This document shows positions 1 through 48,489 of a stretch of 48,489 bases of DNA, piece by piece. This stretch comes from Acidobacteriota bacterium. GTDB lineage: Bacteria > Acidobacteriota > Vicinamibacteria > Vicinamibacterales > UBA2999. The DNA lies in the NCBI GenBank assembly GCA_016210845.1, contig JACQTK010000266.1, positions 1 to 48,489 of the forward strand, in the 5' to 3' direction. Numbering within the stretch: the first letter of the stretch is position 1; each line of letters opens with the position of its first letter. Position numbers and translations under genes: made by a program. Under the pieces are notes generated by a model that was not told the origin of the DNA, ran no database searches, and worked only from the letters and a program-made list of their open reading frames with translations.

Positions 1-1083
1 CTCACGCTCGTCGTCGCCGATCCCGAGCTGGAGTGGACGGGAACCGGGACGCTGCGGACGCAGCTCGGGGACTGGACGCGAAACCGCGGGAAGTCGCCGC
101 GGCTTTACCCCGGGGCGCTCGTCTGGTGTCTCAAGAAGCCTGGACGGGCTCTCCGGGACAAGGTTGAGATCGGGTTGGCATGGAAGCGTGTGGCACGCGA
201 GGTGGCCGAGGGCACGCTCGGCGGCGAGTTCGATCGCAACGACCGCGCGGATCTGCAGTCGAAGGTGAAGGATGCAGACGAGGCGGCGAAGGACGAGGTC
301 TGGGGCGACTACCGGTTCGCGGTGGTTGCGGACGGGCAGGAGACGGATGGACTGAAAGTGATCGACCTGGGCGCGGGGCACTCGTCGAGCGGCGAGACCC
401 TGTGCGGGCGGGTCCTCGCCACGCTCAAGTCCGAAGCGCTGCTCAACGAGTCTGTGGGTGCCGGCTACCTGGATCGCAACTGGCCCCCGGCTCTCAAGGA
501 TGTCGGTGCCTGGCCGCTGGCCAGCTTGCGCCAGAGCTTCCTCAACGGGTCGTTGACTCGGCTCGTGGATCCGGATGCGGTGCTTCGGAACAAGATCGTC
601 GAGTTCGTCGGGCGCGGGGATTTCGGTCTGGCGTCCGGGCAGCGCCCGGATGGTGGCTTCGAGCGCACTTGGTTCGAGGAGCCGGTGTCGGCTGACGAGG
701 TCACCTTCGACGCCGAAGTCTTCCTGGTCCGGAAGGGCTCTGCAGCAGCCCTTAAGGCGGGCGTGCGGCCTTCGATCTCGCCCGCCCCCTCTGCCACACC
801 TGCGCCCACACCGCCGCCCGAAACTCCCACAGCGAGCGAGCCTCAGACATCGACTCCCGCTCCAGCGGCGACACGGACCGTGCGCGTCGTCGGCACCGTT
901 CCTCCCGAGGTGTGGAACCGCCTAGGTACGAAGATCTTGCCGAAGCTGAGGAGCTGCTCCGACTTGCGCATCGGCGTGGAGTTCACGGTTGTCGTCAGCG
1001 ATGGCGCTGCGACCACGCTGGCAACTGAACTCCGACAGATTCTGGATGACCTGGGGCTCGGGAACTCGGTTCGTGTGGAATAG
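1..1083 (+). CDS. C-terminal part of a DUF499-type ATP-binding protein (5' end outside window)
   Basis: Frame 1 is open from base 1 to the TAG at 1081-1083, so the tracked start at 175 is internal and the gene enters from the left. The visible 360 residues resemble the C-terminal half of large DUF499 P-loop ATPases: the stretch around 'YLDRNWPP', 'SFLNGSLTRL' and 'FVGRGDFGLASG' is the part I recognise. A Pro/Thr/Ser-rich linker of about 40 residues then separates a final compact domain of about 65 residues. DUF499 proteins commonly sit beside DUF1156 methylases and DUF3780 proteins in phage-defence loci; those partners would lie left of the window. Family recognised from memory of the conserved blocks; the P-loop is not visible here. 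A role in defence is inferred from family context only. Confidence 0.72.
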   Translation, partial: LTLVVADPELEWTGTGTLRTQLGDWTRNRGKSPRLYPGALVWCLKKPGRALRDKVEIGLAWKRVAREVAEGTLGGEFDRNDRADLQSKVKDADEAAKDEVWGDYRFAVVADGQETDGLKVIDLGAGHSSSGETLCGRVLATLKSEALLNESVGAGYLDRNWPPALKDVGAWPLASLRQSFLNGSLTRLVDPDAVLRNKIVEFVGRGDFGLASGQRPDGGFERTWFEEPVSADEVTFDAEVFLVRKGSAAALKAGVRPSISPAPSATPAPTPPPETPTASEPQTSTPAPAATRTVRVVGTVPPEVWNRLGTKILPKLRSCSDLRIGVEFTVVVSDGAATTLATELRQILDDLGLGNSVRVE

Positions 1084-1159
1084 GAAACCCGTCCACAGGG
1101 GGGAGCCGCGGCTGCAGAAGGCCGTAGTTCCTACCCTGAGACAAGCGAGCTCCTGTTGA

Positions 1160-1483
1160 TGTGAGCCCCGTGGGCTGAGGCTGTCCGGATACGACATGCA
1201 TCTCTTCTTCATCTGGTTATCGTCGGCCGACCTGGCGATTGCGCGCGTCGCCGATCGCGTCGGGATGGGTGGACACTATGTCGCCGACGAAGTGGTTCGC
1301 CGCCGCTATGTGGCCGGCATTCGAAACTTCTTTAACCTGTACCAGCCTCTTGCGACCACCTGGGCGGTCTACAGCAACTCTGGCCCGGTGCCCAAGCGCA
1401 TCGCGGAGGGTTTGGCGTCCGAGACCATCGGGGTCTACGATAAGGACGTCTGGGAGACGATCAAGCGGCAAGGGACCGAATGA
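1160..1483 (+). pseudogene. Zeta-toxin family ATPase, 5'-truncated
   Basis: The ORF from ATG 1196 encodes 95 residues matching the C-terminal part of chromosomal zeta-toxin-like kinases ('HLFFIWLSSADLAIARVADRV', '...GGHYV..E.VRRRY..G..NFF.LYQPL...W.VY.NS'). The similarity continues upstream of that ATG in the same frame (codons for 'RLSGYD'), back to a TGA at 1157-1159, so the tracked start is not the real one. The Walker A region, which binds ATP in this family, is missing. The remnant could not phosphorylate its usual substrate (UDP-N-acetylglucosamine in characterised zeta toxins). Its 3' end is intact and overlaps the next gene by ATGA. Seen: open frame and motifs. Inferred: loss by 5' deletion. 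Confidence 0.78.
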
Positions 1484-1662
1484 AGAGCCGAGCGCGTAAG
1501 GACATCACTCGCGTCATGCGAGAAGACAGGCAAACTGTCGACGGCGCCCTTTCCAAGGGCGTTCGGGAGGCAATGCTTCGTCACAAGAAAGACGATAAGC
1601 CCGTGGTCGTTGAGCGTGACGGCAAGATCGAGCGGGTGAAGCCAGAAGACCTCGGCTTTTAG
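1480..1662 (+). CDS. Small protein partnered with the zeta-toxin-like gene (putative antitoxin-like)
   Basis: Sixty residues, highly charged (many Lys, Arg, Asp), no membrane segment. The ATG overlaps the stop of the zeta-like gene in an ATGA, so the two were translationally coupled. Small proteins of this kind ('VREAMLRHKKDDKPVVVERDGKI...') commonly follow zeta-like kinases in bacterial chromosomes. That placement suggests an antitoxin or accessory role, but I do not recognise a named domain and it does not look like the epsilon antitoxin. The gene is intact although its partner has lost the catalytic end. Confidence 0.6.
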   Translation: MKSRARKDITRVMREDRQTVDGALSKGVREAMLRHKKDDKPVVVERDGKIERVKPEDLGF

Positions 1663-1843
1663 CTCCCCTCGGCCCACAGAACCCCGCCGTCACCAACTTC
1701 CCAGGTTCCCGTTTCAATGCGTTCGACGTGTTCGATCCTGGCCGCGTGCTCGCCGGGATCAAGACTCCTGGCTGGGGCTCCGACCCGCGCTGCACGCGCG
1801 GGCTGACGGCCGGAACGAATCCAACCCCTCCGCCAGCCTGGAT

Positions 1844-2632
1844 TCAGCCCCTGCAGGGGCGCGGGTTCCATTTCGAGTCATCCGGCTCGCGGCGGAAGTG
1901 CGAGCTGGTGATGAACCGGGCCGTCAGATAGGCGGGATCCTCGACGATCGTCGTCACGGCCATCCACTCGGTCCCGTCCGGCGACGGGAAGCGGTCGAAG
2001 TACTCGGTCACCACCGCGCGGTCGCTGTAGGGCACCCCATTGCGCCGCAGCCAGCCCGGCCGGAGGTTCGTGGTCACCACCTTCAGCCCGCCGCCCGGGC
2101 CCGGCGGCGGACCGCCAGGCAGGTTGATGCCGAACGGGTTGGACGGCGGCAGCGTCCGCTGCCACGCGGCCACCGAGTGCCCCTGCAGCGACCGGGGCCC
2201 TCGCGCGGCGGGCGCGTCGAAGAGGAAGCGGCGCGTCTGGCGGCCGTTGTCGGTCTCGAGCCTCAGCGTCCGCTCGTTCTCCCAGGCCAGGCGCACGCGC
2301 GTGGGCATCCGCATGATCGCCGCCGCCCCGAAGGCCAGGCACGAGCCGTCGGTCTTCGGGTCCCAGGCCATCGCCACCGTGCGTCCCTGCTCGTTGAGCG
2401 GAATGCCGGGGAAGTCACCGACCGGGGCCGTGACCATCCGCCAGCGCCAGTCCTCGTTGACGATGGACACCCACGTGCCGGTCAGGTCGATGGGCGCCGA
2501 GGCCTGCGGCGACGGCGGTGGACCCGAGGGCGCGGCGGGCGGACCTTGCGCGGCGGCATGCGCTCCCGAGGCCAGCACCACGGCCGCGAGCACGCAACCG
2601 AGGAGAGTCTGCTTCGTCATCGACACGCTCAC
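1844..2632 (-). CDS. Secreted protein of unknown function, paralogue of the 3633-4535 product
   Basis: A 262-residue product with an N-terminal signal peptide (hydrophobic 'LLGCVLAAVVLASGAHA' then AQ), a Pro/Ala-rich spacer, and a beta-rich body beginning 'IDLTGTWVSIVNEDWRWRM'. The 'G.W....EDW..R' opening followed by 'GD..G.P' recurs in the product two genes upstream, so the two are paralogues. This type of exported protein is common in Acidobacteriota and may have a lipocalin-like fold; no catalytic residues are evident. The start is GTG at 2632, overlapping the stop of the MBL gene by GTGA; ATG at 2620 is an alternative. Last gene of a three-gene operon (4535 to 1844). Function unknown. Confidence 0.78.
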   Translation of the reverse strand: MSVSMTKQTLLGCVLAAVVLASGAHAAAQGPPAAPSGPPPSPQASAPIDLTGTWVSIVNEDWRWRMVTAPVGDFPGIPLNEQGRTVAMAWDPKTDGSCLAFGAAAIMRMPTRVRLAWENERTLRLETDNGRQTRRFLFDAPAARGPRSLQGHSVAAWQRTLPPSNPFGINLPGGPPPGPGGGLKVVTTNLRPGWLRRNGVPYSDRAVVTEYFDRFPSPDGTEWMAVTTIVEDPAYLTARFITSSHFRREPDDSKWNPRPCRG

Positions 2633-3636
2633 GACTGGCCTCCCAGCGTGCGAAACACGGCTTCGACGAACATCTCCGTGGTCCAGAACCCCGACGTCGC
2701 GCCGTAGCGGCCGTCGTAATCGGCCGTGGGCGCCGCATCCGTGACCTGCTGCAGCGTCATCCCCTTGCCGATCATGAGCTGCACCCGGTCGCGGATGATC
2801 GTGATCATGTCGCGGTACTCGACCACGTCCGCCTCGTCGGCGATTCGTCCGTGGCCGGGCACCACCATCGTGCCGCCCTCCTGTTTGTCGCGTGGCACGG
2901 TGAGGTCGATGATCGCATTCAGGGCGTTGACGATGCCGTTGATGGTGCCGCCGCGGGCGACGTCCACGAACGGATAGCCGGTGTTGACGTAGAGGTCCCC
3001 GGTGCTCACCACATCCGACTTGCGGAAGAACACCAGGATGTCGCCGTCGGTGTGGGCGGCCGGCTGATGCAGCAGCCGCACGGCCTCGCCGTTGAAGTAC
3101 ACCTCGTCCTCGTCATCGAAGAACGTGTCGGTCGGCAGCGCCGCCGCGGGCACCGGAGCGGCCCCGGGCCCGGGGTCCACCATCCGGCGCTGCGCGTTCT
3201 CGTGCGCGATGATGAGCGCTCCGGCGTTGCCGCCGATCTCGAACGCGACGTTGCCGGCCACGATGGCGGATCCTGCGCGCCGGAACCGCTCGTTGCCCCC
3301 GACGTGATCGCCGTGAACGTGGGTGTTGATGACGTAGCGGATCGGCTTGTTGCCAGAGAGGCGCGCGATCTCGGCGAGCAGCTTGTCGGCCATCGGGGCG
3401 AACTGCGTGTCGACGACGAGCACGCCGTCCGCGCCGATCTGCACGGTGACGTTGCCGCCCGCGCCCACCAGCATGTACACGTTCTCCTGCACGCGGAAGG
3501 AGCGGACGTTCACGGCGTCGAAGTCCGGCTGCTGTGCCGCGGCCCTTGGCGCCTCCGGCACGAGCCCTGCCAGCGCGCCCGCCGCAACCAGGGAGACGAG
3601 CACCATCGTGCGCCGCGAGAGACGAGGGGCGGTCAC
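2629..3636 (-). CDS. Exported MBL-fold metallo-hydrolase
   Basis: 335 residues. The N-terminus carries a signal sequence with twin arginine ('SRRTMVLVS') ahead of a hydrophobic stretch ending near 'RAAAQ', so Tat or Sec export is likely. The zinc-binding motif 'THVHGDHVGG' lies at residues 105-114; further ligands are in 'HQPAAHTDGD', 'STGDLYVN' and 'VPGHG', the normal order of MBL-fold hydrolases (SoxH/quinoprotein-relay-like subgroup). Substrate not predictable. The flanking genes encode related secreted proteins, and 4-bp overlaps on both sides (3633-3636 and 2629-2632) indicate a coupled operon whose products act together outside the cytoplasm. Confidence 0.9.
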   Translation of the reverse strand: MTAPRLSRRTMVLVSLVAAGALAGLVPEAPRAAAQQPDFDAVNVRSFRVQENVYMLVGAGGNVTVQIGADGVLVVDTQFAPMADKLLAEIARLSGNKPIRYVINTHVHGDHVGGNERFRRAGSAIVAGNVAFEIGGNAGALIIAHENAQRRMVDPGPGAAPVPAAALPTDTFFDDEDEVYFNGEAVRLLHQPAAHTDGDILVFFRKSDVVSTGDLYVNTGYPFVDVARGGTINGIVNALNAIIDLTVPRDKQEGGTMVVPGHGRIADEADVVEYRDMITIIRDRVQLMIGKGMTLQQVTDAAPTADYDGRYGATSGFWTTEMFVEAVFRTLGGQS

Positions 3637-4535
3637 TCTCGCACCCCTTCGGGAAGCTCCGAGGCCGGCGCCAGGGTGGCCTTCGGCAGCGACGGCAGCG
3701 TGAGCATGAACTCCGGCAGCGCGGTCTCGGCGCCGCCCCGCGTCGCCTCGTACGGGAGGCCGTGCTTCTCGGCGAACTCACGGATGTGGGGGTTGGTGCC
3801 GGGCTGATGATGCGGCACCTCGCCTTTGGCGCGCGGGATCTCGTCGGCCGGACGGCAGGGATACGGCTCCATGAAGCCGTTCGGCAGCAGGACGAAGCCG
3901 TTGGTCTTGATGAGGGGTTCGGTCAGGTAGACCGGGTCCTCGATCATCATCACGTGCGTGAGGACATCGTCATGGCGGAAGAACCGCTCGGTGAGCGTCG
4001 CGCGGTCGCTGAGCGGCAGCCCGTTCCGCCGCATCCAGCCCGCCTTGAGGTGCGTGGTCCGCACCACGAGGACGTCGCCTTCGAAGCGCCCGGTGGAGAA
4101 CCCCTGCCACGTGTGCGGCTCGAACTCGGACGGATGGGGGCGGCCGTCCATCCAGATCTCCCGCCGCTGTTCCTGCCACTGGATGTGGGTGTTGAGCTTG
4201 ATGAGCTGCTGCGACGCCGGATCGCGCTCCTCCCAGATGCGCAGCTGTCCGACGCCTCGGAACCCATAGGTCGACGGGTGCGGCTTGCACTGGTGTTCGG
4301 GCAGCGTGAGGAGGCCCGAGTCCCACGCGTTCGCGCGCAGGCGCGCGGCGCCGGTGATGGGGAGGCCGAGAAAGTCGCCAATGTCGGGACCGGGAATCCG
4401 CTCCAGCCAGTCCTCGTCGTAGAGGGGATTCCAGTAGCCCACCAGGTTGATCTGCGCCGAGGCGTGCTGCGCGGCGCCCAGGACGAGCGCTGCGACCGCC
4501 AGCGTGCGGCTGAACGCGAAATACGCGGACATCAT
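3633..4535 (-). CDS. Secreted protein of unknown function, first gene of the MBL operon
   Basis: 300 residues with a signal peptide ('AVAALVLGAAQHASAQ', cleavage after ASA likely). The mature part starts 'INLVGYWNPLYDEDW' and contains 'WMDGRPHP', 'HTWQGFSTGRFEGDVLVV' and 'HLKAGWMRRNGLPLSDRATLTERF'. The same 'LK(P)GW.RRNG.P.SDRA...TE.F.R' block occurs in the 1844-2632 product ('LRPGWLRRNGVPYSDRAVVTEYFDRF'), which proves the paralogy. Such proteins are frequent in Vicinamibacteria-like genomes, without known function. Start ATG 4535; ATG 4532 follows at once. Overlaps the MBL gene by 4 bp. Confidence 0.8.
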   Translation of the reverse strand: MMSAYFAFSRTLAVAALVLGAAQHASAQINLVGYWNPLYDEDWLERIPGPDIGDFLGLPITGAARLRANAWDSGLLTLPEHQCKPHPSTYGFRGVGQLRIWEERDPASQQLIKLNTHIQWQEQRREIWMDGRPHPSEFEPHTWQGFSTGRFEGDVLVVRTTHLKAGWMRRNGLPLSDRATLTERFFRHDDVLTHVMMIEDPVYLTEPLIKTNGFVLLPNGFMEPYPCRPADEIPRAKGEVPHHQPGTNPHIREFAEKHGLPYEATRGGAETALPEFMLTLPSLPKATLAPASELPEGVRE

Positions 4536-4614
4536 GTGACCTTTGCCTCTTGAACTCTGCCCACGAGATTCTGTCTCTCCAGCCGACGATCGTATAGCAC
4601 AGCTGCCTTCGCGC

Positions 4615-4728
4615 TCACGTGGATTTCTTCAGGCGTGCCTCGAAGCACTCGATGTCCTCGGCGTCGCCCGGGACCGAATGCGCCGCCCGGGCGATCGGCT
4701 CGAGACGCGGGAGATCCTGCTCCGTAAT
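4615..4728 (-). pseudogene. 3' fragment of a nucleotidyltransferase gene (relic copy of 10481-11020)
   Basis: Read on the minus strand this encodes 'EQDLPRLEPIARAAHSVPGD...' down to 'LKKST' and a TGA. It aligns along its length with the last 35 residues of the intact nucleotidyltransferase at 10481-11020 ('EQDLLRLKRIARAARSAQGD...HKKST'). A TGA lies three codons upstream of the matching part, so nothing longer can be translated. It is not in the ORF track. It marks the left end of a segmental duplication shared with 10.5-12.1 kb. Confidence 0.85.
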
Positions 4729-4730
4729 TC

Positions 4731-4758
4731 AGTGTGCAAGTGTGTCAGCGCGCACACT
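4731..4758. repeat. Inverted repeat upstream of the PAS-domain gene
   Basis: AGTGTGC (4731-4737) and GCACACT (4752-4758) form a perfect 7-bp stem with a 14-base loop, about 40 bp before the ATG at 4798. It could be a regulator site or the end of the upstream relic; no T-tract follows. A GATAAT at 4781-4786 could be a -10 box giving a very short leader. Confidence 0.35.
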
Positions 4759-4797
4759 CGTGCCGGGGCGTCACCGTGCCGATAATCCCGTCACCAG

Positions 4798-5472
4798 ATG
4801 ACGGTTGTGCAACAACGCGCCACGGCATCGGACGTCGATCTGGCCGTCGAGGTCGATCGACTGCACGCCCTCCTCGATCGACAACCCTCATGCCTCATGC
4901 GCGTCGGGCTTGATGGCACGTTGCTCGCCGTCAATGACGCGGCGCTTGGCCTGCTCGGGGCGCGTGGGCTGGCACAGGCGCTCGGCACGACGCTCATCGA
5001 CCGGATCCACGGCGACGCTGCCACGGTCTGGGCCGATTTCGCCGGTCGTGTCTGGGAGGCCGGCTCGGCGTCCGTCGAGTGCGAGATGCGCGACCTTGGG
5101 GGCGTGCGCCGCGCCGTCATCCTCCAGGCCGTCGCGCTGCCCGCACATCCCGACGGGATCGATTCCCTGCTCGTTGCGGGGCGCGACGTGTCCACGGCCC
5201 GTCGCCTGCAGGCGTCGCTGCGGGAGCAGGAAGACCTGCGCCGATCGGCTCAGGACGCGCTCCGCGAGGCGACGGCGAGCGTCCAGCAGCTCCAAGCACG
5301 CGTCGATCGGCTCACGGCCGAACGTGACCAGCTCCAGGCGGCGCTCGACGCGACGCGCGGTGACCGGGACGCGTTGGCCGTGGCCCTCGCCGAGCTGAAA
5401 TCTGCCCTGAGCACCGCGATCGATTCCACGCTGCTCGTTCAACAGCTGACCGGGAAAGGTGCGCGTACGTAA
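4798..5472 (+). CDS. PAS-domain protein with C-terminal coiled coil
   Basis: 224 residues. Residues of about 15-135 look like a single PAS domain: 'LLDRQPSCLMRVGLDGTLLAVNDAALGLLG' is the classical N-terminal PAS strand/helix pattern, ending in 'VAGRDVSTARRLQ'. The rest, to about residue 205, is a heptad-rich coiled coil ('QLQARVDRLTAERDQLQAALD'). There is no kinase, GGDEF or HTH output domain, so it is probably a sensory or dimerising adaptor. The PilZ gene begins 3 bp after the stop and is surely co-transcribed, which suggests a link to c-di-GMP signalling. Start ATG 4798. Confidence 0.8.
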   Translation: MTVVQQRATASDVDLAVEVDRLHALLDRQPSCLMRVGLDGTLLAVNDAALGLLGARGLAQALGTTLIDRIHGDAATVWADFAGRVWEAGSASVECEMRDLGGVRRAVILQAVALPAHPDGIDSLLVAGRDVSTARRLQASLREQEDLRRSAQDALREATASVQQLQARVDRLTAERDQLQAALDATRGDRDALAVALAELKSALSTAIDSTLLVQQLTGKGART

Positions 5473-5474
5473 AG

Positions 5475-5831
5475 GTGGATCGGCCCCCTGCTCCCCTGCG
5501 GCGGCCCGCCACCGGGGTGCCCGGCATCACGGGGCTGCGGTTCCTCCCGCAGCGCAGCAAGGCGACGCTCGTCAACATTTCGGCCACCGGGCTGCTGGCC
5601 GAGTCCAGTGCACGGATGGTCGTGGGATCACGCGCGACCGTCCTCTTCGAGGGAGAATTCACGCCTGGCCTTGTCGCTGGCCGCGTGGTCCGCAGTGAGG
5701 TGGCGGTCGTGGGGCACGACGGTCTGCTCCGGTACCACATCGCCATCGAGTTCGATTCGCCCCTCAGGCTCAATGACGAGCCAACGGAGGGTGAAGGACC
5801 GGCGGCTGAAGCCGTCAGGAATCGCTGGTAG
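5475..5831 (+). CDS. PilZ-domain protein (putative c-di-GMP receptor)
   Basis: 118 residues from a GTG at 5475, immediately after the PAS gene. It contains the PilZ-like '(D/N)xSxxG' motif as 'NISATGLLAES', preceded by arginines of an N-terminal basic arm, and ends in the beta strands 'YHIAIEFDSPL' typical of a PilZ barrel. PilZ domains bind cyclic di-GMP through the Arg arm and this motif; the 'RxxxR' half is only approximate ('LPQRSK'), so ligand binding is uncertain. Different frame from the PAS gene, so not a broken fusion. Confidence 0.78.
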   Translation: MDRPPAPLRRPATGVPGITGLRFLPQRSKATLVNISATGLLAESSARMVVGSRATVLFEGEFTPGLVAGRVVRSEVAVVGHDGLLRYHIAIEFDSPLRLNDEPTEGEGPAAEAVRNRW

Positions 5832-5891
5832 CGTCTCCGTCTGCGTCACGCCCCGACGCCGTTCGGCGCCCACCTCTTCATCGTTAGTACG
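5831..5891. repeat. Leader repeat, copy A (partner at 11846-11903)
   Basis: About 60 bp running from CGTCTCCGTCTGCGTC to CTTCATCGTTAG. A second copy lies at 11846-11903 with only a few substitutions and a 3-bp indel. Copy A precedes the papain-like gene; copy B is joined directly to a 3' fragment of that gene. On the minus strand both could encode a peptide ('NDEE.GAER'), but no start or family supports a gene. Confidence 0.85.
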
Positions 5892-5939
5892 CCTGTGTGC
5901 GCGGAGACGTACGCATCTCACGCGACACAGGAGGACATC

Positions 5940-6923
5940 ATGGGACAGAACGGATTTACCAGAGCTATGGGATGGTTGCGCGACCTCCCCGACTTCCGGG
6001 ACTTCACGATCGATCAGGACGAGGCGCCCGCGCGGGCGCAGCGAACGGGCACGGACGCGTCGATCCGAACCATGCTCACCAGGATCGGCACGCTCGATGG
6101 CCCCATCGGGGCGCCGTCCCCCCTCGTCGATCTTCGACCCTGGATGTCGCCCGTCGAAGATCAAGGCGAGATCGGATCGTGCACGGCGCAGGCGGGCATC
6201 GGCCTCGTCGAGTACTACGAGCGGCGCGCCTTCGGGCGCCACGTGAACCGGTCGCGGCTGTTCCTGTACAAGGCGGTACAAGGCCACACGCAACCTGCTG
6301 CACTGGACCGGCGATACGGGTGCCTTCCTGCGGACGACGATGGGCGCGCTCGCGCTCTTCGGCGTGCCGCCGGAGGAGTACTGGCGCTACGTGACCGCCG
6401 ACTACGACAAGGAGCCCAGCGCGTTCTGCTATGCCTTCGCGCAGAACTTCCAGAGCCTCGTTAGTACTTCCGCCTCGATCCGCCGTCCACGGGACGCGAC
6501 GTGCTCCTCGACCGGATCAAGACCAATCTCGCGGCGGGGCTCCCTTCGATGTTCGGCTTCACCGTGTACAGCTCCATCGGCCAGGCCGACACCACCGGCG
6601 AGATTCCCTTCCCGACGGGCGGTGAGAGCATCGTGGGCGGCCACGCCGTGGTGGCCGCGGGCTACGACGATGCGAAGGTCATCCGGAACGGCAATGCAGG
6701 CAGCGTGACCACGAAGGGCGCGCTGCTGATTCGCAACTCGTGGGGCGCCGGCTGGGGCCGATCGGGGTACGGGTGGCTCCCGTACGAGTACGTGCTGCGC
6801 GGCCTCGCCGTCGACTGGTGGTGTCTCGTGAAGCAGGAGTGGGTCGAGACTGGCCAGTTCGGCGTGGCGATGACCATCCAGGGCATGGCCGAATCGCCGG
6901 AGTACGGATCGGCGCTCGCCTGA
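5940..6923 (+). pseudogene. Papain-like (C1A) cysteine peptidase, frameshifted twice
   Basis: Strong ribosome site AGGAGG, 6 bases before ATG 5940. All papain landmarks are present but in two frames. 'RDLPDFRDFTI' and the active-site region 'VEDQGEIGSCTAQAG' (Cys) are in frame from 5940. 'MGALALFGVPPEEYW' is one frame over. 'GGHAVVAAGYDD' (His) and 'IRNSWGAGWG' (Asn) are back in the first frame up to the TGA at 6923. The first shift is a 10-bp tandem duplication, GTACAAGGCG/GTACAAGGCC at 6266-6285. The second is at 6460-6464, where GTTAG replaces about one codon and supplies an in-frame TAG. Removing both restores about 320 codons. No signal peptide; members usually act on peptides in the cytoplasm or periplasm, substrate unknown. 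Three tracked ORFs (5895, 6340, 6501) are pieces of this one gene. Confidence 0.88.
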
Positions 6924-6938
6924 GGGCCGCCGTTTCGC

Positions 6939-6963
6939 AGGGGCACGGCGTCGCCGTGCCCCT
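6939..6963. terminator. Hairpin after the papain-like gene
   Basis: AGGGGCACGGC / GCCGTGCCCCT is a perfect 11-bp stem with a 3-base loop, 15 bp after the stop codon, followed at a distance by GTTTGAC. A near copy lies at 12054-12076 behind the duplicated 3' fragment. Likely a terminator, though without a long T run. Confidence 0.7.
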
Positions 6964-7532
6964 ACGCCCGTTTGACACGTTCTCGCCTGGAGAGCGCATG
7001 CGTCAACGTGCGCGTGTGTCGCACGCGGGGGGCTGAAGGTTAGTCCAAGGCATCTTTTGCCCACCGTCGCGGCGGACAAACACCCGTCTGCTTTCCGACC
7101 CATCGTGCGCCGCGCCGCCAGCCGATGCATCGCGCCGATGCCTCCGCTCGCCAGACCCCGAAGGCGATCGCGGTGTTCATGGCGGATGTTGTTTGCCGTG
7201 TACATCGGCCTCGCTTGCGCCGTCCACGCTCGCGGCCGCAACCGCCGCTTCGATTCGTGGTTTGCGCCGGGCCACGTTTTGGTGTCTACTTCTCTTCACT
7301 CGAAACGCCCTCCGCGTCACAAAGTGTTCGGTTTGCGGTTCTGCGCGCCGACCTTTGTGGCTCGCGTTCATTCGCCACGCAACGCGCAGTGAAACTCTGC
7401 TACGTGGTACGGGCATTTCGAGCTTTTCGCTTTTGCACGCCGAGCCGCAAACGGGCTTGTACTGGGCTCTGAGCTGTTGCGCACGATTCCACGTGGGGGG
7501 GCGTCTGCGTATCTCCCAGGAGGGACAGAGTC
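6964..7532. other. About 570 bp without a recognisable gene
   Basis: No ORF here has a family I recognise, and the tracked ones (7057, 7125, 7177, 7193) are Arg/Pro-rich random-frame translations. The stretch from about 7140 to 7480 seems less GC-rich than its neighbours. An imperfect hairpin, TTTGCCCACCG / CGGCGGACAAA, lies near 7054-7080. The last 30 bp carry the ribosome site for the 7533 gene (AGGAGGGACAGAGTC). It may be the relic of an inserted element. Confidence 0.5.
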
Positions 7533-9043
7533 ATGATGATGTCGCCGTCTCGTTCTCTACTCGTGATCCTCACGGTGTTGTGCGGCCACGTCGCGCTTGC
7601 TCAACAGGCCTCGCCGTTCGTTCGCCGTTCGCCACTGGCCACCCCGCCCGTGACAAGTGTCGAGGTCGTTCGGCAGCAGCGCCTCGAGGTGACGTCGCCT
7701 GCGCTGTTGACCGACCCCGATCAATCACGCGTACTGCAACTCGACCTGTTTGCCGATGTCTCGTTCCGCGCGCTCCGTGAGCGCCTCGAACCCACCGCGG
7801 ACGGCATGTCGTGGATCGGCGTCCTGGAGGGTTACCCCGTAAGTAGCGTGGTGTTCGTGCTGGTGCGGGGCGAGCTCATGGGGCACATTTATGCGCCGTT
7901 CGGTTTCTTCCGTATCGAGCGGCACCAGAACGGCAGCTACCTTGTGCAACAGATCGAGACGTTCTCGTTGCCTACACGCGCGACGCATGGAACGGGTTCG
8001 GTAATACGCTTCAAGCCTTGGCAAAGGTCAACCTGAACGTGGCGGAAACCAATCAGGCGCTTCGCAGCACGGGCCTCGGCGTGCGGCTTCGCTTGGTGCA
8101 CACCGCCACCGTAGAGGGCGCCGAAACTGGCGACTCCACGCAGTACCTCCAGCAGCTACGGGACCCGAACGACGGTTTTTTCGACGAGGTCCCCGGCCTG
8201 CGCGACCGCTACGGCGCGGACCTGGTAGCCCTCATTACCGAGCGAATGGATGGGTACTGCGGCCGCGCGTTCATCAATCACCCCCGTTCTCGGCGTGGCG
8301 GCGAAAGCGGCTTTTCAGTTGCGAAGCGGAGCTGCCTGTCCGGCGGCGGTTTATTCGCTCACGAGATCGGCCATAACCTGGGGGCGCAGCACGATTGGTA
8401 CGAGACGGCGAGGCCCGGTGCTTTCCAGTACTCGAAGGGCCACGTCAGTCTGGAGGGCCGGTTTCTTGACATCATGTCCTATTTCAATCTCTGTCGCGAT
8501 ACGAGCACGCAATGCGCGCGCATGCTCGGCTACGCCAACCCGGAGGTCACGCGCGATGGCCATCGGACCGGCGTTCCGATCGGCACCAATGTCACGTGCG
8601 TCGCAGGCAATACGAATAACCCCCCATGTGACGCGGACATCGCACGCACCTTTCTCGAAATGGCGCCCGTCGTCGCGCGCTACAGAGACAGCCGGGCCGA
8701 CGTGGTTGTGCAACATCTCCTGCCTGGTGAGGTCATACTGCCCGGTGCGTTCATCCGCTCCGAGAGCGGTCGGTTCCGCCTCTCCTATCAAGGCGACGGC
8801 AACTTGGTGCTCTATGACGACGGCACTGGTACGGTCCTTTGGACGACCAACACGGCAGGCACGGGTCCGGGGCGAGCGATTCTCCAGCTCGACGGCAATT
8901 TCGTCGTGTACGACCCCGACGGACGGCCAGTCTGGGCGTCAGGCACAGTCGACAACACGAATGGCTTTCTGCTGCTGCAAAACGACGGCAACCTGGTGAT
9001 CTTTCGCTCGGGCGGTGAGCCGATCTGGGACCGTCACATGTGA
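7533..9043 (+). pseudogene. Secreted M12-type (reprolysin-like) metallopeptidase with C-terminal bulb-lectin domain, one frameshift
   Basis: Two tracked ORFs (7533-8036 and 8018-9043) are one gene. The first gives a signal peptide (to about 'HVALAQ') and a propeptide. The second gives the catalytic domain with 'HEIGHNLGAQHD' (HExxHxxGxxHD zinc motif, near base 8360) and the Met-turn 'IMSYF'. Next come about 110 residues of a D-mannose-binding bulb-lectin domain ('YQGDGNLVLYDDG', 'LQLDGNFVVYDPDG', 'LQNDGNLVIF'). In-frame sequence before 8018 reads 'DVLVAYTRDAWNGFGNTLQALA', the usual start of this catalytic domain, so the TTG at 8018 is not a start. One base lost near 7956-7960 explains the shift. 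With it repaired the product is about 503 residues. Probably an extracellular protease targeted to mannose-containing glycans. It may be a true pseudogene or a sequence error. Confidence 0.85.
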
Positions 9044-9120
9044 GAGGCATTACACCTCCTTCAGCCCGTGCAAGCTGCCGCCGGTGGTACGGCGATGTCC
9101 CGGCAGCTGTTGAAATTTGA

Positions 9121-9354
9121 CTGCTCGAGGCGGCCGGCTTTTGGGTGTGCCGCGCGGCGGGCTCGAAGGAGCCCGCGGACCTTGTCGCGTGGGATGCGAC
9201 GTCGATTCCGTTTATCTCGGTGAAGTCGGGGACGAAGTACGCGACGATGGAGGAACGCGCGGCATTGCAGCTGATGCCGCGGCCGGCGCCGAGCGCGGTG
9301 GAGATTTGGCGGTCCCCCGATCGCTGCCGCGCGCCACTCATTGAGCGGTTGTGA
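9121..9354 (+). pseudogene. Fragment of a small nuclease-like (Holliday-junction-resolvase/VRR-like fold) protein
   Basis: Frame 1 from 9121 reads 'LLEAAGFWVCRAAGSKEPADLVAWD..SIPFISVKSGTKYAT', then 'LQLMPRPAPSAVEIWRSPDRCRAPLIERL' and TGA. The pattern (R-A-A-G-S, then D-L-V-A, then I-x-V-K-S) is that of small PD-(D/E)xK endonuclease-fold proteins of phage-like regions. The expected N-terminal helix with a Met is missing; a TGA lies at 9118. An ATG at 9095 in another frame ('MSRQLLKFD') may be the original start, one frameshift away. Overlaps the start region of the DUF5681 gene. Fold assignment tentative. Confidence 0.5.
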
Positions 9355-9356
9355 AC

Positions 9357-9590
9357 ATGCCACGCGAACATCAATTCCGGAAAGGCCAATCGGGTAATCC
9401 GAAGGGACGACCCAAGGGCGCGAAGGATCGCGTGCCGCGGACGTTCCGCGCGTCTATCAAGGCCATGTATGAAAAGCTCGCAACCGAGCATCCCGAGCTC
9501 TTCGAGGACGCGTTTCGACGCGACCTGCGAGCGAAACGAGGGACCGCAGCGTTTCATCATGTTAGGCTCTGCGGGTTCCGAAAATTCTGA
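9357..9590 (+). pseudogene. DUF5681 protein, cut by an IS21-family end
   Basis: Starts 'MPREHQFRKGQSGNPKGRPKGAKDR', the diagnostic DUF5681 opening found in phage-related proteins. After about 65 residues the frame runs into the IS21 end at 9560 and stops within it at 9588-9590, so the last ten residues are not native. The usual protein is longer. The start lies 3 bp after the stop of the nuclease-like fragment; the pair looks like a piece of a phage-derived module. Confidence 0.78.
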
Positions 9591-9647
9591 CCAGATCCTT
9601 TCCGGAAATTCTGACCACCTGTCGGTAGCCCTACCGGGTCAGAAAAT
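9576..9647. repeat. IS21 terminal repeats (putative transposase-binding sites)
   Basis: Two direct 18-mers with one mismatch, 24 bp apart start to start, plus one inverted partial copy 18 bp further in. They lie just upstream of istA, as in IS21 elements where IstA binds repeated sites near the ends. Confidence 0.8.
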
Positions 9648-9679
9648 CGTCGGACATTCGGCTTCCGACGAGGGAAAGG

Positions 9680-9994
9680 ATGATCGACATGCTCAAGCGA
9701 CACGAGATTCAGGTCCTGCGCCGCGCGAAGCACACGTGGCCGGAGATCGCGGCACTCAGCGGCGTGTCCGAGAAGACCGCGCGCCGCATCGCCGCGGAGG
9801 ACGCGGTCACGACCGTTGACAATGACGCCGAGCGCGCACGTCGGCAGGTGGGAGGCCGGCTATACGGGTGGCAAGAGCGCCGTCTACGCATTGGCACAGA
9901 CGCTGCGCGTCCGCACGGTCACCCCGCTGGTCCGGTTCGAGGGGTTGCCGGGCGAGTTTTCGCAGCACGATTTCGGTGAGGTCTGGGTCAGGTA
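9680..9994 (+). pseudogene. istA: istA transposase, internally deleted and truncated
   Basis: ATG 9680 begins 'MIDMLKRHEIQVLRRAKHTWPEIAALSGVS', the IS21 IstA helix-turn-helix N-terminus, up to about residue 58 ('AERARRQVG'). The sequence then jumps, in another frame, to 'AGYTGGKSAVYALAQTLR' and 'PLVRFEGLPGEFSQHDFGEV', the segment leading into the catalytic core where the first Asp lies ('HDFG'). Part of the linker between them is deleted. After 'VWVRY' homology ends. The rest of the DDE core and all of istB are lost. No active transposase is possible. Confidence 0.88.
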
Positions 9995-10036
9995 CCAGAT
10001 GCCACCGATGCGGAAAGCAGTGGCCGAGCCCGAGCT

Positions 10037-10312
10037 GGCCACGTTGGCCGGACGTGCTGCGCGTAGAACTCCCAGTCCTTGTAGGCGTCCATCGTCACGC
10101 TGGCCTGCACCTGCTCGAGCGTCTGGCCTGCGGCGATCGCCTTGGCAACCGCCCCCCGGAGCTCCTCGCGATAGCGGATGTTGGCCGTTACGTCGGCCTT
10201 GCTGCCCAGCATCCCGTGGCTGCACACGAAGTGCTCGAAATCCATCGCCTCCACCGCCCGCACGAGGTCGGTTTCCGCGGGGGTGATCGCGCCGAAGGGG
10301 AGCCGCCGCACG
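10037..10312 (-). pseudogene. 3' fragment of an MBL-fold hydrolase gene (copy of 17444-18463)
   Basis: On the minus strand, 'RRLPFGAITPAETDLVRAVEAMDFEHFVCSHGMLG' and 'ADVTANIRYREEL...VAKAIAAGQTLEQVQASVTMDAYKDWEFYAQ' match the C-terminal third of the MBL gene at 17444-18463 almost residue for residue. Similarity starts abruptly at CACGGT (10312) and ends near 10037. A single missing base in CAGCACGTCC, compared with CAGCAGCGTCC in the other copy, shifts the last few codons. No start codon, signal peptide or zinc-binding motif is present. About 40 bp separate it from the IS21 remnant. Confidence 0.88.
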
Positions 10313-10480
10313 GTCTCTTGGGATCGAGGCCCCTGCGTAGGCCAGTAATCCTAAGAGCCGACTGTACCTGTTTTGTACCTGGAGGCCGGATTTCGAGTGT
10401 TTCTGGAAATTCTGGTGATTCGATCGTCGGCCCTACGCTGAATTCAGGCACGCCGCACGCCGCCCGTCCCACCAATCCTC

Positions 10481-11020
10481 TTACGTGGACTTCTTGTGGC
10501 GTGACTCGAGAAACGCGATGTCCTCGGCATCGCCTTGGGCTGAACGTGCCGCTCGAGCGATCCTCTTGAGCCGCAGGAGATCCTGCTCGGACGCGATGTC
10601 GAACGCGTGCGTGCGAATCTTGATTCGCGTCGCATGCTCGGCGAGCGTCGCCGCAGGGATGGGGAAGTCGAACAGAAGATCGACGCGAAGGTCCGTCTCC
10701 GCGTTGAAGAAGTACGCGCTCTTCGGCGCGTCGAGACGAAGCCGGGCGGCCGCAACCGTGCGGTTGGCGATCGTCGAGACCACGTCGCCCGCGTCGTTCA
10801 GACGCGAGACGAGCTCGAGCCCATGGTCATAGAAGAGACCGATCGTCGGCGCCAGGCGGTCTCCCGGATGGGGTATCACGAAATCGAAGTCGCGCGTCAC
10901 TCTGCGGGATCCCAGCACCACAAGGGCCATCCCTCCCACGAGCACAGGATCGAGGCCGAGCGCGCGGAGACCCCGGACGATGTCGCTGACCTCCTGGAGA
11001 TGATCCCCGGGATCCGGCAT
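10481..11020 (-). CDS. Nucleotidyltransferase-fold protein (AbiEii / DUF6036-like), putative toxin of a two-gene module
   Basis: About 179 residues from ATG 11020 ('MPDPGDHLQEV'); the longer tracked start at 11140 runs into the preceding gene and is unlikely. The core 'VLVGGMALVVLGSRRVTRDFDFVI' matches the GG-x(n)-D-x-D pattern of minimal nucleotidyltransferases (Gly-Gly helix, then DFDFV with two acidic residues), and 'ETDLRVDLLFDFPIP' supplies the third acidic strand. AbiEii-type enzymes transfer nucleotides to RNA and act as toxins; whether this one is toxic is inference. The start lies 1 bp after the stop of the small basic protein gene, so the two form one transcript. A relic of a second copy is at 4615-4728. 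Confidence 0.8.
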   Translation of the reverse strand: MPDPGDHLQEVSDIVRGLRALGLDPVLVGGMALVVLGSRRVTRDFDFVIPHPGDRLAPTIGLFYDHGLELVSRLNDAGDVVSTIANRTVAAARLRLDAPKSAYFFNAETDLRVDLLFDFPIPAATLAEHATRIKIRTHAFDIASEQDLLRLKRIARAARSAQGDAEDIAFLESRHKKST

Positions 11021-11021
11021 G

Positions 11022-11282
11022 TCACGATCCCGTGGGATAGATCCCAGGCAACGGGCCGGCGAACGATCGCACGCGCCTGACGGTGGTCGGCTGCCCGCGC
11101 AGCTCGCGAACCGCGGCGGCATATCGGAAGTTGTCGGCAATACGGCGGGCTGCCCGAAGTGACTGGGATCGAGCCCGGCCTCCCAGCGACGCGATGCGCT
11201 TCTTCTCAGCCGCGGATAACCGCCTGCTGCGAGCTCGTCCGCCCCGACGCCCCAATGCTTTGGCCATCTCAGACGCGTGCAT
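11022..11282 (-). CDS. Small basic protein, putative antitoxin/partner of the nucleotidyltransferase
   Basis: 86 residues from ATG 11282 ('MHASEMAKALGRRGGRARSRRL'). It has two similar Gly/Arg-rich motifs, 'LGRRGGRARSRRLSAAEK' and 'LGGRARSQSLRAARR', then a helical tail 'IADNFRYAAAVRELRGQ'. The longer tracked form (11318) would begin inside the promoter. I choose 11282 because a near-consensus sigma-70 promoter ends exactly there. Proteins of this kind regularly precede DUF6036/AbiEii-like nucleotidyltransferases. Autorepression through the palindrome is plausible given the basic sequence. Not tested in any member I can name. Confidence 0.72.
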   Translation of the reverse strand: MHASEMAKALGRRGGRARSRRLSAAEKKRIASLGGRARSQSLRAARRIADNFRYAAAVRELRGQPTTVRRVRSFAGPLPGIYPTGS

Positions 11283-11288
11283 GGCCGA

Positions 11289-11318
11289 ATTATACTTAGC
11301 GCTAAGTATAGATTTCAA
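11289..11318 (-). promoter_or_regulatory. Palindromic sigma-70 promoter giving an apparently leaderless transcript
   Basis: Reading the minus strand: -35 TTGAAA (11318-11313), an 18-bp spacer, then a perfect -10 TATAAT (11294-11289), then 6 bases, then the ATG at 11282. The expected start site falls on or next to the A of the ATG, so the mRNA would have no leader. The spacer and -10 carry a perfect 20-bp palindrome, TATACTTAGCGCTAAGTATA (11291-11310), well placed for a repressor to block RNA polymerase. The AT-rich patch stands out against the GC-rich surroundings. Confidence 0.75.
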
Positions 11319-11435
11319 CCGATCTCATGAGGTGTAGCAGCTCGACTGCCACGCTCGGCGGCGCGGCGCAGCGCGCATGAAGCGCTGCTGCTGGGATCCG
11401 CGCCAAGTGTGGCGTTCTGAGGTTACAATCCGTGC

Positions 11436-11840
11436 TTGGCCGAACCCGATGACCGGTACGAAGCCCGGACGGTGCTGGTGGTGGACGACCAGCCGCAGAT
11501 TCTGCGCACGCTGACGCGATTCCTCGGCTCGAAGGGCTACCGAGTCGAGACCGCCACGAGCGTCGACGAGGCTCTGCCTCTGCTCGACCAGCGGCACATC
11601 AGCGCTGTGATCCTCGACGTGCGCATGCCCGACCGGTCGGGCTTGGAGCTGCTCGCGCACATGCGCGAGGACGCGAACCTTCGGCACGTGCCGGCCGTGA
11701 TTCTGACGGGCGTCGTCCTCACGCCGGAGGAACAGGCGCTCATCGCGCGCCACAAGGCGCAGGTCTTCTTCAAGCCCAAGAGCTACGAGCAGCTCACGCA
11801 CTACCTCGATCGCGTGACGCGCCAGCCCCAGCCTCGTTGA
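11436..11840 (+). CDS. Single-domain response regulator (CheY-like receiver)
   Basis: 134 residues forming one receiver domain: acidic pair in 'VLVVDDQPQIL', phosphoacceptor Asp in 'SAVILDVRMPDRSG', Thr in 'AVILTG' and Lys in 'VFFKPKS'. No output domain. The start is probably TTG 11436; the frame is closed by a TGA at 11418 and there is no in-frame ATG before the DDQ motif. GGTTACAAT at 11421-11429 contains a TACAAT that could be a -10 box. No cognate kinase nearby. In the duplicated layout it occupies the place that the PAS/PilZ pair holds in the other copy. Confidence 0.88.
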   Translation: MAEPDDRYEARTVLVVDDQPQILRTLTRFLGSKGYRVETATSVDEALPLLDQRHISAVILDVRMPDRSGLELLAHMREDANLRHVPAVILTGVVLTPEEQALIARHKAQVFFKPKSYEQLTHYLDRVTRQPQPR

Positions 11841-11845
11841 CTCTT

Positions 11846-11903
11846 ACGTCTCCGTCTGCGTCGCGCCACGACGTTCGGCGCCCGCCTCTTCATCGTTAGC
11901 ACG
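11846..11903. repeat. Leader repeat, copy B
   Basis: Near-identical to 5831-5891 (three substitutions near the centre and one 3-bp deletion). It ends in CATCGTTAGCACG and passes straight into the papain-like fragment. Confidence 0.85.
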
Positions 11904-12040
11904 AGTACGTCCTGCGCGGCCTCGCCGTCGACTGGTGGTGTCTCGTGAAGCAGGAGTGGGTCGACACCGGCCAGTTCGGCGTGGCGATGACCATCCAGGG
12001 CATGGCCGGGTCCGCGGAATACGGCGCGGCGCTCGCCTGA
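11901..12040 (+). pseudogene. 3' fragment of a papain-like peptidase gene (copy of 6785-6923)
   Basis: Encodes 'EYVLRGLAVDWWCLVKQEWVDTGQFGVAMTIQGMAGSAEYGAALA' and TGA, 41 of 45 residues identical to the end of the 5940-6923 gene by eye. It begins exactly where copy B of the leader repeat ends, so about 850 bp containing the rest of the gene are missing between leader and tail. Without the active-site Cys and His it is a relic. Confidence 0.92.
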
Positions 12041-12053
12041 GCCCAGACACGTG

Positions 12054-12076
12054 GGGGCACGGCGTCGCCGCGCCCC
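12054..12076. terminator. Hairpin after the papain-like fragment
   Basis: GGGGCACGGC / GCCGCGCCCC forms a stem with one A-C mismatch and a 3-base loop, 13 bp after the stop, followed by GTGTTTGAC. It is the counterpart of the hairpin at 6939-6963, so the duplicated unit included the terminator. Confidence 0.65.
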
Positions 12077-12129
12077 GTGTTTGACTCCTCCTCGGCTATT
12101 CGGTAGGGTTCCCCCGACAGGGCCCCCGC

Positions 12130-13722
12130 ATGTCCGCTTCCCGCCGCGACTTTCTCAAGGCCACGGCCACCGCCGCGGCCTCCCTGGCGGCATACGGCCG
12201 CCTCGCGTTCGATCCCTCGGCGCAGACGCTGACGGCGCCAGGCGCGGATCCCTTCGCGCTCGAGCTCGCCATGGAGGCGTTGAACGTGGCGCGCGACGCG
12301 GGCGCCGCGTACGCGGACGTCCGCATCGGCCGCTATCGCAACCAGTCCATCAGCACGCGCGAGCGCCAGGTGAGCAGCGTCAGCGACAGCGAGTCGTACG
12401 GGCTCGGCGTGCGCACGCTCGTGGAGGGCTGCTGGGGCTTCGCCGCGACCAGTACGATGACCCGCGCGGGCGTGCAGCAGGCCGCCCGCGAGGCCGCCGT
12501 GCTGTCGCGCGCCGCGCGCGCCGTGCAGAAGCGGCGGGTGGAGCTGGCCCCCGTCACACCCGTGCAGGGCACCTGGATGACGCCCGTGCAGCGCGACCCG
12601 CTCGACGTGCCGCTCGAGGAGAAGATCGCCCTGCTGCTGGCCGCCGATGAGGCGGCGCTCAAGGTGCCGACCGTGCGGTTCGTCAGCACGGGGCTGGCCT
12701 TGCTGCGGGAGATCAAGACGCTGGTCACCTCGGAGGGCACCAGCATCACGCAGACGCTCATCCGGGTGGGACCGAGCTTCTCCGCCACCGCCGTGGCCAG
12801 CGGTGACTTTCAAGTGTACGAGGAGGAGCTGGCGCCTCGCGGCCAGGGCTGGGAGTACGTCGAGTCGCTGAACATGCCAGGCCACGCCGAGCGATGGGCG
12901 TCGCTCGCCGCCGAAAAGCTGACCGCCCGCACGGTGGACGCGGGCGAGTGGGATCTCATTCTCGAACCCACCAACCTGTGGCTCACCATCCACGAGTCGA
13001 TCGGCCATCCCACCGAGCTGGACCGCGCGTCCGGCGAGGAGGCCAACTACGCGGGCACCAGCTTCGTCGCGCCGCCCGAGAAGATGATCGGTCGGCTCCG
13101 CTACGGTCCCGAGATCATGAACGTGCAGGCCGACCGCACGCAGGAGGGCTCGCTGTCGCGTGTCGCCTGGGATGACGAGGGCGTGCCCGCGGACCAGTGG
13201 CTCATCATCGAGCGCGGCGTCTTCAAGGACTACCAGACCACGCGCGAGCAGGTGGCCCTCGTTCAGCATCTGACGGGCGTGAAGCGGTCGCACGGCTGCT
13301 CGTTCGCCGACTCGTGGAAGACCGTCCAGTTCCAGCGCATGCCGAACATCTCGTTGCTGCCAGGCGAACGCGACCTCACCACCGGCGACATCGTCGCCGA
13401 CACCCAGCGCGGCATCCTGATCAGGAACCGCGGATCGTGGTCGATCGACCACCAGCGCTACAACTTCCAGTTCTCGGGTCAGGCGTTCTACGAGGTGCGC
13501 GGCGGCAAGATCGTCGGGATGCTGCGGGACGTCGCGTACCAGGCCAACACGCCCCTGTTCTGGAGCTCGATGGACCTGGTTGGCGGCACGTCGTCCTACT
13601 GGATGGGCGGCTCGTTCAACGACGGGAAGGGCGAGCCGGCCCAGATCAGCTCGGTGAGCCACGGCTGTCCGCCCGCACGGTTCCGCAACGTCACGGTCCT
13701 CAACACGAGACGCACGGCATGA
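12130..13722 (+). CDS. tldD: TldD-like metallopeptidase with Tat signal
   Basis: 530 residues. The N-terminus 'SRRDFLKATATAAASLAAYG' is a textbook Tat signal, so the enzyme is exported folded. The TldD/PmbA fold follows, with the zinc motif 'HESIGHPTELD' at about residue 288 (HExxxH) and 'YGLGVRTLVEGCWGFAAT' near residue 95. TldD and TldE form a heterodimeric protease known for peptide maturation and CcdA degradation in E. coli; acidobacterial Tat-exported versions are common and their substrate is unknown. The stop overlaps the tldE-like start by ATGA. Confidence 0.93.
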   Translation: MSASRRDFLKATATAAASLAAYGRLAFDPSAQTLTAPGADPFALELAMEALNVARDAGAAYADVRIGRYRNQSISTRERQVSSVSDSESYGLGVRTLVEGCWGFAATSTMTRAGVQQAAREAAVLSRAARAVQKRRVELAPVTPVQGTWMTPVQRDPLDVPLEEKIALLLAADEAALKVPTVRFVSTGLALLREIKTLVTSEGTSITQTLIRVGPSFSATAVASGDFQVYEEELAPRGQGWEYVESLNMPGHAERWASLAAEKLTARTVDAGEWDLILEPTNLWLTIHESIGHPTELDRASGEEANYAGTSFVAPPEKMIGRLRYGPEIMNVQADRTQEGSLSRVAWDDEGVPADQWLIIERGVFKDYQTTREQVALVQHLTGVKRSHGCSFADSWKTVQFQRMPNISLLPGERDLTTGDIVADTQRGILIRNRGSWSIDHQRYNFQFSGQAFYEVRGGKIVGMLRDVAYQANTPLFWSSMDLVGGTSSYWMGGSFNDGKGEPAQISSVSHGCPPARFRNVTVLNTRRTA

Positions 13723-15095
13723 GGGCGCAGGCCGCCGAGGCGCGGGATCCGTGGGGCCTGCTGTCGCGCGAGCAGGCACGCGCGCTCGCCGACCGCGTGC
13801 TCGCCGCGAGCATGGCCGACCAGACGCGCGTCAACATCACCAGCGAATGGCGCGGCAACACGCGCTTTGCCGACGCCAGCATAACGACCTCGGGCGGAAC
13901 CACGGACACGTCCGTCAGCGTGACCGTGACCATCGGCAGGCGGCGTGCCTCGGCATCCACCAACGTCCTCGATGACGCATCGCTGAAGCGGACGATCGCG
14001 CTGGCCGTGCAGCTGGCGCGCCTCTCGCCCGATGACCCTGAGCTGATGCCCGAGCTCCGGCCGCAGACCTACGGCAGCGTCGACGCGTTCGCCGAGCCTA
14101 CGGCCGATCTCGATGCCGAGCGGCGTGCGGCAGCCGTTCGCCGCGCCGTCGAGGCGGCCGTGCAGGCGGGCAAAGAGGCCGGCGCCCTCTTCGTCGCGGG
14201 GTTCCTCGACGCCACCGCGCGGGCCACGGCCGTGGCCACGAGCCACGGCCTGTTTGCCTATCACCGCACCACCGACGCGGACCTCTCGATCACCGCGCGG
14301 ACGCCGGACGGCACGGGCAGCGGCTGGGCGCGGGCGGGATCGCGCGACTGGGGCACGATCGATCCCGCGGCGATCGGCCGTATCGCGGCGCAGAAGGCGG
14401 TCGCCAGCCGCAACCCCCAGCCAATCGAGCCTGGGATGTATACCGCGATGCTCGAGCCGCAGGCCGTCACCGATCTGGTCCCGCTGCTCGGCGGCGCGCT
14501 GAATGCGCGCAACGCCGACGAAGGGCGCAGCGCCTTCTCGAAGCCGGGCGGCGGCACGCGCATCGGCGAGAAGGTGGCCGACGAGCGCGTGACGCTCTAC
14601 TCGGATCCCGCCGATCCGGACCTGCGCGGCGCGCCGTTCGACGCCGAGGGCCTCCCGGTACGGCGCATCGTCTGGATCGAGAGAGGCGTCCTGAAGAACC
14701 TCTCGTACACCCGCTTCTGGGCCCAGAAGCAGCAAGCACAGCCCACGGGCGCCCAGGCGCTGCTCGGCGGCCTCACGCTGGCGGGCGGCACCAAGAGCAC
14801 CGAGCAGCTGATTGCCGAGTGCGAGAGCGGCGTGCTCGTGACGCACTTCTTCTACATCCGCTCGCTCGACGCACGCACGGTGCTGTACACCGGCCTGACG
14901 CGCGACGGCGCGTTCCTGATCGAAAAGGGCAGAATCACCCGCGCGCTGAAGAACTTCCGGTGGAACGAGAGCCCCCTGCTGATGCTGAACCGGCTGGAGG
15001 ACATCGGGCGGCCGGAGCCCACGGCGGCCGGCCGCATGATGCCCGCGCTCCGCGTCCGGAACTTCAACTTCACGTCGCTGTCCGACGCGGTGTAG
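13719..15095 (+). CDS. tldE: TldE/PmbA-like partner protein
   Basis: 458 residues from ATG 13719, overlapping the tldD-like stop; the tracked 13197 start belongs to an out-of-frame extension. It has the PmbA/TldE layout ('ATAVATSHGLFAYHRTTDADLSITA', 'EPQAVTDLVPLLGGALNARNADEG', C-terminal 'ALKNFRWNESPLLMLNRLEDIG') and lacks the HExxxH of its partner, as expected for the non-catalytic subunit. It has no obvious signal peptide although the partner has a Tat signal; Tat substrates can carry a signal-less subunit across, so co-export is a reasonable inference. Followed by a hairpin. Confidence 0.92.
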   Translation: MRAQAAEARDPWGLLSREQARALADRVLAASMADQTRVNITSEWRGNTRFADASITTSGGTTDTSVSVTVTIGRRRASASTNVLDDASLKRTIALAVQLARLSPDDPELMPELRPQTYGSVDAFAEPTADLDAERRAAAVRRAVEAAVQAGKEAGALFVAGFLDATARATAVATSHGLFAYHRTTDADLSITARTPDGTGSGWARAGSRDWGTIDPAAIGRIAAQKAVASRNPQPIEPGMYTAMLEPQAVTDLVPLLGGALNARNADEGRSAFSKPGGGTRIGEKVADERVTLYSDPADPDLRGAPFDAEGLPVRRIVWIERGVLKNLSYTRFWAQKQQAQPTGAQALLGGLTLAGGTKSTEQLIAECESGVLVTHFFYIRSLDARTVLYTGLTRDGAFLIEKGRITRALKNFRWNESPLLMLNRLEDIGRPEPTAAGRMMPALRVRNFNFTSLSDAV

Positions 15096-15118
15096 GCGGA
15101 CCTGAAGGTCCGCTTCTA
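15096..15118. terminator. TGAA-loop hairpin after tldE (REP-like)
   Basis: GCGGACC TGAA GGTCCGC then TTCTACG, directly after the TAG. It has the same design as the hairpin at 34511-34535 (GC stem, TGAA loop, then TCTAC), so it may be one of a dispersed family of repeats placed at gene ends and may also serve as a terminator. Confidence 0.7.
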
Positions 15119-15231
15119 CGACCCAGGCCTCCCCCTCACTCACCTCATTGTCTTCTCTGGCGCCTTGGTGCTAGACTGCGCCCGGCTTTCCAGCGCTCAT
15201 TCTTCCGTTTTGAGCAACCGAAGACTCCCCC

Positions 15232-17436
15232 ATGGCTCACCCGACGTGCGCCCGGGAGCTGCACGCCTCGCCAAGGCGCGTGCCCTGGGAACACCGCGTC
15301 GAATGGCTGGTGCTGCTCCTGGCGGTGGCGGCGCTGCTGGCCCTTCGACTGCCATTTCTGCCGCCCACGCTCGACGATGTCGACAGCGTGAACTTCGACC
15401 TCGGGGTACACAAGTACGACCCCGTTCACCATCAGCCGCATCCCCCGGGGTATCCCGTCTACATCTTCCTGGCACGACTGATCCATCCCTGGTTCCAGTC
15501 GCACGCGGCCGGCCTGGCCGTCGTCTCCGCGCTCTTCAGTGCCTTGTCGGGCGTCCCCCTCTACTGGCTCATGCGGCGCCTGACGTCCAGGCCGGGAGCC
15601 GTCCTCGCCTGCGTCCTGACGCTGTTCAACCCCGTCTTCTGGTTCAACAGCGTGCGGCCGATGAGCGACCTGAGCGGCTTCTTCTTCGTGACCGCCGCGC
15701 AGTGTCTTCTGGTGACGGCGCTCCTCGACGACGGGGCGCTCCGCCGGTCACGTGTGCTGTGGCTGGCCGGAGCCGCGATCGCTGGACTCGGCGTCGGCGT
15801 GCGCGCGCAGACCCTGTGGCTCGTCGGCCCGTTACTGCTCTACGGCGCGTGGCATCGACGATCCGCCCGCGCGGCCGCCGCGACGGGGCTCTGCTTTGCG
15901 GCGGCAGTGGCGCTATGGCTCGTGCCGATGCTGGTGCTGTCTGGAGGAATGGCGCCCTTCCTCGACAGCTTTTCCACGATGATGCGCAGCGCGCTGCCCG
16001 CCGAGCCCCTCGTGACCGATTTTTCGATTCGGCGCGCGGTGCGCGCGGCGGTGGACGTCTGGCTCGCGCCATGGCAGGCCATCGGCTTCGGCGCCATCGT
16101 GCTGGTGCTGGCGGCGACGGGCACCGCAATCCTCGCGCGCACGGACCGGCGGCTCCTGGGACTGCTGTTGCTCCTGTTCCTTCCATACGGGCTGTACCAC
16201 TACGCCGCCCAGGCCACGCAGCATCTCCGCTACGCGATCCCGACGCTTCCGCTGGTGGCCTTCCTGGCGACGGTGCCGCTTCTGCGCAGCGCGCGTCGCG
16301 TTCAGTTCCTGCTGCCGGCCGCCGCCGTCGGGGCCATCGTCGTCGCGGCGATGACGACGATGCCTGCGCTGGCGGCGTATCACGCCACGCCGAGCCCGCC
16401 CTTTCAGGCGCTCGCCGCGTTGGAGCGCCTGGATGCGGCTTCCGGTTCTGTCGTCACCGGCCACTACGTGTTCGAACGGTATTTGCCCATGGTGCGGAAG
16501 CACCAGGTGCTGATGCCGGCCCAGGGCGCCTGGCAGACGTTGATGACGTACTGGCAGCAGCGCGACCCGAAGCCGATCCTGTTCCTCAATCAGCGGGGGC
16601 GAACCACGCTGCTGGCGTTCGGCCATCCGCGACGGGAGCGCCTCGGACGCTGGCGCTGGCCGGATCCGGTCAGACCCTTCATGCGGGGCGAGCGCCCGGG
16701 GTGGGTCGAGCTGCTTCGGCTGGACGCGCCGAACTGGTTTTCGGAAAGCGGGCTCCTGGTGACGGCTGAGGCCGGTCCACTCGAGAAGGTTCTGAACGAG
16801 CAACCACGGCTGCGCGTTCGCGCCTCTCGGCGGCGGAGCGCGTTCGTCGTCTCGGGCTTCCTCAGGGACGCCGTCACTGCCGACGTCTCCCTGACCGTTC
16901 GCGATCGCCGGCAGTCGAAGTGGAGGGTCGGCCAGCACTTCACCGCACGCACGCTGCTGGATCCGCTTCCCGGTGCCGCCGGCTATCTTCCGGCCTCTCT
17001 CGGAACCACCGCCCCCGCCGTGTTTACCGACGTCTGGCTCGCCCCCGAGGACAGCGCGTTCATCCGGCCGTCTCACGGGTTCTACGTGGCCGAGCGAGAC
17101 GACGACTCGGAGCTGTTTCGCTGGATCGCCCCTGTCGCAGTGGCCACCGCGTACCTCCCCGCTCCCCGAGGACGCCTGACGATCGAGGGATGGATTCCAG
17201 CGGAATACTACGAGCTGCCGCTCGTGCTGTCGATGGAGTGGAACGGACGCCCGCTCGCCTCCGTCGACGTGCACACTCCCCGCTTCCGGATCGAGCGGGA
17301 GCTGCCGGGATCCAGCGGGGCGCCATGGGGCGAGCTGAAGATCCGATCGTCGCACTCGTTCGTGCCCGACGAGCAGCAGCACAACGGCGATCGGCGAGTC
17401 CTCGCCGCCAGGATCTACCGGCTGACCCTCGACTGA
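15232..17436 (+). CDS. GT-C-type membrane glycosyltransferase (PMT/ArnT-like)
   Basis: 734 residues. The first 370 or so hold roughly ten membrane helices; the first periplasmic loop has the acidic pair 'LDDVDSVNF', the metal/donor motif typical of GT-C enzymes, followed by 'HHQPHPPGYPVYIFLARL'. Such enzymes move sugars from polyprenyl-phosphate donors to lipid or protein acceptors on the outer face of the membrane. The last 300 residues are soluble and beta-rich, with no family I recognise. Start ATG 15232; no clear ribosome site. It ends 7 bp before the convergent MBL gene. Donor and acceptor unknown. Confidence 0.82.
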   Translation: MAHPTCARELHASPRRVPWEHRVEWLVLLLAVAALLALRLPFLPPTLDDVDSVNFDLGVHKYDPVHHQPHPPGYPVYIFLARLIHPWFQSHAAGLAVVSALFSALSGVPLYWLMRRLTSRPGAVLACVLTLFNPVFWFNSVRPMSDLSGFFFVTAAQCLLVTALLDDGALRRSRVLWLAGAAIAGLGVGVRAQTLWLVGPLLLYGAWHRRSARAAAATGLCFAAAVALWLVPMLVLSGGMAPFLDSFSTMMRSALPAEPLVTDFSIRRAVRAAVDVWLAPWQAIGFGAIVLVLAATGTAILARTDRRLLGLLLLLFLPYGLYHYAAQATQHLRYAIPTLPLVAFLATVPLLRSARRVQFLLPAAAVGAIVVAAMTTMPALAAYHATPSPPFQALAALERLDAASGSVVTGHYVFERYLPMVRKHQVLMPAQGAWQTLMTYWQQRDPKPILFLNQRGRTTLLAFGHPRRERLGRWRWPDPVRPFMRGERPGWVELLRLDAPNWFSESGLLVTAEAGPLEKVLNEQPRLRVRASRRRSAFVVSGFLRDAVTADVSLTVRDRRQSKWRVGQHFTARTLLDPLPGAAGYLPASLGTTAPAVFTDVWLAPEDSAFIRPSHGFYVAERDDDSELFRWIAPVAVATAYLPAPRGRLTIEGWIPAEYYELPLVLSMEWNGRPLASVDVHTPRFRIERELPGSSGAPWGELKIRSSHSFVPDEQQHNGDRRVLAARIYRLTLD

Positions 17437-17443
17437 GGCGACG

Positions 17444-18463
17444 CTACCGTCGGGCGCTCAGCGCCCGGTAGAAGCCGGCCACGTTGGCCGGACGCTGCTG
17501 CGCGTAGAACTCCCAATCCTTGTAGGCATCCACGTCACGCTGGCCTGCACCTGCTCGAGCGTCTGGCCCGCGGCGATCGCCTTGGCCACCTCCGCCCCGA
17601 GCTCCTCGCGATAGCGGATGTTGGCCGCCACGTCGGCCTTCTGCCCAGTATCCCGTGGCTGCACACGAAGTGCTCGAAATCCATCGCCTCCACCGCACGC
17701 ACGAGTTCGGTTTCCGCGGGGGTGATCGCGCCGAAGGGGAGCCGCCGCACGGTAATCCAGTCCGACGCGAACAGGACGTTGGTCCCGTCCACGAACCGCA
17801 CGAGCGTGTTGTCATCGTCATGGGGAATCGGCCTGGAGATGATTTCCACGCGGTTGCCGCCGAGGGTGATCGTGAGACGGTCCGTGTACGTGAGGTCGGG
17901 CGGGTGCACGTTGGCCAGCGGGCCACGCGTGACCTCGGCGCCGCTCAGGGCGCCGTCCTTGTCCACGTCGTGGAGGGCGAACAGCCGCTGCAGGTTGCCC
18001 TGCGCCTCCGCCTGCTCGATCCGGCCGTTGCCGTTGGCGTCCTGCATCCGCACGTTCATCGGCAGCGCCGCGTCGGCGGGCGGCATCGCGATGTTCTCGA
18101 GCATGTTCTCGTGACCGATGAACCGCGCGGTGTCCGCGTACACGGCTCCGCCCGAGGCATGGTCCCAGTGGTGATGGCTGTAGCTGACGTAGCGCACGGG
18201 CACCTTGAAGCGCGACGCCAGCTCGCCCTTGAGCCAGGCGGCCATCTCCGTGCCGATCGGCTCCACCAGGACGATGCCTTCGGAGGTGACCATGAACACC
18301 GAAAGGTAGTCGTCCTGTCGCGCCCAGTAGATCGAGCCCGTCAGGTTGCCGATCTCCTGTCCCTTGTACTGCGTCTGTTGATAGCCTGCGCCTGGACGAT
18401 GGGCGGAAGCGCGGCGACCCCGAGACACACCACGAACAAGGCTGTCAGGCGTCTGGCTTTCAT
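17444..18463 (-). pseudogene. Exported MBL-fold hydrolase with EF-hand-like calcium loops, three frameshifts
   Basis: Real start is ATG 18463 behind AAGGAG: 'MKARRLTALFVVCLGVAALPP...' is a signal peptide, but its frame is lost near 18385. The main frame (to about 17655) carries 'SHHHWDHASGG' (zinc motif HxHxDH variant) and two calcium-loop-like motifs, 'DANGNGRIEQAE' and 'DVDKDGALSGAE', between the zinc motif and the C-terminal 'SRPIPHDDDN...ASDWI'. A second shift near 17655 and a third near 17530 divide the tail; the final frame ends 'DAYKDWEFYAQQRPANVAGFYRALSARR'. The fragment at 10037-10312 lacks shifts two and three, showing what the tail should be. Each shift equals one base. The gene is either recently dead or affected by base-calling errors. 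Confidence 0.85.
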
Positions 18464-18524
18464 CGCTGCTCCTTCGCTGGAGGGTTCTCGGCGGGTGGAT
18501 ATTACTACCCTGGCCCGGGGAGGG

Positions 18525-19625
18525 CTACCGGGCGCCCGTATCCACCGTGATCAGCGCGCCATCCTCGAGGTTCACGTGGCCGCGCGTGATGAGCATGTCT
18601 CCGGGCTCCAGGCCCGAGGTGATTTCCACGCGCGCCTCGTCAGCGAGCCCGAGGGTGACGAGGCGTCGCTCGGCCCGGTTGCCGGACGCCACGAACACGG
18701 ACGTCTCGCCGCCCTCGCCCAGCACCGCTTCAGCGGGAATCAGCACCACGTTCGTGCGTTCCTCCGCATCGATATCCACCTCCACCGGCGTGTCCACGGC
18801 CAGTGCCGCCGGCTCCGGAAATGCCAATCGGATCTGGACATCCGAGGCTCCCGGGCCTGCCGATGATGCGCTCGACGCCACCGTGAGACCGATGGGCATG
18901 GTGCCGGCGGCGGCCGCCAGGCGGGCGCTCGCACCGGGCAGCACGCGCGAGGCGTCCGCAGCGCGAATCGTCGCCGTCACTTCAATCCGTCCGGGATCGA
19001 TCACGCGCAGCACCGGATCGGCGGCCGTCCCGTCGACGAGATCCCCTGGCTCGTGCAGGCGGCTCACGACGATGCCGCTGAACGGCGCGCGGACGAGCGA
19101 CCGCCCGACGGCAGCCTCGGCCGCGGCCTGGGCCGCCCGAGCGCTCGCCGCGTCGGCCTGCGCCACCGCGAGCTCGCGGTCCGCGTCCTCCATCTCCCTG
19201 CGCGACACGATTCCCCGCTCGAACAGCTCGCGCGTACGCGCCTGCGATACCCTCGTGCTCTCGACGAGCACCTGCAGCCGCGCCACCTCCGCACGCTGCC
19301 GCGACACCGCGTCGGCGGCCCCTGGAATGTCGAAGCGCACGAGCAGGTCGCCGCTCGCCACCGGATCGCCAGCCGCTCGCGTGATCTCCGCCACGCGCGC
19401 AGGCTCGGGCGCCACGGCCAGGAACTCCGCGCCGGGCGCCGGGGTGATCACGCCGGTGGCCTGGATCACCGCGCGGAGGCTGCCAGCCTCGACGATCTGC
19501 CCACCTACGGGCACGACGTTCGCGGTGCTGGCGGACGCCGGTTCCGACGCACGGCGGGTACAGCCGCCCATGGCCGCAACTGCGATCGCGCACGCAAGGA
19601 GGAAGGGACGCCGACGCGCCGTCAA
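18525..19625 (-). CDS. HlyD-family efflux adaptor lipoprotein (RND-type membrane fusion protein)
   Basis: About 366 residues. N-terminus 'RRRPFLLACAIAVAAMGGCTRR' is a lipoprotein signal with lipobox AMGGC. The body has a biotinyl-lipoyl hairpin half ('GAEFLAVAPEPARVAEITRAAGDPVASGDLLVRFD'), a coiled-coil hairpin ('QVLVESTRVSQARTRELFERGIVSRREMEDADRELAVAQADAASARA'), the second lipoyl half ('VRAPFSGIVVSRLHEPGDLVDG'), a beta-barrel and a membrane-proximal domain. Such proteins link an inner-membrane pump to an outer-membrane channel; no pump gene lies beside it, only redox genes. Start uncertain: TTG 19625 sits 14 bp after the TlpA-like stop; the tracked start 19985 is a shadow. Confidence 0.85.
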   Translation of the reverse strand: MTARRRPFLLACAIAVAAMGGCTRRASEPASASTANVVPVGGQIVEAGSLRAVIQATGVITPAPGAEFLAVAPEPARVAEITRAAGDPVASGDLLVRFDIPGAADAVSRQRAEVARLQVLVESTRVSQARTRELFERGIVSRREMEDADRELAVAQADAASARAAQAAAEAAVGRSLVRAPFSGIVVSRLHEPGDLVDGTAADPVLRVIDPGRIEVTATIRAADASRVLPGASARLAAAAGTMPIGLTVASSASSAGPGASDVQIRLAFPEPAALAVDTPVEVDIDAEERTNVVLIPAEAVLGEGGETSVFVASGNRAERRLVTLGLADEARVEITSGLEPGDMLITRGHVNLEDGALITVDTGAR

Positions 19626-19639
19626 GGGAGTATCTGCGC

Positions 19640-20569
19640 TCAGAGCAGCTTGCGAATGGCGGCTTCGAGCTCCTCTTCCGTCATCCGCCCAGGGCGGTAG
19701 AGCCGGACAATCCCCTGTCGATCCACCAGGGCGAGCGTGGGCGTCGAGCTCACGCCGTAGCGCTTGTGGTTGGCGTCGCTGACGGGGACGGGCTCGTTGC
19801 GGAGGAACCCGTAGTACTCGTCTCGGACCGAGACGATGTGCCGCAGCTCGGCGTCGGGGGGCGCGTCCTGTCCCGAGACGATGTACCCGAAGCGCTGGGT
19901 CGGGGCCACCACGCGCAGCCTCTGCAGACGGTACTTGGCGAGCAGCCGCTCGATGATCGGCCCCTGCGCCTTGCAGTCCGGGCACCAGTGCGCCCAGAAG
20001 AACAGGAGCACGACGTTGCCCTTGAGCCGATCGAGCGCGGGAACCGGCGGCCCGAGGTACTCGCGCGCGTCAAGGGCAGGCGCGGGCCGCCCCTCGAGCG
20101 TCAGCAGGTTGAGGTTCTTCTGAAGCCGCTTGTGGATCGGGCTGTCGCGATACGTCTCCAGCTCGCGCTCGAGGAAGTACACGGCCGAAGACCTGTCGCC
20201 GCGCGCGGCCCGCACCAGCGCATCGGTCTCGATGGCGGCGCCGAGCGCCGTCCGCAGGTGGACGTCGTCTTCGAGACGGCGGGTCCGCAGGGCGGCCACG
20301 GCCAGCTCGTAGGTGTCGACCGAGTACTGAGCGGCCTGGTCGAGCAGTCCCGCTGCGAACGTGCCTCGTGCAAGCCACGACAGGGCCTCGATCATTTCCG
20401 GCGTCGCACCGCGCGCCGACCGGTAGTCGTCGACCACCGCCTGTCCGCGCGCGAAATCCTTGGCCGCGATGGCGGCGCGCACGTCGGCCACGATGTCCGA
20501 CTGCGCGACGACGGTCATGCCCGCCACGAGAAGGGCGACTGCGACCAAGGCGAGAGAGATTCGGCGCAT
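19640..20569 (-). CDS. TlpA-like exported thioredoxin-fold protein
   Basis: About 309 residues from ATG 20569 (GGAGG 9 bases upstream; the tracked start at 20590 is less likely). Signal peptide 'ISLALVAVALLVAGMTVVAQ'. The first 170 residues are helical, perhaps TPR-like. The C-terminal half is a thioredoxin/TlpA domain with 'VVLLFFWAHWCPDCKAQGP' (CPDC redox motif) and the cis-Pro region 'YGVSSTPTLALVDRQG'. Likely a periplasmic thiol-disulfide reductase. It is followed by the HlyD gene and preceded by a DsbD-N-like gene, so this cluster probably serves envelope redox chemistry. Confidence 0.87.
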   Translation of the reverse strand: MRRISLALVAVALLVAGMTVVAQSDIVADVRAAIAAKDFARGQAVVDDYRSARGATPEMIEALSWLARGTFAAGLLDQAAQYSVDTYELAVAALRTRRLEDDVHLRTALGAAIETDALVRAARGDRSSAVYFLERELETYRDSPIHKRLQKNLNLLTLEGRPAPALDAREYLGPPVPALDRLKGNVVLLFFWAHWCPDCKAQGPIIERLLAKYRLQRLRVVAPTQRFGYIVSGQDAPPDAELRHIVSVRDEYYGFLRNEPVPVSDANHKRYGVSSTPTLALVDRQGIVRLYRPGRMTEEELEAAIRKLL

Positions 20570-20599
20570 GGCAGTGCCTCCAGGCCGCAAGGGCCCGCC

Positions 20600-21172
20600 C
20601 TACCTGGAGCGTTCGGGTTCCACCGGCCGCAGCTTCACCGTGTACGACACGGGCACGGACTGCGGCACGAAACAGATGCGATCGTCGCAGGCCTGATAGT
20701 CGAGCGTTCCCTTGATGGTCACGCTTTCCGCCTTCGCCAGCGCCGCGCGGTGCTCGGGCGCCGTACTCACCGCCATCGCCTGCGTCAGCGTGAACGGCTT
20801 CTGAAAGACGGGCACGCGCTCGTTGAGCGGCTCGAAGAAGTAGGTTTCCGAGGGAGGGTACTGCAAGCGGCGCGGCACCACGAGCGGATTGGGCTCGAGC
20901 GTCAGCGTGATGATCTTGTAGCCCTCGGCGCCAGGGGCGTAGACGTGCATGCGCTCGCGCGGGCTGATATCGAGCACAACCGAGAACAGCGAGCCCGGGG
21001 CTGCCACCTCCTCGGTCACATACGTCGTCACCCGCAGGTGATCGGTCGTGATGCGGCGCGCGCTCGCCGGCGGACGGCTCCGCTCGGGGGCGTCCTGCCC
21101 TTCGGCTTCGCTCAGCGCGCCGGACGGGTGGGCGGCGACGGCGAGAACGAGGACGGCAAGGAAAGGGGCCAT
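20600..21172 (-). CDS. Exported DsbD N-terminal-domain-like protein
   Basis: About 190 residues from ATG 21172, with GGGGGG just upstream; GTG 21175 is possible. A signal peptide ('FLAVLVLAVAAHPSGA') is followed by a beta-sandwich resembling the N-terminal domain of DsbD: 'HVYAPGAEGYKIITLTLEP...' and C-terminal 'GTLDYQACDDRICFVPQSVPVSYTVKL', where two Cys are spaced as in 'YQGCxxxGxCYPP' of DsbD. DsbD-N passes electrons to periplasmic partners; here no membrane domain is fused, and the adjacent TlpA-like protein is a natural partner. The segment encoding 'ALSEAEGQ' near residue 22 looks like a short repeat (CCTTCGGCTTCGCTCAG) inserted in the linker. Confidence 0.8.
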   Translation of the reverse strand: MAPFLAVLVLAVAAHPSGALSEAEGQDAPERSRPPASARRITTDHLRVTTYVTEEVAAPGSLFSVVLDISPRERMHVYAPGAEGYKIITLTLEPNPLVVPRRLQYPPSETYFFEPLNERVPVFQKPFTLTQAMAVSTAPEHRAALAKAESVTIKGTLDYQACDDRICFVPQSVPVSYTVKLRPVEPERSR

Positions 21173-21231
21173 CACGGCCCCCCTAGGATGCCTCTGGTGC
21201 GTGCCTGGGCGCAACTAGGGGCAGGCCGGAA

Positions 21232-21678
21232 TCATTCCGCCTGCAGGGCGCTCCCCTCGGACACGACGTAGCGCTTCACCAGCTCCAGCAGGTCGTCGAA
21301 CCGGAACGGCTTGTCGAGCCATGCGTCGGGGCGCAGGGCGACGCGCTCGGGCTGGCTCAGATCCGACGCGGTGACCACGATGGTGGGCAGCACTGCGAGC
21401 GATGGATCGGCGAGCTGCCGCATGCGGAGGTCGCGGCCGCTCAGTGAGCCCGGGAGCATCAGGTCGAGCAGCACGAGGGCAAACCCTTCCGGATCCGAGG
21501 TGAGCAGCTGGAGCGCGTCCTCGCCGGTGCGTGCGTCCGCCACGAGGAAGCCGTGCAGTTCCAGCAGCTGCGCCAGCCCCTGCCGCACGTCGTCTCGATC
21601 CTCGATGACGAGGATGGCACCACGGCGGGGCATCGGGGTGTCGCGTTCCGTCTCAGCGGTGGACATGGGGTGCCACAT
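21232..21678 (-). CDS. Single-domain response regulator
   Basis: About 148 residues if started at ATG 21678; ATG 21666 and ATG at 'MPRRG' are alternatives. Receiver signature: 'AILVIEDRDDVRQGLAQLL' (acidic pocket E-D), 'FALVLLDLMLPGSLSG' (phosphoacceptor Asp), 'TIVVTASD' and 'AWLDKPFRFDDLLELV' (Lys-Pro). No output domain. No kinase beside it. It faces away from the cyclophilin gene across about 220 bp in which I see no further feature. Confidence 0.88.
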   Translation of the reverse strand: MWHPMSTAETERDTPMPRRGAILVIEDRDDVRQGLAQLLELHGFLVADARTGEDALQLLTSDPEGFALVLLDLMLPGSLSGRDLRMRQLADPSLAVLPTIVVTASDLSQPERVALRPDAWLDKPFRFDDLLELVKRYVVSEGSALQAE

Positions 21679-21897
21679 CGAATGCTTTCCCTTGCTGAGA
21701 CGCCATCGCTACACGATGCGTGCCACGCTGAGCCGTATCTCTTATAAGGTGGGAAAGGCGCTTCGTACAGCGGATCGCCCCGACGAGCTTTGCCGCGCTG
21801 CCGTGTAGCGGCGGTGGCGGTGACCAGAAACGCGACACCGACGCGAGCCGCGCAGCAGGACGAAGGACCACGCACGAAGTACGAGGCACTGACGTGT

Positions 21898-22419
21898 TCA
21901 GGCCGGGCGCCGCTCGATGGTGACCGTCTCGATGACGACGTCCTTGACTGGACGGTCCCGGTCCTTGGTCGGCGTGCGGCCGATCTTGCTAACGACGTCC
22001 ATGCCGTCGACAACCTCGCCGAAGACGGAATGGCGGTCGTCGAGGTGCGGCGTCGGCGCGAGCGTGATGAAGAACTGGCCGCCGTTCGTGTTGGGGCCCC
22101 GGTTGGCCATCGACAGGATGCCCGGCTTGTGATGGCGGAGCTTGGGGTGGAACTCATCCGCAAACGTATAGCCGGGCCCGCCGATGCCTTGCCCGAGCGG
22201 ATCCCCGCCCTGAATCATGAAGCCGTCGATCACACGGTGGAAGATCACCCCGTCGTAGTACGGCTTCTTCACTTTCTGGTTCGTCCGCGGATCCATCCAC
22301 TCCTTGGTCCCCTCGGCGAGACCGACGAAGTTCTCGACCGTTCGGGGGGCTTCCTGGTCGAACAGACGGACGGTGAACGTGCCTTCGCTCGTGACGAACT
22401 GTGCGTAGACTCCGGGCAA
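21898..22419 (-). CDS. Cyclophilin-type peptidyl-prolyl isomerase
   Basis: 173 residues when started at TTG 22419, which lies 7 bases behind a strong AAGGAG; the longer tracked start (TTG 22464) has none and adds residues not typical of the family. Cyclophilin core: '[11 protein letters not shown]', '[29 protein letters not shown]', '[40 protein letters not shown]', which contains the catalytic Arg (FHRV) and substrate residues. Catalyses cis-trans isomerisation of prolyl bonds; no signal peptide, so cytoplasmic. Divergent from glgB with about 80 bp between. Confidence 0.95.
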
Positions 22420-22499
22420 CGACGGCTCCTTCCGTGCAGCGGCAGTGAAGGGGTACGAGCTCAAGAGGATACCACCGCGCGGCGTTACAATCCTCTCTT

Positions 22500-24713
22500 A
22501 TGAGTGTCGGCCACCGAACGGCGGTAGACGAGACGCTCGACGCAGTCGCGACGGGCACGCACGACGATCCGTTCGGCGTCCTCGGCCGTCACCGAGTCGT
22601 GGTGGACGGGCGCCCCGCGCTCGTCCTTCGCACGATGCAGCCGGCGGCGACCGAGGTGCTTCTGGTCACGCCGGACCGCGTCTTCGGCATGCAGCGCGTC
22701 CGTCCCGAGGGACTGTTCGAGGCCACCGTGCCCTGGGACGGGCGCCGCCCGCAGGAGTGCGCCTACTGGTACCGCGTGCGCGAGGGCGGCGTCGCGCGCG
22801 ACGTCACCGATCCGTATCGCTTCGGCCAGGTGCTCACCGACTTCGACCTGCACCTGCTCGGCGAGGGCACGCACTACCACGCCTGGGAGAAGCTGGGCGC
22901 GCATCGGGCCACGGTCGAAGCAACCCCGGGCGTCCACTTCGCGGTCTGGGCGCCCAATGCCCAGCGCGTCAGCGTCATCGGCGACTTCAACCGCTGGGAC
23001 GGCCGGGCGCACGTGATGCGGCGGCTGGAGCCGTCAGGCATCTGGGAGATCTTCATTCCCGATCTGACGGACGGCGAGTGCTACAAGTTCGAGGTGCGGA
23101 CGACGGCCGGGCATCTCCTGCACAAGGCCGATCCGTATGCGAGGCGGTTCGAGGTGCCGCCCAAGACGGCCTCGGTCATCTGGTCCGACGGCGGCTACCA
23201 GTGGCGCGATCACGACTGGATGCGCGATCGGCCCTCCTTCGACGCCTGGCGCGAACGGCCGATGTCGGTCTACGAGGTCCACTCGGGCTCCTGGCGCCGC
23301 GTGCCCGAGGACGGCTACCGGTTCCTCACCTATCGGGAGCTGGCCGACACGCTCGTGCCCTACGTGCGTGAGATGGGCTACACGCACATCGAGCTGATGC
23401 CGATCATGGAGCACCCCTTCGCCGGCTCCTGGGGCTACCAGGTGATTGGCTTCTTCGCGCCGACCAGCCGGCACGGTACGCCCGACGACTTCCGCTACTT
23501 CGTCGACCAGTGCCACCACCACGGCCTCGGCGTGATCCTCGACTGGGTGCCCGGCCACTTTCCCAGGGACCAGCACGGGCTGGCGGAGTTCGACGGGACG
23601 GCCCTGTACGAGCACGCCGATCCGCGCCAGGGCGAGCACCGCGACTGGGGCACGCTGATCTTCAACTACGGGCGCAACGAGGTCCGGACGTTCCTGCTCA
23701 GCAACGCGCTCTTCTGGCTCGAGGAGTTCCACGTCGACGGGCTTCGGGTCGACGCGGTGGCGTCGATGCTGTATCTGGACTACTCGCGTCCGCCGGGCGA
23801 GTGGATTCCCAACCAGTACGGCGGCCGCGAGAACCTGGAGGCCGTGGCGTTCCTGCAGCAGCTCAACACGCTGACGCACGGCCGCGCGGCGGGCAGCATC
23901 ACGGTCGCCGAGGAATCGACGGCGTGGCCGGCGGTCAGCCGCCCGGTGTACGTGGGCGGGCTCGGCTTCAGCTACAAATGGAACATGGGCTGGATGCACG
24001 ACATGCTCCAGTACGTCCGGGAGAATCCGGTGCACCGGCGGTGGCATCACGGGCAAGTGACGTTCTCGATGCTGTACGCCTTTACCGAGAACTTCATCCT
24101 GCCCTTCTCGCACGACGAGGTCGTCCACGGCAAGGGATCGATGCTCGACAAGATGCCGGGCGACGTGTGGCAGAAGTTCGCGACGCTGCGCACGCTCTAC
24201 GGCTACACGTTCGGCCATCCAGGCAAGAAGCTCACGTTCATGGGGAGCGAGTTCGGCCAGTGGCGGGAGTGGAACCACGACGCGAGCCTGGACTGGCACG
24301 TGCTCGGCGACCCGATGCACGCCGCGCTGCGGCGCTGGGTGCAGGACCTCAACCACACGTACCAGCGCGATCGTTCGCTGCACGAGATCGACTTCGATCC
24401 GGCGGGCTTCCAGTGGATCGACTGCAACGACAACGAAAACAGCGTCGTCTCGATGATCCGCCGCGCCCGCGACCCGGGGGACTTCACCGTGATGGTCGCC
24501 AACTTCACACCGGTGCCGCGGCCCGGCTACCGGATCGGCGTCCCCGATGGCGGGTGGTACCGCGAGGTGCTCAACAGCGACAGCGAGATCTACGGTGGCG
24601 GCAACATGGGCAACGGCGGCGGAGTCGGCGCCGAGCCGCTGCCGATGCACGGCCTGGACTGGTCCCTGTCACTCGTGGTGCCGCCGCTGGGGTTCCTGCT
24701 GCTGAAGAGATGA
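22500..24713 (+). CDS. glgB: 1,4-alpha-glucan branching enzyme
   Basis: 737 residues, the normal size. N-terminal beta-sandwich domains ('DPFGVLGRH', then CBM48 with '[25 protein letters not shown]'). GH13 catalytic barrel with '[22 protein letters not shown]', nucleophile Asp in '[16 protein letters not shown]', acid/base Glu in '[10 protein letters not shown]' and '[15 protein letters not shown]'. A C-terminal beta domain completes it. It introduces alpha-1,6 branches in glycogen. The start ATG is only 8 bases after TACAAT (22486-22491), a possible -10 box, so the transcript may be leaderless or nearly so. No other glycogen gene lies in the window. Confidence 0.97.
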
Positions 24714-24745
24714 TGTCAAGAACACAAACACGTCCGTAGCCACAA

Positions 24746-24793
24746 AGGACACAGCGCGGCATAGCCGCAACCAAACATGCCGCGCTGTGTCCT
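24746..24793. terminator. Perfect 17-bp inverted repeat between convergent genes
   Basis: AGGACACAGCGCGGCAT (24746-24762) and ATGCCGCGCTGTGTCCT (24777-24793) with a 14-base loop. It lies between the ends of glgB and the PfkB kinase gene and is probably a bidirectional terminator. It is nested in a wider, imperfect inverted repeat whose arms (GTAGCCACAAAG near 24736, CTTCGTGGCTAC near 24861) belong to a dispersed repeat family. Confidence 0.75.
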
Positions 24794-24866
24794 CGGACCA
24801 GTGTTTTTGGGCCTTTCTTCGTGGCGCCTTGTGCTCCCGCCTTAGAGGCCTTGGTGTGCTTCGTGG

Positions 24867-25790
24867 CTACACCGTCTTTGTGCTCTTCCCTGCGAGGGCT
24901 TCCACCTCCTGTAACATCGGCACCCCTGCGATCGCCCCCAGCCGCGTGCAGCTGATCGCCGCCGCCGTGTTGGCAAAGCGCAGGATGTCCGGCGGACGGT
25001 CCCCCCGCAGCAGCGCGTAGATGAACGCGCCGCGGAACACGTCGCCGGCCCCGGTCGTGTCGATGGCGGCCACCGGGTGCGCCGGCTCGTGGTGGAGCCG
25101 GTCGTCCTCCAGCACCATGGCCCCGCGGGGGCCCAGCGTCACGCACAGCAGCCCCGCATGGCGGCGGCGCAGCGCGCGCAGCCCTTGCTCGACGTCGAGC
25201 TCTCCCGTCAGCGTCTCGACCACGCGCTCGGCGAAGATCGGCACCGTCACCAGGTGGATGAGCGCCTCGGTCCGATCCGTGACCCGCTCGATGTCGCTGG
25301 TCACGGGAATCCCCTTTTCCCGCGCAAGCGTGGCCGCCCGGATCGACGCTTCCACGTCCACATCGTCCACATGAACCAGCCGCGACGCTCGGATGACAGA
25401 GGGATCGATCTCCTCCGGCTGCAGGGTCAGGGTCGGGTCCCTCTCCCACAGGACGACCCGTTCGCCCTGCTGCTCGTCCAGAAGAATGACGGCAAACGGG
25501 TTGATCGCGTCGCGCACGACGACGTGGGCGGTGTCGACGCCGCGGCGCGCCAGCTCGTCATGCATGCGGCGGCCGTTGTCGTCGTTGCCGAGGGCGCCGA
25601 TGTAGGTCGTTCGCAGCCCCATGACCGCGCACGTGCAGAGGGCCGTCGCCACCTGTCCCCCGCAGGAAATGAGGTGGCTGCCGATCCGCATCTTGGCGGT
25701 CGGACTGTCGGGCTGCGGGTAGGCCGGCAGGCGGTAGACGTAGTCCACCGAGTTGGCGCCCACGCCGACGACGTCCCACCGAGTGTTCAT
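24867..25790 (-). CDS. PfkB/ribokinase-family carbohydrate kinase
   Basis: 307 residues from ATG 25790. N-terminal 'DVVGVGANSVDYVYRLPAYP' and 'HLISCGGQVATALCTCAVMGLRTTYIGALGNDDNGRRM' are the PfkB sugar-site region; 'DTTGAGDVFRGAFIYALL' is the C-terminal signature with catalytic Asp and the anion hole. It phosphorylates a sugar or nucleoside with ATP; the substrate cannot be read from sequence. The last codons ('AGKSTKTV') lie in the dispersed CTTCGTGGCTAC repeat, so the repeat has provided the C-terminus. Confidence 0.92.
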   Translation of the reverse strand: MNTRWDVVGVGANSVDYVYRLPAYPQPDSPTAKMRIGSHLISCGGQVATALCTCAVMGLRTTYIGALGNDDNGRRMHDELARRGVDTAHVVVRDAINPFAVILLDEQQGERVVLWERDPTLTLQPEEIDPSVIRASRLVHVDDVDVEASIRAATLAREKGIPVTSDIERVTDRTEALIHLVTVPIFAERVVETLTGELDVEQGLRALRRRHAGLLCVTLGPRGAMVLEDDRLHHEPAHPVAAIDTTGAGDVFRGAFIYALLRGDRPPDILRFANTAAAISCTRLGAIAGVPMLQEVEALAGKSTKTV

Positions 25791-25881
25791 TGCGAGCGCA
25801 TTATCGCCGCCATGACCGCTAATGCCTATTGCACCGGCGGCGCAGGTGCGGCAGTCTCCCGTCGAAGACGAGGAGCGCCGT

Positions 25882-27399
25882 ATGCCGGAACCATCACCCG
25901 ATTCACCCGAAACGCCGCTCGACTCCTGGAAGGCCATCGCGGCCTATCTCAACCGCGACATCAGCACGGTCAGGCGCTGGGAGGCGTCCGAAGGACTGCC
26001 GGTGCACCGTCACCGGCACCTGGCCCGCAGCAGCGTGTACGCCTACCCGAGCGAGCTCGACTCCTGGCGGGCGGGCCGGAGGCCGGAACGGTCGCCGGCG
26101 GTCGCATCGGCATCCCGTCCCCGCCTGCGGACGGTCGCTGTGGCCGCGCTCGCGGTCGTCATGCTGCTGGCCGGCGGCGACGGATGGATGGGTACGCCGA
26201 AGGGGCCGGCCGCGCAGGACCGCGGTCTCGTCGCCCGCGAAGTGTGGGCCGATCCCACCGCCGACGTCAGCGGCACGCCCACTCCCGATGGCCGCTTTGT
26301 CACGTTCATCGACTGGACGACGGGCGACGTGGCCGTACGCGATCTGACAACCGGCGTCAGCCGCCGCATCACGGGTAAAGGCTCCTTCGCGACGGCAGAC
26401 TTCGGGCAGTGGCCGATCGTGTCCGCCGACTCGACCGATGGCGCCTATCACTACGGTGTGAGGGCCGGAACACAGGACGTGTACGAGGCCGAACTCGATC
26501 CACGGACGGGCACGCTGTCCGCGTCGGCAGAACGGCTCACCCACCGGTTCGAAGGCTCGAATCTCGCCGGCGCGCTGTCGCCGGACGGCCGACGCCTCGC
26601 GTACGTCTCGCGCCGGGGTCCGTTGCTCGAGGGACCCGGAAGCATGGCCGTCGTCGTCCGCGCGCTCGACACCGGAGAAGAGCGTGACTTCCACTCGACG
26701 CTGCACTTGAGCGGGCGCAGGCCCGTGCTTCGCTGGTTTCCTGACGGCGAATCGATTCTGCTCACCGCTGCCGAGGGAGGAACCTGGACGCTGTCTCGCA
26801 TCCATGCGGAGACGGGAGCCGTCGCACCGCTGGCCGCGGGCCTCGGGACGCCTGGGTACGTGTTTCAGCCCCCGTCGATCTCCCCGAACGGGCGGACGGT
26901 CTTCTATTTCCGGCCGGACGCCGGGACCCACGAGTACTCGCTGATGGCCTATGACATCGACACACGTCGGCAGGAGGAGCTGTTCCGCTCGAAGGAGGCA
27001 CTGCTCTCGCTGGCGCTCTCGCGGAATGGGCGGCAGGTGGCGATAGCGACCAGCGGCGCCCCGAGGACGGTGTTCGTCATGGCTCTCGACGGAAGCAGCC
27101 GCCGGGAGGTGTTTCGCATCGAGCAGCGTGCCAGGGAGACGCTGTCGGGCGAGGGACTCGAGTGGTCGCCCGACGATCGGTTCGTCTACTTCGTCCGCAG
27201 CTTCCGCGACGAGCCGACTGGCGCGCGCGATCAGCTCTGGCGTGTGCCCGTGACAGGCGGAACGCCGGAACACATTCTGTCGGCGGATGGCCTCGCCTTT
27301 CCAGCCATCTCCCGCGACGGACGACGGCTCGTGTTCACGGCCGGCCGGATGGCGCTCGCAGCGCTGTGGGTGATGGAGAACGCCGTGTCGATCCCTTGA
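25882..27399 (+). CDS. Transmembrane HTH regulator with TolB-like beta-propeller
   Basis: About 505 residues from ATG 25882 (AGGAG 8 bases upstream; 25822 is a longer, weaker option). N-terminal MerR/excisionase-like HTH: 'LDSWKAIAAYLNRDISTVRRWEASEGLPVHRH'. One membrane helix near residue 90 ('VAVAALAVVMLLAGG'). A periplasmic propeller follows with repeated 'SPDGRRLAYVS', 'SPNGRTVFYF', 'SPDDRFVYFV' and 'SRDGRRLVFTA' blades. One-component regulators of this build are abundant in Acidobacteriota; the ligand is unknown. The stop is directly followed by the cytochrome c peroxidase fragment. Confidence 0.85.
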   Translation: MPEPSPDSPETPLDSWKAIAAYLNRDISTVRRWEASEGLPVHRHRHLARSSVYAYPSELDSWRAGRRPERSPAVASASRPRLRTVAVAALAVVMLLAGGDGWMGTPKGPAAQDRGLVAREVWADPTADVSGTPTPDGRFVTFIDWTTGDVAVRDLTTGVSRRITGKGSFATADFGQWPIVSADSTDGAYHYGVRAGTQDVYEAELDPRTGTLSASAERLTHRFEGSNLAGALSPDGRRLAYVSRRGPLLEGPGSMAVVVRALDTGEERDFHSTLHLSGRRPVLRWFPDGESILLTAAEGGTWTLSRIHAETGAVAPLAAGLGTPGYVFQPPSISPNGRTVFYFRPDAGTHEYSLMAYDIDTRRQEELFRSKEALLSLALSRNGRQVAIATSGAPRTVFVMALDGSSRREVFRIEQRARETLSGEGLEWSPDDRFVYFVRSFRDEPTGARDQLWRVPVTGGTPEHILSADGLAFPAISRDGRRLVFTAGRMALAALWVMENAVSIP

Positions 27400-27400
27400 C

Positions 27401-27871
27401 GGCGTCCATCGTCTTCGTCTCGACCACTACCTGCACGGTCAGCGCGATGCGCTGTCGACGCAGGAGCGTCATGGCCTCACGCTCTTCCGAGGGAGAGCCG
27501 GCTGCAGCACCTGTCACGCGGGGCCGACGCTCAGCGACGAGCAGTTCCACAACACTGGCGTCGCATGGGAGGGCCGGAGGTTTCGCGATCCGGGCCGATT
27601 CGCCGTGAGCGGTCTGGACGCCGACCGCGGCGCCTTCAAGACGCCGACGCTGAGAGAGGTCGCGCGCACGCCGCCGTACATGCACGACGGCAGCCTGCGG
27701 ACGCTCGACGCCGTGGTGCGCTTCTACGATCGCGGAGGACGGATGAACCCACACCTCGATCCCGCTGTTCGTCCCCTTGGCCTCTCTCGAAACGAGAGGC
27801 ACGCGCTCGTGGCGTTTCTCCATTCGCTGACAGGCCAGGTGATTGAAGGGGGCACGCGCGCAGAACGGTAG
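27401..27871 (+). pseudogene. 3' half of a di-haem cytochrome c peroxidase / MauG-family gene
   Basis: Frame 2 from 27401 reads 'LDHYLHGQRDALSTQERHGLTLFRGRAGCSTCHAGPTLSD', 'FHNTGVAW', 'DRGAFKTPTLREVARTPPYMHDGSLRTLDAVVRFYDRGG' and ends at TAG 27871. CSTCH is the C-terminal haem site, and Met in 'PPYMHDGS' is its usual axial region. The N-terminal haem domain and signal peptide are absent; similarity begins within a few bases of the stop of the preceding gene, so a deletion probably joined the two. The tracked ORFs 27565 and 27605 show only parts. No plausible start codon. Confidence 0.87.
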
Positions 27872-27949
27872 GGATTCAGTGAAGGTGGCTGGAAGCACGT
27901 GGCGAGCCTGAGGGAGCTGGCTTCGTCCACGTCGTGGCTGAACTGCGGC

Positions 27950-28027
27950 CGAAGTGCCTATATTTGTCTTTGTCTTCGCGACCTTCGTGTCCTTCGTGGC
28001 TGATCGTCTTCGTGTGCTTCGTGGCTA
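27950..28027. repeat. CTTCGTG-type dispersed intergenic repeat
   Basis: Degenerate tandem units such as CTTTGTCTTCGCGACCTTCG, TGTCCTTCGTGGCTGATCG and TGCTTCGTGGCTACC. Related units lie at 24730-24880 (CTTTGTGGC, CTTCGTGGCTAC). On the opposite strand they read AAGGACACGAAGG, the type of repeat that encodes 'HEGHEG' strings when translated. Both clusters sit at the 3' ends of minus-strand genes. Confidence 0.7.
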
Positions 28028-28852
28028 CCCTCCAGGCTGCACCTTCCCGCGCTCCCACCCCTTGTAGGTGCCCAGCACGCGAATCCACTTCGCGAACTCG
28101 CCGAGCTGCGTCAGCGCGCGCGCGCAGGGCAGGTCGTCGCGGCGCGCCTCGATGTCGACGTAGAACAGGTACTCCCACGGCCGCCCGCGGATCGGGCGGC
28201 TCTCGAGCTTGCTGAGATTGATGTCGCGCAGCGCGAAGACGCTCAGCGCCCGAAACAGCGACCCCGGCGTGCTGGGCAGCGCGAACACGATCGTCGTCTT
28301 GTTGCCATCGGTCGGCAGCGCACCGCCGATCACGAAGAACCGCGTGATGTTGTACTCGTAGTCCTGCACCGCCTCCTGGAGCACCTCGAGGCCGAAGACC
28401 TCGGCCGCGCGGCGCGACGCCAGCGCCGCCGCGCCTCTGAGCCGCTGCTCCGCCACGAGCTTGGCCCCTCCTGCCGTGTCGTACACGGCCTCCACGGTCA
28501 CGCCGAGCTCCTTGAGGTAGCGCTCGCACTGGGCCAGCGCCTGCGGGTGCGAATAGACGATCGTGATGTCCTCGAGCTTGGTTCCGGGCAGCGCCTGCAG
28601 ACAATGGACGACGTCGAGCTCGACCTCGCCGGTGATGGGAATCTCGTGGTCGACGAGCAGGTCGTAGTTGCGGTGAATCGTCCCGCCGATCGAGTTCTCC
28701 ATCGGCACGATGCCGTGCGTGGCGCGCTTCTGCACCACCGCGTCGAACACCTCGTCGAACGCCTTGCACGGCAGCGTCTCGGTGTGTGGCGAGTACAGCA
28801 GCGCCGCCGCCTCGCTGTAGGCGCCCGGCTCTCCCTGATATGCGATTCTCAC
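28025..28852 (-). CDS. pheA: Prephenate dehydratase
   Basis: 275 residues from GTG 28852, with GGGG upstream and a GTGA overlap with the preceding gene. Prephenate dehydratase domain: 'IAYQGEPGAYSEAAALLY', 'GIVPMENSIGGTIHRNYDLL' and the catalytic 'NITRFFVIG' (Thr-Arg-Phe). The C-terminal ACT domain has 'GSLFRALSVFALRDINLSKLESRPIRGRPWEYLFYVDIE', the Phe-binding 'ESRP' motif, so feedback inhibition by phenylalanine is expected. It converts prephenate to phenylpyruvate. No chorismate mutase domain. The gene ends in a dispersed repeat. Last gene of a four-gene operon. Confidence 0.95.
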   Translation of the reverse strand: MRIAYQGEPGAYSEAAALLYSPHTETLPCKAFDEVFDAVVQKRATHGIVPMENSIGGTIHRNYDLLVDHEIPITGEVELDVVHCLQALPGTKLEDITIVYSHPQALAQCERYLKELGVTVEAVYDTAGGAKLVAEQRLRGAAALASRRAAEVFGLEVLQEAVQDYEYNITRFFVIGGALPTDGNKTTIVFALPSTPGSLFRALSVFALRDINLSKLESRPIRGRPWEYLFYVDIEARRDDLPCARALTQLGEFAKWIRVLGTYKGWERGKVQPGG

Positions 28853-29280
28853 GACGTCCCCCCCGTCGAAGCCCCCGAGGCCGCCTTCGCCCGGATCATC
28901 CCGCCCGCCAGCATTGCCGGACCCGTGAGCACCACCAGCGCCACGCGCGTCCACGCCGGGGTGAACGGGGCGTACTCGCTCAGCGTGAAGCCCCAGATGA
29001 GCGCGGCGGTCTGCAGGAGCGCCGCCGCCGACGCGTGCGCCATCTCGCGCGTTCCCGCAATCTTGGCGGCCATGTACCCGCCCAGCACCGCCGCCAGAGA
29101 GTTGTACACGAGCTTGGCCGCCAGGATGCCAGGACGGTTCCGCACCGCGAAATAGCCCGCCATGTCCTCGATCGAGGCGTCGGCCACCGCATTGACCAGC
29201 GTGAACTCGAGCGGCTCCACGACGAGCGACACCAGCGCCACGCCGCCGATCACCGCGATCAGGCTGCGGACCAGATTCAT
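28849..29280 (-). CDS. Small membrane protein, unknown function
   Basis: 143 residues with four likely membrane helices: residues 5-22 ('SLIAVIGGVALVSLVV'), about 52-75, about 80-100 and about 107-130. Start ATG 29280 overlaps the VIT1-like stop by ATGA, and its stop overlaps pheA by GTGA. No motif I recognise. Wedged by overlaps into an operon with a ferritin-VIT1 transporter and pheA, so it is co-expressed with both. Confidence 0.78.
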   Translation of the reverse strand: MNLVRSLIAVIGGVALVSLVVEPLEFTLVNAVADASIEDMAGYFAVRNRPGILAAKLVYNSLAAVLGGYMAAKIAGTREMAHASAAALLQTAALIWGFTLSEYAPFTPAWTRVALVVLTGPAMLAGGMIRAKAASGASTGGTS

Positions 29281-30410
29281 GCCATCAGCAGGCCGCCGAT
29301 CAGGTAGCCCGCCGCCGCCACGCCGAAGCCGACGAGAAACATGTCGCGGCCGCTCGCCCACACGCTCCGGCCCGTGAAGATGCTGCGCGCCGCGCCGATG
29401 CCGAAGTGCGCCAGCATGCTGATCGTCAGCGACACCCAGATGGCGGTGCTCGCGTCGGCCAGGAGGAACGGCAGCAGCGGAATGCCCGCCCCCACCGCGG
29501 TCGCCGACCCCGTGACCACGCCGTCGGCCAGCGGCGTCACCGCGGGCGGCTGGATGCCCAGCTCCTCCTGCACCTTGGTCGCCAGCGCCCGCTGCGGATC
29601 GCGCATCATGGCCTTGGCGCTCTCACGGGCGCGCGCGGGCGCCAGCCCCTTCGCCTCGAGGATGAGCGCCAGCTCCTTCTCTTCCAGGTCGGGCATCAGG
29701 CGCAGCTCTTCCTGCTCGATCGCGACCTGCCGCGCCGCGACCTCCGCCTGGCTCTTGGCCGCGAGGTAGCCGCTCGATCCCATCGACAGCGCGTCGGCGA
29801 GCGCACCGGCCACGCCGGTCACGATGACCAGGTTCGGGCCGACGTCGGCGCCAATCACGCCGGCCACCAGCCCGAAGTTGGCCGTGAGGCCGTCGTTGAA
29901 GCCGTAGACGACGCTCCGGAGGTAGCCTGCCCCGAGCGTGATGTGCCACGGCTCGCCCTCGCGGCCCATCGAGTCGGAGAGATCCTGCGCGTGCTCGGCC
30001 GACTCGGTGGCGATGGCCATGGCCGTCTCGTGCGTCGACCCGTGCCTGGCGCGGCGCGCCAGCCGCAGGTACGATCCGACCTCGCGCGACTCCTGCCGCA
30101 CGATGATCGGCAGCACCGCCGACGAGCCGAACCACCGGGCCGTCCACGCGAGCGCGCGCGTCCGGAGCGACGGCGCGTGCGCCGGTACCGACCCGCCGTG
30201 GGCCGCGAAGAGCGCCCGCCAGCGCTGCACGTGTGCGTCCTCCACCGTGGCGAGCCGCTCGAAGATCGAGCGCCGCGTGGCGTCGGATTCCGAGCGCGCG
30301 AGCGCGCGGTACAGCCAGGCGGCATCCATCTCATCGCGGTAATACTCCGCCCAGACCGGATCGACGCCTACGTTTCCACCCGCCTTACCCGCCCCACCCG
30401 CCTTACCCAA
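29277..30410 (-). CDS. Ferritin-like/VIT1 fusion transporter (MbfA-like iron/manganese exporter)
   Basis: 377 residues. The N-terminal 140 residues form a rubrerythrin-like four-helix bundle with metal-ligand patterns 'EYYRDEMDAAWLY', 'LATVEDAHVQRW', 'RQESREVGSYL' and 'ESAEHAQ'. Residues from about 160 form a VIT1/CCC1 domain with 'VVYGFNDGLTANFGLVAGVIG', a cytosolic metal-binding helix hairpin rich in Glu ('AIEQEELRLMPDLEEKELALILEAKG') and further membrane helices. In alphaproteobacterial MbfA this fusion exports iron and protects against peroxide. The start appears to be TTG 30410 in TTGGGTAA, overlapping the rhomboid stop by 8 bp; the first 15 residues come from a GGTAAGGCGGGTGGGGC-type tandem repeat, so the true start may be later. 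Confidence 0.87.
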   Translation of the reverse strand: MGKAGGAGKAGGNVGVDPVWAEYYRDEMDAAWLYRALARSESDATRRSIFERLATVEDAHVQRWRALFAAHGGSVPAHAPSLRTRALAWTARWFGSSAVLPIIVRQESREVGSYLRLARRARHGSTHETAMAIATESAEHAQDLSDSMGREGEPWHITLGAGYLRSVVYGFNDGLTANFGLVAGVIGADVGPNLVIVTGVAGALADALSMGSSGYLAAKSQAEVAARQVAIEQEELRLMPDLEEKELALILEAKGLAPARARESAKAMMRDPQRALATKVQEELGIQPPAVTPLADGVVTGSATAVGAGIPLLPFLLADASTAIWVSLTISMLAHFGIGAARSIFTGRSVWASGRDMFLVGFGVAAAGYLIGGLLMA

Positions 30411-31257
30411 GGAACTGCAATCCGTGCAGGATCGACACCACGACGGCGAGCAGCGAGAGGCCGAGGCAGCCCAGCGCCATCGCGATGTGATCGATCCGTT
30501 CGGGCTTGAGCGGGTCGAGCATCCGTGCCGCCAGGTAGCCGCCCCCGAAGCCGCCCGCGTGCGCGTAATTGTCGACGCCAGGCATCAGGAAGCCGAACAG
30601 GCCGAGCATGAGGGCGTACGACAAGGCCTCGCTGCCGACGATCCGGCTGCCGCCGCGGCGGCCGTAGTAGACGAGCGCGCCGAGCAGCCCGAAGATCGAC
30701 GCCGACGCCCCGACGGTGAACTGGCCGCCGCGCAGCAGGAACACGTTCGGCAGGAAGGCGCCGGCAAACGAGCTGAGCGCGAACCCCACGATCCCCGCCG
30801 CCGTGTAGATGATGACCATGCGGCCCGGGCCGTAGAGATCGGCGGTGGCCGGCGCGAGCTGGCGCACCCACAGCATGTTGAACAGGATGTGGAGCGCGCC
30901 GCCGTGCAGCCAGCCCGCGCTGAGGACCGTCCACCAGCGGTCGGCGACGAACACGGGCACGGCGCCGCTGGCGCCGAACAGGAAGAGCGCCTCACGGCTC
31001 GGCGAGAAGAACGAGAACACGCCGCCCATGCCGATGTTGCCGCGCGAGCCGACGAGCGTCAGCACGTAGAGCACCGCGCACGTGCCCATGACGAACGGGA
31101 CGAAGCCCATGTCGTGGCCGAGCGCACGGAGCGCGGGGGCGAAGCCCCAGAGGCCGGGATTCCGCCGCCCGCAGTTGTAGCAGCGGTCGTCGTTGACGCC
31201 GACGAGCACGCCGCACGAGGTGCAGATGACGGATCCGGATGTCTGGCGCCTGAACAC
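30403..31257 (-). CDS. Rhomboid intramembrane serine protease with N-terminal zinc ribbon
   Basis: 284 residues from GTG 31257. The N-terminus has a two-Cys-pair zinc ribbon, 'CTSCG...CYNCGRR' (residues 12-32). Six or seven helices follow, with 'GWLHGGALHILFNMLW' (His and Asn of the oxyanion region), 'TVGASASIFG' (catalytic Ser about 185) and 'NYAHAGGFGGGY' (catalytic His 233). It cleaves membrane-spanning substrates within the bilayer; target unknown. The serine motif is GASA rather than the classical GxSG, an accepted variant. First gene of a minus-strand operon that continues to pheA. Confidence 0.92.
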   Translation of the reverse strand: MFRRQTSGSVICTSCGVLVGVNDDRCYNCGRRNPGLWGFAPALRALGHDMGFVPFVMGTCAVLYVLTLVGSRGNIGMGGVFSFFSPSREALFLFGASGAVPVFVADRWWTVLSAGWLHGGALHILFNMLWVRQLAPATADLYGPGRMVIIYTAAGIVGFALSSFAGAFLPNVFLLRGGQFTVGASASIFGLLGALVYYGRRGGSRIVGSEALSYALMLGLFGFLMPGVDNYAHAGGFGGGYLAARMLDPLKPERIDHIAMALGCLGLSLLAVVVSILHGLQFLG

Positions 31258-31280
31258 CAGGTCGATGATAGCCTGTATCG

Positions 31281-31865
31281 ATGCGTCTCATTGTCGGGAT
31301 CTCGGGAGCCACCGGCGTGATCTACGGCATCCGCCTGCTGGAGCGGCTGCGCGAGGCGGGGGTGGAGACGCATCTCGTGATCAGCCGCTGGGGCGGCCGG
31401 ACGCTGCTCCACGAGACGCCGTACTCGCGCGCGCAGGTCGAGACGCTCGCCCATGAGGTCTACGCGCCGAGCGACATGGGCGCCGCCATCGCGAGCGGCT
31501 CGTTCCAGACGGCGGGCATGATCGTGGCGCCCTGCAGCGCCAAGACGCTCGCGGCCATCGCGCACGGGTACGGCGACAGCCTGATCCACCGGGCCGCCGA
31601 CGTCGTGCTGAAGGAGCGGCGCACGCTGCTGCTGGCCGTCCGCGAGGCGCCGCTCAGCGCCATCCACCTGGAGAACATGCTGAAGCTGGCGCGGATGGGC
31701 GCGGTGATCCTGCCGCCCGTACCGACCTTCTATCACCACCCCACGACGATCGACGACATCGTCGATCACTCCGTGGCGCGCATGCTGGATCACTTCGGCA
31801 TTCAGGTGCCGGGAGCGCCCCGCTGGTCGGGGGACATGGGGGTCGGGAGCCTCAGGGAGGATTAG
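31281..31865 (+). CDS. ubiX: Flavin prenyltransferase
   Basis: 194 residues. N-terminal FMN-binding 'LIVGISGATGVIYGIRLLERL', then 'SDMGAAIASGSFQTAGMIVAPCSAKTLAAIAHGYGDSLIHRAADVVLKERRTLLLAVREAPLSAIHLENMLKL' and 'PPVPTFYHHPTTIDDIVDH', the full set of UbiX/Pad1 motifs. It makes prenylated FMN, the cofactor for UbiD-type decarboxylases. No ubiD in the window. Only 23 bp separate it from the divergent rhomboid start, so the two promoters must overlap or lie inside the genes. Confidence 0.96.
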   Translation: MRLIVGISGATGVIYGIRLLERLREAGVETHLVISRWGGRTLLHETPYSRAQVETLAHEVYAPSDMGAAIASGSFQTAGMIVAPCSAKTLAAIAHGYGDSLIHRAADVVLKERRTLLLAVREAPLSAIHLENMLKLARMGAVILPPVPTFYHHPTTIDDIVDHSVARMLDHFGIQVPGAPRWSGDMGVGSLRED

Positions 31866-32007
31866 AAGGCCTGCGTACCCGGAGCCAGGAACAACCTGGA
31901 GCGGGGCTCCGTCTAAGGCCGAAGCGCCCTGAATTGCCCGTGAGACGAACCCTTCGCCGCATCGTCGTCGTCAGCGCGTCTCGGGCAACCGCGCTCGCAG
32001 AGGTGCC

Positions 32008-33168
32008 ATGACGACGAACCACGCCAACGACGCGACGTCCCGGAAGCCTCTTCGCCTGTGGCCGGGCGTGGTCGCCGCGGCGCTCATCGTGCTGCTCAGC
32101 TTCGTCGGACCTCTCATCGTGCCCGGCGCCGCGCTCGTCGGCATCCTTGGAGGAATGGTCGGGGGGTTGGCTGTCGTTGTGTGGTGGGTGTTCTTCAGCC
32201 GGGCGCCCTGGTCCGAACGCCTGGGCGCGATCGTCCTGATGGTGGTCGCGCTTCTCGCGACATCGCGCGTGGTTCACGAGTCCATTGCGAACGGCATGAT
32301 GGGGATGATGCTCCCATTCTACACAATGGGAGGGACCGGAATCGTGAACGCGCTGGACGCCGACGACGGCGTGCTTCTCTGGTCGCGTAATGCCGCGGCC
32401 GACACAGGCAAGGCGGTTCCGGACTGGGGCGTCGCGAGCTCGCCGCTGGTGATCGACGACCTCGTCATCGTCGCGGTCGCCGGCGAGCTTGTCGCCTACG
32501 ACGTCGCCACCGGGAGCCCGCGCTGGTTCGGCCCGGAAGGCGGCGGTGGGTACAGCTCGCCACATCTGGTCACGATCGACCAGGCTCCCCAGATCGTGCT
32601 GCTGCGTGGAGGCCGAACGATCAGTGTCGCGCCGGCTGACGGCACGCTGCTCTGGGACCACACGTGGCAGCCGGGCGTGAGCATCGTGCAGCCGGCGGTG
32701 ACTGTGGGCGGTGACGTCCTGATCGCGGCAGGCGATGGAATGGCCGGGGCCGGCATCCGCCGCCTCGCGGTCGCACGCGGACCCGAGGGGTGGACGGTCG
32801 AGGAGCGCTGGACGTCGCGGGGGTTGAAGCCCTACTTCAACGACTTCGTCGTTCACAAGGGCCACGCCTTCGGCTTCGACGGCAGCATCCTCGCGAGCAT
32901 CGACCTCGCAGACGGCACGCGCACGTGGAAGGGCGGACGCTACGGCCACGGCCAGCTCGTGCTGTTGCCCGATCAGGACGTGCTGCTGGTGCTGTCGGAG
33001 CAGGGTGAGCTGGCGCTGGTAAAGGCGGCCCCCGACCAGTTCACGGAGCTCGCGCGCTTCCCGGCGATCGAGGGCAAGACCTGGAACCACCCAGTGCTGG
33101 TCGGCGACGTCCTCCTGGTTCGCAACGGCGAGGAGATGGCGGCGTTCCGGCTGTCCCTCGTGGATTAG
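32008..33168 (+). CDS. Membrane-anchored PQQ-like beta-propeller protein, probably with an internal deletion
   Basis: 386 residues. The N-terminal 100 hold about three membrane helices ('GVVAAALIVLLSFVGPLIVPGAALVGILGGMVGG...', 'LGAIVLMVVALLATSRV'). The propeller begins abruptly with 'GTGIVNALDADDGVLLWSRNAAADTGK' and has repeated 'DG..LW' blades ('APADGTLLWDHTW', 'DLADGTRTWKGG'), the PQQ/outer-membrane-assembly type. I recall related acidobacterial proteins as longer, with several more helices and a first blade between 'MMLP' and 'GIVNALD'; here these are missing without frame loss. Function unknown. It ends overlapping the convergent gene by 4 bp. Confidence 0.75.
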   Translation: MTTNHANDATSRKPLRLWPGVVAAALIVLLSFVGPLIVPGAALVGILGGMVGGLAVVVWWVFFSRAPWSERLGAIVLMVVALLATSRVVHESIANGMMGMMLPFYTMGGTGIVNALDADDGVLLWSRNAAADTGKAVPDWGVASSPLVIDDLVIVAVAGELVAYDVATGSPRWFGPEGGGGYSSPHLVTIDQAPQIVLLRGGRTISVAPADGTLLWDHTWQPGVSIVQPAVTVGGDVLIAAGDGMAGAGIRRLAVARGPEGWTVEERWTSRGLKPYFNDFVVHKGHAFGFDGSILASIDLADGTRTWKGGRYGHGQLVLLPDQDVLLVLSEQGELALVKAAPDQFTELARFPAIEGKTWNHPVLVGDVLLVRNGEEMAAFRLSLVD

Positions 33169-34100
33169 CCGCCGCGAATCGTCTCCAGGTCGGCGCGCGC
33201 CTGCTCGACGGCGCGCTCGGCGTCCTCCAGCTCCTGCGCCGCGCTTTCCGCCGCTGAGGCCACGCGCCGCGCCTCCTGTCGCGCCGCGTCGGCGCCGGCC
33301 GCCGCCTTCTCGACGCGCTGCTCCAGCTCGGCCTTCGCGCGATCGGCGTCCTTGGCGCGCGCCGCCGCTTTCTTCAGCGCGGCCTCCGCCCGGCCGGCCG
33401 CCGTCCGCGCCTTGCGCAGCGTGCGCTCCGCGTCGCGCAGCCGCGACGCCGCCGCGGCCTGCGCCGCCTTGCGCTCCGCCTCACGCTGCTGCGCCAGCTG
33501 TTCGGCAGTAGCCTTCTTCGCCTTCCCGGGGCGTGGCGCCGGCGCCCGCCGAAAGGGAATCACGCGCGTCGGGGCACCGGCGGCCCGCGCGCCGCGGCCC
33601 GCCCTGGGAATCAGCGCGGCCAGCGCCTCGAAGCCGGGCGCGTGCACGTCGTCGGTGAGGCGCCCCGCTGGCGGCGCGTCCGGATGCGCGCCGTACGTCG
33701 CCAGCGCCTCCAGCGTGGTGGTGATGCGGCGCATCGTGTCGGGCGTGGCGCCAGAGCCCGCTTCGCGCAGGATGGTGGCCGCGCGCGTCGCCAGCTCGCT
33801 CAGCGCCTCGCGCCGCGCCTCGAGCGGTGCGCGCAGGTCCCCCTTCTTGCCTGCCAGCTGCGAGGCCTGAGCCCTGCGGAACCGCTCGCCCGCGGCAATC
33901 AGCCGGTCGAACGCCGTGCGATGGCGCCAGAACAGCTGGTTCACCGTCCAGGCCGAGATCGGCGGCTTCGGCAGCGCCCGGACACGCTCGGCCTCCTCTG
34001 CGCGGCCCGCCTTCTTCAGCGAGGCGGCCAGCGCGTTGCGCGCAGCGGTGAACTGATCCAGGGGCAGCTTGAACAGGTCGTCGAGGTCCGCGGCGGCCAT
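33165..34100 (-). CDS. Ala/Lys/Arg-rich coiled-coil protein
   Basis: 311 residues, no signal peptide. The N-terminal 160 residues form a helical domain starting 'DLDDLFKLPLDQFTAARNALAASLKKAG' and containing 'PKPPISAWTVNQLFWR', a block conserved in a family found in Actinobacteria and Acidobacteriota. A basic linker ('APAPRPGKAKK') leads to about 110 residues of unbroken coiled coil. Possibly a nucleoid- or RNA-associated structural protein, which is a guess. Start ATG 34100. Confidence 0.78.
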   Translation of the reverse strand: MAAADLDDLFKLPLDQFTAARNALAASLKKAGRAEEAERVRALPKPPISAWTVNQLFWRHRTAFDRLIAAGERFRRAQASQLAGKKGDLRAPLEARREALSELATRAATILREAGSGATPDTMRRITTTLEALATYGAHPDAPPAGRLTDDVHAPGFEALAALIPRAGRGARAAGAPTRVIPFRRAPAPRPGKAKKATAEQLAQQREAERKAAQAAAASRLRDAERTLRKARTAAGRAEAALKKAAARAKDADRAKAELEQRVEKAAAGADAARQEARRVASAAESAAQELEDAERAVEQARADLETIRGG

Positions 34101-34155
34101 GTGTGACCTAGTCTGTCATAGCCCCTTGCTAACCTTCACGCAGGACGGAGGGGAC

Positions 34156-34521
34156 ATGGCTGGGCAGTTGGCGCTGGACGAACGCTGGACGTGGCGCCGC
34201 GGACGGAGCGGCCTCGAACGACACCCACAACGGATCCTGTGCGCGGGATGCCACGCCCGCGAAGCGCGGTACGGCTTTCGAGACGATGACCATCCGGTGG
34301 CGGGTCGGCCGCGGACGTTGTGCTTCGAGTGCTTCCGCACCGAGATCACCCGGCGTGAGGCCGTCGCCGCGCGCCTGGCGCGGGGATGGAACGCTCACCA
34401 GGTGAGGCTTCCACTCGAGCGGACGCTCGAATCGCTCCACCGCCGCCGGCGGCGGGCCCAGATCGCAGCGAGACGCGTGGTTGATGCGGCCGGTGACGCG
34501 GCGGCTCCACGCGGGGGCTGA
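34156..34521 (+). CDS. Small zinc-ribbon-like basic protein
   Basis: 121 residues from ATG 34156 with GGAGGGG just upstream; the tracked start 34069 lies inside the opposite gene. Two Cys pairs, 'RILCAGCHAREARYGF' and 'RTLCFECFRTEI', are spaced like a zinc ribbon, and the tail is very Arg-rich ('HRRRRRAQIAARRV'). The stop TGA is formed by the TGAA loop of the hairpin repeat at 34511. Nucleic-acid binding is likely; I do not know a characterised member. Confidence 0.7.
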   Translation: MAGQLALDERWTWRRGRSGLERHPQRILCAGCHAREARYGFRDDDHPVAGRPRTLCFECFRTEITRREAVAARLARGWNAHQVRLPLERTLESLHRRRRRAQIAARRVVDAAGDAAAPRGG

Positions 34522-34535
34522 AGCCCCCGCTCTAC
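34511..34535. repeat. TGAA-loop hairpin repeat (REP-like)
   Basis: GCGGGGGC TGAA GCCCCCGC then TCTAC; perfect 8-bp stem. Same design as 15096-15118. It includes the stop of the zinc-ribbon gene and could terminate it. Confidence 0.75.
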
Positions 34536-34584
34536 AGGTGCAAGTAAGTTGTCCTCCTGGAGAGCGCAGGCTTCAGCATGCGCG

Positions 34585-34609
34585 ACGCCCCACGCATCAG
34601 CGTGGGCGT
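34585..34609. repeat. Hairpin at the end of the AttH-like gene
   Basis: ACGCCCCACGC / GCGTGGGCGT with loop ATCA and one bulged base, overlapping the stop of the minus-strand gene at 34597. Probably a terminator for the ABC operon or a second repeat of the REP type. Confidence 0.55.
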
Positions 34610-36057
34610 GCGTCACGGCCCCGAAACGTTTCCGCGCTGCCCGGGGCGGTGAGCGCCAACGTCCGCCCGCCCACGCGTCCGGTCACGCGGTAGGTGCCGC
34701 GGAGCTGGATGAAGTCCAGGCCGCTCACCACCGCGCCACCGGCGGGCGTGGTGACGATCGACTCGACGTCGAAGGCCATGTCCACGTCGAGCGCCGCGCT
34801 GCGGGCGCGAATGGCAATCGCCACCGGCTGGCCGCGGCCGTCGTCGGTTTCCGTGATGGTGACGTTGGTGGCAAAGCCGAGCGGTCCGTCGGGCCCCACC
34901 ACGCCGACGAGCCCGGGGATCCGCGCCACATCCGCGGCGGTGGGCGGGGGGAAGATGCGTCCGTAGAGGAACGACAGGTCCCCTTGCTGCACCTGTCCCC
35001 ACTGCCACGACACCCCCTCCCAGAAGCCCCAGTTGTGATCGTGGTACCCACGGCCGCCGTCGAAAGCCATCGGCTCGTCGTCCACGGTCAACGTGCCATG
35101 CAGTGCACCGTCCATGACAGGCACGACGTAGCCGGTCCGCCAGCCGCGCGCCCCCGCGATCTCGATCGGCGGGACGAGCCGGCCCGGCGACGCATCGAGC
35201 ACCAGATCGCCGCGTACGCGCCGGCCGTTCTCGCCGGGCAGGTCCAGATGGATGCGGTACTGCAGACCGTCGAGCCGCACCGAGCTGGCGCCGATCGTCA
35301 GGTCGGGCGCGCGCTGCACGTCCGCCTCCGAAATCGACACCCGTTCGCCGAACGACTCGACCTCGCCGCCGCGATCGAGCTGCAGCCGGACGTCCGCGGC
35401 GCGCAGGCCCGCCCCGAGCGCAGTCGAAGGGCCTGCCCTGAGCGCAGTCGAAGGGCCTGCCCTGAGCGCAGTCGAAGGGCCCTCGAGCACGGGGCCGACG
35501 AGAAACGTCAGGTAGAGGCGTCCCGCCGCCGCGCGGCCGTTGAAGTACAGCCATTCCGCCCAGGACGACGACCATTCGGTGTCGGTGGGCACCGCGTGAA
35601 AGCGATCGATCTGGCGGAGCACCCTGTCCGGCGTGTCCTGGACCCACGCCACATCGTCCGGACCGTCGCGCCACGCCGCGACGGCCGCTGTCTCGTCGTC
35701 GCCGATGGCCTGCTCCAAGCTGGGAATGCCGCCGCGCGCGGCCACACGGGTGCTGCGGCCTTGGTGCGTGAGATAGAGCGCCGCTCGGTGCGAGGGCGAC
35801 GCCGCCGCGACGCGCGGGCGCAGGGCGTCGGCCTGCAGCGTGCCCGCCAGCACGAGACGCGCGGGCACCTGCGGCGAAAGGCGGATCACCACGTCGCCGC
35901 CTCCCGCGAGCGCGGGCGCACGCGACTGTTCCAGCACGATTTCGGCCACACCGAGGAGGATGGCCATCACCGCGACGCCGACGCCGAACCCCGCCGCGAG
36001 CACGGCCGTGCGCACGGGGTGCGCGGCGAGCGACCGCACGGCAAGGCGCGTGATCAT
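34597..36057 (-). CDS. Membrane-anchored AttH/CrtC-like lipocalin-fold protein
   Basis: 486 residues. The N-terminus is an FtsX-type first helix ('LAVRSLAAHPVRTAVLAAGFGVGVAVMAILLGVAEIVLEQ') with the start of a periplasmic domain. The rest is the AttH/hydroxyneurosporene-hydratase (CrtC) lipocalin-like fold, with 'WAEWLYFNGR', 'GYVVPVMDGALHGTL', 'GGRGYHDHNWGFWEGVSWQWGQVQ' and 'FATNVTITETDDG'. In attEFGH operons AttH is the exported partner of an ABC transporter (AttE ATPase, AttF/G permeases), and that is the order here. Three copies of a 24-bp repeat add 'GPSTALRAGPSTALRAG' inside the body without breaking the frame. Its ATG overlaps the ATPase stop. Confidence 0.83.
   Translation of the reverse strand: MITRLAVRSLAAHPVRTAVLAAGFGVGVAVMAILLGVAEIVLEQSRAPALAGGGDVVIRLSPQVPARLVLAGTLQADALRPRVAAASPSHRAALYLTHQGRSTRVAARGGIPSLEQAIGDDETAAVAAWRDGPDDVAWVQDTPDRVLRQIDRFHAVPTDTEWSSSWAEWLYFNGRAAAGRLYLTFLVGPVLEGPSTALRAGPSTALRAGPSTALGAGLRAADVRLQLDRGGEVESFGERVSISEADVQRAPDLTIGASSVRLDGLQYRIHLDLPGENGRRVRGDLVLDASPGRLVPPIEIAGARGWRTGYVVPVMDGALHGTLTVDDEPMAFDGGRGYHDHNWGFWEGVSWQWGQVQQGDLSFLYGRIFPPPTAADVARIPGLVGVVGPDGPLGFATNVTITETDDGRGQPVAIAIRARSAALDVDMAFDVESIVTTPAGGAVVSGLDFIQLRGTYRVTGRVGGRTLALTAPGSAETFRGRDARPR
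35416..35481. repeat. 24-bp tandem repeat inserted in the AttH-like gene
   Basis: Unit GAGCGCAGTCGAAGGGCCTG + CCCT, 2.75 copies (starting 35416, 35440, 35464). The unit length is a multiple of three, so it only adds 'RAGPSTAL' repeats to the protein (and 'PERSRRAC' on the other strand). The core CCTGAGCGCAGTCGAAGG belongs to a widespread short interspersed repeat. Confidence 0.9.
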
Positions 36058-36734
36058 CGAGTGTCCTCCCGTTCGATGCGCCCATCCCTCATCGTCAGGA
36101 CGCGCCGCGCGCGGTTGGCGAGCTCGTGGTCGTGCGTGACGATGACCAGGGCGGTGCCGTCGGCGTTGACCCGATCGAGCAGCGCGGCGATCTGCTCGCC
36201 GGTCGCCTCATCGAGCTCGCCCGTCGGCTCGTCGGCCAGCAGCAGCCGCGGGCGGTTGGCCAGCGCGCGCGCGATGGCGACGCGCTGCATCTCGCCGCCC
36301 GAGAGCTGCGACGGGCGGTGGTCGGCCCGCGCGCCCAGTCCCACGTAGTCGAGGAGCTCCCGGCTGCGCCGCCGCCGCTCCCCTGGCGGCACGCCCGCTT
36401 CCGCCTGCGGCAGCTCGACGTTCTCGGCCGCCGTCAGCATGGGCAGCAGGAAGAACCGCTGGAACACGAAGCCGATCTGCCGCAACCGCAGCAGGCTCCT
36501 CTCGCGGTCGCTCAGCGCCGAGACGTCGCGTCCATCGAACAGCAGCGTGCCTGCCGACGGCGTGTCGACGCAGCCCAGCATGTGCAGCAGCGGCGACTTG
36601 CCGCAGCCCGAGGGTCCTTTGATGGCCGTGTGCTCCGCCTCGGCAATCGTCAGCGACACGCCGCGCACGGCGGTGACGGGACCGGCCGGCATGGGAAACA
36701 CACGGCTCACGTTGCTGGCGTCGATGATGGCCAT
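36054..36734 (-). CDS. ABC transporter ATPase (MacB/LolD/AttE-like)
   Basis: 226 residues. Walker A 'GPSGCGKSPLL' (residues about 40-50), Q-loop 'IGFVFQRFFLLPMLT', signature 'LSGGEMQRVAIARAL', Walker B 'RLLLADEPTGELD', H-loop 'VIVTHDHE'. The residue after the Mg-binding Ser is Pro instead of the almost invariant Thr (GKSP for GKST), from a TCG CCG codon pair; this may weaken ATP binding. It drives a FtsX-type mechanotransmission transporter with the two permeases upstream and the AttH-like protein downstream. 4-bp overlap with the AttH-like gene, 3-bp gap from the permease. Confidence 0.92.
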   Translation of the reverse strand: MAIIDASNVSRVFPMPAGPVTAVRGVSLTIAEAEHTAIKGPSGCGKSPLLHMLGCVDTPSAGTLLFDGRDVSALSDRERSLLRLRQIGFVFQRFFLLPMLTAAENVELPQAEAGVPPGERRRRSRELLDYVGLGARADHRPSQLSGGEMQRVAIARALANRPRLLLADEPTGELDEATGEQIAALLDRVNADGTALVIVTHDHELANRARRVLTMRDGRIEREDTR

Positions 36735-36737
36735 CGC

Positions 36738-37934
36738 CTAGGAGATCACCTCGTTGCGCAGCGTGGCGGCAATCGGCAGCCGCGCCACGATCCACATCGG
36801 ATAGAGGGCGGCCAGGACGGCGGTGGCGGCGAGCAGCGCGCCGTGGACGGCGAGCGCCTGCGGCTCGAAGACGAAGAAGTGCAGCTGCTCCGGAATGCCT
36901 GGCATCCGCTTGAGGATCCGGTCGAGCCCCTCCGCCAGCAGGACGCCGAGCGGCAGCGAGAGCAGGCCTCCGAGTCCCACGATCAGCGCGGACTCGGCGA
37001 AGATGTCGGCGGAGGCGCGCGCGCGCGTGAAGCCGAGCGCGCGCAGGGCGGCGATCTCGCCCAGACGCTGGTTCACCGACACGGTCAGCAGGACCGTAAT
37101 CAGCAGCAGCGCGAACGACACCGTGACCGTCGTCAGCACCGCGGAGATCTGGCGGAAGTACGTGAAGCCCCCTTCTTCGAGCCGCCCGATCACCTGCTCG
37201 TTGGTGAAGGCGCGCAGCGCGAACGGAAGGGCGGCGATGTCCGCGACGGTTGCCGTCGGATCACCTTTGGATGCGACGAGGAGAAAGTCGGCGGCCTCGG
37301 CGCCAAGGCCGGCGCAGGCCTCGGCCAGACTGTTGGCGGTCGTGGCTGCCGTCACCAGCTCCGGGCTGTCGAAGGGGAACGCGACCACGCCCGCCACGCG
37401 AAACGCGACGGGCGGAGCGGCCTCTCGCTGATCGGAGCACGAGGCGCGGACCGTCACGGAGCTGCCCGGCCCGAGTCCGAGCTGGCGCGCGCCGGCCTCG
37501 TTGATGACCAGCTCACCTGCACCGCCAACGTCCTGCCCGCGCAGGAGCGTCCAGGGGCGTCGGGTCGAGGTACCTCCAAGGCCTTGCAGCGATCCTCGAG
37601 TCGACAGCCCGCCGCGCTCGAACGCCGCATCGGCGATTCGCAGGGTGGTCACCGACCGGACCGACGGCAGCGCGGCCGCGGCGGCGGCCACACCGGTCGC
37701 GCCGTCGATCGTCGGTCCCGTGCCCGGCAGCGCGTCGGTGGCCGTGACGCGCACGTCGTAGTCAAGCCGGTCGAGCAGGCCGCGCATCGAGATCACGAGA
37801 CCCTCTGACAGGAGGAGCATGTCGAACAGCAGGGCGCCGACGGCCGCCACGCCCAGGATGCCGAGGGTCGCACGAGCGGGCTGGCGCACCAGGCTGCGCC
37901 ATGCGAAGGCAAGCGCGCGTCGGCCGGCGGTCAC
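36738..37934 (-). CDS. FtsX-family ABC permease (AttF/G-like)
   Basis: 398 residues from GTG 37934, which overlaps the upstream permease stop by GTGA; the tracked 38084 start is a shadow extension. N-terminal helix 'LAFAWRSLVRQPARATLGILGVAAVGALLFDMLLL', a periplasmic MacB-like domain of about 220 residues, then three C-terminal helices with 'ISAVLTTVTVSFALLLITVLLTVSVNQRLGEIAALRALGFTRA', the typical FtsX coupling region. Part of the AttEFGH-like transporter. Confidence 0.88.
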   Translation of the reverse strand: MTAGRRALAFAWRSLVRQPARATLGILGVAAVGALLFDMLLLSEGLVISMRGLLDRLDYDVRVTATDALPGTGPTIDGATGVAAAAAALPSVRSVTTLRIADAAFERGGLSTRGSLQGLGGTSTRRPWTLLRGQDVGGAGELVINEAGARQLGLGPGSSVTVRASCSDQREAAPPVAFRVAGVVAFPFDSPELVTAATTANSLAEACAGLGAEAADFLLVASKGDPTATVADIAALPFALRAFTNEQVIGRLEEGGFTYFRQISAVLTTVTVSFALLLITVLLTVSVNQRLGEIAALRALGFTRARASADIFAESALIVGLGGLLSLPLGVLLAEGLDRILKRMPGIPEQLHFFVFEPQALAVHGALLAATAVLAALYPMWIVARLPIAATLRNEVIS

Positions 37935-38797
37935 CGTCGGGCGAGCCTCAGGGCGCCCCGCCGCAGCAGCGCCCACGACGCCGCCACGGTGGCGGCCGCA
38001 CCGAGCGGCACCGCTATCGCCACACAGGTCGCGGCCACCTCGGGCGTGACGCGGACGAAGATCAGGGCGGTGTCGTAGCGCCACTGGAAGAAGCGGTTGA
38101 TCAGCCCCTGGGACGCGGCCGCGAGCGCCAGCCCGAAGAGCGCGCCCGCGCTGGCGATCAGCACGCCCTCGACGAGCACCTGCGTGAGAATCCGCCGCAC
38201 CGGCAGGCCGATCAGGCGCAGCACGCCTACCGTCTCCCGCCGCTCGTCGACCAGCATGATCGTCAGCGCCAGCAGGAAGACGGTGGCCGCGACGATCGTG
38301 ACCACGGCAATGGCGAGGTGAAACCGCTCGATGACGATGAACGGATTGTCGGGCCCGGCGGCTCCGGTGGGCCGTGCAACCAGGCCTGGCAGCCGTGCGT
38401 TCACATCGCGCGCGAACTGCTGCGCATCGCCTGGGTCCGCCAGCGCCACGTTGATGGCTTCCACATGTTCCGAGCCCGCCGGCACGGCGGGATCGCGCGT
38501 CAAGGCCAGCAGGTCTGGAAGGTGCAGCCGAACCTCACGCGGCACGCTGCCGAGCCGCATAGGATCGGGAGTAGGCTCGTAAATGCCCACGATGCGGAAG
38601 GGGCGGGCGTTGGTACCGCGCGCGTCCGCGGCAAGCTCCACGATGTCGCCCACCGCAAGACGCTCGAGCGCGGCCAGTTGCCGTGAGACCAGGATCGGCG
38701 GCTGTGCCTCCTGCGCGCCGAGCACGGCGGCGGCCGACAGGACCGCACCGGCCAACGCCCAACTCCACACCCTGCAAGGCCAGTTGGTCGGAGACAC
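37931..38797 (-). CDS. FtsX-family ABC permease, short form (AttF/G-like)
   Basis: About 288 residues from GTG 38797, which shares its first base with the TAG of the EVE gene (TAGTG). N-terminal hydrophobic segment 'WSWALAGAVLSAAAVLGAQEAQ' (helix or signal), a reduced periplasmic domain ('QLAALERLAVGDIVELAADARGTNARPFRIVGIY'), then three helices with 'IMLVDERRETVGVLRLIGLPVRRI'. Shorter than the sister permease because much of the N-terminal periplasmic part is missing; either a natural short form or a 5' truncation fused to new upstream sequence. Confidence 0.78.
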   Translation of the reverse strand: MSPTNWPCRVWSWALAGAVLSAAAVLGAQEAQPPILVSRQLAALERLAVGDIVELAADARGTNARPFRIVGIYEPTPDPMRLGSVPREVRLHLPDLLALTRDPAVPAGSEHVEAINVALADPGDAQQFARDVNARLPGLVARPTGAAGPDNPFIVIERFHLAIAVVTIVAATVFLLALTIMLVDERRETVGVLRLIGLPVRRILTQVLVEGVLIASAGALFGLALAAASQGLINRFFQWRYDTALIFVRVTPEVAATCVAIAVPLGAAATVAASWALLRRGALRLARR

Positions 38798-39204
38798 TAC
38801 GAATGACTCATCTTCTCGATGCGCGACCACTGCTCGTCGGTGACCGGCATCACCGAGAGCCGCGACATGCGGACCAGCGGGCACGACGCGAACGCGCCGC
38901 TCGCTTTGATCTCGGCCAGCGTGACCGGGCGAGGCAGCCGGCGCTCGGGCGCCAGGTCGACGACGAACTGCCGGCCGGAGGCGTCGTCGGGATCGGGGTA
39001 CGCATCGCGCGTGGCCCGTGCGATCGCCACCACCGCCTTCTCCTTGCCCGTGTGATAGTAGAAGATGCGGTCGCCCTTGCGGGTCGAGCGGAGGTGCTTC
39101 TGGGCCAGCGGGTTCTTCACGCCGGCCCAGACCGTCGTCCGGTCACGTTCGAGCCGATCGTAGCCGTAGTGATCCGGCTCTTCTTTCACCAGCCAGCGGC
39201 CCAT
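38797..39204 (-). CDS. EVE-domain protein
   Basis: 135 residues from ATG 39204; the tracked start 39285 is inside the opposite gene. 'WLVKEEPDHYGYDRLERD..TVWAGVKNPLAQKHLR..RKGDRIFYYHTGKEKAVVAIARA' is the canonical EVE (PUA-like) fold, which binds modified bases in DNA or RNA. EVE proteins often occur near methylation or restriction genes; here it heads an ABC operon and is divergent from a uracil/thymine-mismatch glycosylase, a base-modification theme. C-terminal stop coupled to the permease start. Confidence 0.93.
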   Translation of the reverse strand: MGRWLVKEEPDHYGYDRLERDRTTVWAGVKNPLAQKHLRSTRKGDRIFYYHTGKEKAVVAIARATRDAYPDPDDASGRQFVVDLAPERRLPRPVTLAEIKASGAFASCPLVRMSRLSVMPVTDEQWSRIEKMSHS

Positions 39205-39760
39205 GCCACGAATTATATCGACGCTGCTGCCGCCGCTTCGCGATCGCATCGAACCGGGCGTGCGGGTGCTGTTCGTCGGCATCAACCCGGGCGTCCGGTC
39301 GGCGCTGACCGGCCATCACTTCGCGGGCTTCTCCAATCGGTTCTGGAAGCTGCTGTACGCGTCGAAGCTCGTGCCAGAGCCCATCTCGTACGTGGACGAC
39401 GATCGGCTGCCCGAGTGGGGGTACGGGATCACGAACATCGTGCCGCGTCCGACGCCTGGCGTGGGCACGCTGGAGGCGAAGGAATTCGCGGCCGGCCGCG
39501 CGCGTCTGCGCGCGAAGATCCGGCGCCATAAGCCCGCCATCGTCGCGCTCGTGGGCGTCACCGTGTACCGGGCGATGTTTCCGGAGCGCCGAGGTGCCGT
39601 GGCGCTCGGGCTGCAGCAGGAGCGACTCAGCGGCGCCGCCGTGTTCGTCCTCCCGAACCCGAGCGGCCGCAACGCCAACTATTCGTACGCCGAGATGCGT
39701 CGCGCGTTCACGGCGCTGCGCCGGTTCGCCGCGACGGCTCCCTCCGCGCGTCATCGCTGA
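39203..39760 (+). CDS. mug: G/U(T) mismatch-specific DNA glycosylase
   Basis: 185 residues. 'VLFVGINPGVRSALTGHHFAGFSNRFWKLLYASKL' contains the GINPG active-site motif (Asn catalytic), and 'VFVLPNPSGRNANYSY' is the DNA-reading motif of the TDG/Mug family. It removes uracil or thymine opposite guanine. ATG 39203 overlaps the ATG of the divergent EVE gene in the shared CATG. The stop lies in a tandem duplication (39747-39783). Confidence 0.93.
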   Translation: MPRIISTLLPPLRDRIEPGVRVLFVGINPGVRSALTGHHFAGFSNRFWKLLYASKLVPEPISYVDDDRLPEWGYGITNIVPRPTPGVGTLEAKEFAAGRARLRAKIRRHKPAIVALVGVTVYRAMFPERRGAVALGLQQERLSGAAVFVLPNPSGRNANYSYAEMRRAFTALRRFAATAPSARHR

Positions 39761-39783
39761 ACAGCGCGTTCATCGCTGAACAG
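39747..39783. repeat. 18-19 bp tandem duplication at the end of mug
   Basis: CGCGTCATCGCTGAACAG followed at once by CGCGTTCATCGCTGAACAG. The TGA stop of mug lies in the first copy, so the protein end is unaffected. Confidence 0.9.
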
Positions 39784-39932
39784 AACTGTGATCGGCTGTT
39801 ACAGAGGCCGCTCATCCATTGATCGCGGCGCGACGCCCTGACCTGCTCGTGCACCGTAACATCTTGACATTCTTGTAGTTACAGCTCTCGCTCGCAGCCG
39901 CGGCGCGGCACGTCGGTTGCTCAACCGCTCGC

Positions 39933-41444
39933 ATGCGCAGGGCGGCACCGCTCGTCCCGTGTGTCCTTGCCGTGTTGCTCATGGCGGCGGGGGACCGCCC
40001 GGCAGCCGCCCAGCTCGGCACGACGACGTTCGTCACGATCGACCCCCTCGCGAAGATCGACCCACTCGCGCAGCAGCGGCTCCTGGACGGTGCCGGATGG
40101 TCGCGAGTGATCGTGCGCGCGGCGGACGGCGCCTCGCCGGAGTTGCTGATTCCCCTCATCGAGGACGCCGGAGGGACGGTTCGTCGGTCGCTCCTGCTCA
40201 TCGACGCTCAGGTCGTCGATCTCCCGAACGCGGCGCTGGTCGAAGTTGCCGGCAGTGCACTCGTCGCGCGCATCTCCCTCGACCGTCTCCTCGCTGGCGC
40301 CATGGAGCGCACGGGCTCGACGGTCCGGGCGTCGGCCGTTCGAGAGGAGCTCGGGTACGACGGGTCCGGTGTCGGCGTGGCGATCATCGATTCGGGCATC
40401 ACGTCCTGGCACGACGATCTCACGACCTCCGGAGGCGCGCAGCGCGTCCATCATTTCGTGGACCTCGTCAACGGCCAACTGGCCGCGTACGACGACCACG
40501 GCCACGGCACACACGTCGCCGGGATCGTCGCGGGCAACGGCTTCGACTCGGAAGGGGCGCGATCGGGCGTCGCGCCCGGCGTGCATCTGATCGTGCTCAA
40601 GGCCCTCGACGCGTCGGGCCGCGGCCGTATCAGCGACGTCGTCGCCGCGTTGGACGAGGCGGTCGCCAACAGGGGCGCGCTCAACATTCGCATCGTGAAC
40701 CTGTCGGTGGCCGCCGGCGTGTACGAGTCGTACGACACCGATCCGCTGACCCTCGCCGCCAAGCGCGCGGTCGAGGCGGGAATCGTGGTGGTGGCGGCCG
40801 GCGGAAACCGCGGCCGCCAGGCAAACGGCCGCGACGCGTACGGCGGCGTGACGGCGCCTGGCAACGCCCCGTGGGTGCTGACGGTCGGCGCGTCGAGTCA
40901 CATGGGCACGGGCAACCGTGCCGACGACACGATCGCCGCGTTCAGCTCTCGCGGACCCGGCGCCATTGACCACGCCGCCAAGCCGGATCTGGTCGCACCG
41001 GGCGTCGGCATCGAGTCGCTGAGCGATCCGGACAGCGCGTTCTACACGACGAAGTCGGCGTACCTCTTGAGCGGGACGCGGCCGATGTCGTACCTGCCCT
41101 ATCTGAGCCTGAGCGGCACCAGCATGGCCGCCCCGGTGGTGAGCGGCGCGGTGGCGTTGATGCTGCAGGCGAATCCGGCGCTGACACCGAACCAGGTCAA
41201 GGCCATCCTGCAGTACACCGCGCAGGTGTACCCGGGCTACGACCCGCTGACGCAGGGCACGGGCTTCCTCGATGCGAGAGGGGCCGTGCAGCTGGCGCGC
41301 TTCCTGGCCGCGCCGTCGACGGAGGTCCACCCCGTGTCTCCCACGTGGAGCGGGCGGCTGATCTGGGGCAACCAGATGGTGTCCGGAGGTCGGCTCTTGC
41401 CGTGCTCGTCGTCGACGATGACGAGCACGGTCGGCAGGTCGTAG
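39933..41444 (+). CDS. Subtilisin-like (S8) serine peptidase, C-terminus replaced
   Basis: 503 residues. Signal peptide 'LVPCVLAVLLMAAGDRPAAAQ', an inhibitor-like propeptide, then the S8 triad: Asp in 'VGVAIIDSGI', His in 'DDHGHGTHVAGIVAGNG', Ser in 'LSGTSMAAPVVSGAVALML', with the oxyanion Asn region 'VVVAAGGNRG'. The catalytic domain is complete to 'GFLDARGAVQLARFL'. After 'WSGRLIWGNQMVSGGRLL' the sequence passes into a receiver-domain gene in another frame, so the last 18 or so residues ('PCSSSTMTSTVGRS') are foreign. Related acidobacterial S8 proteins continue with repeats at this point. Secreted protease, probably still active. Confidence 0.88.
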   Translation: MRRAAPLVPCVLAVLLMAAGDRPAAAQLGTTTFVTIDPLAKIDPLAQQRLLDGAGWSRVIVRAADGASPELLIPLIEDAGGTVRRSLLLIDAQVVDLPNAALVEVAGSALVARISLDRLLAGAMERTGSTVRASAVREELGYDGSGVGVAIIDSGITSWHDDLTTSGGAQRVHHFVDLVNGQLAAYDDHGHGTHVAGIVAGNGFDSEGARSGVAPGVHLIVLKALDASGRGRISDVVAALDEAVANRGALNIRIVNLSVAAGVYESYDTDPLTLAAKRAVEAGIVVVAAGGNRGRQANGRDAYGGVTAPGNAPWVLTVGASSHMGTGNRADDTIAAFSSRGPGAIDHAAKPDLVAPGVGIESLSDPDSAFYTTKSAYLLSGTRPMSYLPYLSLSGTSMAAPVVSGAVALMLQANPALTPNQVKAILQYTAQVYPGYDPLTQGTGFLDARGAVQLARFLAAPSTEVHPVSPTWSGRLIWGNQMVSGGRLLPCSSSTMTSTVGRS

Positions 41445-41821
41445 CGGCGCAGCTCGAGGCGCACAGTGCGGTGGTGCTGACCGCCGCGTCGGCCCCGCAG
41501 GCGCTCGACGTGATGCAGCGTGAGCACGTGGACGTGTTGCTCGCCGACATCGCCATGCCTGGTGAGGATGGATATGCGCTGATTCGGAAGCTGCGGGCGC
41601 TGCACCCGTCGGCGGCGGCCTCGATTCCGGCCGCAGCCCTCACGGCGTTCGCTCGGAATGAAGATCGACTGCAGGCGCTGCAGGCAGGGTTTCAACTGCA
41701 CCTGGCCAAGCCGGTCGACGCGCACGCGCTCGTGACGGCGGTGGCCCGGCTGGGCGGCAGGCTGTCGGAGCGGCGTCAATCGCAACGTCCGGCATTGAAC
41801 GGCCCGATTACCGTCCAGTAG
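41393..41821 (+). pseudogene. Receiver-domain fragment of a hybrid sensor kinase
   Basis: Frame 2 encodes 'LAVLVVDDDEHGRQVVAAQLEAHSAVVLTAASAPQALDVM', 'VDVLLADIAMPGEDGYALIRKLRAL', 'PAAALTAFARNEDRLQALQAGFQLHLAKPVDAHALVTAVARL', a whole receiver domain (DDD, phospho-Asp in LADIAMPGEDGY, Lys in AKPV) with the ending typical of hybrid histidine kinases. No kinase domain precedes it; the upstream sequence is the S8 gene. The tracked start 41345 lies in S8 sequence. If translated at all it would need a start inside the subtilase gene. Confidence 0.85.
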
Positions 41822-41857
41822 TCGGCAGCCGATATCCCGCGGGTCTGTCGCCTGCGG

Positions 41858-43225
41858 CTACGGCGCAGAGGTCGACGCGACGCTCGCGGTTTCGAGAACC
41901 CGGATCCCTTCGGCCAGTGCCGCAATCTCCGGGTCGGTGAGGTCGTGGTCGAGCCGCCCGGTCGCTCGGAGCTCGCGGTGGGCGATCTGCAGGGAATCCG
42001 TCACGTGGACGGCCAGCACGTTCATGGCCAGGTCGAGGTCATAGATGATGGCGGCGTCTGCCCCACGCGGCCGTTCGTTCACGCGCACCTGAATCCCGCC
42101 ATTGTCGAATGCCAGAAAGGCCACGCGATTGGTGACGTCCAGCGCCTCGTTCACGCACGTGCGCGGAAAGAGCACCAGCTCCCGCTCGACGCGCGAGTAG
42201 ACGGCGGAGCCATCGGGCGGAATCGCCGGCTGCGGCCGCGCCTCGAGCAGGCCCTGTGTATCGAGCACAACCAGCAAGGCGGCTCCGTAGCGTTCGCTCG
42301 CACCGGCGAGGAGCACTTCGGGAACGCCGTCGGCGTCGACGTCCTGGGTGTCGAGCTGACTGAATCGGCCCGGATGCCAGTACTCCGCCCGAAGGGTTCC
42401 GCCGGCGTCGACCACCGCCACCTGGGTGAGCGCCTGCGGCACGTGAAAGACGCTCAGCACCACTTCCATGCGACCGTCCCGGTCCATGTCGATCACCGTG
42501 AAGTCGTTGACGAGCGCCCGCGCCGGCATCGGCCGTCCGTCGCGCGTCCGGTCGCCCGGCACGAATCGCCACTGCTCCATGCCCCGTTCCGAGAAGGCGA
42601 TCAAGGCGGCCGCTCCGCCACCGTCGCCCGGCTGGTACGCAAAGAGCGTCTCGACGCGCGCGTCGCCGTCGAGGTCGCCCATCCAGGCGGTGGTCAAGGC
42701 GCCGAGCGCCTCAGGGGAGTAGCGCGGGCCGACCAGCCGATCGGGAAACGCGTGTCTCCAGATCTCTCGCCCATCTGGGTCCGTCACAACGAGCGTGTCG
42801 TTGGCAAGACGAAATCGCGCCGGCGGGCCGCGGCGCCACTCGGCGAGCGTCTCCCTCAATTGCAGGCTGCCGAGTACGACGAGCAGCACGGTCGCGGCGA
42901 CGGCGTACGCCTTCAGGAACACCCCACCGCGCCGCGCGGGTCTTTGCAGCGTGGCGTCCTTCCACCGGTCGAGATCGCCTGGATCGGCCGACACGCGGCC
43001 TTTCGGCCCAGGGAGCCGGCGAATTGGCAGGCCGCGCTCCGCCTCCCATTTCTGCGCGGTCCGTTCGACCACCCCCAGGTAGTCGGCGATTTCCTTCCAG
43101 CTCCCCAACTCCCTGGGCGGTGAGGACAGCACCCTCGGCGTGAGGTCTTCTGGTTCGGGCTCGCCGTTGGGGGAGCCGGGACCCGCAGGCGAACCCTGCG
43201 CGTGACCCGGGCGGCGGAACATCAC
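41858..43225 (-). CDS. HTH membrane regulator with FG-GAP-like periplasmic domain
   Basis: 455 residues. The N-terminus is disordered; the HTH 'ELGSWKEIADYLGVVERTAQKWEAERGLPIRRLPG' occupies residues about 40-75. One membrane helix near 105 ('AYAVAATVLLVVLGSLQL'). The periplasmic part has several Asp-rich, FG-GAP/VCBS-like calcium loops ('DLDGDARVETLF', 'DMDRDGRMEVVLS', 'DVDADGVPEVLLAG'). Same HTH class as the 25882 regulator but a different sensor domain. Target genes unknown; it is divergent from the secreted 43418 protein and may control it. Start ATG 43225. Confidence 0.85.
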   Translation of the reverse strand: MMFRRPGHAQGSPAGPGSPNGEPEPEDLTPRVLSSPPRELGSWKEIADYLGVVERTAQKWEAERGLPIRRLPGPKGRVSADPGDLDRWKDATLQRPARRGGVFLKAYAVAATVLLVVLGSLQLRETLAEWRRGPPARFRLANDTLVVTDPDGREIWRHAFPDRLVGPRYSPEALGALTTAWMGDLDGDARVETLFAYQPGDGGGAAALIAFSERGMEQWRFVPGDRTRDGRPMPARALVNDFTVIDMDRDGRMEVVLSVFHVPQALTQVAVVDAGGTLRAEYWHPGRFSQLDTQDVDADGVPEVLLAGASERYGAALLVVLDTQGLLEARPQPAIPPDGSAVYSRVERELVLFPRTCVNEALDVTNRVAFLAFDNGGIQVRVNERPRGADAAIIYDLDLAMNVLAVHVTDSLQIAHRELRATGRLDHDLTDPEIAALAEGIRVLETASVASTSAP

Positions 43226-43417
43226 CCGCGGAGGCTAGCAAAGTTGCGCGGCCCGTTCAAGCGACCGGGCGCACCGATGCGCAGGCGCATCGAATCGCTT
43301 GCAGGTCCAGACGGGTCGTGGCATACATGTCTTTTTCGACACGCTGAACACGTGTGAGCCACCTTGCCCCCTCGGAGTGTGGGCCGGGCCGGGGCCGACT
43401 TCGAAGGAGGTGCGTGA

Positions 43418-44721
43418 TGACGCAAACGCGCAGACACAGTCTGGCGACCGCCGGCATGGGGCTGGCCGCGCTCTGGTTGGCGGGCTCCCCCCTGGCGTGG
43501 CACGGGTCGGGCGGTCCGACCGGCAGCGGCGCTGCCGACATGGGCCCGGCGCCCTTCAGCAATCCCCTGACGTCGCTCCTGCCACCGCCTGGCTATCGAA
43601 CCTGCATGCTTGGCAACTTTGCGGGGCTCGACCCTGACTTCGTGCCGTCCCATCCGGGTGAGAGGAACCCGGGACACGCGCAAGAGCACCACTGGACGTT
43701 CCTGTCTCGAACGGGCGGTCCGGTGACGTTGATCGTCACGGCGGCCAGCGTCAGCCCGTCCGACGTGGGGGGCTTGATTACGGCAACCGCCAGCCACGAG
43801 CCAACGGGATCGACCTCCAGCGTTGCCGTCGCCCACTCGGGCATCGGCGGACCGACCGGCGACGTGTCCGCCGTCTTGACGGTCCCGACACTGGCCAACG
43901 TGCCCTACGACCTGACGATCGCCGCCGCGTCCATCGCGGGCGCGCCGCAAGGCGGCCACCACTACAAGGTCGGGGTGCTCGGGCCCGCGGCCAATACCGT
44001 GGAGATCGGCTACGGCAGTCCCACGCTGGAGTACCACGAATCGGGGCTGAACCGGTGGGCCATTAACGCACAATCCGGAGAGACGGGCGCGGCCCATCTG
44101 TCCGTCGACGATCCGGCCCTCGCCGCAGGGGGGGTCCCGAATCAGGCCACCATCGTCACGTACTCGCTGCTCGACCCCGTGGCCGGCCCTCCGCCGCTGC
44201 TGGGCCCGACCACCTCCCCTGTCGGCCCCGGAAGCCCCATCGTCGTTCCGTTTGCGAATGGCAGCGGCGGCCCGAGGACGTACATCGTCTCGGCCAATGC
44301 CGACGGCCATTACACGCTGACCCGAACGGCGGCCTCGGACGAGGGGATCTACGTCCTGAACTGTCCCGGCGACAGAGGTACGGTCGCCATCGACATCAAG
44401 CCGGGCTCCTTCCCGAACTCGATCAACCTGCGGAAGAACGGTACGGTGGCCGTGGCCATCTTCAGCAGGCCTGGCTTCGACGCGACCACCGTCGATCCGG
44501 AAACGGTCACGCTGGCCGGAGCGCCCGTCGCGCAGAAGCGCAACGGCACGCTGATGGCCGGCACGGAGGACGTGGATGGCGACGGCCGCGACGACCTCGT
44601 TGTTCACTTCGACACCGGCGCGTTGAACCTGGTCTCCGGCGACACCGTGGCGGTGCTGGAAGGCCGAACGTTCTCCGGACTGCCCGTGCTCGGTGCCGAC
44701 TCAGTGCGCCTCCTGCCGTAG
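43418..44721 (+). CDS. Secreted protein with a C-terminal 'IDIKPGS' beta domain
   Basis: 434 residues from ATG 43418 behind a strong AAGGAGG (the tracked 43354 start is upstream of it). Signal peptide around 'GLAALWLAGSPLAWHG'. Middle part Gly/Pro/Thr-rich, no known family. The last 95 residues, 'VAIDIKPGSFPNSINLRKNGTVAVAIFS...FDATTVDPETVTLAGAPV...EDVDGDGRDDLVVHFDTGAL', match a C-terminal module common in surface proteins of many phyla, with a calcium-loop-like DVDGDGRDD. Probably cell-surface or secreted. A hairpin follows the stop. Confidence 0.78.
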
Positions 44722-44737
44722 TTTGACGACCGCTCGC

Positions 44738-44777
44738 GAGGGTCGCGCTCCCGGCGCGCTCGTCGGGAGCGACCCTC
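44738..44777. terminator. Hairpin after the 43418 gene
   Basis: GAGGGTCGCGCTCCCG (44738-44753) pairs with CGGGAGCGACCCTC (44764-44777): 14 pairs with a 2-base bulge and a 10-base loop. No T run follows. Confidence 0.65.
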
Positions 44778-44843
44778 GGCTCGTCGCACCACGCCGAGCC
44801 GCCATGCTATATTTCCCTGCCCTCGGGCCGGCACATCCCGTCG

Positions 44844-45854
44844 ATGCTCCACAAGACCCTCGCCAGGCTCTCCAGCGCCGCCGATCTCCTGCGTCCGCGC
44901 ACGTTCTTCCGCACGCTGGCGCGCGTCGACGAGCTCGTCGACGCCACGCGCGAGCTGTCGAGGGCCATCGAGGCGCTCCGCATCCGCACCGAGCAGCTCG
45001 CGACGATCGAGCGGCTCAACGGAGAGCAGGAGGAGGACCTTCGGCGGCTGGACCGCCGCCTGGACCGCGAGCGCATCGGTGCGCACGTCCGCGCCGCGGT
45101 GCGGGCGGCCCCGCTCCATGACGATCCGTTCCCGCACATCGTGGTCGATACCTGGCTGCCGCCCGAGGCCTACAGGCTGCTCGTCGACGCGCTTCCCCCG
45201 TCGATCCTCTTCGCCGACCGCGAGGTCTCGCGTCAACAGTTGAAGGTGCCCTTCGGCTTCGGCCCGGCGTACTCCCGGCGCGTCTGGCGCTTCATGGCCG
45301 AGGCCATCGTCGGCGGCGCGCTGGGCGAAGCGCTGCACGAGAAGTTCCGCGATCCGCTGCGCGACTACGTCCGGACCTTCTTCGAGCCGTTTCTGGACGA
45401 GGGCGACGAGCGGCTCAACCCCTCGGACGGGCGGATCCTGCTGCGCCGCGCGGGCTACGTGATCCGGCCGCACCGGGATCCCAAGTGGGCGTTCATCACG
45501 GGGCTCGTCTACTTGCCCCGCGAAGGCGATGACGACGCCTATGGCACGCAGCTCTATCGCGTTCGCGACGATGCGGAGGCGGAGAACGACAAGCCGCTGT
45601 ACATCGACGAGCAGCGGTGCGAGCTGGTCACGTCGGTGCCGTTCCGGCCGAATACGCTGCTGGTGTTCCTCAACTCGACGGGCGCGCACGGCGCGTCCAT
45701 CCCTCCCGATGCGCCGCCCACCTTCGAGCGTTACCTCTATCAGTTCCGTCTCGGCCCCGATTCAGCGGGGGTCCGGCGCATGCTGTCGCAGATGACGCCC
45801 GATCGGCGTGCGCTCTGGGGCGGCGGCAAGGGGGGCCACGTCGCGGAGTACTGA
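44844..45854 (+). CDS. 2-oxoglutarate/Fe(II)-dependent oxygenase
   Basis: 336 residues. The first 85 form a coiled coil ('LATIERLNGEQEEDLRRLDRRLDRERI'). The oxygenase domain begins 'DDPFPHIVVDTWLPPEAYRLLVDALPP' and has iron ligands in 'VIRPHRDPKWAFITGLVYLP' (HxD) and 'FLNSTGAHGASIP' (distal His), with the Arg of 'FERYLYQFRL' for 2-oxoglutarate. Resembles prolyl-hydroxylase-like enzymes found beside glycosyltransferases; substrate unknown. The convergent DUF6625-like glycosyltransferase ends 12 bp away. Confidence 0.83.
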   Translation: MLHKTLARLSSAADLLRPRTFFRTLARVDELVDATRELSRAIEALRIRTEQLATIERLNGEQEEDLRRLDRRLDRERIGAHVRAAVRAAPLHDDPFPHIVVDTWLPPEAYRLLVDALPPSILFADREVSRQQLKVPFGFGPAYSRRVWRFMAEAIVGGALGEALHEKFRDPLRDYVRTFFEPFLDEGDERLNPSDGRILLRRAGYVIRPHRDPKWAFITGLVYLPREGDDDAYGTQLYRVRDDAEAENDKPLYIDEQRCELVTSVPFRPNTLLVFLNSTGAHGASIPPDAPPTFERYLYQFRLGPDSAGVRRMLSQMTPDRRALWGGGKGGHVAEY

Positions 45855-45866
45855 GTCGAACGGTTC

Positions 45867-46709
45867 TCACGCGAAGAAGCCCTTCCGGTTGATCGCGAAG
45901 GCGGCCGGCGAGTCCCCGTACCCGAAGTTGATCCCGTCCATGTCCCGCTTCATCTTGTGGAAGTGGAGGTACATGAGCTCGCGGCCCTCGGCGTCGAACG
46001 TCTTGCCGTCCCGCCACCAGAGGTTGTCGGACGGGCCGTCACCGAGCGCCCGCTGATAGTCGGCGCTCATCGTCAGCGCCTGCCGCCAGCACACGCGCGG
46101 CGCCGCATGCCCCGTGGGGCCGGCCAGCAGCTCGCGCAGGCAGATGGTCATCGCGGTCTCGTCGAGATGCGCGTGCTTCGGCGCAGCGAGCGCCGTGCGC
46201 ACGTCGGGGATCAGCTCGAACGTCCGGTTGATCGCCGCGGTATTCCGAAACAGCGTGAAATGGCCCGAGAGCCTGCCCTTCCGCGACGAGACGATGTCGT
46301 GGCGGTCGAGGATGTCGTCGCTGAGGAAGCGGCGGACGTCGCCCCAGACGATGTCGAGATCCGAATGGGCCCAGAAGTCGACCGGCTTCAGGTCGTCGGC
46401 GAACAGCAGCCCGTAGGTGGGCTTCAGGTCGCAGATCTTCCGCAGCGAGCGCGGAAGCCCGATGTTGGTCCCGAGCACCGCAGAGGCCCTCCGATCGAGC
46501 TCGGCGATGTCCATGGGCGCGAAGGTGACGTTCGGCGGAATGTCGGCGGCGACCTGGACGTCGGTATAGATGATCCAGCGCACGTCCGGATTCCTGCGGC
46601 ACGAGAGCAGGAACGCGGGCAGCCACAACGGCGGCGGGCCGAAGTACGTCACGACGATGGCGATGCTGGGGCGTGACGGGTGAAGCGCTGTGCCGTGCCG
46701 CGTGATCAT
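45867..46709 (-). CDS. DUF6625-like GT-A glycosyltransferase
   Basis: 280 residues, soluble. 'SIAIVVTYFGPPPLWLPAFLLSCRRNPDVRWIIYTD' is the nucleotide-binding start of a GT-A fold, and 'DFWAHSDLDIVWGDVRRFL' holds the metal-binding DxD. 'HLDETAMTICL' and a C-terminal 'MYLHFHKMKRD' complete the DUF6625 pattern as I remember it. Probably adds sugar to a surface polysaccharide. Start ATG 46709. Confidence 0.82.
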   Translation of the reverse strand: MITRHGTALHPSRPSIAIVVTYFGPPPLWLPAFLLSCRRNPDVRWIIYTDVQVAADIPPNVTFAPMDIAELDRRASAVLGTNIGLPRSLRKICDLKPTYGLLFADDLKPVDFWAHSDLDIVWGDVRRFLSDDILDRHDIVSSRKGRLSGHFTLFRNTAAINRTFELIPDVRTALAAPKHAHLDETAMTICLRELLAGPTGHAAPRVCWRQALTMSADYQRALGDGPSDNLWWRDGKTFDAEGRELMYLHFHKMKRDMDGINFGYGDSPAAFAINRKGFFA

Positions 46710-46989
46710 GGTCGGACGTCGGGCTCGGATTACAGCATAGTCGGGGCCCGGGCGGCGTGGTCAGCCCCGCCCACGCGACGACCCCGACCGAGCTCGCAAC
46801 CGACGCCATTTGAGCCGGTTGTGACGCCTGGCGATCCACCGGCGGCGCCGATTCGCCGGCTGACGCTCGATCGTATCTCAGCACGTCCGCGCCATCGTCG
46901 CGGCGTGGCGATCCAGGAACCGGTGCAGCGCCGCCGCACTGCTCGAGCGCTTGCCGCTGTCGTCCGGATGATCGCCGCTCTAAGGTGCT

Positions 46990-47348
46990 CTAAGGTACAA
47001 CTTCGACGAAGTAGTGTTCGGTCACGCAGCTCACGCACTGGCCGCTGGGCACGGTAGGTGTCGCCACGAGCGTTTCTTTCCCCACATGAATTACCCGGTA
47101 AACGAACACTGTCTTGTCGCTGCGTTGACGCTTCTCCACGAAGACCAGCGCATCACCGGCGGCCCCAATCGAATATTGTTGCTCGGAAGCGACTTCGACG
47201 GTCGCGAGTTCACCAATGCGAACGACCGTAGGTCGCCCTCAGGTCGCCCTAGCTGGAGTCGCACGGGCCCAGGCGCGCTGACACATGCCGATGCGAAGAG
47301 ACCAATCGACATGCACGCAGCGGCGATTGCGATCTGCTCTTTCACCAC
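46990..47348 (-). pseudogene. Lipoprotein gene frameshifted by an 11-bp tandem duplication
   Basis: Starts 'MVKEQIAIAAACMSIGLFASACVSAPG', a lipoprotein signal with lipobox FASAC. After 'VRLQLGRP' the DNA reads AGGGCGACCTG AGGGCGACCTA, an 11-bp tandem duplication near 47229-47250. Removing one copy continues the frame as 'RPTVVRIGELATVEVASEQQYSIGAAGDALVFVEKR', 'TVFVYRVIHVGKETLVATP' and 'GQCVSCVTEHYFVEVVP' to a TAG at 46990. The repaired product has about 115 residues. The second part is coherent beta-strand sequence with a CVSC pair, not random. The tracked ORF 47091-47348 shows only the first part with an artificial tail. Family unknown. Confidence 0.8.
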
Positions 47349-47354
47349 GGCTCG

Positions 47355-47822
47355 CTAAGCAGTCTTCGATCGAACAACGAGATCAACTTCGCAGTTGAGC
47401 ACCTGAAGCAGGGCCACCACCTGATCGACTGACTTGCGGTAGTTGGTCTGGTCGAGCAGCCGATAGAGTTGCGCGGCGGAGGTCCCGAGCCGCCGCACGA
47501 TCTCGCGCTTCGATAGCTGGCTCTCGGCGATGCGCTTCTGCGCTTCGAGCGTCAATCGGTAGAGCAGGAGATCGCGGAGGTACGACGGGTCCTGGTTGTA
47601 TTCAAGCACCTGTTCGATGTGGACAGTCCCGGTGCGGCCGGAGTGGAGCACGTAGGTGAAGGCCTCGTGACCGGCCTCGGCGTCCACGCACAGCTCTGCG
47701 ATCGGGTCCTGGATCGTCGGCGCCGGGTCCGCCTTGGAGAACGGGAAGACGAGTTTCTTCTTGGCCGTGCAGACCTCGAAGATCTTCTTTCGATTATTGT
47801 GCATGACGGATCGGATCTTCAC
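47355..47822 (-). CDS. HTH protein, partner of the DUF4160 protein
   Basis: 155 residues if started at GTG 47822, which overlaps the DUF4160 stop by GTGA; ATG 47804 is the alternative. The N-terminal 95 residues form an alpha/beta region ('FEVCTAKKKLVFPFSKADPAPT...'). The C-terminal HTH is 'ESQLSKREIVRRLGTSAAQLYRLLDQTNYRKSVDQVVALLQVL', an XRE-like helix set followed by a strand. Proteins of this type are often encoded right after a DUF4160 gene, as here, suggesting a toxin-antitoxin-like pair with this member as the DNA-binding partner. Function of the pair not established. Confidence 0.78.
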   Translation of the reverse strand: MKIRSVMHNNRKKIFEVCTAKKKLVFPFSKADPAPTIQDPIAELCVDAEAGHEAFTYVLHSGRTGTVHIEQVLEYNQDPSYLRDLLLYRLTLEAQKRIAESQLSKREIVRRLGTSAAQLYRLLDQTNYRKSVDQVVALLQVLNCEVDLVVRSKTA

Positions 47823-48013
47823 AGCAGTCCCTCCGCTTCGAGCTCCGCAATCAGTTCCAGGATTCGGCGCGTAGCCGAGCCCTGCATCGGCTTTCGATTG
47901 TCCAAGTCCCATTTCACGATCAACTTCCCATCGCGGTAGACGTGCACGTGCCGTGGCGGGTGGTCGCCCTTCCAGCTGATGAACACGTACCCGCCACGGC
48001 GGTACTTGGCCAT
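47819..48013 (-). CDS. DUF4160 protein
   Basis: 64 residues from ATG 48013 (GTG 48016 also possible). 'YRRGGYVFISWKGDHPPRHVHVYRDGKLIVKWDLDNRKPMQGS' has the DUF4160 pattern with conserved 'HPPRHVHV', and a C-terminal helix 'RRILELIAELEAEGLL'. DUF4160 proteins are found paired with DUF2442 or HTH proteins in toxin-antitoxin-like units. First gene of the pair; an operator-like palindrome lies 9 bp before its start. Confidence 0.85.
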   Translation of the reverse strand: MAKYRRGGYVFISWKGDHPPRHVHVYRDGKLIVKWDLDNRKPMQGSATRRILELIAELEAEGLL

Positions 48014-48021
48014 CACGACAC

Positions 48022-48039
48022 GCTACCACACATGGTAGC
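48022..48039 (-). promoter_or_regulatory. Palindrome upstream of the DUF4160/HTH pair (putative operator)
   Basis: GCTACCA CACA TGGTAGC: two perfect 7-bp arms around a 4-base centre, ending 9 bp before the DUF4160 start. On the minus strand a TTGACC lies about 18 bp further upstream (-35-like); a matching -10 is not clear. The site is well placed for autorepression by the HTH partner. Confidence 0.6.
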
Positions 48040-48041
48040 AC

Positions 48042-48368
48042 TTAATGGAGGGGTCAAGAATGGGCCGGCATAGGGCATCGTTCAACATTGGCCTTATGGC
48101 GCTCAAAACAGTCCGTGTGCCAATGCCGCTCCACGACATCACCTTCAGGCGTGTTGTTCCAGCAAGTCGGCTGCTGCTTGAACATGCGGTCCAGAAGGGA
48201 TCGGAGCACAGGCGCGAAGTATACGGCAGGCCGGTGGAGTCGCGGGCGGGTCTGGATCACCCACGGAGCGGCAGGCCGCAGCCTTCGGAGGATGAACAGA
48301 TAACGAATTGATGCGAGTGCCCCATCGATCGGACCATGGAGTTACCACACAGCCATGTCCCGATGAGA
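48042..48368. other. Region without a recognised gene, next to the group II intron end
   Basis: Tracked ORFs on both strands here (48045, 48054, 48088, 48145, 48257) have no family I recognise and no ribosome site. If the intron at 48369-48489 is placed correctly, this is its 3' flank on the minus strand. Confidence 0.5.
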
Positions 48369-48489
48369 GTCGGAGTAGGAATGCCCATTACTGAGCACCC
48401 CCTCCACAGATCCGGACGAGCGGGTTTCCCGCATCCGGCTCTTGCCTCAGGTGATGACGCCAAGCCGCCGCAGGGGATAGGGATGGCAC
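48369..48489 (-). mobile_element. Group II intron, 3' end (domains V and VI), 5' part beyond the window
   Basis: Minus strand 48441-48409 fits domain V: it begins GAGCCGGATG with the catalytic AGC triad, has a GAAA-type loop (GCGGGAAACCCGC), the two-base CG bulge region and closes with CCGGATC. Domain VI follows (GGAGGGGGTGCTC ... CCTACTCC, with a candidate branch-point A in CCTACTCC), and the expected 3' end ...CGAC falls at about 48369. The reverse transcriptase/maturase, if any, would be right of the window. Established: such 33-34-nt domain V hairpins are diagnostic of group II introns. Confidence 0.82.

Follow-up and report, generated by a model that had tools for sequence, protein, structure and literature searches.

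The 48,489-nucleotide stretch of Acidobacteriota DNA analysed here, referred to as the window, contains a two-gene module that is probably a mobile, autoregulated nucleotidyltransferase (NTase) toxin-antitoxin system, in which a MenT-like toxin is combined with a new small antitoxin and autorepressor, and which is transcribed without a leader. According to this interpretation, RNA polymerase would initiate at the first base of the ATG of the small gene and give a leaderless mRNA. The product of that gene, a protein with GG-x-A-R blocks (GGxAR protein), would then bind the sequence CTTAGCGCTAAG in the spacer between the -35 and -10 boxes, probably as a dimer on the twofold site, so that the promoter is blocked and the operon represses itself. 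Coupling to the 3' end of the small gene would allow translation of the NTase, which would act as MenT1 does, probably by attaching nucleotides to the acceptor ends of tRNAs and thereby halting translation. In addition, the small protein would neutralise the NTase; this is the weakest step of the scheme, and it is deduced from the gene order and the invariable pairing of the two genes.

Layout of the module and its promoter

The features of the module, and of a second NTase copy discussed below, are as follows.

11022-11282, minus strand: gene of the small basic GGxAR protein, 86 aa (P0001), with its ATG at 11282; proposed autorepressor and antitoxin
10481-11020, minus strand: minimal NTase gene, 179 aa (P0002), MenT1-like, with its ATG at 11020; proposed toxin
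11028-11031, minus strand: GGGA, resembling a Shine-Dalgarno sequence, 7 nt ahead of the NTase ATG and within the 3' end of the small gene; read from the sequence
11313-11318, minus strand: -35 box TTGAAA, from the promoter scan; TTG kept here in most of 31 loci
11289-11294, minus strand: -10 box TATAAT, from the promoter scan; 4 of its bases also form the end of the palindrome
11291-11310, no strand assigned: perfect 20-bp palindrome TATACTTAGCGCTAAGTATA, proposed operator
11295-11306, no strand assigned: palindrome core CTTAGCGCTAAG, the conserved part (31/31 loci)
11280-11282, minus strand: ATG at the predicted transcription start, proposed leaderless start of the small gene, from promoter geometry
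4618-4764, minus strand: truncated remnant of a further NTase gene, covering C-terminal residues 130-179 at 57% identity and interrupted by one internal stop

The first-pass annotation had described two genes 1 bp apart, and both open reading frames lie on the minus strand with a gap of 1 nt between the small one and the NTase. The end coordinate that it gave, 11318, does correspond to an in-frame TTG in an upstream extension of the small reading frame, but the conserved start is at 11282. When compared with three homologues, both reading frames were found to be under purifying selection (dN/dS of about 0.2-0.3 for the small gene and 0.2 for the NTase), and values of about 0.2 for both argue that they are real protein genes.

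The minus strand reads TTGAAA-N18-TATAAT-TCGGCC-ATG. A promoter scan of positions 10300-11450 returned a single sigma-70-like site, with 11 of 12 matches and a spacer of 18 (shuffles give 0.2), in agreement with the promoter and the start codon at the predicted +1 that had been proposed from the sequence. Since only six nucleotides (TCGGCC) separate TATAAT from the ATG, the A of this codon is the canonical +1, and the conserved geometry of the promoter points to a leaderless mRNA for the small gene. If transcription starts at its ATG, the small gene can have no Shine-Dalgarno sequence. For the NTase, translation is probably coupled to that of the small gene, because gaps of 0-1 nt or short overlaps are typical of the pair and GGGA is found 7 nt before the ATG.

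The perfect 20-bp palindrome reported for the spacer is also present, as TATACTTAGCGCTAAGTATA. Allowing up to three mismatches, this sequence occurs once in the window, against an expectation of 0, and its 14-bp core occurs once in the 4.18-Mb assembly. It should be noted that a palindrome of this length is not improbable by itself, an argument that we discarded since Markov replicates of the window, which has 68% GC, reach longest palindromes of 16-24; a longer perfect one, of 22 bp, is found in the window at 44923. As length alone is not rare, the case rests on the AT-rich sequence, the position and the conservation of the palindrome.

Conservation and mobility of the cassette

Counting the window copy, 17 nearly full-length NTase homologues were obtained from a search of the class. 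Scanning GTDB genomes produced 31 hits, which came from Acidobacteriota and from MAGs carrying the label Deltaproteobacteria. Three of the hits from the scan (L061, L064 and L065) were fragments or decayed copies; the intact loci that were compared are distinct and number 31. More distant NTases of the class (L024-L034, 25-35% identity) are found without a GGxAR partner and were excluded from the family.

With NTase identity falling as low as 41%, all 31 intact loci retained the partner gene, a site of the CTTAGCGCTAAG type and a -10 box, and in every one of them the order was antitoxin first, with gaps near 0 or short overlaps. The core lies 12 or 13 nt from the start codon in 26/31 loci and 10-15 nt in all 31, so the transcript leader would be at most a few bases. 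Nine of the 12 core positions are invariant or altered in one locus only, and all six symmetric pairs are kept in 18 loci, five in 11 and four in two. Outside the core, conservation is concentrated in the -10 box and in the TTG of the -35 box, and columns 5' of the -35 box are nearly free of information. Two marks of an autoregulated operon are therefore present across the 31 loci, a nearly overlapping gene pair that is kept together and an operator conserved over the promoter. Homologous loci without the palindrome or the leaderless start had been named in the first-pass annotation as the observation that would speak against it; none occurred among the 31 intact loci.

The surroundings of the module behave differently. 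Among 28 loci, 208 of 378 locus pairs match within the module, whereas no pair showed detectable similarity over 1.5 kb 5' of the promoter or 3' of the NTase (0/378 and 0/378), from which it follows that the selected unit starts at the -35 box. The closest homologues of the window copy, at 82-84%, belong to other families of the order, and the copies of its own family share 64-66%. Decayed copies also exist: the truncated NTase copy at 4618-4764 lies some 6 kb away from the intact pair and has no small partner, and other remnants were found at L022, L023/L071 and L200. The decayed copies and the greater identity to copies of other families fit a mobile, dispensable module. The module thus behaves as a cassette with its beginning at the -35 box, one that is transferred horizontally and often decays, and the sequence comparisons suggest that it moves as one unit, together with its barely altered 39-base control switch, among distantly related soil and groundwater bacteria. 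A phage or plasmid origin was considered and rejected, as no relative of the NTase was found in viral contigs, plasmids or phages, and no relative of the small protein in plasmids.

Unrelated flanks would also be expected if the palindrome were not an operator but a recombination or insertion site, that is, the fixed end of a mobile cassette. We give very little credence to this explanation: the site lies within a conserved promoter, in phase with the -35 box, the -10 box and the ATG; no further copy exists nearby in the window, and it is absent elsewhere in the class; orphan GGxAR genes, described below, carry it as well.

Some individual loci deserve mention. L200 (G476:C85, site at 6386) is a deletion remnant in which the promoter-operator is fused directly to a point midway through the NTase reading frame. 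L060 has a perfect 20-bp palindrome and a Gly in place of the catalytic Asp44, and may represent an inactive toxin kept with its regulator. Shortly downstream of the module in the window there are a DUF5681 fragment (9351-9590) and a helix-turn-helix fragment (9680-9979) that reads like the remnant of an IS21-type transposase, both of them signs of mobile-element debris; one reading frame at 8018-9043 combines a reprolysin-like (M12B) metallopeptidase domain with a B-lectin domain.

The two proteins and the distribution of the proposed operator

As a single sequence the NTase falls below the cut-offs of Pfam (16.7 vs 22.5 bits for AbiEii, PF08843, and 20.2 vs 20.3 for DUF2204). The AbiEii profile matches 16/17 of its homologues at E values up to 0.1, the best being 7.7e-5. 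A profile of the NTase family finds MenT1 of Mycobacterium tuberculosis at 2.6e-7. In addition, the best solved relative of the AlphaFold model (pLDDT 92) in Foldseek is the MenAT1 complex 8an5 (E 2.7e-7, TM 0.67). In the profile alignment, T42, D44, D46, K152, D164 and D167 of the NTase correspond to T39, D41, D43, K137, D149 and D152 of MenT1 (numbering from PMC10435456 and PMC11375011). These residues are invariant in 28 homologues, except for D44, which is kept in 27/28 (Gly in L060). In MenT1, the changes D41A, K137A and D152A abolish toxicity (PMC10435456), and T39 is the phospho-acceptor in neutralisation (PMC11375011). Hence, of the traits that mark a MenT toxin, the NTase shows the fold relationship and the MenT1 catalytic residues, and it misses the Pfam AbiEii cut-off. 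We would describe it as MenT-like and not as a member of Pfam AbiEii. The homology and the conserved catalytic residues are the reasons for expecting a MenT1-like action, and the NTase is predicted to be a tRNA-modifying, growth-inhibiting toxin.

The partner is a basic protein of 64-98 aa in which the GG-x-A-R block occurs twice; most members end in LPG(I/L)Y. Its model is a helix hairpin (H3-21 and H24-62, pLDDT 87, pTM 0.49). No match of note was found in Pfam, NCBIfam, PADLOC, PHROGs or the PDB sequences, no usable relative of the hairpin among PDB and viral folds, and no recognised DNA-binding or antitoxin domain in the profile libraries. Within the reach of these libraries, the lack of any profile or PDB fold match of note bears out the earlier statement that the partner falls outside the classical antitoxin folds. 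Weak Pfam matches of single members (Mig-14, LEA_5, Xre-like) were judged to be due to chance. By these tests the partner is neither AbiEi, nor MenA1, nor HEPN.

The last point bears on the possibility that the roles are reversed. In HEPN-MNT (type VII) systems the toxin is inactivated by the NTase, and by analogy the small protein would here be the toxin and the NTase its antitoxin. Minimal NTases are indeed the antitoxins of HEPN-MNT pairs, one of which is described in PMC4621449. However, the partner has no HEPN match and no conserved His, hence no R-x4-6-H motif. In addition, its association with the operator is what an antitoxin would show, and the NTase resembles MenT toxins; we regard a reversal of roles as very unlikely.

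The distribution of the operator is informative about the small protein. In 192 genomes of the class, CTTAGCGCTAAG occurred 11 times, once in each of 11 genomes, and the reversed control was commoner. All 11 sites adjoined a GGxAR gene: nine belonged to NTase modules (one of them, in G127, cut by the contig end), one to a GGxAR-Phd/VapC locus and one to an orphan. In the Phd/VapC case (L097, G038:C607, site 4327-4338), a GGxAR gene with the full promoter-operator is in the same frame as a Phd domain (PF02604, E 9.2e-8), a PIN/VapC-like gene comes next and no NTase is seen at the locus; this is a natural case of the switch placed on a different toxin-antitoxin pair. In L103 (G107), CTTAGCGCTAAG precedes an orphan GGxAR gene without a partner toxin. 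The orphan homologues start with MPxGPKGxKRPADV and have the GGxAR domain at the C-terminus. In the five whose start could be read (L252-L255 and L258, in genomes G132, G140, G000, G107 and G052), CTTAGCGCTAAG or a one-base variant was always found (5/5) at most 4 nt from the ATG, that is, at the start codon and not in a promoter spacer. Against the proposed scheme speak this placement, the chance occurrence of bare 12-mers in other genomes where no GGxAR gene follows, and the small protein's lack of a recognised domain and of a structural relative.

One of these orphans, L254, belongs to the genome of the window itself (G000:C183, about 20539-20781). It encodes a GGxAR paralogue beginning with MPKGPKGQKRPADV, and ATGCTTAGCGCAAAGCAT, one base off a perfect palindrome, lies immediately 5' of its ATG. 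Cross-talk with the module is possible, and this paralogue could cross-regulate it.

Because the site also precedes GGxAR genes without an NTase, the assignment of the small protein as the repressor gains independent support, and autorepression is deduced from the way in which the site follows this protein into such loci. The company of the site with the small-protein domain, with or without the NTase, is the best available evidence for a repressor role, and it suggests DNA binding. Two broader ideas were rejected. The operator is not exclusive to GGxAR genes in all bacteria, as bare 12-mers occur outside the class without a GGxAR gene, nor is it a trait of all GGxAR/KGG-like proteins, since most members of the broad family lack the site. 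In viral contigs, none of 73 stretches with the extended site had a GGxAR gene behind it, and the few matches to a loose expression were unrelated reading frames.

The same distribution would fit a small protein that is a transcriptional repressor only, a portable GGxAR regulator, with the NTase as an effector held back by repression alone; the enzyme could then be, for example, a defence or small-molecule-modifying enzyme. The operator does precede orphan GGxAR genes without a toxin neighbour, Phd would be the antitoxin at the GGxAR-Phd/VapC locus, and the NTase's further fold matches include the antibiotic adenylyltransferases LnuA and ANT(2''). Moreover, gene order and co-inheritance are equally expected from a plain repressor-effector pair. 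Nevertheless, both profile and fold clearly put MenT1 closest to the NTase, in which the toxin residues are conserved, MenT toxins have a dedicated antitoxin gene (PMC10435456), and the partner is present in 31/31 intact loci. On balance, we find a repressor without antitoxin function unlikely and keep the small protein as the probable antitoxin as well as autorepressor. We are evenly divided on a wider proposal, in which the GGxAR hairpin would be a sequence-specific DNA-binding domain of a kind not described so far, with CTTA-GCGC-TAAG as its own operator and with varied cargoes. In the NTase modules, under their conserved leaderless promoter, it would act as the repressor and also form a new MenT-type antitoxin family. 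Its cargoes would be the NTase toxin, the Phd/VapC pair, the orphan regulators and perhaps recombinases and a second NTase type.

These last cargoes come from wider relatives with the pattern GGxARA..LS..R..IA..AA.ARW, and this wider theme is a lead only. In L072, L078 and L081, the stop codon of a small GGxAR-like protein and the start codon of a gene resembling a tyrosine recombinase share the overlap ATGA, and in L078 a dyad, ATGCTTGC-CA-GCAAGCAT, immediately precedes the ATG. In L077 (G302:C9, about 76810), a GGxAR-like protein is followed by a different NTase, with GCTTA-CCCCC-TAAGC, TATATT and a GTG 6 nt on; its half-sites are those of the window module, here in another NTase module. Some wider relatives have short dyads of their own beside leaderless-looking starts, and most have no such site.

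Comparison with known systems

MenT-type toxins pair with unrelated antitoxins, and the control of one enzyme by differing partners is an active question. To this question the module offers a partner family that is new, small and clearly bounded, and whose 12-bp operator is open to direct testing. As the leaderless promoter with its operator in the spacer is kept across distant groups, a leaderless start can be argued here from conservation alone. Furthermore, if the GGxAR hairpin binds DNA, it would represent a DNA-binding family missed by current profile libraries.

The closest known system is MenAT1 of M. tuberculosis (MenT1 Rv0078A and MenA1 Rv0078B), likewise a small two-gene module, whose toxin is similar to the window NTase in size, fold and catalytic residues. 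The partner MenA1 is also short, 68 aa (PMC10435456), but unrelated in sequence to the GGxAR protein, whose family profile, run against all PDB chains including the MenAT1 complex, gave no MenA1 match. With respect to MenAT1, the defining trait of the window module is the conserved palindromic operator in a leaderless promoter.

The type IV AbiE systems, together with MenAT3 and MenAT4 (AbiEi/COG5340 antitoxin and AbiEii/DUF1814 NTase), have the NTase toxin class in common with the module. In the AbiE-type operons the antitoxin gene comes first and the promoter carries inverted repeats by which AbiEi and Rv2827c repress their own operons (PMC7319586); the window module is alike in gene order and, as proposed, in autorepression. 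However, AbiEi-type antitoxins have two domains and bind 23-bp inverted repeats (PMC7319586), whereas the window partner is short, has no AbiEi match in profile searches and is associated with one palindrome of 12-20 bp in the spacer.

For M. tuberculosis, leaderless transcripts are reported to predominate among toxin-antitoxin genes (PMC8485053), and a genome-wide map is given in PMC3898074. There, the start sites were mapped, whereas for the window module the start is predicted from a geometry kept in two distant groups. The KGG repeat proteins (PF10685) share with the partner a pattern of Gly-Gly and basic repeats, but its members fall short of the profile cut-off, with 1/17 matching at E 0.3. 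Within the libraries and papers searched, what is new is the partner family, the 12-bp operator and the deep conservation of a compact leaderless switch.
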